Source: Candidatus Competibacter sp. (lineage in GTDB: Bacteria; Pseudomonadota; Gammaproteobacteria; Competibacterales; Competibacteraceae). From it: DNA of 64,000 nt. The notes below the pieces were generated by a model. That model saw nothing but the letters and a program-made list of their open reading frames with translations. It made no database searches and was not told where the DNA came from. How positions within the stretch are numbered: position 1 is the first letter of the stretch; each line of letters begins with the position of its first letter. The stretch lies in contig JARSSH010000060.1 of the NCBI GenBank assembly GCA_029624815.1, positions 124,001-188,000 on the forward strand, given 5' to 3'. Shown here in pieces: positions 1 to 64,000 of this stretch. Both the position numbers and the translations under genes were made by a program.

Positions 1-2
1 TG

Positions 3-1094
3 GAACTGGGCACCGGTTTCAATCCAGAGTTTAGCGGTCGCGAGAATGTCTATCTTAACGCCGCGATCCTCGGCCTCGACGATGCGGAAATCGAACGTTA
101 CCTGCCCGAGATTCTGGCCTTCGCCGACATCGGCGAATTTATCGACCAGCCGGTCAAAACCTATTCCAGCGGCATGGCGGTGCGACTGGCTTTCGCCGTC
201 GCCGCTCATGTTCGCGCCGATATTCTGGTGATTGACGAGGCGCTGGCGGTCGGTGACATGTTTTTCGTGCAGAAATGCATGCGCTTTCTCCGCAAGTTTC
301 AAGAGCATGGCACCCTGTTTTTCGTTAGCCACGATACCGCGGCGGTGGTCAATCTCTGCGATCGGGTATTGTGGTTGGAACAGGGGCAGGTGCGCGAATG
401 GGGTCCGGCCAAGGAGGTCTGCGAGCATTACGTGGCGACCTTGCGCGAAACTCGGGGGACGAGCATCTCAATGGCGTCGCCGTCGCGGCAAGCGACCGCC
501 GGGGCCGTCACGGATGCTCCGGTGGAGCGGGTGGATCAGCGTTTGGCGTTTCTGAATCAGACCCGTTTTCGCAACGATCTGGAATTATTAAATTTTCGTC
601 GCGAGGTCGAGGGCTACGGCACCGGCGCCATTCGCATCCTGGATGCCGAGTTCGAGGACGGGCAGGGACATCCTCTACGCTGGATCGTTGGTGGCGAGCT
701 GGTTACCTTGGTCGTGCGCGCCCTGATGCTGGCGGATCTTGAAAACCCGATCGTCGGCTTTTTCGTCAAGGATCGGCTGGGGCAGAATCTGTTCGGCGAT
801 AACACGCATTTGACCTACGCCGCCGCGCCGCGCTGGGCGACCGCCGGCCAGCATCTAACAGCACGCTTTACCTTCCACATGCCGGTACTGCCGGTCGGGG
901 ATTACTCGGTGGACATCGCCGCGGCTTCGGGCACCCAACAGGAGCACGTCACCCACTGTTGGTGTAACGACATGCTGATTTTCAAGTCCCACACTAGCAG
1001 CGTTCACCAGGGATTGGTGGGCATCCCGATGCTGGATATCGAATTGCGGGTTGACAATGACGCTTCGGAGCCTGTTCGGGAGCGGTTTGCGTGA
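3..1094 (+). CDS. Wzt-like polysaccharide ABC transporter ATP-binding protein, 5' end missing
   Basis: This is the ATPase subunit of an ABC-2 exporter for lipid-linked O-antigen or capsule chains, acting at the cytoplasmic face of the inner membrane. The reading frame is already open at the window edge, so Walker A lies outside. Visible are the Q-loop region ELGTGF, the signature YSSGM, Walker B ILVIDEALAVGD and the H-loop VSHD. After the nucleotide-binding domain comes a C-terminal extension of about 200 residues, including 'GYGTGAIRILDAEF', which resembles the beta-sandwich glycan-binding domain of Wzt. That domain selects the chain to be exported. The stop overlaps the GTG start of the next glycosyltransferase (GTGA), indicating co-translation. 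The partner permease (Wzm) would be upstream of the window. Confidence 0.88.
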   Translation, partial: ELGTGFNPEFSGRENVYLNAAILGLDDAEIERYLPEILAFADIGEFIDQPVKTYSSGMAVRLAFAVAAHVRADILVIDEALAVGDMFFVQKCMRFLRKFQEHGTLFFVSHDTAAVVNLCDRVLWLEQGQVREWGPAKEVCEHYVATLRETRGTSISMASPSRQATAGAVTDAPVERVDQRLAFLNQTRFRNDLELLNFRREVEGYGTGAIRILDAEFEDGQGHPLRWIVGGELVTLVVRALMLADLENPIVGFFVKDRLGQNLFGDNTHLTYAAAPRWATAGQHLTARFTFHMPVLPVGDYSVDIAAASGTQQEHVTHCWCNDMLIFKSHTSSVHQGLVGIPMLDIELRVDNDASEPVRERFA

Positions 1095-3034
1095 CCACCG
1101 ACATGGAGTCCACCACAGTTACATTACCTTTGGTGGATGTGATCATCCCGGTTTATCGGGGGCTGGATGAAACCCGGCATTGCCTGGAGAGTGTGCTGGC
1201 TTTCCCCCAGCAGACCGCCCATGAAATCGTGGTGATCAACGATTGCAGCCCGGAACCGGAACTGACGGTTCTTCTACGGCAGTGGGCGGCAAGCGGCGCG
1301 TTCACTCTGCTGGAAAATCCGGTCAACACCGGCTTCGTCAACGCCGTGAACCGTGGCATGGTGTTGCATCCCGATCGCGATGTGGTGCTGCTCAACAGCG
1401 ACACGGAGGTGTATGGCGACTGGCTGGATCGTTTGCGCCGCCATGCGGGTAGCGATCCGCCGATTGGAACGGTGACCCCGTTTTCCAACAATGCCACGAT
1501 TTGCAGCTATCCTCGTTTCATGCAAGACAATCCGCTTCCGGCGGACTGGCCGTTGGCCGCATTGGATGCCTTGTGTGCGAAGATCAATGCCGGGCAGTCC
1601 GTGGAGGTGCCGACCGCGGTCGGATTCTGCATGTACATTACCCGGCGTTGCCTGGACCAGGTTGGTTATTTCGACGCCACTCTGTTCGCGCGTGGCTACG
1701 GTGAGGAAAACGATTTCTCGATGCGGGCGCTGGAAATCGGATTCCGCCATCTACATGCCGCCGATGTGTTTGTTTATCATCGCGGCGGGATCTCCTTTGC
1801 TACCGAGAGCACCGATCTATCCGCGCAAGCCCAGCGCATTCTGGAGCAGCGGCATCCCCGCTATTTCCCGTTGGTCGGTGATTATTGTGCTCGCGATCCG
1901 GCCCGTTTTCTGCGGCGGCGTATCGACAACGCCCGGTTGGCGCGCTCTCCTAAACCTCGGCTGTTGTTTGTCATGCACAAGGGCGGCGGCGGCACCGAGA
2001 AACATGTGCGGGAGTTGGCGATACTGCTGGAACCGGATTATGAGGTCTTTATTTTACGGGCCTACGATACCTCAACCGCAGTGTTGGAATGGGCGCGGCG
2101 CGGGGAAGAATTCAGTGCTTGGTTTCCATTGCCGCACGCCTATCCGGACTTACTGGATTTTCTCCGACAACTGCCGGTGACCCGCATCCATTTCCATCAT
2201 GTTCTCGATCTACAGCAGCAATTGCTGCGGTTGCCCGAGGATTTGACGGTACCTTACGACTTCACCTTGCACGATTATTACCCGATTTGCCCACAATATA
2301 ATCTGGCGCGAGCAGATGGCCGCTATTGCGGCGAGCCGGACACGGTAGGCTGCACCGCCTGTTTGGCGGAGCGCCCCGCGCCTTGGGGCTTGGATATTTT
2401 GTCTTGGCGTAGCTATTTTAGGCGTTTACTGGTCGGCGCCGAGCGAATAATCGTGCCATCACGGGATATGCTGAGCCGAATGCAGCGTTATATCCCTGCG
2501 GCGCACTACCTCTGTCTTCCACATCCGGAGTTGATGTTGGATAACGTAACTGTCCCGCCATCGCTTGGTGGGGGCAGTGAGCTTAAGGTGGTCGTGTTGG
2601 GCCGACTGACTCCAGCCAAGGGATTGCATCTGCTGGAGCGTTGCGCTGGCGATGCCAGGATACGGAGACTGCCACTGTTTTTCCAAGTGATTGGCCATGC
2701 GGATCGCGAGCCACGACAGGGATCCGAGTTGCCATTGTCTTTTTCCGGGCCTTATAAGGATGAACGCCTATCGCTGCTGGTCGCTCGAGAGCGCCCTGAT
2801 GTCATTTTCTTCCCGGCACAGTGGCCGGAAACTTACTCCTATACCCTCAGCATTGCCTTGCAAACCGGATTGCCGGTCGTTGCCCCCCGATTGGGCGCTT
2901 TCATCGAGCGACTGGCGGATTACCCACAGGCCTGGTTATTAGACTGGGATACGCCCGCCGGGGTTTGGAACGATCTTTTCATGAGTCTACGGCATATTTC
3001 GGAATCAACCGAATGTCATCCACTAGATAAATAA
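1091..3034 (+). CDS. Two-domain glycosyltransferase (GT2 followed by GT4-like)
   Basis: A 647-residue protein that probably adds sugars to a surface polysaccharide in the cytoplasm. The N-terminal 260 residues are a GT-A family 2 domain: it opens with DVIIPVYRGLDETRHCLESV and has a DxD-like LLNSDTEV nucleotide-sugar site. From about residue 295 (RLLFVMHKGGGGTEKHVRE) a GT-B fold of the GT4 type begins, with VVVLGRLTPAKGLHLLE near residue 500 as the donor-binding half. The GTG start overlaps the preceding stop; an in-frame ATG lies four codons later. Such fusions usually add two consecutive residues of a repeat unit. The acceptor and sugars cannot be told from sequence. Confidence 0.85.
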   Translation: MTTDMESTTVTLPLVDVIIPVYRGLDETRHCLESVLAFPQQTAHEIVVINDCSPEPELTVLLRQWAASGAFTLLENPVNTGFVNAVNRGMVLHPDRDVVLLNSDTEVYGDWLDRLRRHAGSDPPIGTVTPFSNNATICSYPRFMQDNPLPADWPLAALDALCAKINAGQSVEVPTAVGFCMYITRRCLDQVGYFDATLFARGYGEENDFSMRALEIGFRHLHAADVFVYHRGGISFATESTDLSAQAQRILEQRHPRYFPLVGDYCARDPARFLRRRIDNARLARSPKPRLLFVMHKGGGGTEKHVRELAILLEPDYEVFILRAYDTSTAVLEWARRGEEFSAWFPLPHAYPDLLDFLRQLPVTRIHFHHVLDLQQQLLRLPEDLTVPYDFTLHDYYPICPQYNLARADGRYCGEPDTVGCTACLAERPAPWGLDILSWRSYFRRLLVGAERIIVPSRDMLSRMQRYIPAAHYLCLPHPELMLDNVTVPPSLGGGSELKVVVLGRLTPAKGLHLLERCAGDARIRRLPLFFQVIGHADREPRQGSELPLSFSGPYKDERLSLLVARERPDVIFFPAQWPETYSYTLSIALQTGLPVVAPRLGAFIERLADYPQAWLLDWDTPAGVWNDLFMSLRHISESTECHPLDK

Positions 3035-3040
3035 TTCTTC

Positions 3041-4174
3041 ATGACGGAGCGAAATTATGGTTTGGATGTGCTTCGAGCAGTAGCGATTCTACTCGTTTTG
3101 GCTTCCCATGCCATTTTTTTTATTATTCAGGCTATTCCAGAGTCCAATATTATTAAGCTGATCAGTTATTTTTGTGGTTTTTGGGGAGTGGAGCTGTTTT
3201 TTGTTCTTAGTGGATTTTTGATCGGGACAATAATTAAAAAATTGGTGGTCGCAAATTCGAGATATTGGATTTTTTCTTTCTGGATCAGGAGATGGTTTAG
3301 AACGCTTCCGTGTTATTTTTTATTCCTATTATTAAATGTGCTATGGTTTTATTATTTAAGTGGCGCACTACCTAAGGGATTGTATTATTATCCAATTTTT
3401 TCGCAAAATTTAGCTTGGGCGCATCCAGATTTTTTTCCTGAGGCTTGGAGTCTTTCGGTGGAGGAGTATTTTTATTTGGTATTTCCTCTAATAATAACAA
3501 TTCTGATAAGATGTAAAATAAAACCAGAAAATTCTTATTTGTACAGCGGGGCTTTTTTACTAATTTTTTCAACAGCGCTAAGATTTTATTATGCTTTTGT
3601 TGAGCCTTCATTAGTTTGGGATGCGGATATTAGAAAAGTTGTTGTTTTCCGGTTCGATTCACTGATGTCCGGAATATATCTGTCTTGGTTTATCGACCAT
3701 ATCCATTCTGCCAATCTGAAAAAAAATCTTTTTTTGCTGGGACTAAGCGCTTTGTCGGTATCTATGGTGGCATACTTCAGTCTCGATCATGATCGCAGCT
3801 ATTTTCTTAAGACTATCGAATTCAGCATTACGGCCATTGGGTTTGCATTGATCATACCCTGCATGCTTGATTTTCGGTTGGCCAAAAAAAATATTGTTGG
3901 TGTTTTCTTTAAGAAAACGGCACTCTGGTCATATTCAATATATCTTTCAAATTTCCTTCTTTATACTTTAACTCAAAAATTTATTTTCTCGGAATACTTT
4001 TCTGAAAACAAGTGGGATGGCGTTTTACTCTGCATCCCGGTACTGATTTTTTCATGTTATCTGGTTTCTGCTACTGTCTATAGAGCCTATGAACTGCCAG
4101 TCATGAATTTACGGGAACATATTGTTACTTGGATCTCGTATAGGATAAAAGCAACCGATCGGTGCAAGGTTTAA
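3041..4174 (+). CDS. Acyltransferase family 3 (OafA/YrhL-like) membrane protein
   Basis: A 377-residue polytopic inner-membrane protein of the acyltransferase-3 family, which O-acylates surface polysaccharides. The N-terminus has the family pattern GLDVLRAVAILLVLASHA with the catalytic-type histidine in the first membrane helix. Around residue 67 there is a 'VELFFVLSGFLIG' segment, followed by about nine more hydrophobic helices. It starts six bases after the glycosyltransferase stop, so it belongs to the same transcription unit. Its base composition is strikingly AT-rich (many tta, ttt and att codons) compared with both neighbours, which suggests recent acquisition, as is common for O-antigen modification genes. 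Confidence 0.88.
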   Translation: MTERNYGLDVLRAVAILLVLASHAIFFIIQAIPESNIIKLISYFCGFWGVELFFVLSGFLIGTIIKKLVVANSRYWIFSFWIRRWFRTLPCYFLFLLLNVLWFYYLSGALPKGLYYYPIFSQNLAWAHPDFFPEAWSLSVEEYFYLVFPLIITILIRCKIKPENSYLYSGAFLLIFSTALRFYYAFVEPSLVWDADIRKVVVFRFDSLMSGIYLSWFIDHIHSANLKKNLFLLGLSALSVSMVAYFSLDHDRSYFLKTIEFSITAIGFALIIPCMLDFRLAKKNIVGVFFKKTALWSYSIYLSNFLLYTLTQKFIFSEYFSENKWDGVLLCIPVLIFSCYLVSATVYRAYELPVMNLREHIVTWISYRIKATDRCKV

Positions 4175-4273
4175 ACAGGATATTGCCGTAGCGACGTTCC
4201 CATCCGGGCCAGAAGAGCAGTCTCCCAGCCTGCTCGATGAGTTGTACAATCGCGGTCGTCACGCCTCTTGCTT

Positions 4274-5413
4274 TCAGATAGTCCCGGCGGATGCGAATTG
4301 GGCAATCTCGGTTTCAGAAAACCCCCATTCCGCCAGCCAGTCGCTTGAAGCGTCGATAGGCGACCCCGGTGCGCTCTGAATTGTGGCGGGAGTGCGGCTG
4401 AAGCGTGGGGCGGGAGCCGGTTGCACGAGACCGGCGAACTCGACGAAGGTTTGCCGGGCCTGGTTATGCGGGTGGGTGGGCGCTTCGTCCAGGCCGAGAA
4501 CCGGCGTGACGCAGGCGTCGCTGCCCTCGAACAGCGCGCACCACTCATCGCGGGTTTTGGTCCGCAGCGCCGCCCGCAGGCGCTCTTTCATGGCTGGCCA
4601 GGATGTCGCCCGCCATTGCTGCCGGGGGTCGGGGTCGGCAACGCCGCAGCCTTCGAGCAGAATCCGGTAAAAGTGGGGTTCGATGGAGCCCACCGCCAGC
4701 CATTTGCCGTCGGCGCATTGGTAAGTGTCGTAGAAATGCGCGCCCCCATCGAGAAAGTTGCTTTCCCGATTGTCAGTCCAGTGTCCCATTGCCTTCAGGC
4801 TGTAGATGGCGGCCATCAGCAGGGCGGAACCATCGGTCATGGCCGCGTCCACTACCTGCCCCTGCCCGGATTTCCCCGCTTCGAGCAAGGCGGCCAGGAT
4901 GCCGACGACCAGCAGCATGGCCCCGCCGCCATAGTCGGCGATCAGATTCAGCGGCGGCGTCGGCCCGCCGTCCGCGCGGCCGATGGCGTGTAGCGCGCCG
5001 GACAGCGCCAGATAATTGATGTCGTGTCCGGCCGTTTGCGCCAGCGGCCCGGTTTGGCCCCAGCCGGTCATTCGGCCGTAGACCAGCCGCCGGTTGCGCG
5101 CCATGCAAACCTCCGGTCCCAGTCCCAACCGCTCCATGACGCCGGGCCGAAAGCCCTCGATCAGTGCGTCGGCCCGTTCGATCAGACGCAATGCCGTCGC
5201 CATGCCGGCGGGGGTTTTCAGGTCGAGTCGGATAATTCGTCGTCCCCGGTCGGGAATATTCTTTTCCGGCGCAAACAAGTTGGCTTCCGGGGCGTTGGCC
5301 TCACGGTTGATTTGCACGACCTCCGCGCCCAGGTCGGACAGCAGCATGCCGGAAAAGGGCACCGGACCGAGTCCGGCGAATTCGACGACCTTGACGCCTT
5401 GTAATGGTCCCAT
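4274..5413 (-). CDS. Alpha-methylacyl-CoA racemase (CaiB/BaiF CoA-transferase family)
   Basis: A 379-residue member of the class III CoA-transferase fold. Residues H130 ([15 protein letters not shown]), D160 (NLIADYGGG) and E245 (SIEPHF) line up with the H126/D156/E241 set of characterised alpha-methylacyl-CoA racemases at a constant offset of four. I therefore favour racemase over CoA transferase. It would interconvert (2R)- and (2S)-2-methylacyl-CoA so that branched chains can enter beta-oxidation. The start is the ATG giving [14 protein letters not shown]; the open frame upstream of it overlaps the dehydrogenase gene and is not coding. It follows the acyl-CoA dehydrogenase by 17 bases in one operon. 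Confidence 0.88.
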
Positions 5414-5430
5414 CGTCAATCTCCAAACGG

Positions 5431-6567
5431 TCAACCGGTCGCCACCGCTCGACCGATCACCAAACGTTGAATATCGGAAGCGCCTTCGTAGATCTGGGTC
5501 ACCCGGACATCCCGATAGATACGTTCCACTGGAAAATCGGTGCTGTAGCCGTAGCCGCCATGGATTTGGATGGCATCCGAGCACACCCGCTCGGCCATTT
5601 CGGAAGCGAACAGCTTGGCCATGGAGGCTTCTTTCAAACAAGGACGGCCGGCGTCCCGCAAGCTGGCGGCATGCCAGACCATTTGTCGGGCGGCCTCGAT
5701 TTGGGTCGCCATGTCGGCCAGGCGGAATAGCACCGCCTGATGTTGAATGATGGGCACGCCAAACGCTTCCCGTTCCCTGGCGTAGCCCACTGCCGCCTCG
5801 AAAGCGGCCCGGGCCATGCCCACGGCCTGGGCGCCGATGCCGATCCGCCCGGCTTCGAGATTCGATAGGGCGATCTTGTAACCTTCTCCCTCCCTCCCGA
5901 GCAGGTTTTCGAGCGGCACCCGACAATTCTCGAACAGGATCTGCGCCGTATCGGAGGCGTGCTGTCCCATTTTTTCCTCCAGTCGGGCCACGATGTAACC
6001 CGGCGTGTCGGTCGGAACCAGGAAGCAGGAGATGCCTTTCTTGCCGGCGGAGGGGTCGGTTACGGCAAAGACAATCGCGAGTTGGCTTTCCTTGCCGGTG
6101 GTGATGAATTGTTTGGCGCCGTTCAGCACCCAATTGGCGCCATCCCGCCGCGCCGTGGCGCGCAGGGCGGCGGCATCGGAGCCAGTGTGGGGTTCGGTGA
6201 GGCAGAAGCATCCCAGCCATTCTCCCCGCGCCAGCCGAGTGAGATAACGTTCCTTTTGCAACTCGGTGCCGTAGTTCAGCGTAATTGCACAGGCGAGCGA
6301 GTTTTGCACGCAGACGATGGTGGAGGTGGCCCCGTGGCCGGCGGCGATTTCCTCGATGGCCAGCACCATGGATAGATAATCCAGGCCGGCGCCGCCCCAT
6401 TGTTCCGGCGCCACCATGCCCATGACGCCCAGTTCGGCCAGTTCGGCCAGGGCTGCCCGGGGGAAGGTGCGGGTGCGCTCCCATTCGGCCGCGTTCGGCG
6501 CGAGCCGCTCCTGGGCGAACTGGCGCAAGGTGTCGCGGATCATTTCCTGTTCCTGGGTCAGGATCAT
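5431..6567 (-). CDS. Acyl-CoA dehydrogenase (FAD-dependent)
   Basis: A 378-residue flavoprotein of the short/branched-chain acyl-CoA dehydrogenase class. It introduces the alpha-beta double bond and passes electrons to electron-transfer flavoprotein. Domains are an N-terminal helical bundle ([20 protein letters not shown]), a beta-barrel middle domain ([13 protein letters not shown] near residue 120), and a C-terminal helical domain. The catalytic base is E361 in [10 protein letters not shown]. It sits between an SDR and an alpha-methylacyl-CoA racemase, which points to methyl-branched acyl-CoA substrates such as 2-methylbutyryl- or isobutyryl-CoA. The exact substrate is inferred from context only. 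Confidence 0.92.
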
Positions 6568-6594
6568 CGCTCCATCCCTTTTTGAATGCGGAAC

Positions 6595-7362
6595 CTATTT
6601 CGCGCCCATGCGGATGGCGCCATCGAGGCGAATAACTTCCCCATTGAGATAGGTATTTTCAAGGATATGGCGGACCAGGCTGGCAAACTCGTCCGGTTTG
6701 CCGAGGCGGGAGGGAAACGGCACCATTTTACCGAGAGAGTCCCGCACTTCCTGGGGCATGCCCAGTAACATGGGGGTTTCCATGACGCCCGGTGCGATGG
6801 TCATCGCCCGGATGCCGCTGCGGCTGAGTTCACGGGCAATCGGCAGAGTCATTGCTATCATGCCCCCCTTGGAGGCCGCATAGGCCGCTTGCCCGATTTG
6901 GCCCTCGAAAGCGGCCACCGACGCCGTATTGACGATGACGCCACGCTCGCCGGTTTCATTGGCTTCGTTGCGCGCCATGGCGGTGGCCGCGTGACGAATC
7001 ATGTTGAACGCGCCGATCAGGTTGATTTGTATCGCCTTGGCGAAAGTAGTGAGCCCGGACGGTTCGTTTCTGCCCAGGACTTTTTCGGCCGGAGCGATGC
7101 CCGCGCAATTGACGAGTCCGTGCAGGGCGCCGAACGCGCTCGTGGCCGTATCGACCGCCGCCCGGCCGCTCGCCTCGTCGGCCACATCGGTGAGAATGAA
7201 CCGGACGGCTGGGCCGAGTTCGGCGGCAAGCGCTTCGCCCGCTTCCTGGCTTATATCGGCGATGGCCACCCGGCCGCCGTCGGCGACGAGCATTCGCGCG
7301 GTGGCCGCGCCGAGACCGGAAGCGCCGCCGGTCACGAGAAAAACGTGGTTATCGATGTTCAT
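6595..7362 (-). CDS. SDR-family 3-hydroxyacyl-CoA dehydrogenase (HSD10-like)
   Basis: A 255-residue short-chain dehydrogenase. The NAD-binding glycine motif TGGASGLG is at residues 11-18, followed by NCAG near 85-88 and the catalytic set S148, Y161, K165 (YAASK). The overall sequence, including [18 protein letters not shown] and [14 protein letters not shown], resembles type II 3-hydroxyacyl-CoA dehydrogenase, which oxidises (S)-3-hydroxy-2-methylacyl-CoA. I chose the ATG giving [13 protein letters not shown]; the open frame extends 58 codons upstream but has no SDR similarity there. It is the first gene of the operon with the dehydrogenase and racemase. An enoyl-CoA hydratase and thiolase would be needed from elsewhere. 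Confidence 0.88.
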
Positions 7363-7547
7363 GGCCGCACCCGCATGATGTATTGATTTCTTCACTGGCG
7401 CCGAAGTAAGTCTAGAGAGGATTTGGGTAACCCTCCAGGCGAAAGTTGCCCACATTGTTTGGGGTTTTTTGCAACTGGCGCCGACCGGTGGGTGATAACC
7501 GTATAATGGATTTCCCAAAAATCCTATCGACGCCAAAGGAGACCGAT

Positions 7548-7865
7548 GTGAGTCACGCCGTTATCGTATCGTTCGACCGCAACAGAGAATACGAGATCAT
7601 GCTGCACGATGGCGATATTCGGGGCATGGACAAGGAACGGGCGCGCGCTTGGCTGGCCGGAGAATTCGAGGAGAGGGGGTGCGTACCATCCAACCCGACG
7701 GGTAAGATCCTGCTGCTCGATATGATCCTGAATGTCGCCATGGAAGGTGGTGAGGAGCGCTTCGAGGCAGGTGGCGAGTGGGCCAGGAACTATGCGATAG
7801 CGGTTGCGGTGTCTCTGGAGCGTCCGGTAATCAGGGTGGATGTCGCGAACTTCGTCGTCGGTTGA
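7548..7865 (+). CDS. Small conserved-looking protein of unknown function
   Basis: A 105-residue soluble protein that I do not recognise. I chose the GTG start because AAAGGAG lies six bases upstream (7535-7541); the frame is open further upstream without a good ribosome site. The protein begins [20 protein letters not shown] and has a central acidic helix ([19 protein letters not shown]), ending in beta-like hydrophobic stretches. There is no signal peptide, membrane segment or cysteine cluster. It stands alone, divergent from the acyl-CoA operon. A TATAAT hexamer lies at 7502-7507 but has no good -35 partner. Confidence 0.6.
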
Positions 7866-7921
7866 TCTCACGTCCAAGGTTCTGGGCTGGATCGGTCGAT
7901 TGAGCGTGAGGTAGTGCTTCA

Positions 7922-7979
7922 GACGTGGATATTGAGTTCAATAACTACTTTATTAGTTGATGGTCATTATATCCACGTC
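7922..7979. repeat. 11-bp perfect inverted repeat at the transposase remnant
   Basis: The arms gacgtggatat and atatccacgtc enclose 36 AT-rich bases, which contain a second short palindrome (aacta...tagtt). The right arm overlaps the stop codon of the IS630-like remnant. It may be an old element end or a fold that stabilised after deletion. Confidence 0.6.
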
Positions 7980-8092
7980 AGGAACACCACCCGGGCGTGG
8001 ATCAGTACCGTCGCCGCCCGCTGCCCGGTGTGAATCCACTCCTTCAGTTGGGTGCGTTCACCAGCGGTCAGGCGGACGATGTATTTGGGCAA
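7967..8092 (-). pseudogene. Remnant of an IS630-type transposase N-terminus
   Basis: Translation of this strand gives PKYIVRLTAGERTQLKEW then IHTGQRAATVLIHARVV, followed by a stop. This is the typical start of the helix-turn-helix domain of IS630-family transposases (KYIVRLT.EER..L..l...G..aA..l.HARiLL). Only about 40 codons remain; the catalytic DDE part is absent. The break falls at an 11-bp perfect inverted repeat (gacgtggatat at 7922-7932, its complement at 7969-7979). The rest of the 7866-8180 gap shows no gene that I can support. Confidence 0.6.
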
Positions 8093-8181
8093 CGGCCTGC
8101 TCGGGCTCCAGGTCGGGGGTTACCCTCACAGGAAAACCCTTGCGTTATTTGAAGTCAACTTAGATCGGGTTGGACCACTAG

Positions 8182-8216
8182 AAAAAAACAGCCTGCCGAA
8201 AAGTGCGGCAGGCTGT
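8182..8216 (-). terminator. Rho-independent terminator of tRNA-Phe
   Basis: On the minus strand the 10-bp perfect stem ACAGCCTGCC/GGCAGGCTGT (loop of nine) is followed by a run of six to seven T residues. It lies ten bases downstream of the tRNA 3' end, so the tRNA forms a short transcription unit. Confidence 0.92.
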
Positions 8217-8226
8217 CGATTGAATT

Positions 8227-8302
<76 letters not shown>

Positions 8303-8330
8303 TTGGGTGCGCGGTGCGAAGGAAGCGCGT

Positions 8331-8359
8331 ATTTAAGCAGCTTGTCATGAGAGCGTCAA
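8331..8359 (-). promoter_or_regulatory. Promoter of tRNA-Phe
   Basis: On the minus strand TTGACG (8354-8359) and TTAAAT (8331-8336) are separated by exactly 17 bases. A GC-rich stretch (ACGCGC) follows the -10, a discriminator type usual in stringently controlled stable-RNA promoters. The inferred start leaves a leader of about 20 bases before the tRNA. Confidence 0.6.
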
Positions 8360-8364
8360 GATCG

Positions 8365-8637
8365 TTACGCCTGCGGCGGAACATAGCCCTCGGGCGGTGC
8401 GGCGCCTTCGCCGAAGAAAAACCGCTCCATCTGTTCTTCCAGAAACTGGCGAGCCTTGGGCTCGAACGGGGTCAGTCGGTACTCGTTGATCAGCATGGTT
8501 TGATGGCGCAGCCACTGCTGCCAGGCCGCTTTCGAAACGTGTTCGAAGAGCCGCTTGCCCATTTCCCCAGGATAGGGTGGGCGATCCAGACCCTCGGTTT
8601 CGATACCGAGCTTGATGCATTTCACCATTCGAGCCAT
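8365..8637 (-). CDS. yggX: Probable Fe(2+)-trafficking protein YggX
   Basis: A 90-residue cytoplasmic protein beginning [24 protein letters not shown], with the single conserved cysteine at position 7 and the family signatures LGIETEGLD and [19 protein letters not shown]. YggX protects iron-sulphur enzymes from oxidation and may hand over iron. Length matches the family (about 90). Its start lies inside the 3' end of mutY (16-base overlap). This is the usual gammaproteobacterial mutY-yggX pair, which links the FeS protein MutY with FeS maintenance. Confidence 0.95.
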
Positions 8638-9713
8638 CGTTGATTCCCGTCGTTCCGTAGTTCGTTTACCAATGCCGCCAGCAGCCGCCGTACTGGCGCG
8701 GCCACCCCGCGGCCGTCAGGATGGCGGGTGTTATACCAGACAAAACGTTCCCCTTCCATGGCCAGTCCGCCCTGAACGCTCACCCGTACGGGTACTGGTG
8801 TGATATCGAGATGAAAGTGGCTGAAGCTGTGCCGCATCACGGTCCACGGTCGCTCGACAGCCACCGATAACCCCAGCTTCTCTCGACACCAGTCCGCGAT
8901 ATCGCATTCCAATGCACATTCGGGAAAGCTCCACAACCCGCCCCAAATTCCCAGCGGCGGCCGGTGTTCCAGCAGTACCGCGCCATCCCCCGCGCACAAC
9001 AATAGCATCCGGATGGCTCGCACCGGCAGATCCCGTCGCGGTCGAGACGCGGGTAGATCCACTGTGCGCCCTTGTTGGCGCGCGGCGCAGGCATCCGTCA
9101 ACGGACAATCGCGACAACGCGGCCGGCGCGGCGTGCAGACCATCGCGCCGAGATCCATCATTGCCTGGGTATAGTCGGCTACCCGCTCGACGGGCGTGTA
9201 GCGCTCGGCCAGATCCCACAACGCCTTCAGGACGCGCGACCGACCGGGCCAGCCCTCGACCGCCGCGAACCGAGCCAGCAGGCGCTTGACGTTGCCATCC
9301 AATATAGGCTGGCGCTGCCCGGTCGCCAGGGCGAGAATGGCCCCCGCCGTCGAGCGGCCGATCCCCGGCAGTTCTTGCAGGATCGCGTTGTCCAGCGGCA
9401 GCGCCCCGCCATGCTGGTCGCACAGGATTCGCGCCGCCTGGTGCAGGTGGCGGGCACGGGCGTAGTACCCCAGCCCGGCCCACATCCGTAACACCTCGTC
9501 CGGTTCGGCGGCCGCCAAAGTTCGGATATCGGGAAACCGCGCCATGAAGCGCGAGTAATAGGGAATCGCCGTTGCTACCTGGGTTTGCTGAAGCATGATC
9601 TCCGACACCCAAACCCGATACGGCGTGGGATCGGCTTTCCAGGGCAACTGTTTGCGGCCGTGCGCATCGAACCATTCCAACACGCGCCGGCCAAACTCCG
9701 CAGATTCCATCAT
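8622..9713 (-). CDS. mutY: Adenine DNA glycosylase MutY
   Basis: A 363-residue base-excision repair enzyme that removes adenine opposite 8-oxoguanine. The catalytic glutamate is in [10 protein letters not shown], followed by the helix-hairpin-helix [15 protein letters not shown] and the catalytic aspartate in [12 protein letters not shown]. The [4Fe-4S] loop is [17 protein letters not shown] (C-x6-C-x2-C-x5-C). The C-terminal 130 residues form the Nudix-like domain that recognises 8-oxoG ([23 protein letters not shown]). It is divergent from the YeeZ-like gene, with 32 bases between their starts, and is translationally linked to yggX. Confidence 0.97.
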
Positions 9714-9745
9714 TCACCTTCGTGATCAGCAATGGGGAGTTCGAG

Positions 9746-10666
9746 ATGGCGCGCATTCTGATCGCCGGCTGCGGCGATATCGGTACAACGCTGGGCCTGA
9801 GCTTGCACGCCGCCGGACATCGGGTGTGGGGGATGAAACGCCACCCTGACGATTTGCCGTCGGGACTCCAGCCATTGGCCGCCGACCTCGCCGACCCGGC
9901 GACCCTGACCGCGCTGCCGCCGGCCCTGGATTACCTTGTCTACAGCGCCGCCGCCGCTGGTTTCAGCGAAGCCTCGTATCAAGCGGCTTATGTCACCGGG
10001 ATCCACAATCTGCTGAGCGCCTTGCGTCAGGCCGGACAACGGCCCAAGCGCGTGCTGTTGACCTCCAGCACCTCGGTTTACGCGCAGCATCGGGGTGAGT
10101 GGGTGGACGAGGATTCGCCGGCCGTCGCTGAAGGCTTCCCAGGCCGTTGCATCCGCGCGGGCGAACAACTGCTATGGGATAGTGCTTGGCCGGCGGTGGT
10201 GGTCCGCTTCGGCGGGATCTACGGTCCCGGTCGTACCCGCCTGATCGACAGCGTCCGCGATGGGATCGCCACCCATTCCGCCGGACCGCCGGTGTTCACC
10301 AATCGCATCCATCGCGACGACTGCGCCCGGGTGCTCGAACATCTGCTGTTTCTGCCGAATCCGGCGCCGTTGTACCTTGCCGTCGACGACGACCCGGCGC
10401 CATTGACCGAAGTGCTCGACTGGCTAGCGGTCCAACTCGGCGTGCCGGAACCGCCAACGGCGGCCGATCCTCCACTGAAGCCGGGTTCCGGAAACCGGCC
10501 CAACCTCGCGTTGCGCCAGCGCGCCAGCAAACGCTGCCGCAACGCCCGGCTGCGGGCCAGCGGCTTCCGGTTTCGCTATCCGAGCTACCGGGACGGTTAC
10601 GGCGCCCTGCTGCGCGCGGCGGCGGCCCGTCCGTCCGATCAGAATGTCGCGTCGGCGAAATCGTAG
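9746..10666 (+). CDS. NAD(P)-dependent epimerase/reductase, YeeZ-like extended SDR
   Basis: A 306-residue extended short-chain dehydrogenase. The Rossmann glycine motif is in MARILIAGCGDIGTTLGL. The active-site region has LLTSSTSVYAQHRGEWVDE, where the usual YxxxK is atypical. I chose the ATG at the MARIL methionine because GGGGAG precedes it by six bases; an upstream ATG in frame lacks this. The family (E. coli YeeZ) has no firm substrate. The gene overlaps the 3' end of the convergent two-receiver gene by 28 bases. Confidence 0.8.
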   Translation: MARILIAGCGDIGTTLGLSLHAAGHRVWGMKRHPDDLPSGLQPLAADLADPATLTALPPALDYLVYSAAAAGFSEASYQAAYVTGIHNLLSALRQAGQRPKRVLLTSSTSVYAQHRGEWVDEDSPAVAEGFPGRCIRAGEQLLWDSAWPAVVVRFGGIYGPGRTRLIDSVRDGIATHSAGPPVFTNRIHRDDCARVLEHLLFLPNPAPLYLAVDDDPAPLTEVLDWLAVQLGVPEPPTAADPPLKPGSGNRPNLALRQRASKRCRNARLRASGFRFRYPSYRDGYGALLRAAAARPSDQNVASAKS

Positions 10667-13050
10667 CTCATCTCGCGGTCGGGGCGCTGCAGGAAAAAGC
10701 CCTGAATCAGATCGACGCCCAGCGACCACAGAATCGGCATGGTTTTCACATCCTCCACCCCGCCGACCACGGTGGCCGCGCCCAGTACTTCCAACTCCTC
10801 CACCAATGCCCGAAGCTGCGCCTGTTTCTTGGTGTCCTTGGCCAAGCCGTTGACAAAATGCATGTCCAGCTTAACGTAGTCGGCGCCCAGATTCTTGAGC
10901 AGCCCCAGCGAATCCGTTCCCCGGCCAAAGCGGTCCAGGCAGAATCCGCAACCCAGCAGCTTGATGCCGCCCAGAAAACCGAACATGTCGCGCAGGCTGC
11001 GTTCGGCGGTCGATTCGGCCACCGCGAAAACGAGGCGTTGCGCCTCGACGCCAGTCTGTTCCAGTCGCTCCCGCAACCAGCCGCCGAGCGTCCGATCCTG
11101 CATCGTGATTGGCAGGATTTTGATAAACAGCACGGTCGTTTGCTGCCGATGTTGCAGCATTTCCAGGGCGTGATCGATAATCCAGCGATCCAGCGCTTGA
11201 CCTATTTTATGGTTGTGCACCACGCCGAACACGCTTCCCGGCACCACTTCCTGCCCCTCGCTGTCGCGCAGGCGCAGTAACACTTCGTAGCGCTCGTTGG
11301 TGTCGCCGCGCATGCTGATGATAGGTTGAAACAGCAGCCAGAGCCGTTCGTGCTCGATGATTTCCTCGACCTGCTGGAGCATTCGCATCCGCGACGAAGC
11401 TTCGTGATCGTGCTTGGCTACGCTGGGATCCTGCTGCACATACAGGCGCTCGCCCTTGGTCTCTCGCGCCAGACCGCAGGCCGAATCGGCGCGTTGGATC
11501 AGCATCAGATGGTCCAGACTGCGGTCGGTGGCCATTGCCACGCCGATGCTGGTTCGTAGCAATAGCGCGTGCTCGCCGACCTTGTAGAATCCGGTTTCCA
11601 GCGTGTCGCGAATGCGTCGGACCAAATTGAGCAGCGGTTCGCCGAGCAGATTGGGAATCAGCACCGCCAGAATGGCGTCGCTGAATCGCGCCGCCTGCTG
11701 TTCGTGGGTCAGCAGTTGCCGCAAGCGGCTGGCTGCCTGTCCGACCACTTCGTCGGCGGTCGCCACCCCAGCGGAATCGCGAATGGAGCGCAGGTTGTCC
11801 ATCATCACGAATACCAGCGCCAGCGATTGCGTCCGCAGGCCCAGGGTCTCGGTCGCCCGCTCCAGTAGATTCAGGAACCGCTGGCGGTTGAACAGGCCAC
11901 TGACCGCATCGTTATCGGTCAGCAGGTTCAGCTTGACGCGGGTGGCCCGTGCTCGATGCAATCGCTGCTTGACTTCCCAGCACAGATAACCGAGCGGTAC
12001 CGGCTTGGCCAGCAGGCTGGCGCCCGGGGCATCCAGATTCATCAGGTAATGGGCCGTGTCCGCCGGAAAGCACAGCAGGATCATCGGCAAAATGTCGAAT
12101 TCCCGGTGTTGAGCGATCACCTGCGCCAGTTCGGAGCCGCTGGTTTCCTTGATATCCAAGTCGATCAGTAAGAGATCTGGCCGGAAGTGCTGGATTTCCT
12201 GGAGGATTTGCAATGGCTGGATCACAACCCGTGGCGTGATGCCCTGTTCCTCCAGCGCGCCCACCATCTCCCAGGCTTCGGCGGGCCGGTCGTTGACGAT
12301 CAGAACCCGGAAGTAGCCCTGCGCGGTCTGAGGCAGCAACTGTTCCCGCAGCACTCCGAGAACCTCGTCGCTGTCGTAGGGCTTGTTGAAATACGCGGCG
12401 CCGCCGGCCCGGATCGCATCCAGGCGCGCGGCCATATCGTTGCGCTCGGCCAGAAACAAAATCGGCATCCGCAGCCGGATCTGGCCGCGCAGCGTCGCGA
12501 TCAGCTTGACCACCGTCTCCGACCCCTCGGGGAAATCCACATCCACGATGACGGCGCCGGGTATGCGTTCCTGCAGGCGCTGTTCGGCTTCGGCCAGACT
12601 GGTTATTTTCCGTACCCGGTACGCGGAATCCTCAAGCCTGGCCACCAAATGAGGGTTTTCATCCGGTGCGATGACGAAAATTTCCGGTTGTGGCGCTAGC
12701 AGAGGGCGGGTGCGCGGGTCTTCGCCCGCTCCGGGGGTATGTTCCGTCGCCAGCAGATAACGCAGGGCGTCGAGCAACGCCCTCAGCCGCTGCCGCTCCG
12801 TCTCATGGGGAGGAGCGCCGGTGCTGGCGCAAATCTTGACGTGGTGTTCCAGTTGCGCGGCCAGGTTGATCAGGCGATTGTCCTCGCTGGCTTGCGCGCT
12901 CTGCAGCATTTCCTGCGCCAAGCGCGCCAGCATGGCGAACGACTTGGGATTCCATTTGACGTAGTACAGCTTTTGCCACAAATCTTCGGTCAATTTCAGG
13001 TGATTGACCAACTTGAGGCGCTGGCTGTCCCGATCTTTAGCCTGATTCAT
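10639..13050 (-). CDS. Two-receiver protein with degenerate GGDEF and EAL domains
   Basis: An 803-residue cytoplasmic regulator. Order: a helical N-terminus (1-120), receiver 1 (about 123-240, IVDVDFPEG, lysine in FNKPYD), receiver 2 (about 248-365, LLIDLDIKE, lysine in LLAKPVP), a GGDEF fold (about 378-535) and an EAL fold (about 555-800). The diguanylate cyclase signature is replaced (RFSDAILAVL where R.GGDEF is expected) and the EAL motif reads YEVLLRLRD. It is probably a catalytically dead c-di-GMP-related signalling hub rather than an enzyme. I chose the ATG giving MNQAKDRDSQ because GGGAG lies seven bases upstream. The E. coli LapD/YciR logic cannot be assigned without partners. Confidence 0.85.
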   Translation of the reverse strand: MNQAKDRDSQRLKLVNHLKLTEDLWQKLYYVKWNPKSFAMLARLAQEMLQSAQASEDNRLINLAAQLEHHVKICASTGAPPHETERQRLRALLDALRYLLATEHTPGAGEDPRTRPLLAPQPEIFVIAPDENPHLVARLEDSAYRVRKITSLAEAEQRLQERIPGAVIVDVDFPEGSETVVKLIATLRGQIRLRMPILFLAERNDMAARLDAIRAGGAAYFNKPYDSDEVLGVLREQLLPQTAQGYFRVLIVNDRPAEAWEMVGALEEQGITPRVVIQPLQILQEIQHFRPDLLLIDLDIKETSGSELAQVIAQHREFDILPMILLCFPADTAHYLMNLDAPGASLLAKPVPLGYLCWEVKQRLHRARATRVKLNLLTDNDAVSGLFNRQRFLNLLERATETLGLRTQSLALVFVMMDNLRSIRDSAGVATADEVVGQAASRLRQLLTHEQQAARFSDAILAVLIPNLLGEPLLNLVRRIRDTLETGFYKVGEHALLLRTSIGVAMATDRSLDHLMLIQRADSACGLARETKGERLYVQQDPSVAKHDHEASSRMRMLQQVEEIIEHERLWLLFQPIISMRGDTNERYEVLLRLRDSEGQEVVPGSVFGVVHNHKIGQALDRWIIDHALEMLQHRQQTTVLFIKILPITMQDRTLGGWLRERLEQTGVEAQRLVFAVAESTAERSLRDMFGFLGGIKLLGCGFCLDRFGRGTDSLGLLKNLGADYVKLDMHFVNGLAKDTKKQAQLRALVEELEVLGAATVVGGVEDVKTMPILWSLGVDLIQGFFLQRPDREMSYDFADATF

Positions 13051-13178
13051 GGCGGATCTCCCTAATTCCAATAACGATTCCGAATCGGGTCATCGAAGGT
13101 GCTTTTATGGGGACGCTTGCCTTTCGTATCGCGCCGCCGACGGTTGGTTTTGCCCCGCGCCGCCGGTGGCGCGAGCCG

Positions 13179-15026
13179 TCAACGCTCGATTTGGCCGACA
13201 TCCCGCACCGCGCCACGGGCGGCGCTGGTGGTCATGGCGGCGTAGGCGCGCAGCGCGGCGGATACCGGTCGTTGGCGCTCGGCCGGTTTCCAAGCCGCCG
13301 CGCCGCGCGCTTGCATCGCCGCCCGTCGCCGCTCCAGTTCCCCGTCGCCGACCGCCAGGCGGATGCGGCGGCTGGGGATGTCGATCTCGATGACATCCCC
13401 TTCTTCCACCAAAGCGATCATCCCCCCTTCGGCCGCTTCGGGAGAGACATGGCCGATGGACAAGCCGGAGGTGCCGCCGGAGAAGCGGCCGTCGGTGATC
13501 AGCGCGCAGACCTTGCCCAGCCCCTTGGATTTCAGATAGCTGGTTGGATAGAGCATTTCCTGCATGCCGGGGCCGCCGCGCGGACCCTCGTAACGGATCA
13601 GCACCACGTCGCCCGCCTGAATTCGCCCGTCCAGAATCGCCGCCACCGCGTCTTCCTGGCTTTCCAGCACTCGCGCCGGTCCCTGGAACACCAGGCTGCT
13701 CTCGTCCACTCCGGCGGTCTTGACGATGCAGCCCTCTTCGGCCAGGTTGCCGTACAGCACCGCCAGGCCGCCATCCTGCGAATAGGCGTGCGCCTTATCG
13801 CGGATGCAGCCGCTTTGCCGGTCCAGATCCAGACTGGGCCAGCGCGTATCCTGACTGAAGGCCTGCTGGGTGGGGATGCCGGCCGGACCGGCGGAGTAGC
13901 GCGTCCGCGCCTCGTCCCAGGAGGTTGGCCGGGCGATGTCCCAGCGCTCCAGGGCCTCGGCCAGCGTTGCGCTGTGAACCGTGCGGGCGTCGCGGTGCAG
14001 CAGTCCGGCGCGGTCCAGCTCGCCGAGAATGGCGATCACGCCGCCGGCCCGATGGACATCCTCCATGTGATATTGCTGGGTGGCGGGCGCGACCTTGCAC
14101 AGATTCGGCACTTGCCGCGACATCCGGTCGATGTCGCGCATGGTGAACGCCACCCCACCTTCCTGAGCCGCGGCCAGCAGGTGCAGCACGGTGTTGGTGG
14201 AGCCGCCCATGGCGATGTCGAGACTGATGGCGTTCTCGAAGGCTTCGAAGGTGGCGATGCCGCGCGGCAGCACCGAGGCGTCGCCCTGCTCGTAATAACG
14301 CCGGGTCAGCTCGACGATGCGCCGGCCGGCTTCCAGAAACAGCTCCCGGCGATCGGCGTGGGTGGCGAGCAGCGAGCCGTTGCCGGGCAGGCTCAGACCC
14401 AGAGCCTCGGTCAGGCAGTTCATGGAGTTGGCGGTGAACATGCCGGAGCAGGAGCCGCAGGTTGGGCAGGCCGAGCGTTCCATGTCCGCCACCGTAGCCT
14501 CGTCGATGCGGTCGTCGGCGGCGGCGACCATGGCGTCCACCAGATCCAGCTTGTGCGTCGCCAGTCGGGTCTTGCCCGCTTCCATCGGTCCGCCGGACAC
14601 GAAAATGGCCGGGATATTGAGCCGCATCGCCGCCATCAACATGCCGGGGGTGATCTTGTCGCAATTGGAGATGCAGACCAGGGCGTCGGCGCAGTGGGCG
14701 TTGACCATGTATTCCACCGAATCGGCGATCAGCTCGCGCGAGGGCAGCGAGTACAGCATCCCGCCGTGCCCCATGGCGATGCCGTCATCGACCGCGATGG
14801 TGTTGAATTCCTTGGCGATGCCGCCGGCCCGTTCGATCTCGCTCGCTGCCAGTTGCCCCAGATCCTTGAGGTGGACATGGCCGGGCACGAACTGGGTGAA
14901 GGAGTTGGCGACGGCGATGATCGGTTTGCCAAAGTCGCCGTCCTTGACGCCAGTGGCCCGCCACAGGGCGCGGGCACCCGCCATGTTGCGGCCGTGGGTG
15001 GTGGTGCGAGAACGATAATCGGGCAT
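13179..15026 (-). CDS. ilvD: Dihydroxy-acid dehydratase
   Basis: A 615-residue iron-sulphur enzyme catalysing dehydration of 2,3-dihydroxy acids to 2-keto acids, the third step of valine and isoleucine synthesis (also leading to leucine and pantothenate). Family motifs are [18 protein letters not shown], the cysteine-rich [20 protein letters not shown] around residue 195, and [20 protein letters not shown] near the C-terminus. Full length matches E. coli IlvD (616). It lies downstream of recB on the same strand after a 127-base gap. No other ilv gene is nearby. Confidence 0.97.
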
Positions 15027-15153
15027 GAAGGAACTCCACTAAGGCTGGAAACGGGGCCGGAGCCATCGGGAAAGACCGCCGAGTGTCTGGAAAATTCTAC
15101 GTCAATTTCCTGCTCTTGTGACGTCAATCAGCGAGCGGCGGTCCGGCAACGGG

Positions 15154-18100
15154 TCAGGTCCGAGGGGCGATGGCCGGCAGCGTCGATTGATCCGCCAAGC
15201 GGTGGTTGCCGTTGCTCGTCGCGACGGCGTTGGCGCTGGCATTGCCGGTCGCCATTAACGCATCGAGCGCCGCCACCAGCGCCGGTGTCGGCCGGTCGTG
15301 AAACACGCCGCGGTCGGATCCCGAAGCCGGATCCATGCCGCGCAGAAACAGGTAAAACACGCCGCCGAAATGCCGCTCGTAGTCATAGTCCGGCAGTCGC
15401 AACCGCAAATAGCGGTGCAGCGCCACGGTATAGATCAGGTATTGCAGCAGGTAGGTTTCGCGGGCCATGGCCTCCTCCAGGCGCTCGCGCCGGTAGGCCG
15501 CCGGCTCCGCGCCGAGCCAGTTGGATTTGTAATCCACCAGCCAGAACCGTCCCTCGGCCTCGAACACCAGGTCGATAAAGCCCTTCATGTAGCCGCGCAG
15601 AGGGCTGAACTCCAGGGTTTCGATCCTCTCCTGGAACGGACCGACGGCATAGCCGTGCCGCTCCAGCACCTGTCGGACGGCATCGGCGCGCAACTCGGCG
15701 AGCGGATAGGTGAACTCCAGTTCGTTCAGCCGCCGATCCGACGCCACGGTCGCCAGCCGCAGCCCGGCGGAATTCAAGGGCGTCGCCAGCACCCGTCGCG
15801 TCAGTTCCACCACCACCGGCGTCCATTCCGCCGCATCCAGCCCGTGGCTCTCCAATGTCCGACCGACCAGCGCCTCCAGGCGTTGGTCTTCGCTCTGGGT
15901 GAAATCCAGTCGTTCGAACAGGGCGTGCAGGCAGACCCCGGCCCGGGCGCCGCGCGGAAATTCGAAGATGCCCTTGCCGGGCGCGGCAACGGGGGTTTCC
16001 GCCACCGCTTCGGGAATCGTGGCGGTCATGTCGTAATCGGGCGCTTCGACCGCATGGCCGGCGGTCAGCGCGGTAAAGCTGCCGATCCGCCAGAACTCCG
16101 GCGGCGGTCCGGCGAACTCGCGCGCTTGCAACTCCGGCTCCGCAACGGCGGGCGGCCGATAGCGCTGGCCGGATTCCATCGGCAGCGGCCCGATGGCGAC
16201 CGTTTCGCCCGCCGCGGCGAATGCGGTTTGCAAGTCGCCGCGCAGCGCCGTCGCCGTCAAGTCCTTAAAGCGCCGCCGGGCCACTTCCAGCCGGTCCTGG
16301 GACGGTCCGACCACCGGCGGGTGGTGCAGCAGCCAGGCCGGCGGCGCGGTTTCGGCCTCCTTGATCTTGCCCCAGACCAGGGTGCAGCGTTGCTTGGCGC
16401 GGGTGAGGGCGACGTAGAACAGCCGCAGGCTCTCGGCCATTTCCTCGCGGCGGGCGTGTTGTCGGGCCGGGTGCTCTTCGTCCGCGCCGACCGCGAGGAT
16501 GGCGCGGTCCTCGTCGTTGGGATCGTGATACAACAGCAGGGCCGCGTCGCCTTTCCCGTCGGCGCGCAGGCGGCCATCCCACAGAAACGGGCAGAACACC
16601 ACCTCGTACTCCAGCCCCTTGCTTTTGTGGACGGTAACGATCCGCACCAGATTTTCATCGCTCTCCAGCCGCAACTGCTGTTCCTCGTCCCGACTGGCCG
16701 GGGCGCGGCGGCGGTCGCCCAGCCACTTGAGCAGGCCCATCATGCCGGGATGGGTCCGGTCGGCGACGTGCAGCAGTTCGGCCAGATGCAGCAGGTTGGT
16801 CAAACGCCGCTCGCCGTCGCGGAAGGCCAGCAGCCGTTGCGGCACGCCCTCGCCGGTCAGCCAGGCGCGGAAAAAGCGCATGAAGCCATGCTCGCGCCAC
16901 AACTGCCGATAGTCCTGGAACTGTTCCAGCCATTCCGTCCAGGACTGCTCCGCCTCGCGCAAGCGATGCAGATCCTCGCCGCTTAGGCCGAACAGATCGG
17001 AGGCCAGCGCCGTGCGCACCCGACCCTCGTTGCCCGGCTCCGCGATCGCCGCCAGCAGCCATTCCAGTTGCAGCGCTTCGTCGGAGGCGAACACGCTGTC
17101 GTCGGCGTGCTGGACGCTGGGCACGCCCAGCCGCAGCAATTCGTTGCGGATCAAGCGCCCCTGCCAGTGGTTGCGCACCAGCACGGCGATGTCGCCGCCG
17201 GTCAGCGGCCGGTCGCCGATATGGGCCTGATCGCGCGCGCCCAGATTCAGCAGGCGGGCGATTTCGGCGGCGGTGGCCCGCGCGGCCTGGCGGCCGGCGT
17301 CGCTCTTATCCGCCGGTTTATCGCCATTCGGTTCCAGCAGCCAAAGGTGTAGCGGCGGCTCCTGCCGTCCCTGAATCCAAAGCGGTTCCCGCTGCTTGCC
17401 GTCGGCCGGAATCGCGGGATGGAAGGGGATGCCGTCGAACAGGAACGGCTGGTTCCCGACCGCGCCGAATACGGCGTTCAGGGCGGTCAGCAGGCGTGGA
17501 TCGGAGCGCCAGTTCACGTCGAGGGTATGGCGGTTGGCGTCAGGCGTGTCGTTTCGGGCAGCCAGGTAGGCGAAGATGTCCGCGCCGCGAAAGCTGTAGA
17601 TGGCCTGTTTGGGATCGCCGACCAGGAATACCGGTTTGCCGGCGTCGGTGTAGATATCGCGGAAGATCGCGTATTGCACCGGGTCGGTGTCCTGAAATTC
17701 GTCGATCAGGGCGGCGGCGTAGCGGCGGCGCAGGGTGTCCACCAGCACCGCGCCCTGCCGGGGATGACGTAGCGCCGCGTGCAGATCGAGCAGCAGGTCG
17801 TCGTAGGATTGCAGTTGTTGCCGGCGCTTGCGGACGGCCAGTTCGGTATTGCAGTAGGCCAGCAATTTGACCGGAATTTGGTGCCGACAGTAATCCACCA
17901 GCGCCTCGCAGGCGGTTTGCAGCGTTGCGCAGGCGTCGAAAAACGGATGTTGGGGGGTCGTCTTGCCCTTGTTGGTCGAGGCGTGCAGTTTGGTGGCGGT
18001 GAATTGCGCAAACTTGTCGAACAGGACGAGCTTGGGGGTTTCCGCCGCCAGGTAGGCGTCCATCGCTTCCAGCCAGCCGGGGATGTGTTTCAAGCCATAT

Positions 18101-18918
18101 TTCTGCCGGTTGAGGCTGGATGATTCGAGTAGCAGTTTGGCGATGGCGGCGCGATCTTGCAGCCAGAGGGCGCGGGCCTGCCGGAACGCGGCGACGAAGG
18201 CGTGTTCGAGCGCCGAGCCGTCCGCCTCTCCACCGGGCGTGGTCACGCGCAGGTACGGCTTGCCCAAGTGGCGTTCGATCTGACCCAGCAGTTTGTCCGG
18301 GCTATAGCGCTTATCCAGGAAATAGTGCACCACCAGCGGCGAGCCGGCGTAAAACTCCCGCCGCCAGAAATCCTCGACGATTTCTTGCAGCAGGTCGCCG
18401 GTGTCGGCCATCAACTCGGTCTCGAACGACAGCCCGCTTTCGAAGGCGTTGTCGCCAAGCGCGCGTTTGCAGAAGCCGTGAATGGTGAAGATCGCGGCCT
18501 CGTCGAAACCGCGCACGGCGTTGCTTAGCCGGCGGATGGCGATCTCCCGGTCCGGCGACAGATCGAGCAGGCGGGTGGCGAGTTCGTCGTGCTCGGCGGC
18601 GCGGCCGCGCAGGAAGGCGGCGCGAATGGCGCTCAACCGGGCGCGGATGCGGTCGCGCAATTCCTTGGTAGCGGCGTTGGTGTAGGTCACCACCAGGATG
18701 CGGCTGACCGGAATGCCGGCCTCGACCACCAATCGCGCGTACAGCGCGGTGATGGTGTAGGTTTTACCGGTGCCGGCGCTGGCTTCGATCAGATTGAAGC
18801 CGGCCAACGGGGTGTAAAGCGGGTCCAGGCGTTGCATGTTGGATGTCGCGAACGAAAATTGCCGGGCGGCATAGCTGCTTGGGTTCCATCGCGCTCTGGT
18901 GGGGAGGCGTTGGGACAT
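15154..18918 (-). CDS. recB: Exodeoxyribonuclease V beta subunit RecB
   Basis: A UvrD-family 3'-5' helicase fused to a RecB nuclease. Motif I is LIEASAGTGKTYTITALYAR, motif II is IDEFQDTDPVQYAIF, and motif V/VI include IVTVHKSKGLEYEVVFCPF and FYVALTRAKQRC. The nuclease has FIDLVFEAEGRFWLVDYKSN near residue 1150, carrying the metal-binding D and the D-YK residues. It acts with RecC and RecD to resect double-strand breaks. The indicated start gives 1254 residues. An internal ATG at 18837 gives MQRLDPLYTPLAGFNLIE, which agrees better with the family's N-terminus. The gene is divergent from recD by 48 bases, and recC is not in the window. Confidence 0.95.
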   Translation of the reverse strand: MSQRLPTRARWNPSSYAARQFSFATSNMQRLDPLYTPLAGFNLIEASAGTGKTYTITALYARLVVEAGIPVSRILVVTYTNAATKELRDRIRARLSAIRAAFLRGRAAEHDELATRLLDLSPDREIAIRRLSNAVRGFDEAAIFTIHGFCKRALGDNAFESGLSFETELMADTGDLLQEIVEDFWRREFYAGSPLVVHYFLDKRYSPDKLLGQIERHLGKPYLRVTTPGGEADGSALEHAFVAAFRQARALWLQDRAAIAKLLLESSSLNRQKYGLKHIPGWLEAMDAYLAAETPKLVLFDKFAQFTATKLHASTNKGKTTPQHPFFDACATLQTACEALVDYCRHQIPVKLLAYCNTELAVRKRRQQLQSYDDLLLDLHAALRHPRQGAVLVDTLRRRYAAALIDEFQDTDPVQYAIFRDIYTDAGKPVFLVGDPKQAIYSFRGADIFAYLAARNDTPDANRHTLDVNWRSDPRLLTALNAVFGAVGNQPFLFDGIPFHPAIPADGKQREPLWIQGRQEPPLHLWLLEPNGDKPADKSDAGRQAARATAAEIARLLNLGARDQAHIGDRPLTGGDIAVLVRNHWQGRLIRNELLRLGVPSVQHADDSVFASDEALQLEWLLAAIAEPGNEGRVRTALASDLFGLSGEDLHRLREAEQSWTEWLEQFQDYRQLWREHGFMRFFRAWLTGEGVPQRLLAFRDGERRLTNLLHLAELLHVADRTHPGMMGLLKWLGDRRRAPASRDEEQQLRLESDENLVRIVTVHKSKGLEYEVVFCPFLWDGRLRADGKGDAALLLYHDPNDEDRAILAVGADEEHPARQHARREEMAESLRLFYVALTRAKQRCTLVWGKIKEAETAPPAWLLHHPPVVGPSQDRLEVARRRFKDLTATALRGDLQTAFAAAGETVAIGPLPMESGQRYRPPAVAEPELQAREFAGPPPEFWRIGSFTALTAGHAVEAPDYDMTATIPEAVAETPVAAPGKGIFEFPRGARAGVCLHALFERLDFTQSEDQRLEALVGRTLESHGLDAAEWTPVVVELTRRVLATPLNSAGLRLATVASDRRLNELEFTYPLAELRADAVRQVLERHGYAVGPFQERIETLEFSPLRGYMKGFIDLVFEAEGRFWLVDYKSNWLGAEPAAYRRERLEEAMARETYLLQYLIYTVALHRYLRLRLPDYDYERHFGGVFYLFLRGMDPASGSDRGVFHDRPTPALVAALDALMATGNASANAVATSNGNHRLADQSTLPAIAPRT

Positions 18919-18966
18919 GAAAAATTCTCGGGATCGGAGCCTTGGCGATGATCATCGGATCTCGAT

Positions 18967-20904
18967 ATGAGCAGGATAGTCGCAATGAATGAAAACGCCA
19001 ATTCAAAGAATGTCTTGCCGACGCCGAGCGCGGGCGGTGGCGATGGTTCGGCCCTGTCGCTTTTGTACGAACGGGGCTTGTTGAGCGACCTGGACGTGCA
19101 TTTCGCCCGCTTCATGAATCGGCTGGCTGATGGGGGCTCGTCGGATCTGGCGCTGGCCGCGGCGCTGGCCAGCCACGCCAGCGGTCGGGGCGATATCTGC
19201 ATCAACCTGCGCCAGTGGGCGCGGCGACGGTCATGGGGCGTCGGGGCGGAATCGGTCGAATCGCCGCCGGTCGCGCCGCCGCCGGTCGGCGACTGGCTGG
19301 CGAGCTTGCGGGCCAGTTCGGTGGTGGGCCGTCCGGGAGAGCGCCAGCCGCTGGTGCTCGACCGGCGCGGCCGGCTGTATCTGTACCGCTATTGGGAATA
19401 CGAACGGCGTTTGGCCGACGATTTGCTGCGACGGTCCCAAACGGCGTTGCCGGTCGTGGACGAAGCGCGGCTGCGGGCCGATCTGGAACAACTGTTTCCG
19501 CGCCATCCGCAATTGAACGGCCCGGACTGGCAAAAGGTAGCGGCGGCGGTGGCGGCGTTGAAGCAGGTTTGCGTGATTTCCGGCGGACCCGGCACCGGCA
19601 AGACCAGCACGGTGTTGCGCATCCTGGCGCTGCTGGCCGGGCAGGCGGGCGAGCGGCCGTTGCGCATCGCCCTGGCCGCGCCGACCGGCAAGGCGGCGGC
19701 CCGTTTGCAGGAGTCGATCCGCGCCGCCAAGCCGCTGCTGGATCTGGAGGCGGAGCGGCTGGCGCTGATTCCCGAAGAGGCATCCACCCTGCACCGCCTG
19801 CTCGGCGCCCGGCCGGATTCGGTCTATTTCCGCCACGACCGCGATCACCCGTTGCCGCTGGACGTGCTGGTGGTGGACGAGGTATCGATGGTGGGTTTGG
19901 CGCTGCTGGCCAAGACCGTGAATGCCCTGCCGGCGGAGGCGCGGCTGATTCTGTTGGGCGATAAGGATCAGTTGGCTTCGGTGGAAGCGGGGGCGGTGCT
20001 GGGCGATCTGTGCGCCGGGGCCGGGCGGTTTTCCCCGGAGTTCCGGGAGCGGCTGGCGGCGCTGACCGGCGAGCCGTTGCCGCGTGGCCGGGATTCTTCG
20101 TCGCCGCTGGTCGATGCCATCGTACTGCTGCGCCACAGTTATCGTTTCGGCGCGGACAGCGGCATCGGCGCGCTGGCGCGGGCGGTGAATAGAGGAAAGC
20201 CGGCGGAGGCGCTGGCCCTGCTGGCGGGTGCGCCGCACGAGGATATCGTTTGGCGGGAGCTGGCCGATCCCGCTGGTTTGCCGGAGCAGTTGGCGGAACC
20301 GGTCGCGGCGGGGTTCACACCCTATCTGCGGGCGGTGCGGGAAGGGGCCGGACCAGCGGCGGTGTTCGAGCAGTTTAACCGGTTCCGGGTATTGGCGGCG
20401 CTGCGCGGTGGGCCGTTTGGGGTGGAGGCGCTGAACCGCTTGTGCGAGGCGGCGCTGTCCGCCCAGGGGCTGATCGATACCCACTCGACCTGGTACGCGG
20501 GCCGGCCGGTGATGGTGACCCGCAACGATTACAATCTGCGGCTGTTCAACGGCGACATCGGGATGACCCTGCCGGACCCGGACGCGCCGGAGCGGCTGAA
20601 GGTGTTTTTTCTGGGTAACGATGGGGCGCTGCGGAGTTTCGCGCCGGCCCGGTTGCCGGAGCATGAGACCGTGTACGCGATGACGGTGCACAAGAGCCAG
20701 GGGTCGGAGTTCGAGCGGGTGCTGGTGGTGACCCCGAATGAGCCGTCGCCGGTGCTGAGTCGCGAGTTGGTATATACGGCTCTGACGCGCGCGAAGCGGG
20801 AGGCGATGTTTTACGGCGTGCCCGAGGTGTTCGCGGCGGCGGTTGGGCGGCGGTTGCGGCGCTCGTCGGGCCTGCGGGATCGGCTGTGGGTGGAACCGAG
20901 GTAA
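18967..20904 (+). CDS. recD: Exodeoxyribonuclease V alpha subunit RecD
   Basis: A 645-residue SF1B 5'-3' helicase, the fast motor of RecBCD. Walker A is VISGGPGTGKTSTVLRIL at about residue 205, Walker B is VLVVDEVSMVGLALL, and later motifs are LGDKDQLASVEAGAVLGDL, YAMTVHKSQGSEF and VYTALTRAK. A second ATG at 18985 has AGGA eight bases upstream and may be the true start. It is transcribed away from recB rather than behind it, which is unlike the recC-recB-recD order of E. coli. Its 3' end abuts a truncated Uma2 fragment on the other strand. Confidence 0.95.
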   Translation: MSRIVAMNENANSKNVLPTPSAGGGDGSALSLLYERGLLSDLDVHFARFMNRLADGGSSDLALAAALASHASGRGDICINLRQWARRRSWGVGAESVESPPVAPPPVGDWLASLRASSVVGRPGERQPLVLDRRGRLYLYRYWEYERRLADDLLRRSQTALPVVDEARLRADLEQLFPRHPQLNGPDWQKVAAAVAALKQVCVISGGPGTGKTSTVLRILALLAGQAGERPLRIALAAPTGKAAARLQESIRAAKPLLDLEAERLALIPEEASTLHRLLGARPDSVYFRHDRDHPLPLDVLVVDEVSMVGLALLAKTVNALPAEARLILLGDKDQLASVEAGAVLGDLCAGAGRFSPEFRERLAALTGEPLPRGRDSSSPLVDAIVLLRHSYRFGADSGIGALARAVNRGKPAEALALLAGAPHEDIVWRELADPAGLPEQLAEPVAAGFTPYLRAVREGAGPAAVFEQFNRFRVLAALRGGPFGVEALNRLCEAALSAQGLIDTHSTWYAGRPVMVTRNDYNLRLFNGDIGMTLPDPDAPERLKVFFLGNDGALRSFAPARLPEHETVYAMTVHKSQGSEFERVLVVTPNEPSPVLSRELVYTALTRAKREAMFYGVPEVFAAAVGRRLRRSSGLRDRLWVEPR

Positions 20905-20907
20905 CCC

Positions 20908-21155
20908 ATGATTCTGGATTTGCGAACGCTGACCCGAAGCCCTGCTTCCCGATAACAGCGCCACGGTAAGCCCAGTCGTTTGATTTCCTCGTCGAAACAA
21001 CGCTCGATAAGTTTGGCGATATCGAAGTGGGAGATCAGTGGGGGCGTCATGGCAACCAGCACTCCACCGACCAATTCGTAACGATTATCGGTGTCGTCGC
21101 CATAGGCGAGGCACTCTTCAAAACTCAGCAGGCGATGAGAGAGATTGGCGACCAT
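20908..21155 (-). pseudogene. Uma2-family (DUF820) endonuclease fragment
   Basis: The start is intact: MVANLSHRLLSFEECLAYGD then RYELVGGVLVAMTPPLISHF then DIAKLIERCFDEE. This is the DUF820/Uma2 N-terminus with the RYELVDGE-type motif. Similarity stops after GLRVSVRKSRI, exactly where the family continues with PDV, which supplies a catalytic aspartate. Beyond it the frame runs into recD on the other strand. The gene has lost about half of its length, including the PD-(D/E)XK core. It begins 25 bases after the restriction-modification stop. The 3' limit given is the end of recognisable similarity. Confidence 0.65.
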
Positions 21156-21180
21156 GTGAATTTTCCCGTCAGTCTTGTGA

Positions 21181-24100
21181 CTATTTGGCGCACTCATCGG
21201 CGCAGGCCCGGTAATTTTCGTCCAGTTCCGGGCGTAGCAGGACGAGCGCCGCAATTCGGCGAGCCATGCCGCTGAACTCCAGCGCTTCATCGGTGGATAG
21301 CGGCCGGTTCAACAATTCAAACTCCCGGTAGGAGAGCCATTTTTTCAGCACTTGATAGCCGCCGAGAGTGTATTCCCACACCGGGCGCGGCAGGTTCTTC
21401 CAGTAGCAACCCGCGTTCAAATACACGTCCAACGTTTCCTCGCCCAGAGCAGGTTGTTCCAGTTCCGTGAACGGACGGCTTTCGGTTTTGCCTTTGCCGG
21501 GCATGGTGACGCCGCCCTTGCCGGCGTGGCCCCAGCCGGCGGTGAGTTTGAGATGTTCCGGGGCGAGCGGGGTGGAGTCGGCGACGGTCAGCAGGGCGAT
21601 CTTGGCCAGTTCCGGGCGCGGTTTGCCTTGAGTGACGCCGGGCAGCGGGGTTTCGGTGTCGAGCAGGGCGGTGATTTGCCGGCCCAGTTCGGCGGAGGCC
21701 AGCAACCGCTCTCGCGTGGTGGGCAGCGGGATGCGCGGCCAGTCCTGTTTCAGCGCCCCGGCGTTTTCGGTGCGATAGGCTGGGGCGTGCAGCACGGCGA
21801 CGATGTGATGAAACAGGGCCGGCGCATCGGCGTCGAGGTGGGTGAGATAAGCGGTGGTGGCGCTGCTAAGATTGGGTTGGTATTCGTCGCGATGATGAAA
21901 CGGTTTAATGTACACGGGAAAAAGGTTGGCGCCTCTTTCAATCAGATGCAGAGAGCCAAGCCACTTGGTTATCACGGGAGGATCAAAATCGCGTCGTTGT
22001 TTTTGTGCGGCAGCGATCCAAATATTTTCCGCGATGATTTGTGGGAAATATTCGCTGCGATTTCGATCCAGCAATTTGGTTTCGGATTCCCAGTAAAGCC
22101 AACGAATATCGAAGGGTCGATAAGCATAACGGACGATATTTTCGGGCCGGAATCCACGTTTTTGCAGCAATGCCCGTGTCTGTTGAGGGTCAAAGCCACT
22201 AGTCTTTTCCATCAAGCTTGGCGCAATCCGGCGCATCTCTTCATCGCTAACCTTCGGATCGAAATACTGCCGCATCCGCTGTTCCAACGCCGCGCGGTCG
22301 ATGTCCACCAAGGCATCGTCGCGGCTGGTTTTCACGCCGGGGAAGGAGGCCGGAAGCAAATCCGGCAAGAGCGGCCAAGCGAGATAATGGGCTTGCACCT
22401 GCATCGGCATGAACGGCAGGCCCAATTCCAGCGGCGGTTGCAACGATTGGTAATGCAGCGCTGTTGGCGGGTCGAGGCTTTTCAGTAAATCCTCGCGCTT
22501 GGATTTCCCCCAGCAGTGACGAAAATGGAGGAGGGGACTGCTGTTTTTCGGATTCCTCGCCAGCAAGGCAATCGCGGTTCCGACCTGGATGCCTTCCAGG
22601 TTGAAATCGGTGGAAAACACGCTGGGATCGGGCAGACCTTCGGGCGTGAGCTTGCCGGTTTTGTATTTGTCGCCGTTCAGGCAATCGATCCAAATCCGAT
22701 CGAACTTCTCCAGATAGCGTTCCCGCATTCCGGTGAACGACAGCCCATCCAACCAGGAATAATTGGAGATGAAGCAGATCACACCGCGCCCGCTGTGCTC
22801 GACGATGTGTCGCTCCGCCATCCGGTAAAACCGCACGTACAGATCGTTCAAACCCTGACCTTGCGGGGGTGGCGCGCGGCGGGTCTGGCGGTAGGCGCGG
22901 GTCAATTCCTGTTCCTCGTCGATCGCCACCCCGGCGAAGCCGTTGTACGGCGGATTGCCCAGAATTACCAGAATCCGCCGCTCCTGCTTTACCGCCCGCG
23001 CCGCGCTGTTCTCGGCCATCAATTCCGGGAAGTTGAGCGCCAGTTGCGCCATGCGCTTTTTGCCGTCCTCGTCCGGCGGCTGCCAGCCGGTCAACGCATT
23101 GGTCAGATACACGCCCAGCCGTTCCGTCCGCCCGGTCGCTTCGTCCAAAAGCAGCGCCGCGCCCCACTGATGCAGCAACAAACCCAATTGCAGATGCGCC
23201 ACCACATACGGCGCGGGCAACAGTTCGAAGCCAAACACCCGCGCCAGCGCCGCCTGTTTCAGCCTGGCCCCGGCCGCATCGCCCAAGCCTTGTTCATCCA
23301 GCCGCGCCTTGATCTGCCGCAACACCTCGGTCAAATACGCGCCGGTCCCGCAACAGGGATCGAGCACGAGCACATTCGGATCGGCCAGCCCGTCGGCGAT
23401 ATCCAATTCCTCCCGCAACACCGTGTCCACCCGCGCCACCATGTAGCGGACGATTTCCGGCGGCGTGTACCACACGCCCAATTGCTTGCGCAGTTCCGGG
23501 TCGAAGGCGTGCAGGAACGGCTCGTAGAAATACTGCACCGCGCCGGCGGCCGCGAACTGACCGAAAAACGCCGCGCGATCCACCCGGTTCAATACATCGT
23601 TGACCCGATCCAGCACCTCGGCCAAGCCCAGCGGCAACAATCGCGACGGTTGCGACAATTGCTCGAACAGGGCGCGGATCATCGGCACCCGCAGCGTCCA
23701 GCTCGCCAGCCTCCAGTCGAACCGCCTGCTCCCCTCGCCCTCTGGGAGAGGGGCTGGGGGTGAGGGCCGAGGGGAGCAAGGCGCGGTTTCCTGATGCCAC
23801 AGCACCCAGGCCGAAAACACCCCATAGAACAAGGTCTGAATCAATGTGGAGCGGAAAAAATGCTCGCCGTCCTCGGCCTCGAAACGCAGACCCAGCGCGT
23901 TTTCCAACGCCCCGCGCAGCGTCGCCAGCGCCGGCAAATCCGGCTTGTCCGCCAGCCGGGTTCGCGCATCGCGAGCATACGAGGCGAGGAACCAGGCCAC
24001 GTCGCGAGGATTGTTCAGCGGCGCGGCGCACAGCAACGCCCGCTGGAGAAATTCCAGCAGTCGTTCGCCGTGAGTCCGGGCGAAGGCGCGCGGCTGTTGC

Positions 24101-24561
24101 AGCCGGAACCAGAAATCCTCCGCCGAATCGGCCAGCCGCAGCGTTTCCAGCACTATCGGCCGACCGGTGCGATCTTCGCCGACCAGCAGAAAATCCCGGT
24201 AGTTGGCGACCAGCACCAACCGATATTTCTCCCAATATTTCCCCACCTGCGCGCCCGCGGCGGTCAGCCAACCATCCTCCGCCACGCTTTTGACCTCGAC
24301 CACGCCGCGTTCCGGCAACTGTCCCGGCAGTGGTTCGGACGCGCCCTTGGAAAACTGGCTGGCGGTGTACAAACCGGCATCCGGATTGCCGGCTCCGGTA
24401 TTTTTCAATTGCGACACCGCCAGCACGCGGGGTTTCAAAGTCTGCCCGACCGCGTTCAACAGGTTGATCAGCGCCGGGTAGTAGGAGGTTTCCCGCACGC
24501 CACCGCCGGTGGCGCGGATCTCGGTCAGAGCGGCGAAGTAGGCTTCGGCGGGAGATGGCAT
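21181..24561 (-). CDS. Single-polypeptide restriction-modification enzyme (Type IIG / Type ISP-like)
   Basis: An 1126-residue protein combining nuclease and adenine methyltransferase. The N-terminus carries a PD-(D/E)XK-like site (P60-D61 ... E89-V-K91, in GVVEVKSV). The methyltransferase has motif I VLDPCCGTGAYLTEVL and motif IV ILGNPPYNG. The C-terminal 450 residues resemble the Type ISP C-terminal region, which includes target recognition (RPFDIRWLYWE). No helicase motor is seen, unlike LlaBIII-type enzymes, so I favour a IIG-like enzyme. A palindromic repeat is inserted in frame near residue 265. No separate specificity subunit is nearby. It starts 233 bases from rpsL, divergently. Confidence 0.85.
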   Translation of the reverse strand: MPSPAEAYFAALTEIRATGGGVRETSYYPALINLLNAVGQTLKPRVLAVSQLKNTGAGNPDAGLYTASQFSKGASEPLPGQLPERGVVEVKSVAEDGWLTAAGAQVGKYWEKYRLVLVANYRDFLLVGEDRTGRPIVLETLRLADSAEDFWFRLQQPRAFARTHGERLLEFLQRALLCAAPLNNPRDVAWFLASYARDARTRLADKPDLPALATLRGALENALGLRFEAEDGEHFFRSTLIQTLFYGVFSAWVLWHQETAPCSPRPSPPAPLPEGEGSRRFDWRLASWTLRVPMIRALFEQLSQPSRLLPLGLAEVLDRVNDVLNRVDRAAFFGQFAAAGAVQYFYEPFLHAFDPELRKQLGVWYTPPEIVRYMVARVDTVLREELDIADGLADPNVLVLDPCCGTGAYLTEVLRQIKARLDEQGLGDAAGARLKQAALARVFGFELLPAPYVVAHLQLGLLLHQWGAALLLDEATGRTERLGVYLTNALTGWQPPDEDGKKRMAQLALNFPELMAENSAARAVKQERRILVILGNPPYNGFAGVAIDEEQELTRAYRQTRRAPPPQGQGLNDLYVRFYRMAERHIVEHSGRGVICFISNYSWLDGLSFTGMRERYLEKFDRIWIDCLNGDKYKTGKLTPEGLPDPSVFSTDFNLEGIQVGTAIALLARNPKNSSPLLHFRHCWGKSKREDLLKSLDPPTALHYQSLQPPLELGLPFMPMQVQAHYLAWPLLPDLLPASFPGVKTSRDDALVDIDRAALEQRMRQYFDPKVSDEEMRRIAPSLMEKTSGFDPQQTRALLQKRGFRPENIVRYAYRPFDIRWLYWESETKLLDRNRSEYFPQIIAENIWIAAAQKQRRDFDPPVITKWLGSLHLIERGANLFPVYIKPFHHRDEYQPNLSSATTAYLTHLDADAPALFHHIVAVLHAPAYRTENAGALKQDWPRIPLPTTRERLLASAELGRQITALLDTETPLPGVTQGKPRPELAKIALLTVADSTPLAPEHLKLTAGWGHAGKGGVTMPGKGKTESRPFTELEQPALGEETLDVYLNAGCYWKNLPRPVWEYTLGGYQVLKKWLSYREFELLNRPLSTDEALEFSGMARRIAALVLLRPELDENYRACADECAK
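23730..23775. repeat. Palindromic REP-like element inside the restriction-modification gene
   Basis: The outer arms tcccctcg (23730-23737) and cgagggga (23768-23775) are complementary. Inside, CCCTCT-GGG-AGAGGG forms a second hairpin, followed by a G-rich run (gctgggggtgaggg). On the coding strand it is read in frame as PSPPAPLPEGEG, a peptide typical of this class of bacterial repeat. It lies in a linker before the methyltransferase core. Confidence 0.75.
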
Positions 24562-24676
24562 GGGGTTTCGCGCGTTGGAGAAATTACAAAGACGATACAG
24601 AATAGTGGCATGTTGGCGCTTCGTCAGTGGCCGAGGCGTGAGCTTGGCGCGGGTTCATGCGCGGCCATGACCGAAC

Positions 24677-24705
24677 TTGACATAAGTGGCCTCCCTGCCT
24701 ATAGT
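24677..24705 (+). promoter_or_regulatory. Promoter of the str operon
   Basis: A perfect TTGACA (24677-24682), a spacer of exactly 17 bases, and TATAGT (24700-24705). The predicted start near 24712 leaves a leader of about 80 bases before rpsL. It is the best sigma-70 site I see in the window, as expected for ribosomal genes. Confidence 0.88.
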
Positions 24706-24794
24706 TCCGCCTCTTTGTGGGCTTGGGTGTCCGATCGACGCAGGCCCGCCGCTAGATTGAGTGAATTTCAAAGCCTTATCTGGAGTAAGGGGCA

Positions 24795-25169
<375 letters not shown>

Positions 25170-25202
25170 ATTTTGCCTTAGCGGATTGCGATTGAGGCGG
25201 TT

Positions 25203-25673
25203 ATGCCGAGAAGAAGAGAAGTTCCCAAACGCGTCATCCTCCCCGATCCCAAGCATGGGAGCGAGATGCTGGCCAAGTTCGTCAACATGATGATGGAGCG
25301 CGGCAAGAAGTCCGTGGCCGAGAAAATCGTCTACGGCGCGCTCGATGCCATGGCCGAAAAAGGCAAGGACGACCCGATGGGCTTGCTGGAGCAGGCGTTG
25401 GATAACGTCCGACCGGTGGTCGAGGTCAAATCCCGCCGGGTCGGCGGCGCCACCTACCAGGTTCCCGTGGAGGTGCGCTCGGTGCGGCGGACCGCCTTGG
25501 CCATGCGCTGGCTCATCGACGCTTCCCGCAAGCGCAGCGAGAAATCCATGGCCCGCCGCCTGGCCGGCGAGCTGCTGGATGCCGCCGAGAGTCGCGGCAC
25601 CGCCGTCAAGAAGCGGGAAGACGTACACCGCATGGCGGAAGCCAACAAGGCTTTCGCCCATTATCGCTGGTAA
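25203..25673 (+). CDS. rpsG: 30S ribosomal protein S7
   Basis: A 156-residue primary 16S rRNA-binding protein that nucleates the 30S head and acts in E. coli as the str operon repressor. It begins [20 protein letters not shown] and ends HYRW, the short form without the C-terminal extension of E. coli K-12. It lies 33 bases after rpsL. Confidence 0.99.
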
Positions 25674-25690
25674 GTCGCGAGGATTGAGTT

Positions 25691-27790
<2,100 letters not shown>

Positions 27791-27843
27791 AGCGCTTTGC
27801 TGAAGACGGTTGTTGAAGATTTGAATCGGATGGAGTGAGTACG

Positions 27844-29034
<1,191 letters not shown>

Positions 29035-29039
29035 GCGTC

Positions 29040-29357
29040 ATGACCACCACCAGCCAACGTATTCGCATCCGCCTCAAGGCGTTCGACCACCGGTTGATCG
29101 ATCAGTCGGCGCGGGAAATCGTCGAGACCGCTCGGCGCACCGGCGCCCAAGTCCGCGGTCCCATCCCGCTGCCGACCAAGATCGAGCGCTTTACGGTGCT
29201 GGTCTCGCCGCACGTCAATAAGGATGCCCGCGATCAGTACGAGCTGCGCACCCACAAGCGGTTGATGGATATTGTCGATCCCACCGACAAGACGGTTGAC
29301 GCGCTGATGAAGCTCGATCTTGCCGCCGGTGTGGACGTGCAAATCAAGCTCAATTAG
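29040..29357 (+). CDS. rpsJ: 30S ribosomal protein S10
   Basis: A 105-residue protein of the 30S head, also a subunit of the NusB antitermination complex. [18 protein letters not shown] is diagnostic. The ATG at 29040 fits the family N-terminus; a GTG at 29031 overlaps the tuf stop. The gap before it is only five bases, so no E. coli-type S10 leader can lie upstream of rpsJ here. Confidence 0.98.
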
Positions 29358-29433
29358 ACGTTCGAGTCCGGGTCATGAGGGGCGGCCTTCCCCTCCTCTG
29401 ACCTGTAGTCGTGATTAGGTAGAGGAAATAAAA

Positions 29434-30078
29434 ATGGCAATTGGACTCATCGGCCGCAAGGCCGGTATGACTCGTGTCTTCACGGAAGAAGGCGTGTCGA
29501 TTCCCGTCACCCTGATTGAAGTCGAGCCCAACCGCGTCGCGCAGGTCAAGACCGAGGAAAGCAATGGGTACCGCGCCCTGCAAGTGACGGTCGGTAGCCG
29601 CCGCGCCAGCCGGGTAACCAAGCCCATGGCCGGTCATTTCGCCAAGGCCGGCGTCGCGGCGGGTCGCGGTCTGTGGGAATTTCGTCTGGCCGAGGGCGAG
29701 GGCGCCGGGATCGAGGTGGGCGCGGAACTCAAGGTGGATCTATTTCAAGCCGGCCAGAAGGTGGATGTGACCGGCACCACCATCGGCAAGGGTTTCGCCG
29801 GCGCCATCAAGCGTCACCATTTCCGCAGCCAGCGCGCCAGCCACGGCAATTCGCTGTCCCATCGCGCGCCCGGCTCCATCGGGCAGAACCAGAGCCCCGG
29901 CCGGGTGTTCAAGGGCAAAAAGATGGCCGGTCACTTGGGCGCGGCGCGGCGCTGCACGCAAAACCTGGAAGTGGTCCGGGTGGATGTGGAGCGCAACCTG
30001 TTGGCGCTCAAGGGTGCGGTACCCGGCGCCAAGGGTGGCGATGTGATGATTCGACCCGCCGTGAAGGCGCGCCGGTAA
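29434..30078 (+). CDS. rplC: 50S ribosomal protein L3
   Basis: A 214-residue early-assembly protein near the peptidyl transferase centre. It begins [40 protein letters not shown] contains the glutamine that PrmB methylates. The 76-base gap before it holds a hairpin (gagggg/cccctc) and a GAGGAAA ribosome site. Confidence 0.98.
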
Positions 30079-30087
30079 GGAGGCGAT

Positions 30088-30714
30088 ATGGAACTTCAGG
30101 TCAAGAACGCGAGCGGCGCGGCGTCCGGTCAGCTCACGGTTGCCGATGAAACTTTTGCGCGGCCGTTTAACGAAACGCTGGTGCATCAGGTGGTGGTGGC
30201 CTATTTGGCCGGTGCTCGCTCCGGTACCCGCGCGCAGAAAAACCGTGCCCAGGTCAGCGGTGGCGGCGCCAAGCCGTTTCGGCAGAAAGGGACCGGTCGC
30301 GCCCGCGCCGGCACCACTCGCGGTCCGTTGTGGCGAGGTGGCGGCGTGACCTTCGCGGCCAGGCCGCAGGATCACTCGCAGAAAGTCAACCGGAAAATGT
30401 ACCGCGCCGCCATGCGCGCCATTTTTTCCGAACTGCTGCGCCAGGATCGGTTGCTGGTCGTGGATGCGCTGGATGTTCCGGAAATCAAAACCAAGCATAT
30501 GCTTGCGCGGATGCGGGCGCTGGATTTGGTCGATCAAGGCCGCGTATTGGTGGTGACCGAAAGCGTCGATCTCAATCTGTATTTGTCGGCGCGCAACCTG
30601 CCCGACGTGGCGGTGAGCGATGTGGTTGGCCTGGATCCGGTCAGCCTGGTGGGTTCCGAGAAGGTCTTGATGACGGCGGGCGCGTTGCAGCGCGTCGGGG
30701 AGTGGTTGGCATGA
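30088..30714 (+). CDS. rplD: 50S ribosomal protein L4
   Basis: A 208-residue protein with a globular domain and an extended loop ([20 protein letters not shown]) that reaches the exit-tunnel constriction. In E. coli L4 autoregulates the S10 operon, but no E. coli-like leader is visible here. Its stop overlaps the rplW start (ATGA). Confidence 0.98.
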
Positions 30715-31007
30715 ACCAGGAACGGCTGCTGAAGATTCTGCTGGCCCCGCATGTCTCGGAAAAAAGCAACCGGGTCGCCGAGCGCTACAACCAAGTGGTG
30801 TTCAAGGTGACCCCGGATGCCACCAAACCGGAAATCCGGGATGCGGTGGAGTTGCTGTTCAAGGTCAAGGTCAAGGGCGTCACGGTCGTCAACGTCAAGG
30901 GTAAGCGCAAACGTTTCGGGGCTACTTTCGGGCGACGTTCGGATTGGAAGAAAGCGTACGTTTCCCTGGAAGCCGGCAATGAAATCGACTTCATGATGGC
31001 GGAGTGA
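30711..31007 (+). CDS. rplW: 50S ribosomal protein L23
   Basis: A 98-residue tunnel-exit protein that docks trigger factor and SRP. It begins [20 protein letters not shown] and contains [18 protein letters not shown]. The ATG overlaps the rplD stop; the open frame continuing upstream is out of phase with rplD and is not coding. Confidence 0.98.
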
Positions 31008-31051
31008 TCGAGCGCTCGCCGCCCCGCTATATGAATAAAAGGTGAAACCCC

Positions 31052-31879
31052 ATGCCTATCGTCAAGACCAAACCGACTTCGCCCGGCCGACGCTTTGTAG
31101 TCAAAGTAGTCAGTCCGAACTTACACAAGGGTCGGCCCTATGCGCCGTTGCTGGAAAAGCAGACTCGCAATGGCGGCCGCAACAATATGGGTCGCATCAC
31201 GACCCGGCATCAGGGCGGCGGCCACAAGCAACATTACCGGTTGGTCGATTTCAAGCGGGATAAGGATAATATCCCGGCGCGGGTCGAACGACTTGAATAC
31301 GATCCAAACCGCAGCGCGCATATCGCGCTGCTGCTGTATGCCGATGGCGAGCGTCGCTACATCGTTGCTCCACGCGAGGTCGATGTCGGTGCGACGCTGA
31401 TGTCTGGGCCGGCGGCGGCGATCAAGCCGGGCAATGCGCTGCCGTTGCGGAATATTCCGGTCGGCAGTCAAGTGCATTGCGTGGAGCTGCGGCCCGGCAA
31501 GGGTGCGCAATTGGCTCGCAGCGCCGGCGCGTCGGTGCAGTTGGTCGCCCGCGAAGGCATCTACGCCACTCTGCGGTTGCGTTCCGGCGAGATTCGCAAG
31601 GTCCATGTGGATTGCAAGGCCACCGTCGGTGGAGTTGGCAACGAAGAACATAACCTGCGCTCGTTGGGTAAGGCCGGCGCCAAGCGTTGGGTGGGCGTTC
31701 GCCCCACCGTGCGCGGCGTGGCCATGAATCCGGTCGACCATCCGCACGGCGGTGGCGAAGGTCGTACCTCGGGCGGTCGGCATCCGGTATCGCCGTGGGG
31801 CGTGCCGACCAAGGGCTACAAGACCCGCTCGAACAAGCGTACCGACAAGCTCATCGTGCGCCGGCGAAAAGCGAAATAA
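31052..31879 (+). CDS. rplB: 50S ribosomal protein L2
   Basis: A 275-residue protein required for subunit association and peptidyl transferase assembly. It carries the C-terminal signature [20 protein letters not shown] with the conserved histidine, and [18 protein letters not shown] near the N-terminus. Confidence 0.99.
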
Positions 31880-31954
31880 TGCAGGGGTCGCCCGGCCCAA
31901 AGCCGGACGGCCGCCCCGCCGAACCGGGGGCATGCAACCAAGAGGATAAGTAAG

Positions 31955-32227
31955 GTGCCACGTTCGATTAAAAAAGGGCCATTTGTCGATCTTCACTTGA
32001 TCAAGAAAGTGGAGCAGGCGGTTGCCACCAATACCAAGCGGCCGATCAAGACCTGGTCGCGGCGCTCGATGATTTTGCCGGATATGATCGGGCTGACCAT
32101 CGCTGTGCATAACGGTCGCCAGCATGTGCCGATTTTGGTCAGCGAGAACATGGTGGGCCACAAGCTGGGCGAGTTTGCCGCTACCCGCACCTATCGCGGT
32201 CATGCGGCCGACAAGAAGTCCAAGTAG
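31955..32227 (+). CDS. rpsS: 30S ribosomal protein S19
   Basis: A 90-residue 30S head protein that contacts S13 and the A site. [20 protein letters not shown] is diagnostic. It starts with GTG preceded by AAGAGGA, 75 bases after rplB. Confidence 0.98.
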
Positions 32228-32239
32228 GGAGTCGATCCG

Positions 32240-32569
32240 ATGCAAGCTGTCGCTGTCATGAAGAATGTCCGGATTTCGCCGCAGAAGGCCCGATTGGTGG
32301 CCGATCAGATTCGCAGCCTGCCGGTGGATCGAGCGTTGCAAATTCTGAAGTTCAGCAACAAGAAAGCGGCCCAACCGATCAGGAGCGTGCTGGAGTCGGC
32401 GATCGCCAACGCCGAGCACAACGAGGGCGCCGATATCGACGAATTGAAGGTGGCTACCATCTGTGTGGATGGAGGCCCGCTGCTGAAGCGAATGCATGCC
32501 CGAGCCAAAGGTCGCGGCAACCGTATCGTCAAGCGCACCAGCCACATCACCGTGACCGTAGCCGAGTAG
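32240..32569 (+). CDS. rplV: 50S ribosomal protein L22
   Basis: A 109-residue protein whose beta-hairpin lines the exit tunnel. [17 protein letters not shown] and the C-terminal [18 protein letters not shown], the macrolide-relevant loop, are intact. It lies 12 bases after rpsS. Confidence 0.98.
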
Positions 32570-32582
32570 GAGCGAGAACGAT

Positions 32583-33266
32583 ATGGGTCAGAAAGTCAAC
32601 CCCACGGGGATACGACTGGGAATCTCTTCCGACTGGACCTCCAAATGGTACGCCGGCAGCAAAAGCTTCCCCGACCTGCTGGAAACCGATCTGCGGGTGC
32701 GTCAGTTCTTGAAGAAGAAGCTGGCCAGCGCCTCGGTCAGCCGGATTCAGATCGAGCGACCGGCCCGCTTGGCGCGCATCACGATTCACACCGCCCGTCC
32801 GGGCGTGGTGATTGGCAAGAAGGGCGAGGATATCGAAGCGCTGCGTAAGGCGGTTGCCCGGATGATGGGTTTGGAGGTCAAGGATCTGCAGATCAACATC
32901 GAGGAAATCCGCAAGCCGGAACTGGACGCGCATCTGGTGGCCGAGGGTGTGGCCCAGCAGTTGGAGCGGCGCATCATGTTCCGCCGGGCGATGAAGCGCA
33001 CGGTTGCCAACGCTATGCGTTTGGGGGCGCTAGGGATTAAAATACAAATTTCCGGTCGGCTGAACGGGGCCGAGATCGCTCGTGGCGAATGGACCCGTGA
33101 AGGGCGGGTGCCGCTGCATACCCTGCGTGCCAACATCGATTATGGCCTCGCCGAAGCCAGGACCACCTACGGGGTGATCGGCATCAAGGTCTGGATCTTT
33201 AAGGGCGAAGTGTTCGGTTTCGAGCGGCAGGGTGAGGCGAAACTCGAGAAGGCCGCGGCCGGTTGA
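32583..33266 (+). CDS. rpsC: 30S ribosomal protein S3
   Basis: A 227-residue mRNA-entry protein. It starts [14 protein letters not shown], with a type II KH domain ([20 protein letters not shown]) and a C-terminal [16 protein letters not shown]-type segment. A strong hairpin follows its stop, before rplP. Confidence 0.98.
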
Positions 33267-33283
33267 ACGTCTGGGGTTGTTGC

Positions 33284-33311
33284 GGAACTCCGCGCCGCGC
33301 CGCGGAGTTCC
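33284..33311. other. Strong hairpin between rpsC and rplP
   Basis: An 11-bp perfect stem (ggaactccgcg / cgcggagttcc) with a six-base loop, followed on the plus strand by TTGTTTATAAA. It is terminator-like but has no clean T run. It sits inside the S10 operon, where this junction is usually only a few bases long. It could be an attenuator, an RNase processing site or a stabiliser. Confidence 0.7.
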
Positions 33312-33333
33312 TTGTTTATAAACGAGACAGAAC

Positions 33334-33747
33334 ATGTTACAGCCGAAAAGAACCAAATTTCGCAAGCAGCGCAAGGGGCGCAACACCGGCGTTGCCACCA
33401 GCGGCACCCATGTCAGTTTCGGTGAGTACGGGCTGAAATGCACGACCCGCGGGATGTTGACCGCTCGCCAGATCGAAGCTGCTCGCCGGGCCATCAATCG
33501 CTATATCAAGCGTGGCGGCAAGGTGTGGATCCGTATTTTTCCGGATAAGCCCATCACCAAAAAACCGCTGGAAGTGCGCATGGGCAGCGGCAAGGGCAAC
33601 GTCGAGTACTGGGTGGCCCGGATTAAGCCCGGTCGCGTGCTGTATGAAGTGGAAGGGGTGTCCGAAGCCATCGCCCGCGAGGCATTCCGCCTGGCGGCGG
33701 CCAAGCTCCCCGTGCGGACGGTCTTCGTGACCCGGACGGTGATGTGA
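33334..33747 (+). CDS. rplP: 50S ribosomal protein L16
   Basis: A 137-residue protein at the A-site tRNA corridor. It begins [19 protein letters not shown], with [12 protein letters not shown] and [14 protein letters not shown]. The arginine hydroxylated by RoxA lies in the conserved [11 protein letters not shown] segment. Its TGA overlaps the rpmC ATG (TGATG). Confidence 0.98.
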
Positions 33748-33941
33748 TGAATGTGAGCGAGTTGCGGCACAAGAGCGCGGACGAACTGAAACAGGAACTG
33801 CTGGCGCTGCTGCGCGAGCAGTTCAACCTGCGGATGCAAAAGGCCACCGGCCAAGCGAGTAAATCCCACCTGTTCAAGCAGGTGCGACGCAGTATCGCGC
33901 GGGTCAAAATGGTGTTGAGCGAAAAGGCGGGCCAGGCATGA
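33747..33941 (+). CDS. rpmC: 50S ribosomal protein L29
   Basis: A 64-residue two-helix protein at the tunnel exit beside L23. It begins [20 protein letters not shown]. Starts and stops overlap both rplP and rpsQ, giving translational coupling. Confidence 0.97.
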
Positions 33942-34198
33942 CGGCGGAAAAACAGGTGGAGCGCACCCTGACTGGGCGCGTGACGAGCAACAAGATGGAC
34001 AAGACCATCACCGTGGCCATCGAACGGTTGGTCAAACATCCCGTTTACGGCAAGTATATCCGCCGAACCACCAAGCTCCACGCGCACGACGAGCACAATC
34101 AGTGCCGTGAGGGTGATATGGTGGCTATCAAACAATGCCGGCCTTTGTCCAAATCCAAATCCTGGATGTTGGTCGATGTGGTCCGGCGCGCGCAATAG
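33938..34198 (+). CDS. rpsQ: 30S ribosomal protein S17
   Basis: An 86-residue OB-fold primary binder of 16S rRNA. It contains [20 protein letters not shown] and a C-terminal [16 protein letters not shown]. The ATG overlaps the rpmC stop (ATGA). It is the last gene of the S10 operon. Confidence 0.98.
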
Positions 34199-34268
34199 CC
34201 GCCGCGGCCGGGCCGGTGGTGCCCGACACGGCCGTCTTTTCCAAAATCCGTGAACGGAATGTAGAACC

Positions 34269-34637
34269 ATGATTCAGATGCAAACGATGTTGGATGTCGC
34301 CGACAACAGCGGCGCCCGCCGGCTGATGTGCATCAAGGTGCTGGGAGGATCCCACCGCCGGTACGCGCATGTTGGCGACGTTATCAAGGTCAGCGTCAAG
34401 GACGCGATCCCTCGCGGCAAGGTCGGCAAGGGCGAAGTTTATAACGCTGTGGTGGTTCGCACTCGCAAGGGCGTGCGCCGGCCGGACGGATCGCTGATTC
34501 GTTTCGATGGTAATGCCGCGGTATTGCTCAACAACAAGTTGGAGCCGATCGGCACCCGTATCTTCGGACCAGTGACCCGCGAGCTGCGTGGCGAACGGTT
34601 CATGAAAATTATTTCCCTGGCGCCGGAAGTGCTGTGA
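34269..34637 (+). CDS. rplN: 50S ribosomal protein L14
   Basis: A 122-residue intersubunit-bridge protein and docking site of Rsf[21 protein letters not shown] is diagnostic. It is the first gene of the spc operon. The 70-base gap before it holds an imperfect GC-rich hairpin (cggccgggc.../gcccgacacggccg) followed by tcttttcc, which may be a partial S10 terminator. Confidence 0.98.
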
Positions 34638-34655
34638 AGCAGGAGGAAGGCGGTA

Positions 34656-34973
34656 ATGCGCAGAATTCGAAAAGACGATGAGGTGATCGTCATTGCCGGC
34701 AAGGACAAGGGCCGGCACGGCAAGGTGATGCGAGTGGTGAACGACGACCGCGTGCTTGTGGCCGGTGTGAACCTGATCAAGCGGCACACCAAACCCAACC
34801 CGGCTCGTGGCGTGGCCGGTGGCATCGTCGAGCGCGAAGCGGCGATTCACAGTTCCAACGTGCTGTTGTTCAACCCGGCCACCAGGAAAGGCGATCGGAT
34901 CGGGTTCCGGATCCTGGAGGACGGCCGCAAGGTCCGCTACTTCAAATCCAATAATGAAGTCGTGGATGCCTGA
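34656..34973 (+). CDS. rplX: 50S ribosomal protein L24
   Basis: A 105-residue assembly initiator with an N-terminal KOW motif ([20 protein letters not shown]). It lies 18 bases after rplN. Confidence 0.98.
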
Positions 34974-34983
34974 GGAGACGGTT

Positions 34984-35523
34984 ATGGCCCGGCTGCAACA
35001 TTATTATCGTGAAACAGTGATGCCGCGGTTGCGCGAGCAGTTCAGTTACCAGAATGTCATGGAAGTGCCACGCATCACCAAGATCACCCTGAATATGGGG
35101 GTGGGTGAGGCGGTTGCCGACAAAAAGGTGATGGAACACGCGACTAGTCACTTGACCCAGATCGCAGGCCAGAAGCCAATAGTTACCCTGTCGCGCAAGT
35201 CTATCGCCGGCTTCAAGATTCGAGCCGGCTGGCCGATCGGCTGCAAGGTGACGCTGCGACGCGAACGGATGTACGAGTTCCTGGACCGGTTGGTGAATGT
35301 GGCTATCCCGCGCATCCGAGACTTTCGCGGATTCAGTGCCCGCGCCTTCGACGGTCGCGGTAACTATAGCTTGGGCGTGCGTGAGCAGATCATTTTTCCC
35401 GAGATCGACTACGACAAGATCGACGCGATCCGCGGTCTGGATATCACGATCACCACGACCGCGCGGACCGACGAAGAGGGGCGCGCGCTGCTGGCCGCGT
35501 TCAATTTCCCGTTCCGAAACTGA
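34984..35523 (+). CDS. rplE: 50S ribosomal protein L5
   Basis: A 179-residue 5S rRNA-binding protein. The ATG giving [20 protein letters not shown] fits the family; the longer open frame upstream overlaps rplX out of phase. It contains [20 protein letters not shown] at the C-terminus. Confidence 0.98.
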
Positions 35524-35533
35524 GGATGAGTCT

Positions 35534-35839
35534 GTGGCAAAACAAAGCATGATCAATCGCGAGGCGAAGCGGGCCCGTACCGTCGAGCAGTATGCCGCCA
35601 GGCGCGCCGCGCTCAAGGAAGCGATTCGCGATCCCGCCAGCAGCGACGAGCAACGGCGGGAAGCGCAAAAACGGCTGCAGGTCTTGCCGCGCGATGCAAG
35701 CCCGGTTCGGATGCACAACCGTTGTCGCTTGACCGGCCGGTCGCATGGTTTCTATCGCAAGTTTGGTTTGGGGCGTAATAAATTGCGGGAAGCCACGATG
35801 CGTGGCGACGTGCCGGGTTTGCGCAAGGCCAGTTGGTGA
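35534..35839 (+). CDS. rpsN: 30S ribosomal protein S14
   Basis: A 101-residue S14 of the long, zinc-free (C-minus) type: the C-terminal region reads [20 protein letters not shown] without a zinc ribbon. It starts with GTG ([13 protein letters not shown]), ten bases after rplE; upstream frame extension is not coding. Confidence 0.97.
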
Positions 35840-35940
35840 GTGTTTCGACACCGGATGGCCGGAGAAGACGCTTAAGTTCAGGGTTGGCTCCACTGCTGGT
35901 GGGGGAACCCGATACTGACTATGTGGAGTTGTTTTAGAAT

Positions 35941-36339
35941 ATGAGCATGACAGATCCTATCGCGGATATGCTGACACGCATCCGTAACGCCCAGCGCGCC
36001 GCCAAGGCACAGGTCGGCATGCCTGCTTCCAAGTTGAAGGCAGCGATTGCCCGAGTGCTGCGGGACGAGGGTTACATCGCCGATTTCGCGATCACGCAGA
36101 CCACTCCCAGCAAGGCGGAGTTGACCATTGTCCTTAAGTATTTCGAGGGCCGGCCAGTCATCGAGCGGATCGAACGAGTCAGCCGCGCCAGCCGACGGGT
36201 GTTTCGCGGCAAGGGCGAGTTACCCAAGGTGATGGGCGGTTGGGGTGTGGCCATTGTGTCCACCTCCAAGGGCTTGATGAGCGACCGCGCGGCCCGCGCC
36301 GCTGGCCACGGCGGCGAAGTATTGTGCCTCGTGGCGTAA
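35941..36339 (+). CDS. rpsH: 30S ribosomal protein S8
   Basis: A 132-residue 16S rRNA binder; in E. coli it represses the spc operon. [16 protein letters not shown] and the C-terminal [20 protein letters not shown] are diagnostic. A 101-base gap, with a gggtt...aaccc stem, precedes it, longer than other spc junctions. Confidence 0.98.
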
Positions 36340-36352
36340 AGGAGCGGTATTC

Positions 36353-36925
36353 ATGACAACCGAAATCAAGGAAAAGCAAATTCGCGTCTCGCGCGTCGGT
36401 AAACAGCCGGTCGTCGTGCAGGCTGGGGTCAGTGTGGCCATTGATGGCCAACACGTCACTCTCAAAGGTAAAAAGGGTTCGGCCGATCTCCGGGTGCATC
36501 CATGGGTGACGGTCCGGCAGCACGGCGATGCCTTGGTGGTCAATCCTCACCAGATCACCAATGATCCCAAGCATCGGGCGATGACCGGCACCATGCGAGC
36601 CCTGCTCAACAACATGATGATCGGAGTTACCCAGGGGTTCGAACGCAAGCTGCAACTGGTCGGTGTCGGCTACCGTGCTCAAGCGCAAGGCAAGGTGCTG
36701 AATTTGACCCTCGGCTTTTCTCATCCGGTCGAGTTTAAGATACCGGAAGGTATCGTCATCGAAACGCCTACCCAGACCGAGGTGGTCGTTCGCGGAATGG
36801 ACAAGCAGCAGGTCGGCGAAGTCGCCGCCAAGATCCGCGCCTACCGACCACCGGAGCCTTACAAGGGCAAGGGGGTGCGCTACGCGAACGAAACTATCAT
36901 CCTGAAAGAAGCCAAGAAGAAGTAA
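36353..36925 (+). CDS. rplF: 50S ribosomal protein L6
   Basis: A 190-residue two-lobed protein near the factor-binding site. The N-terminus (MTTEIKEKQIRVSRVGKQPV) is about 11 residues longer than the E. coli protein. The C-terminal signature is RPPEPYKGKGVRYANE. Confidence 0.97.
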   Translation: MTTEIKEKQIRVSRVGKQPVVVQAGVSVAIDGQHVTLKGKKGSADLRVHPWVTVRQHGDALVVNPHQITNDPKHRAMTGTMRALLNNMMIGVTQGFERKLQLVGVGYRAQAQGKVLNLTLGFSHPVEFKIPEGIVIETPTQTEVVVRGMDKQQVGEVAAKIRAYRPPEPYKGKGVRYANETIILKEAKKK

Positions 36926-36934
36926 GGACTTGCC

Positions 36935-37309
36935 ATGGATAAGAAAGCAGCCGACAAAAAGACCACGCGCCTGCGGCGTGGGTTGCGGACTCGGCTTAAG
37001 ATCCGCGAACTGGGTGTTTGCCGGTTGTGTGTGCACCGCACACCCCGCCACATCTACGCTCAGTTGATCGACCCGGCTCCGACCGGCGATCGGACTTTGG
37101 CGGCCGCATCCACCTTGGAGTCGGCGCTGCGCCAGACGCTGAAGAGCACGGGCGATGTCAATGCGGCCAAGGCGGTGGGCAAGGCGATTGCCGAGAAGGC
37201 CAAGGCCATCGGCATCGCCCGGGTCGCGTTCGACCGCTCCGGTTTCAAGTACCACGGCCGGATCAAGGCGTTGGCTGAAGCCGCCCGCGAAAACGGTTTG
37301 GAGTTTTAA
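36935..37309 (+). CDS. rplR: 50S ribosomal protein L18
   Basis: A 124-residue 5S rRNA-binding protein with HIYAQLIDP and a C-terminal [20 protein letters not shown]. The N-terminus is a basic extension of a few residues. Confidence 0.97.
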
Positions 37310-37321
37310 GAGATAAACAGC

Positions 37322-37831
37322 ATGGCGACGAATGTAGAAAGCACCCAGAATTCCGACGGCTTGCAGGAAAAGCTGATTGCCGTCAACCGTGTGGCCAAGG
37401 TCGTCAAAGGCGGTCGCCAGTTCGGTTTCACGGCGCTGACCGTGGTGGGCGATGGCAATGGCCGGGTTGGTTTGGGCTATGGCAAGGCCCGCGAGGTGCC
37501 CATGGCCATCCAGAAAGCGATGGACAAGGCGCGTAAGAGCATGTGCAGCGTGCCGCTGAACGGGGTCACCTTGCAATATCCCATCACGGCGGAGCACGGT
37601 GCGGCGCGAGTGTTCATGCAGCCGGCTTCCGAAGGCACCGGCATCATCGCCGGCGGCGCCATGCGTGCTGTGTTCGATGTGGTGGGGGTTAAGGATGTGT
37701 TGGCCAAATGCATCGGTTCGCGCAATCCGATCAATGTGGTGCGGGCGACCATCCGTGGACTGAGCACCATGAAGGCGCCCGATTATCAGGCTGCCAAGCG
37801 TGGCAAGAACGTGGACGAAATTCGGAGTTGA
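37322..37831 (+). CDS. rpsE: 30S ribosomal protein S5
   Basis: A 169-residue fidelity protein. It contains [20 protein letters not shown], the region where spectinomycin resistance arises, and [15 protein letters not shown]. It lies 12 bases after rplR. Confidence 0.98.
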
Positions 37832-37836
37832 GGGAC

Positions 37837-38019
37837 ATGGCCGACAAGCTGAAAGTCACTCTGGTCAAGAGTGTGCATGGCCGTCTGGCTGCCCATAAGG
37901 CCTGCGTGCGCGGGCTGGGGCTACGACGGTTGCATGGGAGTTCGATGGTCATCGATACCCCGGAAAATCGCGGTATGATCCGCAAAGTTTCCTATCTGCT
38001 GAAAGTCGAGGAGGCCTGA
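37837..38019 (+). CDS. rpmD: 50S ribosomal protein L30
   Basis: A 60-residue protein with [20 protein letters not shown] and [11 protein letters not shown]. The ATG lies five bases after the rpsE stop and within GAGGGAC; the longer open frame upstream overlaps rpsE out of phase. Confidence 0.97.
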
Positions 38020-38023
38020 AGCC

Positions 38024-38458
38024 ATGCGACTTAATACCCTCAAGCCGGCGCCCGGCAGCCGGCCTGACAAGCAGCGGCTCGGACGAGGTATCGGTTCTGG
38101 GCTCGGCAAGACCGGTGGCCGCGGTCACAAGGGTCAGCACGCCCGAGCCGGAGGCTACCACAAGGTCGGTTTCGAGGGTGGTCAAATGCCTTTGCAGCGA
38201 CGGTTGCCCAAGCGTGGTTTCCGCTCGATGACCGCCCAGTACACCGCGGAAGTGCGGTTGCGCGACCTTGCCAGGGTTGCGGCCGACGTGATCGATCTGG
38301 CGGCGCTCAAGGCAGCGAATCTCGTGCCGGCTTTTGCTAGGCAAGCCAAGGTTATTCTTTCCGGAACGGTGGATAAGCCGCTGACCTTGCGCGGTTTGGC
38401 GCTGACACGGGGCGCCAGGGCCGCACTACTGGCGACCGGCGGAACGATCCACGAGTAG
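38024..38458 (+). CDS. rplO: 50S ribosomal protein L15
   Basis: A 144-residue late-assembly protein with the glycine/arginine-rich N-terminus [20 protein letters not shown] and [15 protein letters not shown]. Confidence 0.98.
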
Positions 38459-38463
38459 CGACG

Positions 38464-39792
38464 ATGGCGACTGCCCTGCCGGATCTCGGCAAGATGACCG
38501 AACTGCGCCAGCGCCTGTTGTTTTTGCTGGGGGCGTTGATGGTGTTCCGTGTCGGCGCGCATATTCCGGTGCCGGGCATCGATCCGAATGCCATGGCACA
38601 GTTATTCAGCCAGCAGCGTGGCACCATCCTCGACATGTTCAACATGTTCTCAGGCGGCGCCTTGGGCCGGTTGAGCCTGTTCGCGCTCGGGGTGATGCCC
38701 TATATCTCGGCCTCGATCATCCTGCAGCTTATGTCCATGGTGGTGCCATCGCTGGAACAGTTGCGCAAAGAGGGAGGGGCCGCCGGCCGCCATGCGCTGA
38801 CCCGCTACACGCGCTACCTGACGGTGGTGTTGGCGGCCTTTCAGGCGGTCGGCGTCGGCATCGCGCTGCAGAGTCAGACGGTGGGCAGCACCTCGGTGGT
38901 GATCGCACCCGGCATCGGCTTCCTTATGACCGCCACGATTACGCTGGTGGCCGGCACCATGTTCCTGGTGTGGCTGGGCGAGCAGGTGACCGAGCGCGGC
39001 ATCGGGAACGGTATTTCCATGCTGATTTTCGCCGGTATCGTCGCGGGCTTGCCGCAGGCGGTGGGCGGTACTCTGGAATTGGCGCGCACGGGTGAATTGC
39101 ATGTCATGTTGGTGCTGTTCCTGCTGGCGCTCACGGTCGTGGTGACCGGCTTCGTGGTATTCGTCGAGCGGGGGCAAAGGCGCATCACGGTTAATTACGC
39201 CAAGCGCCAGCAGGGCCGGCGGATGTACGCCGCCCAGACGACCCATCTGCCGTTGAAGCTGAACATGTCCGGGGTGATACCACCGATCTTTGCGTCCAGC
39301 CTGATTCTATTTCCGGCGACGCTGGGCAGTTGGTTTGGCAATGCGCCCAACATGGAGTGGCTGCGCGACATCAGTTCGACCTTGTCGCCGGGACAGCCGC
39401 TGTACGTGCTGATTTATGCCAGTCTGATTATTTTCTTCTGTTTTTTCTACACGGCGCTGGTTTTCAATTCCAAGGAAACCGCCGACAACCTGAAAAAATC
39501 CGGAGCGTTCATTCCCGGTATTCGGCCAGGCGCGCAGACGGCAACGTATATCGACAAGGTACTGACCCGGCTGACGCTAGTTGGAGCCGTCTATATCACT
39601 GTGGTTTGTCTGCTGCCGGAGTTCCTGATTCTGTACTGGCGGGTACCGTTCTATTTTGGCGGCACCTCGCTGTTGATTATCGTGGTGGTGGTTATGGATT
39701 TCATGGCCCAAGTCCAGGCGCATCTGATGTCGCATCAGTATGAAAGCCTGTTGAAAAAGAACAGCTTCAAGGGTCAAAGCCTGCTGCGTTGA
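38464..39792 (+). CDS. secY: Protein translocase subunit SecY
   Basis: A 442-residue channel subunit of SecYEG with ten membrane helices. Markers are [16 protein letters not shown] (helix 2 plug region), the cytoplasmic loop [15 protein letters not shown] and the C-terminal [10 protein letters not shown]. It lies five bases after rplO, the classical spc position. Confidence 0.98.
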
Positions 39793-39846
39793 GCGGAAAC
39801 CGCCCGCCGTTGTCCCCACGATATTTGCCGATTTTGGAGAACGATC

Positions 39847-39960
39847 ATGAAAGTACGCGCCTCGGTCAAAAAAATTTGCCGTAATTGCAAAATCGTCCGC
39901 CGCGATCGCGTGGTGCGGGTGATTTGCAAGGACGCCCGCCACAAGCAACGGCAGGGATAA
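39847..39960 (+). CDS. rpmJ: 50S ribosomal protein L36
   Basis: A 37-residue protein, [20 protein letters not shown] at the start, with the zinc ligands C11, C14, C27 and H32 all present (zinc-dependent C-plus form). GGAGAACG lies just upstream. It sits between secY and rpsM as in E. coli. Confidence 0.97.
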
Positions 39961-40056
39961 AACCGATTCATTGATATTGATCTACATCGCCGAGTGGGGT
40001 AGATTTCCGCTTCTTTGCGTAGCGAACACCCGGCACGAGGGGAGGAGCTTCAAGGC

Positions 40057-40413
40057 ATGGCCCGTATTGCAGGTATCAATATCCCGGTCAACAAACATGC
40101 GGTGATCGCGCTGCAGGCTATCTACGGGATCGGTAAGACCCGTGCTGGCCGGATCTGTGCGGCAGCCAACGTCGCCCCGGACATCAAGGTCCGTGACCTG
40201 GATGAGGCTCAGGTGGATGCGTTACGTGCCGAAGTCACCAAGCACGTCGTGGAAGGCGATCTACGCCGTGAAGTATCCATGAGCATTAAGCGGTTGATGG
40301 ACTTGGGGTGCTATCGCGGCGTGCGCCACCGGCGCGGCTTGCCGGTGCGCGGCCAGCGCACCCGAACCAATGCACGAACCCGTAAGGGTCCGCGCCGTGC
40401 GGTTCGCAAGTAG
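40057..40413 (+). CDS. rpsM: 30S ribosomal protein S13
   Basis: A 118-residue head protein that contacts P-site t[23 protein letters not shown] and [17 protein letters not shown] are diagnostic. The ATG has GGGGAGGAG upstream; the longer upstream frame is not family sequence. It is the first gene of the alpha operon. Confidence 0.98.
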
Positions 40414-40455
40414 GTCGGCGGTACTTTTTGGAATTTCATCGGCATAGGTTGGAGC

Positions 40456-40845
40456 ATGGCAAAACCGGTTACCAAAACGCGCAAGCGCGTCAAAAAGAAT
40501 GTCGTGGATGGCATCGCGCATATTCACGCATCGTTCAACAATACCATCATCACGATCACGGATCGTCAGGGCAACGCGTTGGCGTGGGCCACGTCGGGAG
40601 GTTCGGGTTTTCGTGGGTCGCGCAAAAGCACCCCGTTCGCGGCGCAGGTTGCCGCCGAGCGGGTTGGAAATATGGTGAAGGAATTCGGCCTCAAGAACTT
40701 GGAAGTCAATGTCAAGGGACCTGGACCCGGTCGGGAATCCGCCGTGCGCGCGCTGAATGCCGCTGGTTTCAAGGTCATGAGTATTATGGACGTAACGCCT
40801 ATTCCGCATAACGGTTGTCGTCCCCCGAAACGCCGTCGCGTTTAG
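40456..40845 (+). CDS. rpsK: 30S ribosomal protein S11
   Basis: A 129-residue platform protein with [20 protein letters not shown] and a C-terminal [16 protein letters not shown]. Confidence 0.98.
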
Positions 40846-40860
40846 TTCAGGAGTTATACC

Positions 40861-41481
40861 GTGGCGAGATATCTCGGTCCCAAGTGCAAGCTGAGTCGTC
40901 GGGAAGGTGTGGATCTATTTCTGAAGTCTACCGCCCGTCCACTGGAATCCAAGTGCAACCTGGAGCGGTTACCGGGCCAGCATGGCGCACGGCGTCCCCG
41001 TCTTTCCGATTACGGAATGCAGTTACGCGAAAAACAGAAATTGCGGCGCATCTACGGAGTGCTGGAGCGGCAATTTCTAAATTACTACAAGAAAGCGGCC
41101 AGCGGTAAAGGTTCCACGGGTGAAAACCTGCTGAAGCTGCTGGAATGCCGGCTGGATAATGTTGTGTACCGCATGGGTTTTGGCAGTACTCGCGCCGAGG
41201 CCCGCCAGTTGGTTTCCCACCGAGCGATCACCGTTAATGGCCAGCGGGTCAATATTCCTTCTTATCAGGTTAGGCCGGAAGACGTTGTCGCGATTCATGA
41301 AAAAAGTCGTACTCAGACTCGCATTCAGTATGCGCTGCAACTGGCCCAAGGTCATGGCTTTGTGGATTGGGTCGAAGTGGATGCCAGCAAAATGAGCGGG
41401 GTGTTCAAGCGGATTCCCGATCGTGGCGATCTGCCGCCGGATATCAACGAATCCCTGGTTGTAGAGCTGTACTCCAAGTGA
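40861..41481 (+). CDS. rpsD: 30S ribosomal protein S4
   Basis: A 206-residue 16S assembly initiator; in E. coli it represses the alpha operon. It begins [20 protein letters not shown] and has the S4 RNA-binding fold ([20 protein letters not shown]). It is the zinc-free form. It starts with GTG, 15 bases after rpsK. Confidence 0.98.
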
Positions 41482-41501
41482 TCGACCCCGAGGGGGAACG
41501 G

Positions 41502-42605
41502 ATGGTGGGTGCTTTTGATTTGCTGAAACCGACCCGCGTCGAGGTGGAAAAACTAACGCCGCGATTGGCGCGGGTGAGTGTGGAGCCGCTGGAACGTGGG
41601 TTTGGCTATACCCTCGGTAACGCACTGCGGCGGATTTTGCTCTCATCCATACCGGGCGCCGCGATTGTCGAGTGTGAGATTGAGCAGGTGCTGCACGAGT
41701 ATTCCACCATTGAGGGTGTGCAGGAAGATGTGATCGATATTCTTCTTAACCTCAAGGGCGTGGCGGTGACCTTGCAGGAAGGCGTCGGTGAGGCGAGTCT
41801 GACGTTAACCAAAAAAGGCCCAGGGCCAGTCACGGCGGGTGATATTGAGAAGAGCCATGCCGTGGAGATCATTAACCCGGAACATGTCATCGCCCATCTG
41901 ACCAAGAGTGGCGAGTTGAGCATGCGGCTCAAGATCGAGCAAGGTCGTGGTTACTGGCCGGCGGCCCAGCGGGAGGGGTCCGACGGCGAATCGCGGCCGA
42001 TCGGCCGGTTGCGCTTGGATGCTTCGTTTAGCCCGATTGAGCGGATCAGCTATCGGGTTGAGAGCGCTCGCGTCGAACAGCGCACCAACTTGGATAAGCT
42101 GATTCTGAATCTGGAGACCAACGGCACCATCGATCCGGAAGAAGCGATTCGCACGGCGGCTCGAATCCTGTTGGACCAACTGTCTGTATTTGTGGATCTT
42201 AAGGGTAAAAGAGACGAGCCTCTGCCACCGCCGCCAGTGGATATCGATCCGGTTCTAATGCAGCCGGTGGATGATTTGGAACTCACCGTGCGATCAGCCA
42301 ATTGCTTGAAGGCAGAGAATATTTACTATATTGGCGATCTAGTCCAACGGACCGAAGCGGAGCTTCTCAAGACCCCCAATCTTGGTAAGAAATCGCTGAC
42401 CGAGATTAAGGATGTGCTGGCCAAATATAAGCTGGTTTTGGGGATGAAGGTTGATAATTGGCCACCACCAAATCTGAGCGTGGAAGCGGAGGAGCGCGCG
42501 GCCGCGCGGCGCGCGGCGGCTGAAGCGGATAGATCCTTGCAGGAAGAGGGTTCAAAACCTGTGGTTAGCGATGCCGATGCCGATGCCGATGCCGATGCCG
42601 AGTAG
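41502..42605 (+). CDS. rpoA: RNA polymerase alpha subunit, with extended acidic C-terminus
   Basis: A 367-residue alpha subunit. The N-terminal assembly domain has [20 protein letters not shown]; the C-terminal DNA/activator-binding domain has [20 protein letters not shown] and [18 protein letters not shown] chose the ATG giving [16 protein letters not shown], preceded by GAGGGGGA; the open frame upstream overlaps rpsD. It is about 38 residues longer than E. coli RpoA. The extra tail is an alanine/glutamate-rich helix ([20 protein letters not shown]) ending in five Asp-Ala pairs encoded by five perfect GATGCC repeats. Confidence 0.98.
42570..42599 (+). repeat. Hexanucleotide microsatellite (GATGCC)x5 at the 3' end of rpoA
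   Basis: Five exact tandem GATGCC units, directly before GAG TAG. In frame they encode Asp-Ala repeats, so changes in copy number would lengthen or shorten the tail by two residues without a frameshift. Confidence 0.95.
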
Positions 42606-42677
42606 GATCGACTTTGGGTTTTCCCTGAATTCAATGATTATTGATTACCCGATTTTAAGTCTCAAGGAATAATTGTC

Positions 42678-43052
42678 ATGCGCCATCGCAAAGCCGGCCG
42701 CAAGCTAAACCGTACTAGCAGCCATCGTAAAGCCATGTTGCGTAATATGGCTACTTCGTTATTTACCCACGAGCTGATCCGTACCACCTTGCCTAAGGCC
42801 AAGGAGTTGCGTCAGGTGGCTGAGCCGCTGATCACACTGTCGAAACAAGATAGTGTGGTCCATCGTCGGCTGGCGTTTGACCGATTGCGCGACCGGGATG
42901 TGGTGACCAAACTGTTCAATCAGTTGGGGCCACGCTATCAGTCGCGTCCAGGCGGTTATCTGCGTATTCTGAAATGCGGGTTTCGAGCTGGCGACAATGC
43001 GCCGATGGCTTATGTGGAGTTGATGGATCGCCCCGATGCGGCGGGCGAATGA
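42678..43052 (+). CDS. rplQ: 50S ribosomal protein L17
   Basis: A 124-residue tunnel-exit protein beginning [20 protein letters not shown], with [20 protein letters not shown]. It is the last gene of the alpha operon and is followed by a terminator. Confidence 0.98.
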
Positions 43053-43081
43053 GCCAAGCCACATATCCAGTTGCAAAACCG

Positions 43082-43105
43082 AGCCGGGTCTAAGCCCGGC
43101 TTTTT
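43082..43105 (+). terminator. Terminator of the alpha operon
   Basis: A 7-bp perfect stem AGCCGGG/CCCGGCT with a six-base loop, followed by five T residues, 30 bases after the rplQ stop. Confidence 0.92.
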
Positions 43106-43234
43106 CATTGCGGGGCTAGGATGATCGTTTCGAAACCAAATTGCCCGTGGGCGACACCAGACGGGCGACCCAACTTATGGGTCGATTGCTGAAATCCGTG
43201 GCAAATGAGAATGAGACTCCTGACGGACGTCCCG

Positions 43235-43408
43235 TTATTTGGCGATGGCTTGGTGCAGTTGTTGGCTCAACCCTTGAATCACCAAAAGGTTGTAGCGCGC
43301 TTCGGGCAACTCCGAGTAAGGCCCGAAACACTCGCCAAATACCTTGAACCACCAGCCGCTTTCCTCGAACCACACGAATGGGTGCTGAGATTTGTAGACG
43401 CCGCGCAT
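43235..43408 (-). CDS. 57-residue small protein of unknown function
   Basis: A small open frame on the minus strand preceded by GTGAGAGG, nine bases before the ATG. The protein starts MRGVYKSQHPFVWFEESGWW and contains WWFKVFGECFGPYSELPEA, ending in a helix (SQQLHQAIAK). The pattern of an aromatic 'W-F-K' stretch, then GPY, then an EA helix resembles small gammaproteobacterial proteins of unknown function. It is rich in Trp and Phe (four Trp or more), unusual for a chance frame in GC-rich DNA. Overlapping frames on the other strand look random. Confidence 0.5.
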   Translation of the reverse strand: MRGVYKSQHPFVWFEESGWWFKVFGECFGPYSELPEARYNLLVIQGLSQQLHQAIAK

Positions 43409-43756
43409 GATTTTAACCTCTCACCTGTAACAAAAAATACTGGCCGATTGCTTGGCCAAACTGTTTCGTCCTTTAGGATCTTATCGTGCTAATCCTCACC
43501 TGGCCCGCGAGAGGCGCTGGGAGATATTAGGTAACCGAAGAACGGGTACCGATGCTGGCTGCGCCGCGACTTGGGCGACCCGGAACAACCAGATCACTAT
43601 GACAGTATAGATATTATTTTGTTGCAATGCAGGATATTTGTTTGCCGCAATCGTTTGATTGCATTTTCGTGGGCACGGTATCCCTTCTTTGCCTGCTGCC
43701 AAGCGGTCGTGCTGGGTTAGGGTGAGGGCAGCTAGCGGGTTGGGGCCAGCAATTCG
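43409..43756. other. Intergenic stretch without a supported gene
   Basis: Between the small minus-strand ORF and the quinone reductase stop. Base composition is mixed. A short inverted pair (tggccgattgcttggcca) lies near 43441. I see no convincing promoter, RNA or coding sequence. Confidence 0.5.
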
Positions 43757-44758
43757 TCAAACCTGCAATAAAATCTTGCCGACGTGGCGGTTGGACTCCA
43801 TCAGCATGTGGGCAGCGGCGGCCTCGGTAAAAGGGAAAACCCGGTCGATGATCGGCCGAATCGCGCTGCTGGCGAGTAGCGGCCAGACCGTCTTTTGCAG
43901 GGCTGCGGCGATGGGTGCCTTGTCTGTGATGGGCCGAGCGCGCAAGGTCGATCCGGTGATGGTCAGCCGCTTCATCATCACCGGCGCTAGATTCAATTCG
44001 ACTTTGGCGCCGCGCAGGAAGGCGATGAAAACCAATCGACCTTCAACCGCCAGCGCGCTTAGATTGCGCTGCATGTAGTCTCCGCCAACCATATCCAGGA
44101 TTACATCCACGCCCCGGTTGCGCGTGATCTCCTTGACCGTTTGGACAAAATCCTGCTCGCGGTAGTTAATGACACGCTCGGCGCCCAAGTCCAGGCACGC
44201 CTGGATCTTTTCGACGCCGCCCACCGTGGCGAATACCCGCGAACCCAGTGCCTTGGCCAGTTGGATCGCGGTGGTGCCGATGCCGCTGGCGCCGCCATGA
44301 ACCAGCAGAATTTCACCGGCTTGCAGTCGCGCGCGGTCGAAGACGTTGCTCCAAACGGTAAAGAAGGTTTCCGGTAGGGCGGCGGCTTGTTGCAGGGTCA
44401 ATCCAGTGGGGACCGGTAGGCACTGAGGCGCGGGCGCGGTGCAATATTCGGCATAGCCACCGCCGGTCAGCAGGGCGCAGACCTCGTCGCCGATCCGCCA
44501 GTTGTTCACGCCTTCGCCGAGCGCGGCTAGGGTGCCGGCGACTTCCAGTCCGGGGATGTCGGAGGCACCCGGTGGCGGCGGGTAACTGCCCTGGCGTTGC
44601 AGGCAGTCGGGACGGTTGACGCCCGCGGTGGCTACTTTGATCAGAACCTCGCCGGCGGCGGGTTGTGGGACCGGGCGTTGTTTGGGTGCCAACCTGTCGG
44701 GACCACCGGGTTCCGTGATTTCGATGGCTGTCATCAGATCAGGTATTTGGGGATGCAT
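43757..44758 (-). CDS. NAD(P)H quinone oxidoreductase, zinc-free MDR family (PIG3-like)
   Basis: A 333-residue medium-chain reductase. The quinone reductase fold opens with MTAIEITEPGGPDRLAPKQR (a second possible start, eight codons in) and GVNRPDCLQRQGSYPPPPGA. The NADPH site is LLVHGGASGIGTTAIQLAKA. The zinc ligands of alcohol dehydrogenases are absent. The whole matches the TP53I3/PIG3-like quinone reductase group. It would reduce quinones or enals with NADPH in the cytoplasm. It stands alone between nrdJb and the ribosomal region. Confidence 0.85.
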   Translation of the reverse strand: MHPQIPDLMTAIEITEPGGPDRLAPKQRPVPQPAAGEVLIKVATAGVNRPDCLQRQGSYPPPPGASDIPGLEVAGTLAALGEGVNNWRIGDEVCALLTGGGYAEYCTAPAPQCLPVPTGLTLQQAAALPETFFTVWSNVFDRARLQAGEILLVHGGASGIGTTAIQLAKALGSRVFATVGGVEKIQACLDLGAERVINYREQDFVQTVKEITRNRGVDVILDMVGGDYMQRNLSALAVEGRLVFIAFLRGAKVELNLAPVMMKRLTITGSTLRARPITDKAPIAAALQKTVWPLLASSAIRPIIDRVFPFTEAAAAHMLMESNRHVGKILLQV

Positions 44759-44812
44759 GGGGCTATCTCGGATTTAAGGCTGAAGGAATGACCTTTGCGC
44801 TGCTTGGGCTCG

Positions 44813-45499
44813 TCAGGAACATTTTGAGTCACCGCAGTTCAGACAGGTCAAGCATCCGTCCATGACGATGACCGCTTTGGTCTGGCATTTGCCGCAGAGG
44901 GTGGCTTCCGGTGGAAAGCCGCTGGCGCCGGCATCCTCGACCGCCTTCATACTGGCTTCGTACTTGTTGCGATGTTCCTCGATCAACTGGCGCTGGCGTT
45001 CGTCGGGACCGTTTTCCTTGAGCATGCCGATCGAGCGCAGGTGAGATTCGATGACGTCGCCGATCTCCGCGACCAGGGAGGGCATGTATTTGCCGCCCTT
45101 TTTGAAGTAGCCGCCTTTCGGATCAAACACTGAGCGTAGTTCTTCCACTAGGAACGTCACGTCGCCGCCCTTGCGGAATACCGCCGAGATAATGCGGGTC
45201 AGGGCGACGATCCATTGGAAATGCTCCATCGCCTTGGAATTGATGAAGATTTCGAACGGGCGGCGGATTTCGTCCGAGGTGCCCTGATTGAGCACGATGT
45301 CGTTGATGGTGATGTACAGCGCGTGATCCGACAATGGCGTCTTCACCTTGTAGGTGGCGCCGGGGAGGATCTCGGGGCGGGCCAGGCTCTCGTGCATGTG
45401 TTGCAAGGCGGCCGGCGAATGATCCATTGGAGTGGGCAGTGTGTCGTTGGGTTTGACGACACTGTAGGCGACGATTTTTTTGTCGATTTTGATGGCCAT
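44813..45499 (-). CDS. nrdJb: B12-dependent ribonucleotide reductase, small C-terminal part NrdJb
   Basis: A 228-residue protein forming the second half of a split class II ribonucleotide reductase. It has the TSCPD-type region (GTSDEIRRPFEIFINSKAME) that follows the catalytic barrel. The C-terminus has a zinc-finger-like cysteine array, LCGKCQTKAVIVMDGCLTCL then NCGDSKC, which probably includes the redox-active pair that reduces the active site. It lies 36 bases after nrdJa. Splitting into nrdJa and nrdJb is known from Pseudomonas aeruginosa. Confidence 0.9.
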   Translation of the reverse strand: MAIKIDKKIVAYSVVKPNDTLPTPMDHSPAALQHMHESLARPEILPGATYKVKTPLSDHALYITINDIVLNQGTSDEIRRPFEIFINSKAMEHFQWIVALTRIISAVFRKGGDVTFLVEELRSVFDPKGGYFKKGGKYMPSLVAEIGDVIESHLRSIGMLKENGPDERQRQLIEEHRNKYEASMKAVEDAGASGFPPEATLCGKCQTKAVIVMDGCLTCLNCGDSKCS

Positions 45500-45535
45500 G
45501 ATCAGGTCTCCAGAGCCAAGCCGTACCCGGCGGTG

Positions 45536-47695
45536 TTACCACTTTCCATAATAGCCTTCCTTCAGAGCATCGTATAAGTTGGCGGCGCTGTGGGCTTCGC
45601 CGTCGTACTCGATCTCCTCGTTGCCCTTGACCTCCAGCACGCTGCCATCTTCGAGTTCGAAGCGGTACACGGTGTTTTCCAGATCCTTTTCCTTGACCAG
45701 CACCCCCTGGAATGCCTCAGGGTTGAAGCGGAAGGTGGTGCAGCCTTTCAGCCCCTGTTCGTAGGCGTATCGATAAATATCCTTGAAATCTTCGTAGGGG
45801 AAGTCGGGGGGCACGTTGGCCGTTTTGGAAATGCTGGAATCGATCCACTTCTGGGCGGCGGCCTGGATATCCACATGCTGTTTAGGGGTCACGTCGTCGG
45901 CGGTGACGAAGTAAGGAGGCAATTGCTCTTCGGGGGATTCTGCTTCGGGCAGGGCCTTGGGATTGATGAGGTGTCGGTAGGCCAGTAGCTCGAAGGAGAA
46001 GACATCCACCTTTTCCTTGGATTTCTTGCCGGGGCGGATCACATTGCGAAAATAGTGGTGAGCGAAGCTGGGCTCGATGCCATTGCTGGCGTTGTTAGCC
46101 AGCGACAGCGCGATTGTTCCAGTCGGCGCGATGGAGCTGTGGTGGGTAAAACGCGCGCCCACCTCGGCCAGTTCGTTCACGAGATCTGGATCGATTGCGG
46201 CGATTTGCTGCATGTAGCGGCTGTAGCGGGCGTGCAGGATGCGGCCAGGAACCAAGTCGCCTTCCTTAAGCCCGTCGCGGACCATTTCCGGGCGCTTGTG
46301 CAACATTTCGGCGGTGACGGTGAACTCCTGTTCGAGGATGGGGGCCGCGCCCTTTTCCCGAGCGAGTTCCAGCGCGACGCGCCAACCGCTCAGGGCCATT
46401 TCGCGGGTAACATCCTCGGTAAAGGCCAGCGACTCCGGCGATCCATAGCGGATGCCGAGCAGGGTCAGCGTGGAACCCAGGCCCAGGTAGCCCATGCCGT
46501 GCCGGCGCTTGCTGAAAATCTCCTGTCGCTGTAGATCCAGCGGCAGGCCGTTGATTTCCACGACGTTGTCGAGCATTCGGGTGAAGATGGCCACCACGCT
46601 CCGGTAAGTTTCCCAGTCGAACCGGGCTTTTGGGGTGCAGGGGTTCTGGACGAACTGCGTCAAATTGATCGAGCCGAGCAGGCACGAGCCGTAGGGAGGC
46701 AGCGCTTGCTCGCCGCAAGGATTGGTCGCCCGGATGTTTTCGCAGAACCAGTTGTTGTTCATCTCGTTGACCCGATCGATGAGAATGAACCCAGGTTCGG
46801 CGTAATCGTAGGTGGAGGACATGATCATGTCCCACAGGCGGCGGGCACGGATGCTTCGGTAAATTTTGCAGGCGACCTGGCCATTGTCGTTGACGATCAA
46901 GCCATTTGTGGTCGGCCACTCGCGCCAGACGATCTGACCGGCATCGTTGAGGTCGGCCCGATCCTGCTCGGCTTCCTTGGCGAGCAGCGGGAACGCCAGT
47001 AGCCAATCGGCATCCTGCTGGACGGCATCCATGAATTCCCGGGTGATCAGTAGCGACAGGTTGAACTGCCGCAATCGGCCGGCCTCGCGTTTGGCGCGGA
47101 TGAATTCCATCACATCCGGGTGGCCGATATCGAAGGTTCCCATCTGCGCGCCCCGCCGTCCGCCCGCCGACGAGACGGTGAAACACATCTTGTCGTAGAT
47201 ATCCATGAAGGACAGCGGCCCGGAGGTGTAGGCCCCAGCGCCCGAGACGTAGGCGCCGCGCGGGCGCAGCGTGGAGAACTCATAGCCAATTCCACAGCCG
47301 GCTTTCAGCGTCAACCCCGCTTCATGCACCTTGCGCAAGATATCGTCCATGGAATCCTGAACGATCCCGGATACCGTGCAGTTGATGGTGGACGTGGCGG
47401 GTTTGTGTTCCCAGGCGCCGGCATTCGAAATGATGCGTCCCGCCGGAATGGCGCCATGCCGCAAGGCCCACAGAAACTTCTCGTTCCAGTACGCGCGCAG
47501 TTCCGGCGTGGCTTCCACCTCGGCCAGCGCCAAGGCGACCCGTTGATAGGTGTTATCGATCGTCTCGTCGATCATTTGCCCATCCTTGGCCGTGAGGCGG
47601 TATTTTTTGTCCCAGATATCCCAGGACGCCGGTTGCATCGGTACGTCGGCGGCGGCGGTTGGGCGGTCAACGGGCTTGAGGTAAGCAGTCTTCAT
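45536..47695 (-). CDS. nrdJa: B12-dependent ribonucleotide reductase, catalytic part NrdJa
   Basis: A 719-residue catalytic subunit of class II (adenosylcobalamin) ribonucleotide reductase. It converts ribonucleotides to deoxyribonucleotides with or without oxygen. Motifs are STINCTVSGIVQDSMDDIL (first active-site cysteine), SSAGGRRGAQMGTFDIGHPD, and NPCGEQALPPYGSCLLGSIN with the thiyl-radical cysteine and general-base glutamate. A domain near residue 520 reads HHSSIAPTGTIALSLANNAS. The ATG giving MKTAYLKPVDRP is preceded by two NrdR boxes 140-190 bases upstream. Confidence 0.95.
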   Translation of the reverse strand: MKTAYLKPVDRPTAAADVPMQPASWDIWDKKYRLTAKDGQMIDETIDNTYQRVALALAEVEATPELRAYWNEKFLWALRHGAIPAGRIISNAGAWEHKPATSTINCTVSGIVQDSMDDILRKVHEAGLTLKAGCGIGYEFSTLRPRGAYVSGAGAYTSGPLSFMDIYDKMCFTVSSAGGRRGAQMGTFDIGHPDVMEFIRAKREAGRLRQFNLSLLITREFMDAVQQDADWLLAFPLLAKEAEQDRADLNDAGQIVWREWPTTNGLIVNDNGQVACKIYRSIRARRLWDMIMSSTYDYAEPGFILIDRVNEMNNNWFCENIRATNPCGEQALPPYGSCLLGSINLTQFVQNPCTPKARFDWETYRSVVAIFTRMLDNVVEINGLPLDLQRQEIFSKRRHGMGYLGLGSTLTLLGIRYGSPESLAFTEDVTREMALSGWRVALELAREKGAAPILEQEFTVTAEMLHKRPEMVRDGLKEGDLVPGRILHARYSRYMQQIAAIDPDLVNELAEVGARFTHHSSIAPTGTIALSLANNASNGIEPSFAHHYFRNVIRPGKKSKEKVDVFSFELLAYRHLINPKALPEAESPEEQLPPYFVTADDVTPKQHVDIQAAAQKWIDSSISKTANVPPDFPYEDFKDIYRYAYEQGLKGCTTFRFNPEAFQGVLVKEKDLENTVYRFELEDGSVLEVKGNEEIEYDGEAHSAANLYDALKEGYYGKW

Positions 47696-47835
47696 GAGCC
47701 GGGAATCTCCGGGAGCAGTTTCTTGAGCGTGAGCTGGAAGCGATGTCTGTTATGATCGGGTGCCGCTGTTCGGTTGGCGATTGCGGGCGCGCTTCACGAT
47801 CCAGGCGATCAAATTCTAGAGGGTACAAGATGAGA

Positions 47836-47851
47836 TTCCTACATGATGTGT
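47836..47851. promoter_or_regulatory. NrdR box 2 (proximal, weaker)
   Basis: ttcctacatgatgtgt matches the NrdR-box consensus (acaCwAtATaTwGtgt) at 10 of 16 positions, including the complete GTGT half. It is 31 bases from the stronger box, the spacing of three helical turns found between paired NrdR boxes. Confidence 0.65.
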
Positions 47852-47866
47852 TATTTTGAATATAAA

Positions 47867-47882
47867 ATACTATATGATGTGT
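47867..47882. promoter_or_regulatory. NrdR box 1 (distal, strong)
   Basis: atactatatgatgtgt matches the consensus at 13 of 16 positions. With the second box it makes a tandem operator for the ATP-cone repressor NrdR upstream of nrdJa-nrdJb. The surrounding AT-rich sequence (TATATT and TATTTT on the minus strand) would hold the -10 element. Confidence 0.8.
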
Positions 47883-48060
47883 TATAACTCAGAATGTGCA
47901 TATTTTGACGACAAACGGCTGGCAAGACACGTATTGGCGGTCAGCCCGCGAAGCGGCGGTGGGTGGAAACCTTAGTTGTCAAGGGATGGCGCCGGTGGTA
48001 TAACCGGCTAAAATCTAATGGGTGCCGTTGATAACGGATATAAAAACCGAGGGAGAAACC

Positions 48061-48615
48061 ATGAAGATCTCTAACGTCCTTCTTGTCATCCTCTGCCTCG
48101 GGCTGGGGGCTTGTACGACTCCGATGCCCGCCGAGACAGGTTATCCGCTTACATACCAGCAAAAGATGCAGTCGGCGCATCACTGGGATGTGATGGCGAT
48201 CGATGTAGCCGACTGGATCCATGATGCGTTGATCGGTCCTGCTCCCAAGCAGGTTGAGGGTCAATCGGCGACCGTTCAGGACGACCGTCCGATTGTCACG
48301 TTATACATCCAACAGCCTCAATATCAAAGCAGTGCGGGTGGGGCGTTCTACAATCTGCTGACCACGCATCTGGTGGAGCGGGGGTTTGTCGTTACCACCA
48401 ACCCATCGGCGGGTTATCCGGTTTCCTACGACATGCAGGTGGTGACGGATCGTTTGCCGGGAACCACGAAATATGAAGTCATCCTGAATGTTTCGGTGAT
48501 GAACGCCGAACGTTATCTCATTCGGTATAGCAATGTTTATTACATCGGCGACAAGAGCCAGTACATTGCCATGCAACCATCGGCTAGCCGCATCATAGAG
48601 GTGGTCGGACCATGA
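48061..48615 (+). CDS. Lipoprotein of unknown function
   Basis: A 184-residue exported protein. MKISNVLLVILCLGLGACTT is a type II signal peptide with lipobox LGAC, giving a mature N-terminus at cysteine 18. I chose this ATG because GAGGGAG lies five to six bases upstream. The mature part is beta-rich, with QDDRPIVTLYIQQPQYQSSA and a C-terminal YIAMQPSASRIIEVV. I do not recognise the family. It overlaps the FlgO-like lipoprotein gene (ATGA), so the two are made together and may act together at the outer membrane. Confidence 0.85.
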   Translation: MKISNVLLVILCLGLGACTTPMPAETGYPLTYQQKMQSAHHWDVMAIDVADWIHDALIGPAPKQVEGQSATVQDDRPIVTLYIQQPQYQSSAGGAFYNLLTTHLVERGFVVTTNPSAGYPVSYDMQVVTDRLPGTTKYEVILNVSVMNAERYLIRYSNVYYIGDKSQYIAMQPSASRIIEVVGP

Positions 48616-49169
48616 ACTGGAATACGATCTTGCGCGGCGCGGTTGTGCTGGGGGCCATCCTTGGCTTGGGCATCGTGGGGTGCGCTTCCACGGATGACGC
48701 TCCGGTGCGGCAGATCATTCGGGATGCGAACCTGGTCGATCAGAACTATAGCGCGGCCGATGCCCTGCTGACACGAACGCCTTGGCTCAAGGAAAGGAAC
48801 GAACCGCTGTTGGCGGCTACGTTTGTGGATATTAATAATCTCGAAATATCGTCCGGTCTCGGGCGGGTTATCGGTGAGCAGATTGGTTCCCGGTTCGCGC
48901 AGCAAGGCTTCACGGTGATGGAGATCAAGATGCGCAACAACATCTACGTCGCCGAAGGCGCGGGTGAGTTTGCGTTGTCGCGCTCGGTCAAGGAAATCAG
49001 CCAGTCGCATAATGCAGCGGCGGTGATTGCCGGCACCTATGCGGTCGGGCGGCAGTCGGTGTTCGTGAACGCCCGCCTGATTCGGGCGACGGACAACCAG
49101 GTGTTGGCTGCGTATGATTATGTACTGCCGCTCGGGCCGGATGCCAAGGCGCTGGTGGCTGCTCAATAG
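48612..49169 (+). CDS. FlgO-family outer-membrane lipoprotein
   Basis: A 185-residue lipoprotein. The signal peptide ends in the lipobox GIVGCAS. The mature part has the FlgO-domain pattern: PLLAATFVDINNLEISSGLG, AAAVIAGTYAVGRQSVFVNA and RATDNQVLAAYDYVLPLG. FlgO of Vibrio is an outer-membrane lipoprotein needed for flagellar stability, but many proteins with this domain are not flagellar. No flagellar genes are near. It is translationally coupled to the preceding lipoprotein. Confidence 0.82.
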   Translation: MNWNTILRGAVVLGAILGLGIVGCASTDDAPVRQIIRDANLVDQNYSAADALLTRTPWLKERNEPLLAATFVDINNLEISSGLGRVIGEQIGSRFAQQGFTVMEIKMRNNIYVAEGAGEFALSRSVKEISQSHNAAAVIAGTYAVGRQSVFVNARLIRATDNQVLAAYDYVLPLGPDAKALVAAQ

Positions 49170-49222
49170 GCCAGGAAGCGGAAAATCCACTTTTCGTTCT
49201 TCCCTTCGGCCCCTCTCGCGGC

Positions 49223-49255
49223 AAACGCCCTTTCTCTCTCGGGAAAAGGGCGTTT
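49223..49255. terminator. Bidirectional hairpin terminator
   Basis: An 11-bp perfect stem AAACGCCCTTT/AAAGGGCGTTT with an 11-base loop lies between the convergent FlgO-like gene and metF. The A/T ends give short T runs in both directions. Confidence 0.75.
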
Positions 49256-49268
49256 CCGTTTCCCCGGA

Positions 49269-50144
49269 TCAAATCGTGCGCTGCGCGGCGGTGGCTAGCC
49301 CCAGGCGTTCGCAGATTGCCAGCGTCGGCCCGGCTTGATTCATCGTGTAGAAATGCAGGCCCGGCGCGCCCCCGTCCAACAGGCGCTGGCATAGGTCGGT
49401 GACTACATCCAAGCCAAAAGTACGGATCGCATCGCGGTCATCGCCATGGCTTTCCAGCCGCTTGCGAATCCAGCGCGGAATTTCCGCGCCACAGTTGTCC
49501 GAGAATCGGGCCAGTTGGGTGAAATTGGTGATTGGCATGATGCCGGGTACGATGGGTAAATCCAGCCCCAGTTTCTCGCAATCGTCCACAAAGCGGAAAT
49601 AGGATTCTGCATTGTAGAAGTACTGAGTGATGGCCCCGTTGGCGCCAGCTTTGACTTTACGTTTGAAATTCAGCAAGTCATGCTCGATGTTCAAGGCTTG
49701 CGGATGGAATTCCGGATAGGCGGCGACTTCGATGTGGAAGTGGTCGCCGGTTTCGGCGCGGATGAATGCCACCAATTCGTTGGCGTAGCGGAATTCGCCG
49801 AATTCGCGCATCCCGGACGGCAAATCGCCCCGCAAGGCGACGAGGCGGTGGATGCCCTGAGCGCGGTAGTGATCCAAAATCTCCCGAATTCCCGTGCGGG
49901 TCGAAGCCACGCAAGTTAGGTGCGGCGCGGCGTCCACGCCGCTGTGGGCCTGAATTGCCTGGATTGCCTGGAAGGTGCGTTCGCGAGTGGAGCCGCCGGC
50001 GCCGTAGGTGACCGAGAAGAACGCCGGTCGCATCCGCATCAGCGCTTCGCGGGCGGCGAACAACTTGTGCATCCCTTCATCAGTGTTGGGGGGAAAGAAT
50101 TCGCAACTGAATACAGGAGGGTGTAGTTGAGATTGCATATTCAT
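49269..50144 (-). CDS. metF: 5,10-methylenetetrahydrofolate reductase
   Basis: A 291-residue FAD enzyme that reduces 5,10-methylene-THF to 5-methyl-THF, supplying the methyl group for methionine. VFSCEFFPPNTDEGMHKLF has the catalytic glutamate; FSVTYGAGGSTRERTFQAI and GIMPITNFTQLARFSDNCGA are family marks. In many proteobacteria metF directly follows metK-ahcY; here five foreign genes intervene. No clear ribosome site precedes its ATG, and the cassette's last gene stops 13 bases before it, so it may rely on read-through and coupling. An ATG two codons further in is possible. Confidence 0.96.
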   Translation of the reverse strand: MNMQSQLHPPVFSCEFFPPNTDEGMHKLFAAREALMRMRPAFFSVTYGAGGSTRERTFQAIQAIQAHSGVDAAPHLTCVASTRTGIREILDHYRAQGIHRLVALRGDLPSGMREFGEFRYANELVAFIRAETGDHFHIEVAAYPEFHPQALNIEHDLLNFKRKVKAGANGAITQYFYNAESYFRFVDDCEKLGLDLPIVPGIMPITNFTQLARFSDNCGAEIPRWIRKRLESHGDDRDAIRTFGLDVVTDLCQRLLDGGAPGLHFYTMNQAGPTLAICERLGLATAAQRTI

Positions 50145-50157
50145 TCAGTCAGTAGAG

Positions 50158-51021
50158 TTAACTTGAAGTTTTGAAGCTATCTAAGTGGTTAGAAATTTCT
50201 AAAGGAACCCTTTTGTTTCTTTTGATTGCAGCGGCAAGATGAAATCGAATTTCATGGCTAATATTATGCTGTCGCTTGATGCGGCTTAACAATGCTTTTC
50301 CACAAATGATTCGTAATAGCTTATCCAGCCGTTCCTCATTAGATGTACCGGGGGTATCGAATGCTTGCACTTTGGCTATATTAATTAGGTAATCTTGCTG
50401 GCAATTAATATATTTTTGAAATCGCTGTTGTATATCTTTGTCTACCCAATTTTTGTCATTGCTATTTGTAAAACCGTCAGTAAATCCCTTTATCCGCTCG
50501 TTATGACAAGCGGCATTGCCAGCTGCGTGGAGAGTTAGTACATCACAATGCTCTAGTAGCTCTTTAACGACATCCTGAGTGCTACGCGGCTTTCTTCCGA
50601 TATGATTTGCTAAATATTCCTCAATCGCTTGAGAATCAACCAAGTAGTTCTCCAACTCCCAACGATTGAGTACCTTGATATAAGGCCCGAAAGGCATGGC
50701 TTGTGCAAAACGAGAATTATCGGTTTCCCAAACCAAGTACCAGTGATCATCCGCCATCACAATATCTCTGTCGACAATGCCGAAAGACTTGATACCGTTA
50801 GTGCGGTCATGGTTGACGCTTTCCCGGACCGCTTGGCATCCTCCATAAGTTGCAGCTCCCTTATTAGCCGGTTTAAACAAAAACTCCATAAGACGATCTC
50901 CAAACCAAATATTGCTATAAATATTATTGTCATCACTAGATTCAAGGTAAACGATTATTTGCCCTGCATAGCGATTGAACAGTGACTCGCTGTCCGAGAG
51001 GTTATTTTTCAGATTCCCCAT
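50158..51021 (-). CDS. DUF4435 / TOPRIM-like protein, putative nuclease effector
   Basis: A 287-residue protein. Candidate TOPRIM metal-site residues are E27 (IIVYLESSDD) and D84/D86 (GIVDRDIVM), followed by the DUF4435 hallmark LNRWELENYLVD at 118-129. In the PARIS defence system a DUF4435 protein (AriB) is released by its ATPase partner and acts as the effector. The gene overlaps the ATPase gene by 20 bases. It is strongly AT-rich compared with metF. Similarity to AriB is by motif and arrangement only; it could also be an OLD-type nuclease subunit. It is the last gene of the inserted cassette. Confidence 0.75.
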   Translation of the reverse strand: MGNLKNNLSDSESLFNRYAGQIIVYLESSDDNNIYSNIWFGDRLMEFLFKPANKGAATYGGCQAVRESVNHDRTNGIKSFGIVDRDIVMADDHWYLVWETDNSRFAQAMPFGPYIKVLNRWELENYLVDSQAIEEYLANHIGRKPRSTQDVVKELLEHCDVLTLHAAGNAACHNERIKGFTDGFTNSNDKNWVDKDIQQRFQKYINCQQDYLINIAKVQAFDTPGTSNEERLDKLLRIICGKALLSRIKRQHNISHEIRFHLAAAIKRNKRVPLEISNHLDSFKTSS

Positions 51022-52213
51022 TGTCTATACTCCGTGCTTCTGCAACGATACGCCCCGCTTTCTCTTCTTCTTCTGGTGTTTCGATGATATGTCCGCCTTT
51101 GCGTAGATTCTCTTCAACTAATTCGAGAGCGAAAGCCTTCATGATCTCGTAGGCGTGGCTAGTGACGATAATAGTTAAGCTAGGATAGTATTCTTTTGCC
51201 AGTTTCTTGAGGTCATAAAGTAATCGATACCGCCATTGAGTATGAAGATGCACGTCGACTTCGTCAATCAATAACAGCGTATTTCGAGTCATGTGCGCGC
51301 CGATGCGTAGAAACATCTGAACTAGGCTCTTTTCTCCGCTGCTCAATCGATCAAGGCGGTGTTCATAATTTTCAGTAACGATGACGGCTTCTGGCGGATC
51401 CTTACGCACACCTTTCAAATAGGTGCTAGATCCATGGAATACACGTTGGTTTACAATCTTAACCGCTTTATCGAAGCGACCATCATCCAACCATTTAAGC
51501 CAAATCAACAAATTGTCTAAAGACTCATTCCATACGCGACCTTCTACAGCAAAGTTATGCACTGGATAGTAACCCCAACCTTTTGGGGTAGTGATAGAGC
51601 GTTCCATGTCTCGCACCGGTATGATGTCACGGTAAGCCGAAAAATAGAGCAGTGTAGGGTAAGTCAATGGATCGCCTTCAAAAATTTGCTGGCGTTCTCC
51701 GATACCGTAGCCAATCAGCGCGGTGAAATCCTTTATCCATTCACTGCTAATACCAATGGCTTCCATACGACCAGAAGCTAAACGGCGGAAACCACCACGC
51801 TGCCAAACACTAGCTCCAATACGCTTTAGATCGCTTTCACCCCAAGCCCGCAAGGCAGTATCTTCTCCCAAACGGCCTGCCAGCAACGAAAGCAAGACAG
51901 TTTCCTTGCGGCCATTGTGGTTCAGCTTGACCCGAATATCCCATTGTGCCCGACCAGAACCATGATCCAAATCTTCAAAGCCAAACTCATCTAATTCGGT
52001 TTGACCGAGCATATTCATCATGGCGACTAAAATTTCTAAAACTGTAGTTTTGCCGCGTCCGTTTTTGGATACCATCAAAAACAGATTACAAGGCTCATCT
52101 TCAGCATCAGTAAAATCAAACTCTTCTAATCGATACTGAAAGGGACCAATACGATCCAAGGTAAGGCGAATCGGGGCGAACTCTTCTATGAGGGTATTTT
52201 CTATCACTGCCAC
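51002..52213 (-). CDS. ABC-type AAA ATPase (AAA_15/AAA_21-like), partner of the DUF4435 protein
   Basis: A 403-residue soluble SMC/ABC-like ATPase. Walker A is SKNGRGKT at residues 49-56, the signature is LSSGEKS at 290-296, Walker B is TLLLIDEVDVHLHTQWRYR from 312, and the switch histidine is in IIVTSHAYEI. Walker A starts with serine where glycine or alanine is usual. No coiled-coil arm is evident, so it is the compact type found in PARIS AriA and OLD-like systems. The GTG start lies two bases from the stop of the preceding FtsK-fusion gene. It probably senses a trigger and controls the TOPRIM partner. Confidence 0.85.
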   Translation of the reverse strand: MAVIENTLIEEFAPIRLTLDRIGPFQYRLEEFDFTDAEDEPCNLFLMVSKNGRGKTTVLEILVAMMNMLGQTELDEFGFEDLDHGSGRAQWDIRVKLNHNGRKETVLLSLLAGRLGEDTALRAWGESDLKRIGASVWQRGGFRRLASGRMEAIGISSEWIKDFTALIGYGIGERQQIFEGDPLTYPTLLYFSAYRDIIPVRDMERSITTPKGWGYYPVHNFAVEGRVWNESLDNLLIWLKWLDDGRFDKAVKIVNQRVFHGSSTYLKGVRKDPPEAVIVTENYEHRLDRLSSGEKSLVQMFLRIGAHMTRNTLLLIDEVDVHLHTQWRYRLLYDLKKLAKEYYPSLTIIVTSHAYEIMKAFALELVEENLRKGGHIIETPEEEEKAGRIVAEARSIDNGESEK

Positions 52214-52214
52214 A

Positions 52215-53726
52215 TCACGTTCTCCCCTTTACAGTTTTTACAGCCAGCGCGATGTCGTCTATCGTGACGTAAACGCCATGTACCCGTTTGATGGGTTGTC
52301 CAATAAGGCGAACCAACATGTCACCACGCCCCAGCAAAAGTTCAGCGCCATGATCATCAAGGATGATGCGCGATTCAGAGGCTTTCTGAACAGTGAGGGC
52401 AATACGTGAGGGAATATTACTGCGTAAAAGCCCGCTGAATGTTTCAGCATCGGGGCGTTGAGTAGCCAGTACCAGATGAATGCCTGCTGATCGAGCTTTT
52501 TGCGCCAGTCTGACCAATAAAGATTCGATCTCTTCATTCTGCATCACCAAGTCAGCCATTTCTTCAACAAAAATAACGATGCGGGGTAGGTTTAATCGGT
52601 GTGAGCGTCGCGCTTCGTCTATATCACGGACGCCAGCTTTGACTAACTGTTCTTCCCTGATTCCCATTTCAGCCACTAAATGACCCAGGATTTCCGCAGC
52701 ATCGCCAGCATTGGTTACAACCTGATTGGCGTAAAGGTGTGGAATACCTTGATAGCTGTTGAATTCCACTCGCTTGGGATCGATCAAGCAGACTTGTAAA
52801 TCAGCGGGTGAGCAACTATGCAACAATGAGATCAGTAGTGCATGAAGAGTAACGCTTTTGCCACTACCAGTAGTGCCACCTACTAATAGATGAGGGGCTT
52901 CAGCCAGATCAAAGTCAAATGGATCGCCCATAACATCCACGCCTGGATAAACCGGCAATCGCCACTCAGAATTACGGTTTTGCAACCAAGTACGCAACTC
53001 TGCTCCAGAAAAACGCTGCCAAGCTTCAGATGAGCGGGGAATATCCAAGTTCATGGTTCTCGACTCGTCAGTACCAGAACTTAACGCTCCTTGGTTGCCA
53101 AGGCCCAAAATAAAACCCAGTTTTTGCAACCCTTTATTAAGACGGTCGCGGTCATTAACATCGGCTAGATAGAGTCGGTAGCGGGTCAGCCGCGCTCCTT
53201 CCTGGATTTGTCGTATTTCTGCTTGAACACCGATGTCACGTAAGGCGCTCTCAATACTGGACTGGTCTAGCGGTTTATCACTAATCGTTTGTGCAGACTG
53301 GCGCAGATCGGAAAGTAATTCCTGGTATAAATATTCGTGAAAATCGTGAGATTCCCTCCAAGATGTGGCGAATTCGCGTAAACCTCGACGGATATGGCGT
53401 TGCAGATACTTTGCATAACGCTCGTCATCACCGAACAGGTTTTCATTGTGATAGACGCTTAACAATGCGCAGAATAGATCAGTAAAGTCTTCTGGTTGAG
53501 CTTTATTATCTTGGCCGGTAAGCTGCTCGAAACTGTATTCACTACCAATTGAATCCCTTCGATCCAGACCCTCGTCTGGTGGTGTGGAAAACTTTAATGA
53601 ACGGGTCAGTGCTAGACGTAGTATAGGCCACTTTGGAGTAGAGGTTGATGTACGTAAGCCCAGGCCTTTATTCTGTATGCGTTTGATAATTTCTTCATCG
53701 CTAGCACTGGTGTAAACTTTGGCCAT
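52215..53726 (-). CDS. DndE-like domain fused to an FtsK/HerA-type DNA translocase
   Basis: A 503-residue protein. Residues about 25-125 (RTSTSTPKWPILRLALTRSL, then GSEYSFEQLTGQ, then KYLQRHIRRGLREF) follow the pattern of DndE, the small nicked-DNA-binding protein of the phosphorothioation complex. From about 255 an FtsK motor follows: Walker A GGTTGSGKSVT (283-293), IDPKRVEFNSYQGIPHL, Walker B RIVIFVEEMADLVM (382-395), ATQRPDAETFSGLLRSNIPS and LDDHGAELLLGRGDML. No membrane segments or gamma domain are present. It lies two bases after dndD. The DndE match is by eye and needs profile confirmation; the FtsK call is firm. Confidence 0.8.
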   Translation of the reverse strand: MAKVYTSASDEEIIKRIQNKGLGLRTSTSTPKWPILRLALTRSLKFSTPPDEGLDRRDSIGSEYSFEQLTGQDNKAQPEDFTDLFCALLSVYHNENLFGDDERYAKYLQRHIRRGLREFATSWRESHDFHEYLYQELLSDLRQSAQTISDKPLDQSSIESALRDIGVQAEIRQIQEGARLTRYRLYLADVNDRDRLNKGLQKLGFILGLGNQGALSSGTDESRTMNLDIPRSSEAWQRFSGAELRTWLQNRNSEWRLPVYPGVDVMGDPFDFDLAEAPHLLVGGTTGSGKSVTLHALLISLLHSCSPADLQVCLIDPKRVEFNSYQGIPHLYANQVVTNAGDAAEILGHLVAEMGIREEQLVKAGVRDIDEARRSHRLNLPRIVIFVEEMADLVMQNEEIESLLVRLAQKARSAGIHLVLATQRPDAETFSGLLRSNIPSRIALTVQKASESRIILDDHGAELLLGRGDMLVRLIGQPIKRVHGVYVTIDDIALAVKTVKGRT

Positions 53727-53728
53727 TA

Positions 53729-55765
53729 TTACGCTACCTTGGAAAACAGTGATTCGCGTAATGGGTTGGTATTTTCACCACTTGCATTGGCTAATCGGTA
53801 TTCACAGTACACATGAGGTTTGAGGATTTGATATTTTTCATGATCAAGCTCGGAATCAGTAGGTAAAATAATGACTTGATCACCTGCGTTGGGGTAATAG
53901 CGAGTTAATAAATTGATCTGATGTTCGCGGTCAATCCGAGCTAATGGAGTATCAATAACCACTGGAACTGATCTACCAGAGACATCCTTTAACGCCCACA
54001 GCAAAGCGGTAGCAATAAGCTGTTTCATTCCAGAAGACATACTTGCCATACCTACCGGTTCATCACTGGCGTTCAAGTAATGAAGATCGAATGATTCTCC
54101 AACTTTAATATGCGTAATTTGATGATGAGATGTCATTAATTCTGCAAACCGCCGGTTAATAGCTTCTTCAATATCCTTGCGGCGACGCGATTTAAGCTCT
54201 TGCTTATAAGATCGAAATAGGCGCTGTAAGGTTGTAGCAAGATCGACTCTTTTCTGACGCTCTCGATCCAACTGGATTGCAGACTCCTGTTGTTTTATTT
54301 CCTGTTGTTTATTATCAATCGCACGTTCTTTTTCTTGTTGCTCCTTTTTTAAATCGCGCAGTCGATCTCGCAACGTATCACGTTGTTGCTCAAGTTCGGT
54401 ATTTTGTTCTTGTCGAGCTTGATAAGCACGTTGCTCGTCACCCGAAAGGCTACTCATGTCATCTAACTTACTCTGAATACCTTCCAAGTCTCGCTTAAGC
54501 TGGCTAATTTGGCGTAAATCGTCGATAGCTCGCTGTCGCTGGTTATCAGCCAGTTGATAGTAATTGAGACGTTTCATTAGGTGGGCAGCTAGAGTTGGGT
54601 CCAGTCGCATTAAACCATCACTTATATCTTCAGGATCGCTTTCATAAGAGCGAAGAATACGTAAAAGTTTTTTACGATAGAACTCTCGTTGCTGTTGGCT
54701 GAGTGGCAACTGATAATGAGGTGGCTCATCCAGAAGACGTACAGGAAGAGCGTTCAATAAAACCTGAACCTCCTGTGCCAAACCGCCAGCCTGGCTATCA
54801 GTGAGCCTACGTAGATCCGTTGCAGCTTTGCTAACCAATCCAGGATTAAAAAGCAGAGGCGCATCAATGGGTAGACGGTTAGCAAGATCGGAGCTTGTAG
54901 TTTCTAACTGTTCTGAAATACGCTGCTTATCATTCTTATATATTGCCTCGTTACGCTGATGTACAAAAGCCTGTTGATTTTCCAAATAACGCCGATTTCG
55001 ACTGATACTTTTTTCCAAAATGGTAAGCTCTTCACTCAATTCATCAATTTTCTGGCTAAACTCCTTTTGTTCCGCTTGCAGTAAATTCAAACTTCCTTGT
55101 AGTGCAACCCGTTGTGTTTCTAGGTTGGATTCTGATTTTTCCCGACGCCAAGCGGTAACGGTTTTTCCTATATATTCTTCCAGCACATCAATGTCGGCAA
55201 TATCAAGAATTTTCTCGACCTGTGCTAACTGGCCTTCCCGATTGGCTTCAGCGAGTCGTTGTACCTGCTCACCGTCGTAAAAGAAAAACGAGATGAAGTC
55301 CTTAGGTAGCCGTCGCTCCAGAAAATCATCCGCTTCATCATCTTCTAAAGGGTCAGCGAAGTCTAGCGTAACTCTCAGAACGTCTTCACAGCCACCGCGA
55401 CCGTCCAAACGCCAACGACGCTGTGCGGTTACCTTACCCTCGGGTTCACGCCAATCAATGGAAATGCCAAATTCCGTTTGGCCTTCACGCCGCGCTTGGC
55501 GATTGAATATACCTAACCACTCATCGCCCATGCCTAGCAGATAGTTCATTACGCTTGGCTTTCGACCCACCTGAAGCGCAGACCGTAAACTTTCATGGGG
55601 TCCGAGAAACAGGAGTTTCAAGCTGTTGATGAAGCTCGTCTTGCCGAAACCGTTACGCCCCCCAATCAATACAACGTTACGTCCATCGTTAGGCAGCGTC
55701 AGATCGAATATCTGTTCACCGTAATACGAAAACAAATTATGGATGCGAATCTGTTCAAAGATCAT
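53729..55765 (-). CDS. dndD: DNA phosphorothioation protein DndD (SMC-like ATPase)
   Basis: A 678-residue SMC/Rad50-like ATPase of the phosphorothioate-modification complex. MIFEQIRIHNLFSYYGEQIF and Walker A GGRNGFGKTSF (35-45) open the protein. SFFFYDGEQVQRLAEA is typical of DndD. Two long coiled-coil arms (about 190-270 and 415-515) flank a hinge. The C-terminal half has the signature MASMSSGMKQLIATALLWAL and Walker B VPVVIDTPLARID. I chose the ATG giving MIFEQIRI, which overlaps the dndC stop by 11 bases; the upstream frame extension reads over dndC and is not coding. Confidence 0.9.
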   Translation of the reverse strand: MIFEQIRIHNLFSYYGEQIFDLTLPNDGRNVVLIGGRNGFGKTSFINSLKLLFLGPHESLRSALQVGRKPSVMNYLLGMGDEWLGIFNRQARREGQTEFGISIDWREPEGKVTAQRRWRLDGRGGCEDVLRVTLDFADPLEDDEADDFLERRLPKDFISFFFYDGEQVQRLAEANREGQLAQVEKILDIADIDVLEEYIGKTVTAWRREKSESNLETQRVALQGSLNLLQAEQKEFSQKIDELSEELTILEKSISRNRRYLENQQAFVHQRNEAIYKNDKQRISEQLETTSSDLANRLPIDAPLLFNPGLVSKAATDLRRLTDSQAGGLAQEVQVLLNALPVRLLDEPPHYQLPLSQQQREFYRKKLLRILRSYESDPEDISDGLMRLDPTLAAHLMKRLNYYQLADNQRQRAIDDLRQISQLKRDLEGIQSKLDDMSSLSGDEQRAYQARQEQNTELEQQRDTLRDRLRDLKKEQQEKERAIDNKQQEIKQQESAIQLDRERQKRVDLATTLQRLFRSYKQELKSRRRKDIEEAINRRFAELMTSHHQITHIKVGESFDLHYLNASDEPVGMASMSSGMKQLIATALLWALKDVSGRSVPVVIDTPLARIDREHQINLLTRYYPNAGDQVIILPTDSELDHEKYQILKPHVYCEYRLANASGENTNPLRESLFSKVA

Positions 55766-57098
55766 CGGCCGGATCAGCCTTGTATGCCTGTTTGACTGCT
55801 TTATCGATGAGATCACGGACGGCGGTTTGTAGACCGGACTTAGCACCGTGTTTATCCAAAGAAGGAAACTGGTCACGCACCAAGCGTAACAATTCTTTTG
55901 GTAAATCAGGATGAACATCACTTTCTACTGCCAGTCGCTCCAGTAAATCCTCATCCGCAGGTATATCAGCAGTGGATTTTTTCATCATGTTGATCTCCCT
56001 GCCGTAACGAATTGTTAACTGATAGGCAGTTTGAGAAAAATCGAAGTCTTTAGTCCATTGTTCTTGAATATAGACTAAATCTTCGTCAGAGATTAACTCA
56101 AAATTTACATCCCGCTCTTTTTCCAGAAGGCGTTCGAGAATGATTTTACGTGCTTCGGGAGTAAATGGGCCGGGGCCAGTAGTATTATCGCGCCGTACTG
56201 AACTACGGTAGCGCGTATCTTCACGAATTTGCTTGAGCCAATCACGAAACTCGCTGAGTGGTTTCATCCAGGTTTCGCCGGATTCAATGAAGCCCTGCAT
56301 GGATTTGTCCTGTTTGACTACTGTACAAGTCCAGCAGCCAAAGCGGCTGCCGCCACAGGATGGAGTATTCAAATCTAATACGACAGGGCACTCGCCGCCA
56401 CTGGCCTGCCGGTAAAGTTCCAGCATGTAATTGTGATTACCACCCCACGGCGGAGAGTTGTGGGTAAATAGATATTCCCAGACCTCATCAGTGCTCCAGT
56501 CCGCGATTGGCGTCATCACCAAAGCATTAGGAATCTCGTGATGCGGATTCAGTTGCCTGTCATTACCTTCCCTAGCTTGCATGCGTGTGCGGCGGCTATC
56601 GCTCTCATCCAAACGAGTACCAAGCAACAGGATAACGCTACCATACTGCCGGGTAATCTCGTCTATGGCACGGCGCGAAGGCTTGATTTTCATATTGCTG
56701 GTGCACCATCGAAACCAGCGGGTAGGGGATGGGTAACCCTTACCTATGAGATTACCCCAAAAGCTTTCTTTGGCAGTGGGTTTGACTAAGCGAACGCTTA
56801 ATGTCAAACCACGAGTAAGTGAGTCGCTCTCAATAAGTTTCAGTGTGTGTTCGATGTATTTCGAAATGTTCGGAGCTTCAACCCGAGTATCCGAGGAGAT
56901 CACGAAAACAGACTTTCTGGCTCGGCTCTCAAGTTGCAGCAGCATTTCATATACCAACTGCAACACGAGAGTCGAGTCTTTACCGCCAGAATAGGCCACT
57001 ACCCAAGGACGGTCATCGGCCAGGAATTGCTTGATGAGCAATTCCAACGTGGATGTCCCTAAGCTTGGCTGTAAAACATCCGTGCGGATGGCTTCCAT
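55755..57098 (-). CDS. dndC: DNA phosphorothioation protein DndC (PP-loop sulfurtransferase)
   Basis: A 447-residue PAPS-reductase-like ATP pyrophosphatase that activates and transfers sulphur to the DNA backbone. The PP-loop is VVAYSGGKDSTLVLQL (SGGKDS 37-42). FRWCTSNMKIKPSRR (C132) and the cluster C237, C248, GSRFGCWTCTVVKQ (C255, C258) are DndC hallmarks and candidate [4Fe-4S] ligands. VWEYLFTHNSPPWGG is also typical. The ATG overlaps the ahcY stop (TAATG). No dndA or dndB is present, so sulphur would come from a housekeeping cysteine desulfurase. Base usage is AT-richer than ahcY. Confidence 0.92.
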   Translation of the reverse strand: MEAIRTDVLQPSLGTSTLELLIKQFLADDRPWVVAYSGGKDSTLVLQLVYEMLLQLESRARKSVFVISSDTRVEAPNISKYIEHTLKLIESDSLTRGLTLSVRLVKPTAKESFWGNLIGKGYPSPTRWFRWCTSNMKIKPSRRAIDEITRQYGSVILLLGTRLDESDSRRTRMQAREGNDRQLNPHHEIPNALVMTPIADWSTDEVWEYLFTHNSPPWGGNHNYMLELYRQASGGECPVVLDLNTPSCGGSRFGCWTCTVVKQDKSMQGFIESGETWMKPLSEFRDWLKQIREDTRYRSSVRRDNTTGPGPFTPEARKIILERLLEKERDVNFELISDEDLVYIQEQWTKDFDFSQTAYQLTIRYGREINMMKKSTADIPADEDLLERLAVESDVHPDLPKELLRLVRDQFPSLDKHGAKSGLQTAVRDLIDKAVKQAYKADPADDL

Positions 57099-58516
57099 TA
57101 ATAGCGATAATTCTCCGCCTTATACGGTCCATCTACCGCGACGCCAATATACGCAGCCTGCTCCGGCGTGAGCGTGGTCAGTCTGGCGCCGATCCGATCC
57201 AAATGCAGCCGGGCCACCTTTTCGTCCAGATGCTTGGGCAGCACGTAGACTTTGTTTTCGTACTGACCGCCACGAGTGAACAGCTCGATCTGCGCCAGCA
57301 CCTGATTGGTGAAGGAGTTGGACATCACGAAGCTGGGGTGGCCGGTGGCGCAGCCCAAGTTCACCAGACGCCCCTCGGCCAGCAGGATAATGCGCTTGCC
57401 GTCGGGGAAAATGATGTGATCCACCTGCGGCTTGATGTTTTCCCAGCGATGCTGCCTGAGGTTGGCCACTTCGATTTCGGAATCGAAATGGCCGATGTTG
57501 CAGACGATGGCCTGATTTTTCATCCGTGCCATGTGATTGTGAGCGATGACGCCGACATTACCGGTGGCGGTGACAAAAATGTCGGCCTTGTCCGCCGCGT
57601 CGTCCATCGTGACCACCCGATAACCCTCCATCGCCGCCTGCAGGGCGCAAATCGGGTCGATTTCGGTGATCCACACCGTCGCGCCCAAGCCTTTAAGCGA
57701 CTGCGCGCAGCCCTTGCCCACGTCGCCGTAGCCCAGCACCACCGCGATCTTGCCGGCGATCATCACATCGGTGGCGCGCTTGATGCCGTCCACCAGCGAT
57801 TCGCGGCAACCGTAGAGATTATCGAACTTGGATTTGGTGACCGAGTCGTTGACGTTGATGGCGGGGAAGGGCAGCCGGCCCTCTTTCTCCATCGTGTACA
57901 GACGATGGACGCCGGTCGTCGTCTCCTCGGTCACCCCCTTGATATTCGCCTGGATCTTTGAGTACCAACCGGGTTGGCTTTCCAACCGTTTGCCGATGGC
58001 GGCAAACAGAACCTGCTCTTCCTCGCAGCTTGGATTGGCAATCAGCGAGCGGTCCCGTTCCGCCCGGACGCCGAGCGTGACCAGCAAAGTCGCGTCGCCG
58101 CCATCGTCCAGGATCATGTTCGGCGTGCCGCCGTCGTGCCATTCCAGGATGCGATGCGTAAAATCCCAGTACTCGTCCAGCGATTCGCCCTTGTAGGCGA
58201 ACACCGGAATGCCGTCGGCGGCGATGGCGGCGGCGGCGTGATCCTGAGTCGAGAAAATGTTGCAAGAGGCCCAGCGCACGTCCGCGCCCAGTTCGGCCAG
58301 GGTTTCGATCAGAACGGCGGTCTGGATGGTCATGTGCAGCGAGCCGGCGATGCGGGCGCCCTTGAGCGGCTGCCGGTCCCGGTATTCGGCCCGGATCGCC
58401 ATCAGGCCGGGCATCTCGGTTTCGGCGATGGCGATTTCCTTGCGGCCCCAGTCCGCCAGGGCGATATCGGCGACATGAAAGTCAACGGTGGTTTTTTCGC
58501 GCACGACGGCGTTCAT
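57098..58516 (-). CDS. ahcY: S-adenosylhomocysteinase
   Basis: A 472-residue NAD-containing hydrolase that splits S-adenosylhomocysteine into adenosine and homocysteine, removing the inhibitor of methyltransferases. [63 protein letters not shown] (NAD site) and the C-terminal KAENYRY are all present. The ATG giving [17 protein letters not shown] has GGAG eight bases upstream. An SAH riboswitch precedes it; metK is upstream. The stop overlaps the dndC start. Confidence 0.98.
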
Positions 58517-58616
58517 AACGTACACTCCATACGGTTTTGAACGGGCGCGGTTGGCTGGTGAAAACCGTGCCATGCCAAGCCTGACGGCAAAAACCGTTGC
58601 AGCGCCCCTTGGCATG
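58517..58616 (-). promoter_or_regulatory. S-adenosylhomocysteine (SAH) riboswitch
   Basis: On the minus strand the aptamer has a 9-bp P1 (catgccaag at 58571-58579 with its complement at 58608-58616), the conserved GGGGCGCTGCAACGG and the closing CGTCAGGCTTGG, matching the SAH riboswitch consensus. The platform is striking. ACGGTTTT occurs once in the aptamer (58590-58597) and once after it (58561-58568). Both copies are complementary to AAAACCGT (58531-58538), two bases before the ribosome-site region (GGAG 58525-58528). SAH would favour the aptamer and turn ahcY on. Confidence 0.9.
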
Positions 58617-58638
58617 GGGGCGGAAATTTGGAGAGGCC

Positions 58639-59799
58639 TTACAATCCGGCCGCGTCCCGCAGCGCTTCGGCCCGATCGGTGCGTTCCCAGGTAAATTCCG
58701 GCTCCTCGCGGCCGAAGTGGCCGTAAGCGGCGGTCTTGCGGAAAATCGGCCGGATCAGGTCGAGCATTTTCACCAGTCCGTAGGGCCGCAGATCGAAGTG
58801 GCCGCGCACGATTTCCACTAGCCGGTCTTCGTCGATTTTGCCGGTGCCGAAGGTGTTGACGCTGATCGAGGTCGGTTCGGCCACGCCGATCGCGTAGGAC
58901 ACCTGGATCTCGCATTTGTCGGCCAAGCCGGCGGCGACGATGTTCTTGGCGACGTAGCGACCCGCGTAGGCGGCGGAACGGTCGACCTTGGATGGATCCT
59001 TGCCGGAGAAAGCGCCGCCGCCGTGATGGGCCGAGCCGCCATAGGTATCGACGATGATCTTGCGCCCGGTCAGCCCGCAGTCGCCCACCGGCCCGCCGAT
59101 GACGAAGCTGCCGGTCGGGTTGATGTGGTACTGGGTGTGCTTGTCCAGCCATCCGGCCGGTAGCACCGGCAAGATGATATTCTCCATCACCGCCTCGCAC
59201 AGCAGCTTGTAGCTGATGTCGGCATCGTGTTGGGTGGACAGCACCACCGCCTCGACCCCCACCACGGTGTTGCCTTGGTAGCGGAAGGTGATCTGGCTCT
59301 TGGCATCGGGCCGCAGCCAGGGCAGCACGCCGCTCTTGCGCATCTCCGCCTGCCGCTGCACCAGTCGGTGCGCGTAGGTGATTGGGGCCGGCATCAACAC
59401 GTCGGTTTCGTTGCAGGCATAACCGAACATGAGACCCTGGTCGCCGGCGCCCTGCTCTTCCGGTTTGTCGCGATTCACGCCCTGGGCGATGTCGACCGAC
59501 TGCTTGCCGATGCAGGACAGCACCGCGCAGGTGGCGCCGTCGAAGCCGACATTGGAGTTGTCGTAACCGATGCCGATCACGGTATCGCGCACGATCCGAT
59601 CGAAATCCACCCAGGCCGACGTGGTGATTTCGCCGGCCAGCACCACCACGCCGGTTTTGATCAGGGTTTCGCAGGCGACGCGGGCCTTGGGATCCTCGGC
59701 GAGCACCGCGTCGAGGACCGCGTCGGAAATCTGGTCGGCGATTTTGTCCGGATGTCCTTCGGAAACGGATTCGGAGGTGAACAGATGAGTTCGGCTCAT
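58639..59799 (-). CDS. metK: S-adenosylmethionine synthase
   Basis: A 386-residue enzyme making S-adenosylmethionine from methionine and [40 protein letters not shown] (ATP/substrate loop) and [19 protein letters not shown] are diagnostic. It is the first gene of the metK-ahcY-(cassette)-metF cluster. Confidence 0.98.
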
Positions 59800-59800
59800 G

Positions 59801-59813
59801 GGATAACGTATCC
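59801..59813 (-). promoter_or_regulatory. Short hairpin covering the metK ribosome site
   Basis: GGATA-CGT-TATCC is a perfect five-base-pair stem ending one base before the metK ATG. Its left arm contains the GGA of the AAGGA ribosome site. Small but exactly placed; it might modulate metK translation. No SAM riboswitch is recognisable in the leader (59814-60000). Confidence 0.4.
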
Positions 59814-60084
59814 TTCAAACAAGGGCGGCAAGCAGAGTTCCGTTCGTCGAAATGGCGACGGTCACCTAAAAACGGTAAGTCTAACCGGAAAATACTGCAT
59901 TTTCACCCTAATTCATTATGCAATTTAGTTATTTGATGATTGAAAATCGATAGCATCGCACCAACGGTTTCAAGCGGTCTGTCGACTGTCGCCCCGCGGC
60001 TTGGCCGCCATGGAAAAAATCCGGGAGTCCGGGAGTAAAGAAGGCGTGATACCGTTTCTCAATAGATTTTATGATTCAGAGGGG

Positions 60085-60164
60085 TAGGGCGGGTTAGGGC
60101 GTCGGCCCGTAACCCGCCGATTTGATTGTGACTTCGGCGGGTTACGCTGCGCTAACCCGCCCTA
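60085..60164. repeat. Nested palindromic element (MITE/REP-like)
   Basis: Outer arms tagggcgggttag (60085-60097) and ctaacccgcccta (60152-60164) are perfect 13-bp complements. Inner arms taacccgccga (60110-60120) and tcggcgggtta (60134-60144) are perfect 11-bp complements. The repeated GGCGGGTTA core is typical of dispersed intergenic elements in gammaproteobacteria. The remainder of the 59814-60196 gap holds no gene that I see. Confidence 0.8.
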
Positions 60165-60196
60165 CGCGGGAAATATAAAACTTACCGGGAATTGGT

Positions 60197-60709
60197 ATGA
60201 GTTCGCAACCAACCGTGGCGATGTTGACCTGTGTCGGGCCGGGACGTGAGTCGATGGAAACATTGTCGACGCTGCTGGGACGCTATGGGTTGCGCGTGGA
60301 GCGAGTGCCGCCAGAGAGTGAAATTCCTGGCAGCTACTGGGGCGATTCGGAAGCAGGGCTGGTCGGCGATTGTCTGTTCGTGCGCGAGGATACACCGGTG
60401 CATTCCGTCCTGCATGAAGCCTGTCACTACATCTGCATGGATGCGGGACGCCGTGCGCAATTACATACCGATGCCGGCGGCGACTGCGTCGAGGAAAACG
60501 GTGTTTGTTACCTGCAAATCCTGCTGGCGGATGAGTTGCCGGGGGTCGGGCGGTTGCGAATGTGCGCCGATATGGATGCCTGGGGTTATTCGTTTCGCCT
60601 GGGTTCGGCCTGCGCCTGGTTCGAACAGGATGCGGAGGATGCTCGTGGGTGGTTGCTGCAAAATGGCTTGATCGATCTTGGCGGACGCCCTCGCTGGCGG
60701 TTGCGGTAG
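60197..60709 (+). CDS. Small HExxH protein of unknown function
   Basis: A 170-residue cytoplasmic protein. HEACHYICMDAG at 73-84 has the HExxH zinc-peptidase motif, in a predicted helix with a following aspartate that could serve as third ligand. VAMLTCVGPGRESMETLSTL at the N-terminus is unlike known proteases. Later parts are DCVEENGVCYLQILLADE and MDAWGYSFRLGSACAWF. I cannot name a family or a substrate. It precedes moaD by 42 bases on the same strand. Confidence 0.75.
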   Translation: MSSQPTVAMLTCVGPGRESMETLSTLLGRYGLRVERVPPESEIPGSYWGDSEAGLVGDCLFVREDTPVHSVLHEACHYICMDAGRRAQLHTDAGGDCVEENGVCYLQILLADELPGVGRLRMCADMDAWGYSFRLGSACAWFEQDAEDARGWLLQNGLIDLGGRPRWRLR

Positions 60710-60751
60710 GATGGATCAGGCGATCAAATGATCATCGCTAAGGAGGCCAGC

Positions 60752-60985
60752 ATGACCGTTCGTGTTAAATACTTTGCCAGCCTGTGTGAGCGCGTGGGCC
60801 GCGCCGAGGATCGATTGGATGCCGCCAGCGACTTGACGGTCGCCGGGGTTTGGGCGGCCCTGCATCGGGAGATGCCGTTACCGCCGAACACCTTGGCGGC
60901 GGTGAACATGGAGTATGCCGGACTGGAGCAGAAGGTGCGCGATGGCGACGAGGTGGCGTTCTTTCCGCCGGTGACCGGAGGGTAG
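60752..60985 (+). CDS. moaD: Molybdopterin synthase small subunit MoaD
   Basis: A 77-residue ubiquitin-fold sulphur carrier ending in GG (PPVTGG), where MoeB-type enzymes form the thiocarboxylate. I chose the ATG giving MTVRVKYFASLCERVG because AAGGAGG lies five bases upstream; an in-frame ATG eight codons earlier has no such site. It lies three bases before moaE. Confidence 0.94.
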   Translation: MTVRVKYFASLCERVGRAEDRLDAASDLTVAGVWAALHREMPLPPNTLAAVNMEYAGLEQKVRDGDEVAFFPPVTGG

Positions 60986-60988
60986 GGC

Positions 60989-61423
60989 ATGCAGATCGAA
61001 GTACGGGAAACGCCTTTTGAGCCCTTGGCGGCGCTGGAGCGCTATCAGACACGGGTCGGGCTATCGGGTCGCTGCGGCGCGACGGCGATTTTCATCGGCA
61101 CAATGCGCGATTTCAACGATGGGGAAGCGGTGCGAGGCATGGTGCTGGAATACTATCCGGGCATGACTGAAAAATATCTTCGGCACATCGTTGAAAGCGC
61201 TGGCCGGGAATGGTCGCTGCTGGATGTGCTGGTCGTGCATCGGGTTGGTGAATTGCGGCCCGGCGATCCCATCGTGCTGGTGGCGGTCTGGTCGGAACAC
61301 CGGGCGGCGGCTTTTTCGGCCTGCCGCTCCATCATGGAAGCACTTAAATCGAAGGCGCCGTTTTGGAAGCGCGAGACCACCGCCGCCGGATCGCGCTGGG
61401 TGGAACATAACACGCCGGGCTGA
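60989..61423 (+). CDS. moaE: Molybdopterin synthase large subunit MoaE
   Basis: A 144-residue catalytic subunit that inserts two sulphurs into precursor Z (cPMP). [20 protein letters not shown] and the active-site segment [12 protein letters not shown] with two lysines are conserved. It forms a heterotetramer with MoaD. Confidence 0.96.
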
Positions 61424-61476
61424 ACCGGTCGGACACGGATGCGCCGCCGCCGGCCCTCTTCCGCTATGCTGCCGAA

Positions 61477-62115
61477 ATGAACGAACCTGCTTCCAATTCT
61501 CTTATCGCCGGCCGGTTTCGAGGTTTTTTGCCGGTAATCGTGGATGTCGAGACCGGCGGCGTCAATGCCCAGACCGACGCTCTGCTGGAAATCGCCGCCG
61601 TGATCGTGCGCATGGACTGGCAGGGCTATCTGCGCCCGGTCGGAACGCTGGCCCATCATGTGCAGCCGTTCCCCGGCGCGCGGCTGGACCCGGCCTCGAT
61701 GGCGGTCAACGGCATCGACCCCGACCATCCCTTTCGCTTCGCGGTGCCGGAGAGCGAGGCGCTGGACGCGATCTTTCGGGAGGTGCGGCGGGAAATTCGG
61801 GAAACCGGTTGTACCCGCGCCATTCTGGTCGGCCATAACGCCTTCTTCGATCTGGCGTTTCTGAACGCGGCGGCGGCGCGCGCCCGGATCAAGCGCAACC
61901 CTTTCCACCCCTTCAGCAGCTTCGATACGGTGTCGCTGGCGGGTCTGGCCTACGGGCAGACGGTGCTGGCCCGGGCCTTGCGGGCGGCGGGCATTCCCTG
62001 GGATGAGCGCGAGGCGCATTCGGCCATTTACGACGCCGAGCGCACGGCCGAGCTGTTCTGCCGGATCGTCAACCGTTGGCGGGACATGGGAGGGTGGGCG
62101 CCGGTAGACGATTAG
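61477..62115 (+). CDS. rnt: Ribonuclease T
   Basis: A 212-residue DEDDh 3'-5' exonuclease that trims tRNA and other stable RNA ends. Exo I is [20 protein letters not shown], Exo II contains [18 protein letters not shown], and Exo III is [17 protein letters not shown]. Length and order match E. coli RNase T (215). Confidence 0.96.
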
Positions 62116-62367
62116 GCATTGTCGAAGTTGCCGGCGCCGCAGGGTGCGTACTAATTTTTTCAGCCGTTCTTGATTTCGTTCCCATACTGAGCTAGCTCAA
62201 ACCATGAGTATCGTCGTGATCGGTTTTAGCTCCATATGCCCATATTTTCTTAGTGTTAATATGCTCTAGCGGGTATTTTGGAACGGTTTGCTGGCGATGT
62301 GCGGATCACGCTTAAAATTGCGTGAGGCAGGTCAGTCCGTTCGTTTGAGTAAAGTGCTGGAGGGTCT

Positions 62368-64000
62368 ATGCGTCACTTCACAGCCAATGTCCTGTGTACC
62401 GTCGTCTTGCTCTTGGTTTCGCCATGGGTATGGGCGGTTTCCCCCGATACTTCGACCCATTCCGATCGGGTGGCGTTGTCGGGCCATGTGTTGCCGGCGC
62501 TGTCGATGGCCCAACCGGTGGCGGCGCCTTCCACGACGCTCAAGCGTGTTTTAGAACCCCTGACGCTCACTGTCGTGCTGCGGCGTTCCGACCCGGCGGG
62601 TTTCGAGGACTATCTGCGCGGTATCTACGATCCGCACTCCCTCCAGTATCGCAAGTTCCTGAGTCCAGAGGAGGTCTCCGATCGGTTCGGACCCAGCCAG
62701 GATGATTACGGCGCCGTTCGGGCGTATTTCGAGCAACAAGGCTTCACAGTCACCGAAGGCTCGGCGAACCGAATGACGCTCACGGTCACGGGTAGCCGTT
62801 CAACGGCGGAAAGCGCGCTGAGCGTCAAGATCGATGACTACGTGATCGGCGAGCGCCAGTTCTTTGCGAATATCGATGAGCCGATGTTGCCTGCTGAAAT
62901 CGCGAGGCGCGTGCGGGCGGTGTCGGGATTATCGAGCTTGGCTGTACCGCGTCCGCAAATAATCAGAACGATAAGAATTATTTTTGGCGCCGTGATTTGC
63001 GATTTGGAATACGCTGTGATTTATGGTGGCTTGATTGTCGCCGCATCCAATGCGGCTAATGGTAAACCTTTAACTCAGGAGCAACTCAAGAAAATTCAGG
63101 AAGAGGCTCAGAAGTGGTTGGATAAGTGTGTGCGTAATGCGTTTTTTGCGGCCTATGGATTACCGATAGGTAACGATCCGCCACCTCCAGCCTGGCAGGG
63201 TACGGATGGTACCGGTCAGACCATCGGTTTGCTCGAGTTCGACACTTTTAATCCCAACGATGTGTCGGATTTCATCCACTTGATCGGATTGCCCGCAAGC
63301 ACTTTCAATAATGTCAGCCAAGTCCATGTAAACGGTGGCGCTGGCCCTTCGCCTGGACCGGATCAGGATGAGGTGCTAATGGACATCAACGCGGTATTGT
63401 TGATTGCCCCCGGGGCGAAGATTGTCGTTTACGACGGGCCTTTTTCCGGTGCGAATGTAAGTTTTCAAGCTCTGTTCAATGCCATGATCAACGGTGGCGT
63501 GAATATCATCAGCAACAGTTGGTCGTACTGTGAGGATCAGACCACGCTGGCCGATGTACAGAGCATTGATGCTATTTTGCAGAGCGCGGCCGCGTCCGGT
63601 ATCAGCGTGTTCAACGGTTCCGGCGATACCGGCAGTACCTGTCTCGATGGCGCCCCGAATACGATCGGTGTGCCATCCAATTCGCCAAGTGCGACGGCCG
63701 TCGGCGGCACCTCGTTGACCGTCGGACCGGGCAACACCTATGTCAGCGAAACTTGGTGGAATGGAACAAACGATACTCCGCCTTCTGGGCAAGGCGGATA
63801 CGGTGTCAGCAAGTTCTTTCCACGTCCAAGCTACCAGGATGGATTCAATCCTTCGGTGATGCGTTCCGTGCCCGATGTGGCGGCTAATGCGGATCCTGCG
63901 CGCGGTATTCTAATTTGCAAGGCCAGTGAAGGAGGGTGCCCGACCGGCGCCTTGAATGGTGGAACCAGTTTGTCTGCCCCAGCATGGGCGGCATTCACTG
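62368..64000 (+). CDS. Secreted sedolisin/kumamolisin-type (S53) serine peptidase, 3' end missing
   Basis: A reading frame that stays open to the window edge (544 codons seen). GGAGG lies four bases before the ATG. A signal peptide is followed by a pro-kumamolisin activation domain (TLTVVLRRSDPAGFEDYLRG, then QYRKFLSPEEVSDRFG). The catalytic domain has E and D in DEVLMDINAVLLIAPGAK, the oxyanion-hole region SNSWSYCEDQTT, and the nucleophile region GGTSLSAPAWAAF where SGTS is usual; the serine of GTS is present. Between pro-domain and catalytic core lies an unusual hydrophobic and then charged segment (IIFGAVICDLEYAVIYGGLI, then LTQEQLKKIQEEAQKW). It would be an acid-active exported protease. 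Confidence 0.88.
   Translation, partial: MRHFTANVLCTVVLLLVSPWVWAVSPDTSTHSDRVALSGHVLPALSMAQPVAAPSTTLKRVLEPLTLTVVLRRSDPAGFEDYLRGIYDPHSLQYRKFLSPEEVSDRFGPSQDDYGAVRAYFEQQGFTVTEGSANRMTLTVTGSRSTAESALSVKIDDYVIGERQFFANIDEPMLPAEIARRVRAVSGLSSLAVPRPQIIRTIRIIFGAVICDLEYAVIYGGLIVAASNAANGKPLTQEQLKKIQEEAQKWLDKCVRNAFFAAYGLPIGNDPPPPAWQGTDGTGQTIGLLEFDTFNPNDVSDFIHLIGLPASTFNNVSQVHVNGGAGPSPGPDQDEVLMDINAVLLIAPGAKIVVYDGPFSGANVSFQALFNAMINGGVNIISNSWSYCEDQTTLADVQSIDAILQSAAASGISVFNGSGDTGSTCLDGAPNTIGVPSNSPSATAVGGTSLTVGPGNTYVSETWWNGTNDTPPSGQGGYGVSKFFPRPSYQDGFNPSVMRSVPDVAANADPARGILICKASEGGCPTGALNGGTSLSAPAWAAFT

What the first reader, a model, noticed from the sequence alone, without database searches (positions are those of the whole stretch)
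50158..57098. Five-gene phosphorothioation-type defence cassette inserted between ahcY and metF
dndC, dndD, a DndE-FtsK fusion, an ABC/AAA ATPase and a DUF4435 TOPRIM-like gene run on one strand with overlaps or gaps of at most a few bases. They are AT-richer than both neighbours. metK-ahcY-metF are normally contiguous in proteobacteria, so the cassette appears to have landed inside this operon with no loss of frame. The set lacks dndA, dndB and dndFGH. I do not recall a described Dnd system with exactly this composition, but I cannot search the literature here.
Basis: partly seen in the sequence, partly recalled or inferred. Interest (0 to 1): 0.92.

Follow-up and report, generated by a model that had tools for sequence, protein, structure and literature searches.

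The report
Sulfur-DNA defence operon with PARIS-like effector
A five-gene bacterial operon joins the machinery that puts sulfur into the DNA backbone to a PARIS-like ATPase and nuclease pair; the same set recurs in unrelated bacteria, so it looks like one defence system with its own built-in killing arm.

Summary
dndC, dndD, dndE-ftsK, an OLD/AriA-class ABC ATPase and a DUF4435 (AriB-like TOPRIM) gene lie on one strand between intact ahcY and metF, AT-richer than both. Searched by the ATPase alone, 10 of 397 other genomes hit (9 of them in one class): DUF4435 lies downstream in 10 of 10, DndE-FtsK upstream in 9. Of 72,556 plasmid records 2 hit, both at DndE-FtsK loci. On a tree of 44 DndE-FtsK proteins the pair marks one group with one loss. 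The DUF4435 model matches AriB well above the rest (Z 15.2), and the pair meets the published PARIS rule. The DndE-FtsK fusion is already published; its link to a PARIS-like pair was not found in my searches. Likely mechanism (inferred): DndC/DndD/DndE-FtsK mark and scan DNA, and the ATPase/TOPRIM pair is the effector, by abortive RNA or DNA cleavage. Relatives carry IetAS at the same ahcY-metF site, a defence hotspot.

The parts
55755..57098 (-). dndC: PP-loop sulfurtransferase; SGGKDST loop and cysteines C132, C237, C248, C255, C258 conserved
   Evidence: TIGR03183 1.8e-110, 369.9 bits over cut-off 290.4; columns in which at most 1 of 17 DndC rows differs
53729..55765 (-). dndD: SMC/Rad50-like ABC ATPase with coiled coil, no CxC zinc hook (the ORF itself extends to 55921)
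   Evidence: TIGR03185 2.1e-80 over cut-off; best PADLOC profile PbeC 7e-164, DndD 2.5e-87; no CxC or CxxC in 21 of 21 DndD rows
52215..53726 (-). dndE-ftsK fusion: N-terminal DndE DNA-binding domain (res 6-120) joined to an FtsK/SpoIIIE motor, Walker A GGTTGSGKS
   Evidence: Pfam PF08870 33.2 bits over cut-off 25; PF01580 2.3e-45; alignment A1
51002..52213 (-). OLD-class ABC ATPase (AriA/PtuA-like); NxxGKTT, SxGE, DE and H353 invariant in 10 rows
   Evidence: AAA_21 and AAA_15 over cut-off; alignment A4; model pLDDT 87, PtuA Z 22.1 (rmsd 3.4, 301 residues), AriA Z 16.9 (rmsd 3.9, 251 residues)
50158..51021 (-). DUF4435 protein, AriB-like TOPRIM nuclease candidate; E27, D31, D84, E122, E124 invariant in 10 rows
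   Evidence: PF14491 over cut-off; PADLOC AriB 1.2e-9; alignment A3; model pLDDT 89, AriB Z 15.2 (rmsd 4.2, 248 residues), next family (OLD TOPRIM) Z 8.1 (rmsd 4.6, 165 residues)
57098..58516 (-). ahcY, host flank on the dndC side; its stop codon overlaps the dndC start
49269..50144 (-). metF, host flank on the DUF4435 side, intact

Best explanation
It is one horizontally acquired defence system of a Dnd subtype, with a built-in PARIS-like effector. DndC activates sulfur delivered by a host cysteine desulfurase and, with DndD and the DndE-FtsK protein, puts phosphorothioate marks on self DNA. The DndE part chooses the site, and the FtsK motor moves along or grips DNA. The OLD-class ATPase holds the DUF4435 TOPRIM nuclease inactive. 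When the Dnd complex meets unmarked DNA or is disabled by a phage anti-restriction protein, the ATPase releases the nuclease, which cuts tRNA (as AriB does) or DNA and stops the infected cell. Shown here: gene families, motifs, AriB fold of the effector model, fixed order, co-inheritance, insertion site. Inferred: actual phosphorothioation, the trigger, the substrate.
For: Five gene families. Same order at named loci L081, L085, L086, L087, L110 and, with DndC interrupted, L082, and at unnamed loci L270, L271, L275, L278. ATPase-first search: 10 of 397 other genomes, DUF4435 downstream in 10 of 10, DndE-FtsK upstream in 9 of 10; 2 plasmid records of 72,556 at E 1e-8, both DndE-FtsK loci. As background, none of the other 368 genomes of the class sample has a match that reaches into the DndE part (E <= 1e-40). 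One group of DndE-FtsK carries the pair, with one loss, 0 of 500 shuffles as low. Distance matrices of the five proteins correlate (r 0.72-0.93, 0 of 999 permutations as high). AriB is the only family well above the rest for the effector model. A phosphorothioation-associated methyltransferase (TIGR04096, over cut-off) follows the pair in L085, L088 and L110 and the broken L076, which ties these loci further to phosphorothioation. A full-length IscS-like protein is encoded elsewhere in the genome (517 bits, below that model's cut-off of 643), and PMC10853773 states that IscS can replace DndA in vitro.
Against: No experiment shows phosphorothioate or defence. Nine of the 10 genomes of the ATPase-first search belong to one class of 48 searched genomes, and the DndE-FtsK of eight of them form one tight group, so the 9 of 10 is far fewer than nine independent cases. 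One genome (G431) has the pair with no Dnd genes within the 17 kb looked at, and one DndE-FtsK of the group (L084) lacks the pair, so each half can exist alone. In L082, L272, L276 and L277 DndC is interrupted, short or weak, which could mean that modification is dispensable, or may be assembly error. The ATPase fold is nearer PtuA than AriA. Foldseek's own E-value for AriB is only 5e-3, and a sequence profile of the DUF4435 rows finds nothing in the PDB. In Salmonella StySA the comparable ATPase-DUF4435 pair is not needed for modification (PMC9009780), which fits a separate guard as well as an effector arm. IscS identity rests on a sub-cut-off score.
Confidence: 0.6

Rival explanations
1. Two independent systems side by side: a Dnd modification module and an ordinary PARIS that guards it, with no direct mechanical link. 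PARIS would sense an anti-restriction protein on its own, as described for T7 Ocr.
For: The pair meets the published PARIS rule (AAA_21 41.7 >= 27, AAA_15 37.4 >= 32, DUF4435 30.8 >= 27). PARIS-like pairs sit inside BREX, and in StySA the pair is dispensable for modification. G431 has the pair without Dnd.
Against: In what I searched, this ATPase subfamily is mostly beside DndE-FtsK (9 of 10 genomes, though mostly one class; 2 of 2 plasmid records) and co-varies with the Dnd proteins. The tree needs one gain and one loss only. A freely moving pair would be expected to be more scattered.
Confidence: 0.27
2. The DndC-like enzyme and partners make a different mark, or no mark, and the operon is a DNA-scanning alarm: DndD/DndE-FtsK detect foreign or replicating DNA and switch on the TOPRIM nuclease.
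For: DndC is interrupted or weak in 4 related loci while the other genes stay. PMC10853773 argues that DndD-DndE cores exist without phosphorothioation.
Against: In the window DndC scores over the DndC cut-off, and the ATP loop and five cysteines are kept with at most 1 of 17 rows differing.
Confidence: 0.1

Closest known systems
Dnd subset with DndE fused to a HerA/FtsK domain (PMC10853773, clade-3; their ref 24, not held)
   Same: DndE-FtsK fusion beside a DndD-related ABC ATPase in phosphorothioation loci
   Different: The paper's main text, searched for TOPRIM and OLD, does not tie this fusion to an ATPase-TOPRIM pair. Here the family splits into loci with the pair and loci without it.
PARIS (AriA-AriB)
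   Same: Adjacent AAA_15/AAA_21 ATPase and DUF4435 genes over the published thresholds; AriB fold; TOPRIM acidic residues
   Different: In one operon with DndC-DndD-DndE/FtsK in most loci found; ATPase fold nearer PtuA than AriA; trigger and substrate unknown
Salmonella StySA BREX with embedded ATPase-DUF4435
   Same: ATPase-DUF4435 pair inside a modification-based defence locus (PMC9009780, passages)
   Different: Partner there is a methylation-type BREX; here it is the Dnd sulfur machinery
CxC ABC/PbeABCD (DndCDEA-PbeABCD)
   Same: PbeC is the best PADLOC profile for the ABC ATPase
   Different: No CxC zinc hook in 21 of 21; no PbeA among the PADLOC rows shown for the five genes (at most 25 rows a protein)
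IetAS
   Same: Occupies the same ahcY-metF site in relatives
   Different: Unrelated proteins (AAA ATPase and subtilisin-like peptidase)

Membership tests
Dnd phosphorothioation system | DndC sulfurtransferase | tested here: met
   TIGR03183 369.9 bits, cut-off 290.4; PP-loop and cysteines conserved
Dnd phosphorothioation system | DndD ABC ATPase | tested here: met
   TIGR03185 271 bits, cut-off 245.85
Dnd phosphorothioation system | DndE DNA-binding domain | tested here: met
   PF08870 33.2 over cut-off 25. The narrower stand-alone model TIGR03184 is not met (15.8 of 71.85): it is a fused, divergent DndE
Dnd phosphorothioation system | DndA or a substitute cysteine desulfurase | tested here: inconclusive
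   No dndA in the operon; IscS-like protein in the genome at 517 bits, below the cut-off of 643
Dnd phosphorothioation system | Phosphorothioate in DNA | not testable with these tools
   Needs iodine cleavage or mass spectrometry
DndFGH restriction | DndF/DptF gene present | tested here: inconclusive
   No match in the own genome, but the control did not ring anywhere
CxC/PbeABCD | CxC zinc hook in the ABC ATPase | tested here: not met
   0 of 21 DndD rows
PARIS | Adjacent genes: AAA_15 >= 32 or AAA_21 >= 27 bits, and DUF4435 >= 27 bits (rule in PMC9122126) | tested here: met
   37.4, 41.7 and 30.8 bits (rule read)
PARIS | AriB fold and TOPRIM acidic residues | tested here: met
   8ux9_A Z 15.2 (rmsd 4.2, 248 residues), 8v46_D Z 14.9, next 8.1; E27, D84, E122, E124 invariant
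PARIS | Activation by an anti-restriction protein and tRNA cleavage | not testable with these tools
   Bench test needed
Gabija | OLD ATPase and TOPRIM in one protein, with a UvrD-like helicase gene | tested here: not met
   Two separate genes and no helicase family among the five genes' Pfam matches, HerA/FtsK motor aside
Septu / retron PtuAB | PtuA ATPase with an HNH partner PtuB | tested here: not met
   ATPase is PtuA-like, but the partner gene is DUF4435

The most novel reading that the evidence does not exclude
A Dnd subtype in which the restriction arm, long unclear for Dnd systems without DndFGH, is a PARIS-like ATPase-TOPRIM pair, wired to the modification state of DNA through a DndE-FtsK motor: phosphorothioation by the same operon would keep a suicidal tRNA or DNA nuclease in check. 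It would join RM-like self-marking to abortive infection in five genes.
Probability: 0.35. Interest if true: 0.82.

Novelty: new variant of a known kind. Interest (0 to 1): 0.63.

Why it matters
Most taxa with Dnd modification genes lack DndFGH, and what does the restricting in them is an open question (PMC10853773). Here a near-dedicated candidate effector is tied to one group of Dnd machinery by order, linkage and co-variation, also in named strains with DSM numbers, so the question becomes testable by deleting one gene. It also shows a PARIS-like pair joining a second class of modification system besides BREX, and adds ahcY-metF as a site where different defence systems replace one another.

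Tried and rejected
Chance neighbours: rejected by the ATPase-first searches, with the caveat on shared ancestry given above. Integrase or target-site repeats at the cassette ends: the two-copy repeats found do not flank the cassette and look like chance. Conserved extra genes: of 44 collected neighbours, 10 were scanned with Pfam, which showed nothing shared over a cut-off; a later comparison showed that three downstream genes (L085, L088, L110) are related, and NCBIfam names them, and one in L076, TIGR04096. No match to it in the own genome, but that control did not ring. DUF4435 in plasmids: no match at 1e-3, although L077 holds a divergent one. Sequence search of DUF4435 in the PDB: nothing. 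Paper searches for prior reports; PMC8649781 was looked at by passages and did not bear on it. The 2020 ABC ATPase classification and the Nature PARIS structure paper are not held; supplements could not be read. Tree label 'without pair' for L099 and L095 rests on 200 and about 620 bases of downstream sequence only.
Full report
Observation. The dndC start overlaps the ahcY stop and metF starts 13 bp after the last gene. GC falls to about 41-52% across the cassette from 55-65% over metF and ahcY/metK. The window is G000:C60:124001-188000 of a 3.63-Mb genome, 99.97% complete.

Families. DndC and DndD pass their NCBIfam cut-offs. The third protein carries DndE over the Pfam cut-off and an FtsK motor. 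The fourth is an AAA_21/AAA_15 ATPase and the fifth DUF4435. PADLOC gives DndC, PbeC/DndD, PtuA/AriA-like and AriB for the first, second, fourth and fifth. Its best match to the third is SspH (2.9e-56, to the FtsK part), with DndE weak there (0.01).

Insertion and hotspot. In the same family, ahcY and metF lie under 300 bp apart at 19 of 25 sites that I could resolve, and likewise at 3 of 3 same-class outgroup sites (the values printed include the last bases of ahcY, which that query lacked). The 25 are the window plus 24 sites in 22 other genomes. Six of the 25 are occupied. One is the window. Four hold an AAA ATPase plus subtilisin-like peptidase (L034, L035, L036, L038); PADLOC calls the L034 pair IetA (6.7e-138) and IetS (1.2e-281), and the other three look near-identical by eye but were not scanned. 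One (L037) holds only two small genes. Five further stretches with metF had no ahcY in reach (L015, L039, L040, L041, L043), and hits in G007, G014, G021 and G034 were not followed. The IetA-IetS genes run in the same direction as ahcY and metF, as the Dnd cassette does, so read-through from the housekeeping genes is possible (inference).

Recurrence. Of the 80 loci, 30 (L081-L110) I take as true DndE-FtsK. By phmmer with the window's proteins, 8 of the 30 have the ATPase-DUF4435 pair. DndC-DndD-DndE/FtsK-ATPase-DUF4435 is seen in L081 Dechloromonas, L085 Thiorhodococcus, L086 Marinobacter, L087 Sideroxydans and L110 Thiocystis; in L082 Thiocystis with DndC interrupted; in L083 Desulfobacteraceae the contig starts inside DndD. 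L088 Humitalea and plasmid L077 Mesorhizobium have DndD-DndE/FtsK-ATPase-DUF4435 with DndC in a neighbouring set; plasmid L076 is broken. L084 groups with these but lacks the pair. The other 21 (L089-L109) show no pair; 17 of them show DndC and 19 DndD, the rest starting too near the edge. In the three annotated plasmids of this second type (L078-L080) a small protein lies between dndC and dndD, and TusA follows in L078 and L079.

Accessory gene. Directly after DUF4435, L085, L088 and L110 carry a gene of TIGR04096, 'DNA phosphorothioation-associated putative methyltransferase', at 425-583 bits over a cut-off of 150; broken plasmid L076 has one too (301 bits). The window has metF there instead, and no match was found in the own genome, with a silent control.

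Independent test of linkage. I then searched with the ATPase alone (alignment A6). Of 398 genomes of the phylum, own included, 10 others match at E <= 1e-30, all between 1e-112 and 1e-124. DUF4435 follows in 10 of 10; DndE-FtsK precedes in 9 of 10; the exception is G431. With longer stretches, DndD precedes in 9 of 9; DndC is whole in L270, L271, L275 and L278, short or weak in L272 and L276, split in L277, and beyond the contig end in L273 and L274. In L272 the ATPase itself is split. A limit: 9 of these 10 genomes (all but G580) are of one class, in which a DUF4435-first search of 48 genomes finds the same 9, and the DndE-FtsK of eight form one tight group. In 72,556 plasmids the ATPase matches two records at E <= 1e-8, both already known as DndE-FtsK loci. 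For background, none of the other 368 genomes of the own-class sample has a match reaching into the DndE part at E <= 1e-40.

Co-inheritance. On a quick tree of 44 DndE-FtsK proteins (midpoint root), the 19 with the pair sit in one group of 20 with L084, SH-aLRT 100; the label needs 2 changes against about 14.5 in shuffles, 0 of 500 as low. Pairwise distances of the five proteins correlate at r 0.72-0.93 over 12-17 loci, 0 of 999 permutations as high. The close unnamed relatives (L270, L272-L278) raise these values; L082 was left out as a near copy of L110; for L077 and L088 DndC comes from the neighbouring set.

Effector pair. The ATPase keeps NxxGKTT, SxGE, DE and H353 in 10 of 10 rows. Its model (pLDDT 87) is nearest PtuA (Z 22.1, rmsd 3.4, 301 residues) and then AriA (Z 16.9, rmsd 3.9, 251 residues). 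The DUF4435 proteins keep E27, D31, D84, E122 and E124 in 10 of 10. The model (pLDDT 89) matches AriB at Z 15.2 and 14.9 (rmsd 4.2, 248 and 247 residues); OLD TOPRIM is next at 8.1 (rmsd 4.6, 165 residues), although Foldseek's own E-value for AriB is only 5e-3. AriB E26A does not cleave tRNA (PMC12409363, passages); that E27 here is the same residue is inferred from its place. The pair meets the PARIS rule printed in PMC9122126 (passages).

Modification arm. DndC keeps the PP-loop and five cysteines, at most 1 of 17 rows differing. It is the only DndC match in the genome. No DndB match was found (control rings in 2 of 14); DptF was not found, but that control was silent. A cysteine desulfurase close to IscS is present, under the strict cut-off. 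DndD lacks the CxC hook in 21 of 21.

Literature. PMC10853773 (abstract, five sections and passages) already reports DndE fused to an FtsK domain next to a DndD-related ATPase, and argues that diverse nucleases serve Dnd loci lacking DndFGH. PMC12839542 (passages) and PMC9009780 (passages) show PARIS-like pairs inside BREX.

Verdict. A real, recurrent five-gene Dnd variant with a PARIS-like effector pair. The parts are known kinds; the fixed combination, its linkage across one group of DndE-FtsK and the hotspot are the new points. Phosphorothioation, trigger and substrate remain to be shown.

Noticed in passing
L034, L035, L036, L038 (ahcY-metF junction of relatives): IetAS defence genes (scored by PADLOC for L034 only) sit in the same ahcY-metF gap as the Dnd cassette, in the same direction; the L036 peptidase gene is split.
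   Followed up: partly
L037:16597-17788: The ahcY-metF gap holds only a 175-aa gene and a 139-aa retropepsin-like gene (name by eye); relatives of both also lie beside IetAS in L034-L036 (the small one cut short in L035).
   Followed up: no
L085:7068-9671, L088:13648-15696, L110:13632-16211, L076:12714-13859: A phosphorothioation-associated putative methyltransferase (TIGR04096) lies downstream of the pair in these loci but not in the window.
   Followed up: partly
L095:496-3007: In a Rhodocyclaceae contig metF lies about 420 bp upstream of the dndC of a DndE-FtsK locus of the second type, hinting that the metF neighbourhood is used in other families too.
   Followed up: no
L269:9103-11262: G431 carries the ATPase-DUF4435 pair with no Dnd genes in 17 kb; two large neighbours on the other strand match nothing in PADLOC at 1e-5.
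   Followed up: partly
L082, L272, L276, L277: DndC is interrupted, short or weak while the rest of the operon is kept (the ATPase of L272 is also split).
   Followed up: no
L077:1808-12532: Mesorhizobium plasmid holds a desulfurase-DndC-ABC ATPase-DndE set followed directly by small protein-DndD-DndE/FtsK-ATPase-DUF4435-like, two ABC ATPase/DndE pairs in one locus.
   Followed up: partly
L189:2644-7482: An IMG/VR viral contig carries DndC, DndD and DndE-FtsK of the subtype without the pair.
   Followed up: no

Follow-up and report, generated by a model that had tools for sequence, protein, structure and literature searches.

Does a predicted protein that joins a DndE-like domain to an FtsK/HerA-type motor serve DNA phosphorothioation, the surveillance of modified DNA or both, and with which partners might it act? 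The question is raised by a dndE:ftsK fusion gene in the window, i.e. the whole 64,000-nucleotide stretch of Candidatus Competibacter sp. DNA that was analysed. The gene lies at 52215..53726 on the minus strand and encodes 503 aa from an ATG start with no internal stop. These coordinates, given by a sequence-only reading of the same DNA, are exact; the functional unit, however, is the operon at 57098-50158 (minus strand), whose five genes (dndC, dndD, dndE:ftsK, an OLD-type ABC ATPase gene and a DUF4435 Toprim-like gene) overlap or are spaced by no more than 2 nt.

Residues 1-122 of the fusion (53361..53726, minus strand) form a true DndE domain. Pfam DndE (PF08870) matched residues 6-120 (E value 6.8e-8, 33.2 bits, curated cut-off 25) and separately matched 29/30 homologous N-termini, while a profile built from the 30 N-termini returned archaeal DndE from the PDB (7x4e, E value 2.2e-6) and no other convincing PDB match. 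The AlphaFold model of residues 1-150 (AF2, 30 sequences; pLDDT 89, pTM 0.84) displays two strand-helix-helix units with long helices after them at the C-terminus, in line with the DndE fold of two ribbon-helix-helix units. Its best 13 Foldseek matches in the PDB were all DndE chains (7x4e, 4lrv and 5wtu; 7x4e: E value 7e-4, target TM 0.70), and the next, far weaker, matches were F-plasmid relaxosome chains; DndE is likened to TraY of that relaxosome in a published analysis (PMC10853773). A chance match is ruled out, since profile, homologues and structure concur. The DndE-like N-terminus claimed in the sequence-only reading was therefore borne out both by PF08870 and by a model that clearly resembles no PDB fold other than solved DndE structures. 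The NCBIfam DndE equivalog TIGR03184 gave a marginal match (15.8 bits against a cut-off of 71.85, E value 0.014), and since this score falls so far under the cut-off, we regard the DndE half as a divergent member of the DndE superfamily rather than the classical stand-alone equivalog.

The FtsK alpha and beta (motor) domains occupy residues 156-503 (52215..53261, minus strand), with homology spanning residues ~156-498 (phmmer to P. aeruginosa FtsK 2iuu, E value 4.5e-59; Pfam FtsK_SpoIIIE, E value 2.3e-45). The Walker A, Walker B/catalytic Glu, sensor Gln and arginine finger region are intact in 35/35 aligned fusions, with the Walker B Asp replaced by Glu in the window fusion and many relatives. 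The earlier description of a complete FtsK motor holds for the alpha/beta portion, but gamma (KOPS-reading) and transmembrane domains were not found in the fusion, which ends with the beta domain at its C-terminus and begins with DndE. The fusion shares the alpha+beta translocase motor with cellular FtsK; it differs in having no membrane or gamma domain, in carrying DndE at its N-terminus and in its phylogenetic position, with 31 fusion motors forming one group apart from 23 other FtsK proteins (100/100). It is an FtsK-family motor and not a cellular FtsK. A sequencing error or assembly accident is ruled out as the origin of the fusion by 35 homologues of the same architecture, mostly from unrelated genomes.

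A DndE-FtsK fusion is by itself already known. Rakesh, Aravind and Krishnan 2024 (PMC10853773), who cite Krishnan et al. 2020, describe as clade-3 the HerA/FtsK domains that are joined to DndE and lie next to DndD, and so the fusion alone is not new. The published proteins and ours have in common the fusion, an adjoining DndD-related ABC ATPase and phosphorothioation neighbourhoods.

What, then, does the operon supply around it? The first gene, dndC (55755..57098, minus strand), encodes a 447-aa PP-loop sulfurtransferase (TIGR03183: 369.9 bits, cut-off 290.4) with SGGKDS and CGGSRFGCWTC motifs. The second, dndD (53729..55765, minus strand), encodes an ABC ATPase with a coiled coil and Walker A, signature and Walker B motifs (TIGR03185: 271 bits, cut-off 245.85); we placed its start at residue 53 (ATG) of a longer ORF (55921), where the TIGR03185 match begins. 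Although PbeC gave its best PADLOC score, a CxC/PbeC-type ATPase was ruled out, as the protein has no CxxC hook and passes the TIGR03185 cut-off; given these two properties, we call it a divergent DndD. The operon holds no dndA, dndB or dndFGH and no further nuclease gene beyond the ATPase-Toprim pair. Across the host genome, the fusion is the sole DndE-family match and dndC is single-copy, so that the fusion should do the job of DndE if host DNA is phosphorothioated. The same genome encodes an IscS homologue (cysteine desulfurase; E value 2.4e-155, below the TIGR02006 equivalog cut-off) and returned no DndB match, and the DndH model TIGR03237 matched nothing in either this genome or the control set. 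Compared with canonical DndABCDE and DndFGH, the operon shares DndC, DndD and DndE homologues and an FtsK/HerA motor (DndH in the canonical case); unlike them, it has DndE fused to the motor and an OLD-ATPase/Toprim pair in place of dndA, dndB and dndFGH.

That pair, lying just downstream of the fusion, was overlooked in the sequence-only reading along with the rest of the operon, although the fold and family claims of that reading hold. The first member (51002..52213, minus strand; 403 aa, GTG start) is an OLD-type ABC ATPase, AriA/PtuA-like (AAA_21 41.7 bits, AAA_15 37.4 bits), and the second (50158..51021, minus strand; 287 aa) is an AriB-like DUF4435 Toprim-like protein (DUF4435 30.8 bits). 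All three scores lie above the published thresholds for PARIS, which call for AAA_15 of at least 32 bits or AAA_21 of at least 27 bits together with DUF4435 of at least 27 bits in neighbouring genes (PMC9122126). The ATPase matched AriA (1.1e-10), retron and PtuA ATPases about equally well; hence, the architecture and the Toprim-like partner can safely be termed PARIS-like, whereas orthology of the ATPase to AriA is less secure.

The Toprim-like protein matched PADLOC AriB at 1.2e-9, and its model (pLDDT 89.5) found AriB of two PARIS structures (8ux9_A, the best PDB match: E value 4.1e-3, probability 1.00, TM 0.51; 8v46_D: E value 3e-2, probability 1.00, TM about 0.5) and no other credible PDB fold match. 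Sequence searches of the PDB returned nothing credible, and AriB was revealed by the fold search only. Invariant acidic positions among the Toprim-like proteins include E27, D31 and D84, consistent with the AriB Toprim fold and its catalytic Glu; AriB E26A is inactive (PMC12409363). DUF4435 was detected at an E value of 0.01 or below in just 4/9 Toprim-like members.

The family is rare. Of 369 genomes of the class, five gave a match (E value 1e-10 or below), with the host as the only strong full-length match and the rest distant, some of them within stand-alone ATPase-Toprim pairs. Viral contigs searched with the ATPase profile yielded no convincing relative, plasmid relatives of the ATPase were confined to two Rhizobiales plasmids, and the Toprim-like protein alone as query found no viral or mobile carriers. 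Distant OLD-ATPase and Toprim-like pairs also stand alone within the class, with no dnd genes in the stretch examined (L132:44-1748 and L133:5280-7249). Relative to PARIS (AriA/AriB; Rousset et al. 2022, PMC9122126), the window pair is alike in its ABC ATPase and DUF4435 partner above thresholds, its AriB-like fold and its acidic Toprim positions, and unlike in being built into a Dnd operon, in forming a distinct, rare branch and in an ATPase that matches AriA, retron and PtuA proteins alike.

Is the union of fusion and pair a peculiarity of this genome? Scanning 84,980 species genomes (best 80 matches kept) and plasmids gave at least 36 fusion loci, the window included. The architecture sought elsewhere thus recurs in at least 35 homologues, and dndC adjoins the fusion wherever the contig reaches. 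In clade A (the window, L008-L014 and L037, with L009 and L037 being strains of one species), the order is dndC-dndD-dndE:ftsK-ATPase-Toprim; among the matches listed, all but L011, a clade-A fusion without the pair, carry the ATPase-Toprim genes, and the L010 contig has no sequence upstream of dndD. Clade A' comprises two plasmids (L002, which is frameshifted, and L003) and one genome (L015), all alphaproteobacterial, with the order dndA-dndC-dndD1-dndE1-small followed by dndD2-dndE:ftsK-ATPase-Toprim. Clade B (at least 24 loci) has dndC-small protein-dndD-dndE:ftsK, in some cases with TusA or DGQHR genes.

Among the matches listed, the pair follows the fusion in 11/12 clade-A/A' loci versus 0/22 clade-B loci with enough downstream sequence to be assessed. 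The 11 pair-linked loci, from several families and two phyla (alpha-, beta- and gammaproteobacteria and Desulfobacteraceae), preserve order, strand and tight spacing, and the clade-A/A' ATPases are 33-60% identical to that of the window. In the DndD tree, clade-A DndD and A' DndD2 form one group (100/100), apart from A' DndD1 and clade-B DndD, while in the DndC tree A' DndC falls with clade B (98/97); because of long branches, the deeper order should be read with caution. DndD-DndE:FtsK-ATPase-Toprim thus behaves as one module able to join up with more than one kind of DndC gene. A separate DndE was not found by BLAST in 33/36 fusion loci (in the sequence examined, among the matches listed), and since dndC adjoins the fusion wherever the contig reaches, the fusion appears to substitute for DndE. 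It coexists with a separate DndE in L002, L003 and L015, where it may for that reason serve something besides modification.

Several accessory genes accompany these operons. Most clade-B operons encode, between dndC and dndD, a conserved 'DNA modification system-associated small protein' of ~70 aa (L004:4602-4817 and equivalents), which also precedes dndD2 in A' and was not seen in clade-A operons. A TusA-family sulfur-carrier gene lies directly 3′ of the fusion in some clade-B operons (L004:8431-8667, L005:8491-8730 and L028:11431-11676), which suggests a dedicated sulfur relay to DndC. The TIGR04096 phosphorothioation-associated putative methyltransferase adjoins the operon in several relatives (L012:7068-9674, L037:13632-16214 and L016:11712-14360) and is absent beside the window operon. 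A relative in the host's family (G005) has an unrelated Dnd cluster (L135:3569-10687) of dndC, dndD, stand-alone dndE and, encoded on the other strand, a DndA-like gene.

To judge from the available literature, the conserved union of the fusion with a PARIS-like pair, split by DndD clade, is new. The main text of PMC10853773 has no mention of DUF4435 or PARIS, and its two mentions of Toprim concern other systems; the present analysis adds the split into two clades, the linkage with the ATPase-Toprim genes and the add-on arrangement of A'. Likewise, we found no description of a pairing of DndC or phosphorothioation with DUF4435 in the openly available literature. PARIS-like modules are known to be recruited by BREX (PMC12839542), and in BREX StySA an embedded ATPase and DUF4435 pair is dispensable for modification (PMC9009780), which is the closest experimental precedent. 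Such BREX loci resemble ours in placing a PARIS-like pair within a modification-based defence operon but differ in the carrier: methylation by BREX there, phosphorothioation with a DndE:FtsK motor here. The link would carry the BREX logic to phosphorothioation, giving a modification system with its own suicide switch. The DndD tree also yields a simple rule that annotation tools could use: clade-A-type DndD goes with the ATPase-Toprim pair.

On balance, we lean towards a self-contained phosphorothioation operon in which the fusion and DndD read DNA, the motor tracks along it and the pair acts as a PARIS-like backup. DndC would make the sulfur transfer, with sulfur probably drawn from housekeeping IscS. 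DndD and DndE:FtsK would form a DNA-reading complex, with site recognition contributed by the double ribbon-helix-helix domain of DndE and ATP-driven movement on duplex DNA by the FtsK ring, presumably hexameric, and through this tracking, sites would be located, marked and/or checked. The OLD-ATPase would keep the Toprim nuclease inactive until phage DNA or an anti-restriction factor disturbs the first layer; the nuclease, once released, would then cause abortive infection. Computation establishes the domain identities, intact motifs, operon structure, conserved linkage and acquired origin, and from these we infer phosphorothioation, hexameric translocation by the fusion, nuclease activity, the trigger and any physical coupling between the fusion and the pair.

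We would assign the fusion primarily to the modification/scanning side, a role favoured because clade B has the fusion, dndC and dndD without the pair. The sequence-only reading had coupled target reading to translocation, which would follow naturally from the architecture, and had further proposed that the fusion could bridge modification and restriction. A motor whose closest PADLOC model is that of SspH (2.9e-56) would fit such a bridging role, but with an effector encoded downstream, the fusion need not itself provide the bridge. With its DNA-reading subunit covalently joined to a processive motor, the fusion is a direct candidate for distance-based scanning, which one 503-aa protein would suffice to test, and its pairing with the downstream genes would make the reading of sparse sulfur marks along DNA testable. 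In one genome studied, few of the available sites bear phosphorothioates, and how self DNA avoids attack where it lacks marks is treated as an open question (PMC11662687).

A possible, if doubtful, alternative places the fusion, like DndH/SspH, on the side of surveillance and restriction: together with its own DndD, it would patrol DNA, stop at marks made by DndC and a DndE, and trigger the effector on unmarked DNA. The SspH match is consistent with this, as is the phylogeny in PMC10853773, which joins DndE-fused motors and some DndH motors in one clade. The A' loci (L002, L003 and L015) point the same way, holding complete dndACDE beside dndD2-dndE:ftsK-ATPase-Toprim, with DndD2 grouping with clade-A DndD and not with DndD1. 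However, no second DndE was seen in clade A, the host genome has a single DndE match, and the clade-B loci encode DndC, DndD and the fusion with no pair, so that the fusion there should serve modification. In a further reading, which we consider unlikely, the ATPase-Toprim pair would be gated by the DndE:FtsK motor acting as sensor: a mark-reading patrol of the duplex would be reset at phosphorothioate sites, and a long unmarked run or a blocked motor would lead to abortive infection. Were this so, one machine would write, read by distance and kill, which would explain the tolerance of partially modified genomes.

We think it improbable that the pair is the restriction nuclease itself (OLD/Gabija-like), cutting unmodified phage DNA brought by DndE:FtsK, instead of a suicide effector that cuts tRNA. 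In other OLD systems, Toprim nucleases do target DNA (discussed in PMC12409363) and the operon encodes no other nuclease; nevertheless, the nearest fold is that of AriB, a tRNA cleaver (PMC12409363), and clade B, among the matches listed, keeps the motor and modification genes yet has no pair. An ordinary defence island, with a Dnd operon placed by chance before an independent, functionally unlinked PARIS-like system, is very hard to credit: distant stand-alone pairs do occur (L132 and L133) and PARIS works without a modification system that it might guard (PMC9122126), but order, strand and tight spacing are kept in the 11 linked loci (among the matches listed) across several families and two phyla, and the DndD clade split tracks the presence of the pair.

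The self-contained operon that we favour was horizontally acquired, as shown by its low GC (0.455) and GC3 (0.38-0.49) against a GC3 of 0.71-0.80 in its neighbours. These neighbours are the host genes ahcY on the left (57098..58516, minus strand) and metF on the right (49269..50144, minus strand), which adjoin each other in relatives without the operon: metF directly follows ahcY in four congeners, with spacers of 113-312 nt, and in further family members. In the host, the operon replaces this spacer, with the dndC ATG overlapping the ahcY stop (TAATG) and the metF start lying 13 nt past the Toprim-like gene. A comparison of the two junctions revealed no common 6-11-base word that would indicate repeats at the insertion site. 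An SAH riboswitch (58536..58616, minus strand; Rfam RF01057, 56.8 bits) lies upstream of ahcY, and the operon is downstream of it on the same strand; because of this riboswitch, the operon may be transcribed by read-through from ahcY under SAH control.

Elsewhere in the window, a second defence gene (21181-24561, minus strand) codes for a Type ISP restriction-modification enzyme of 1126 aa (Type_ISP_C 165 bits, N6_Mtase). A further low-GC stretch (0.455) at 2001-4174 carries an acyltransferase gene (PF01757) after glycosyltransferase and ABC export genes and is probably a variable surface-polysaccharide region.
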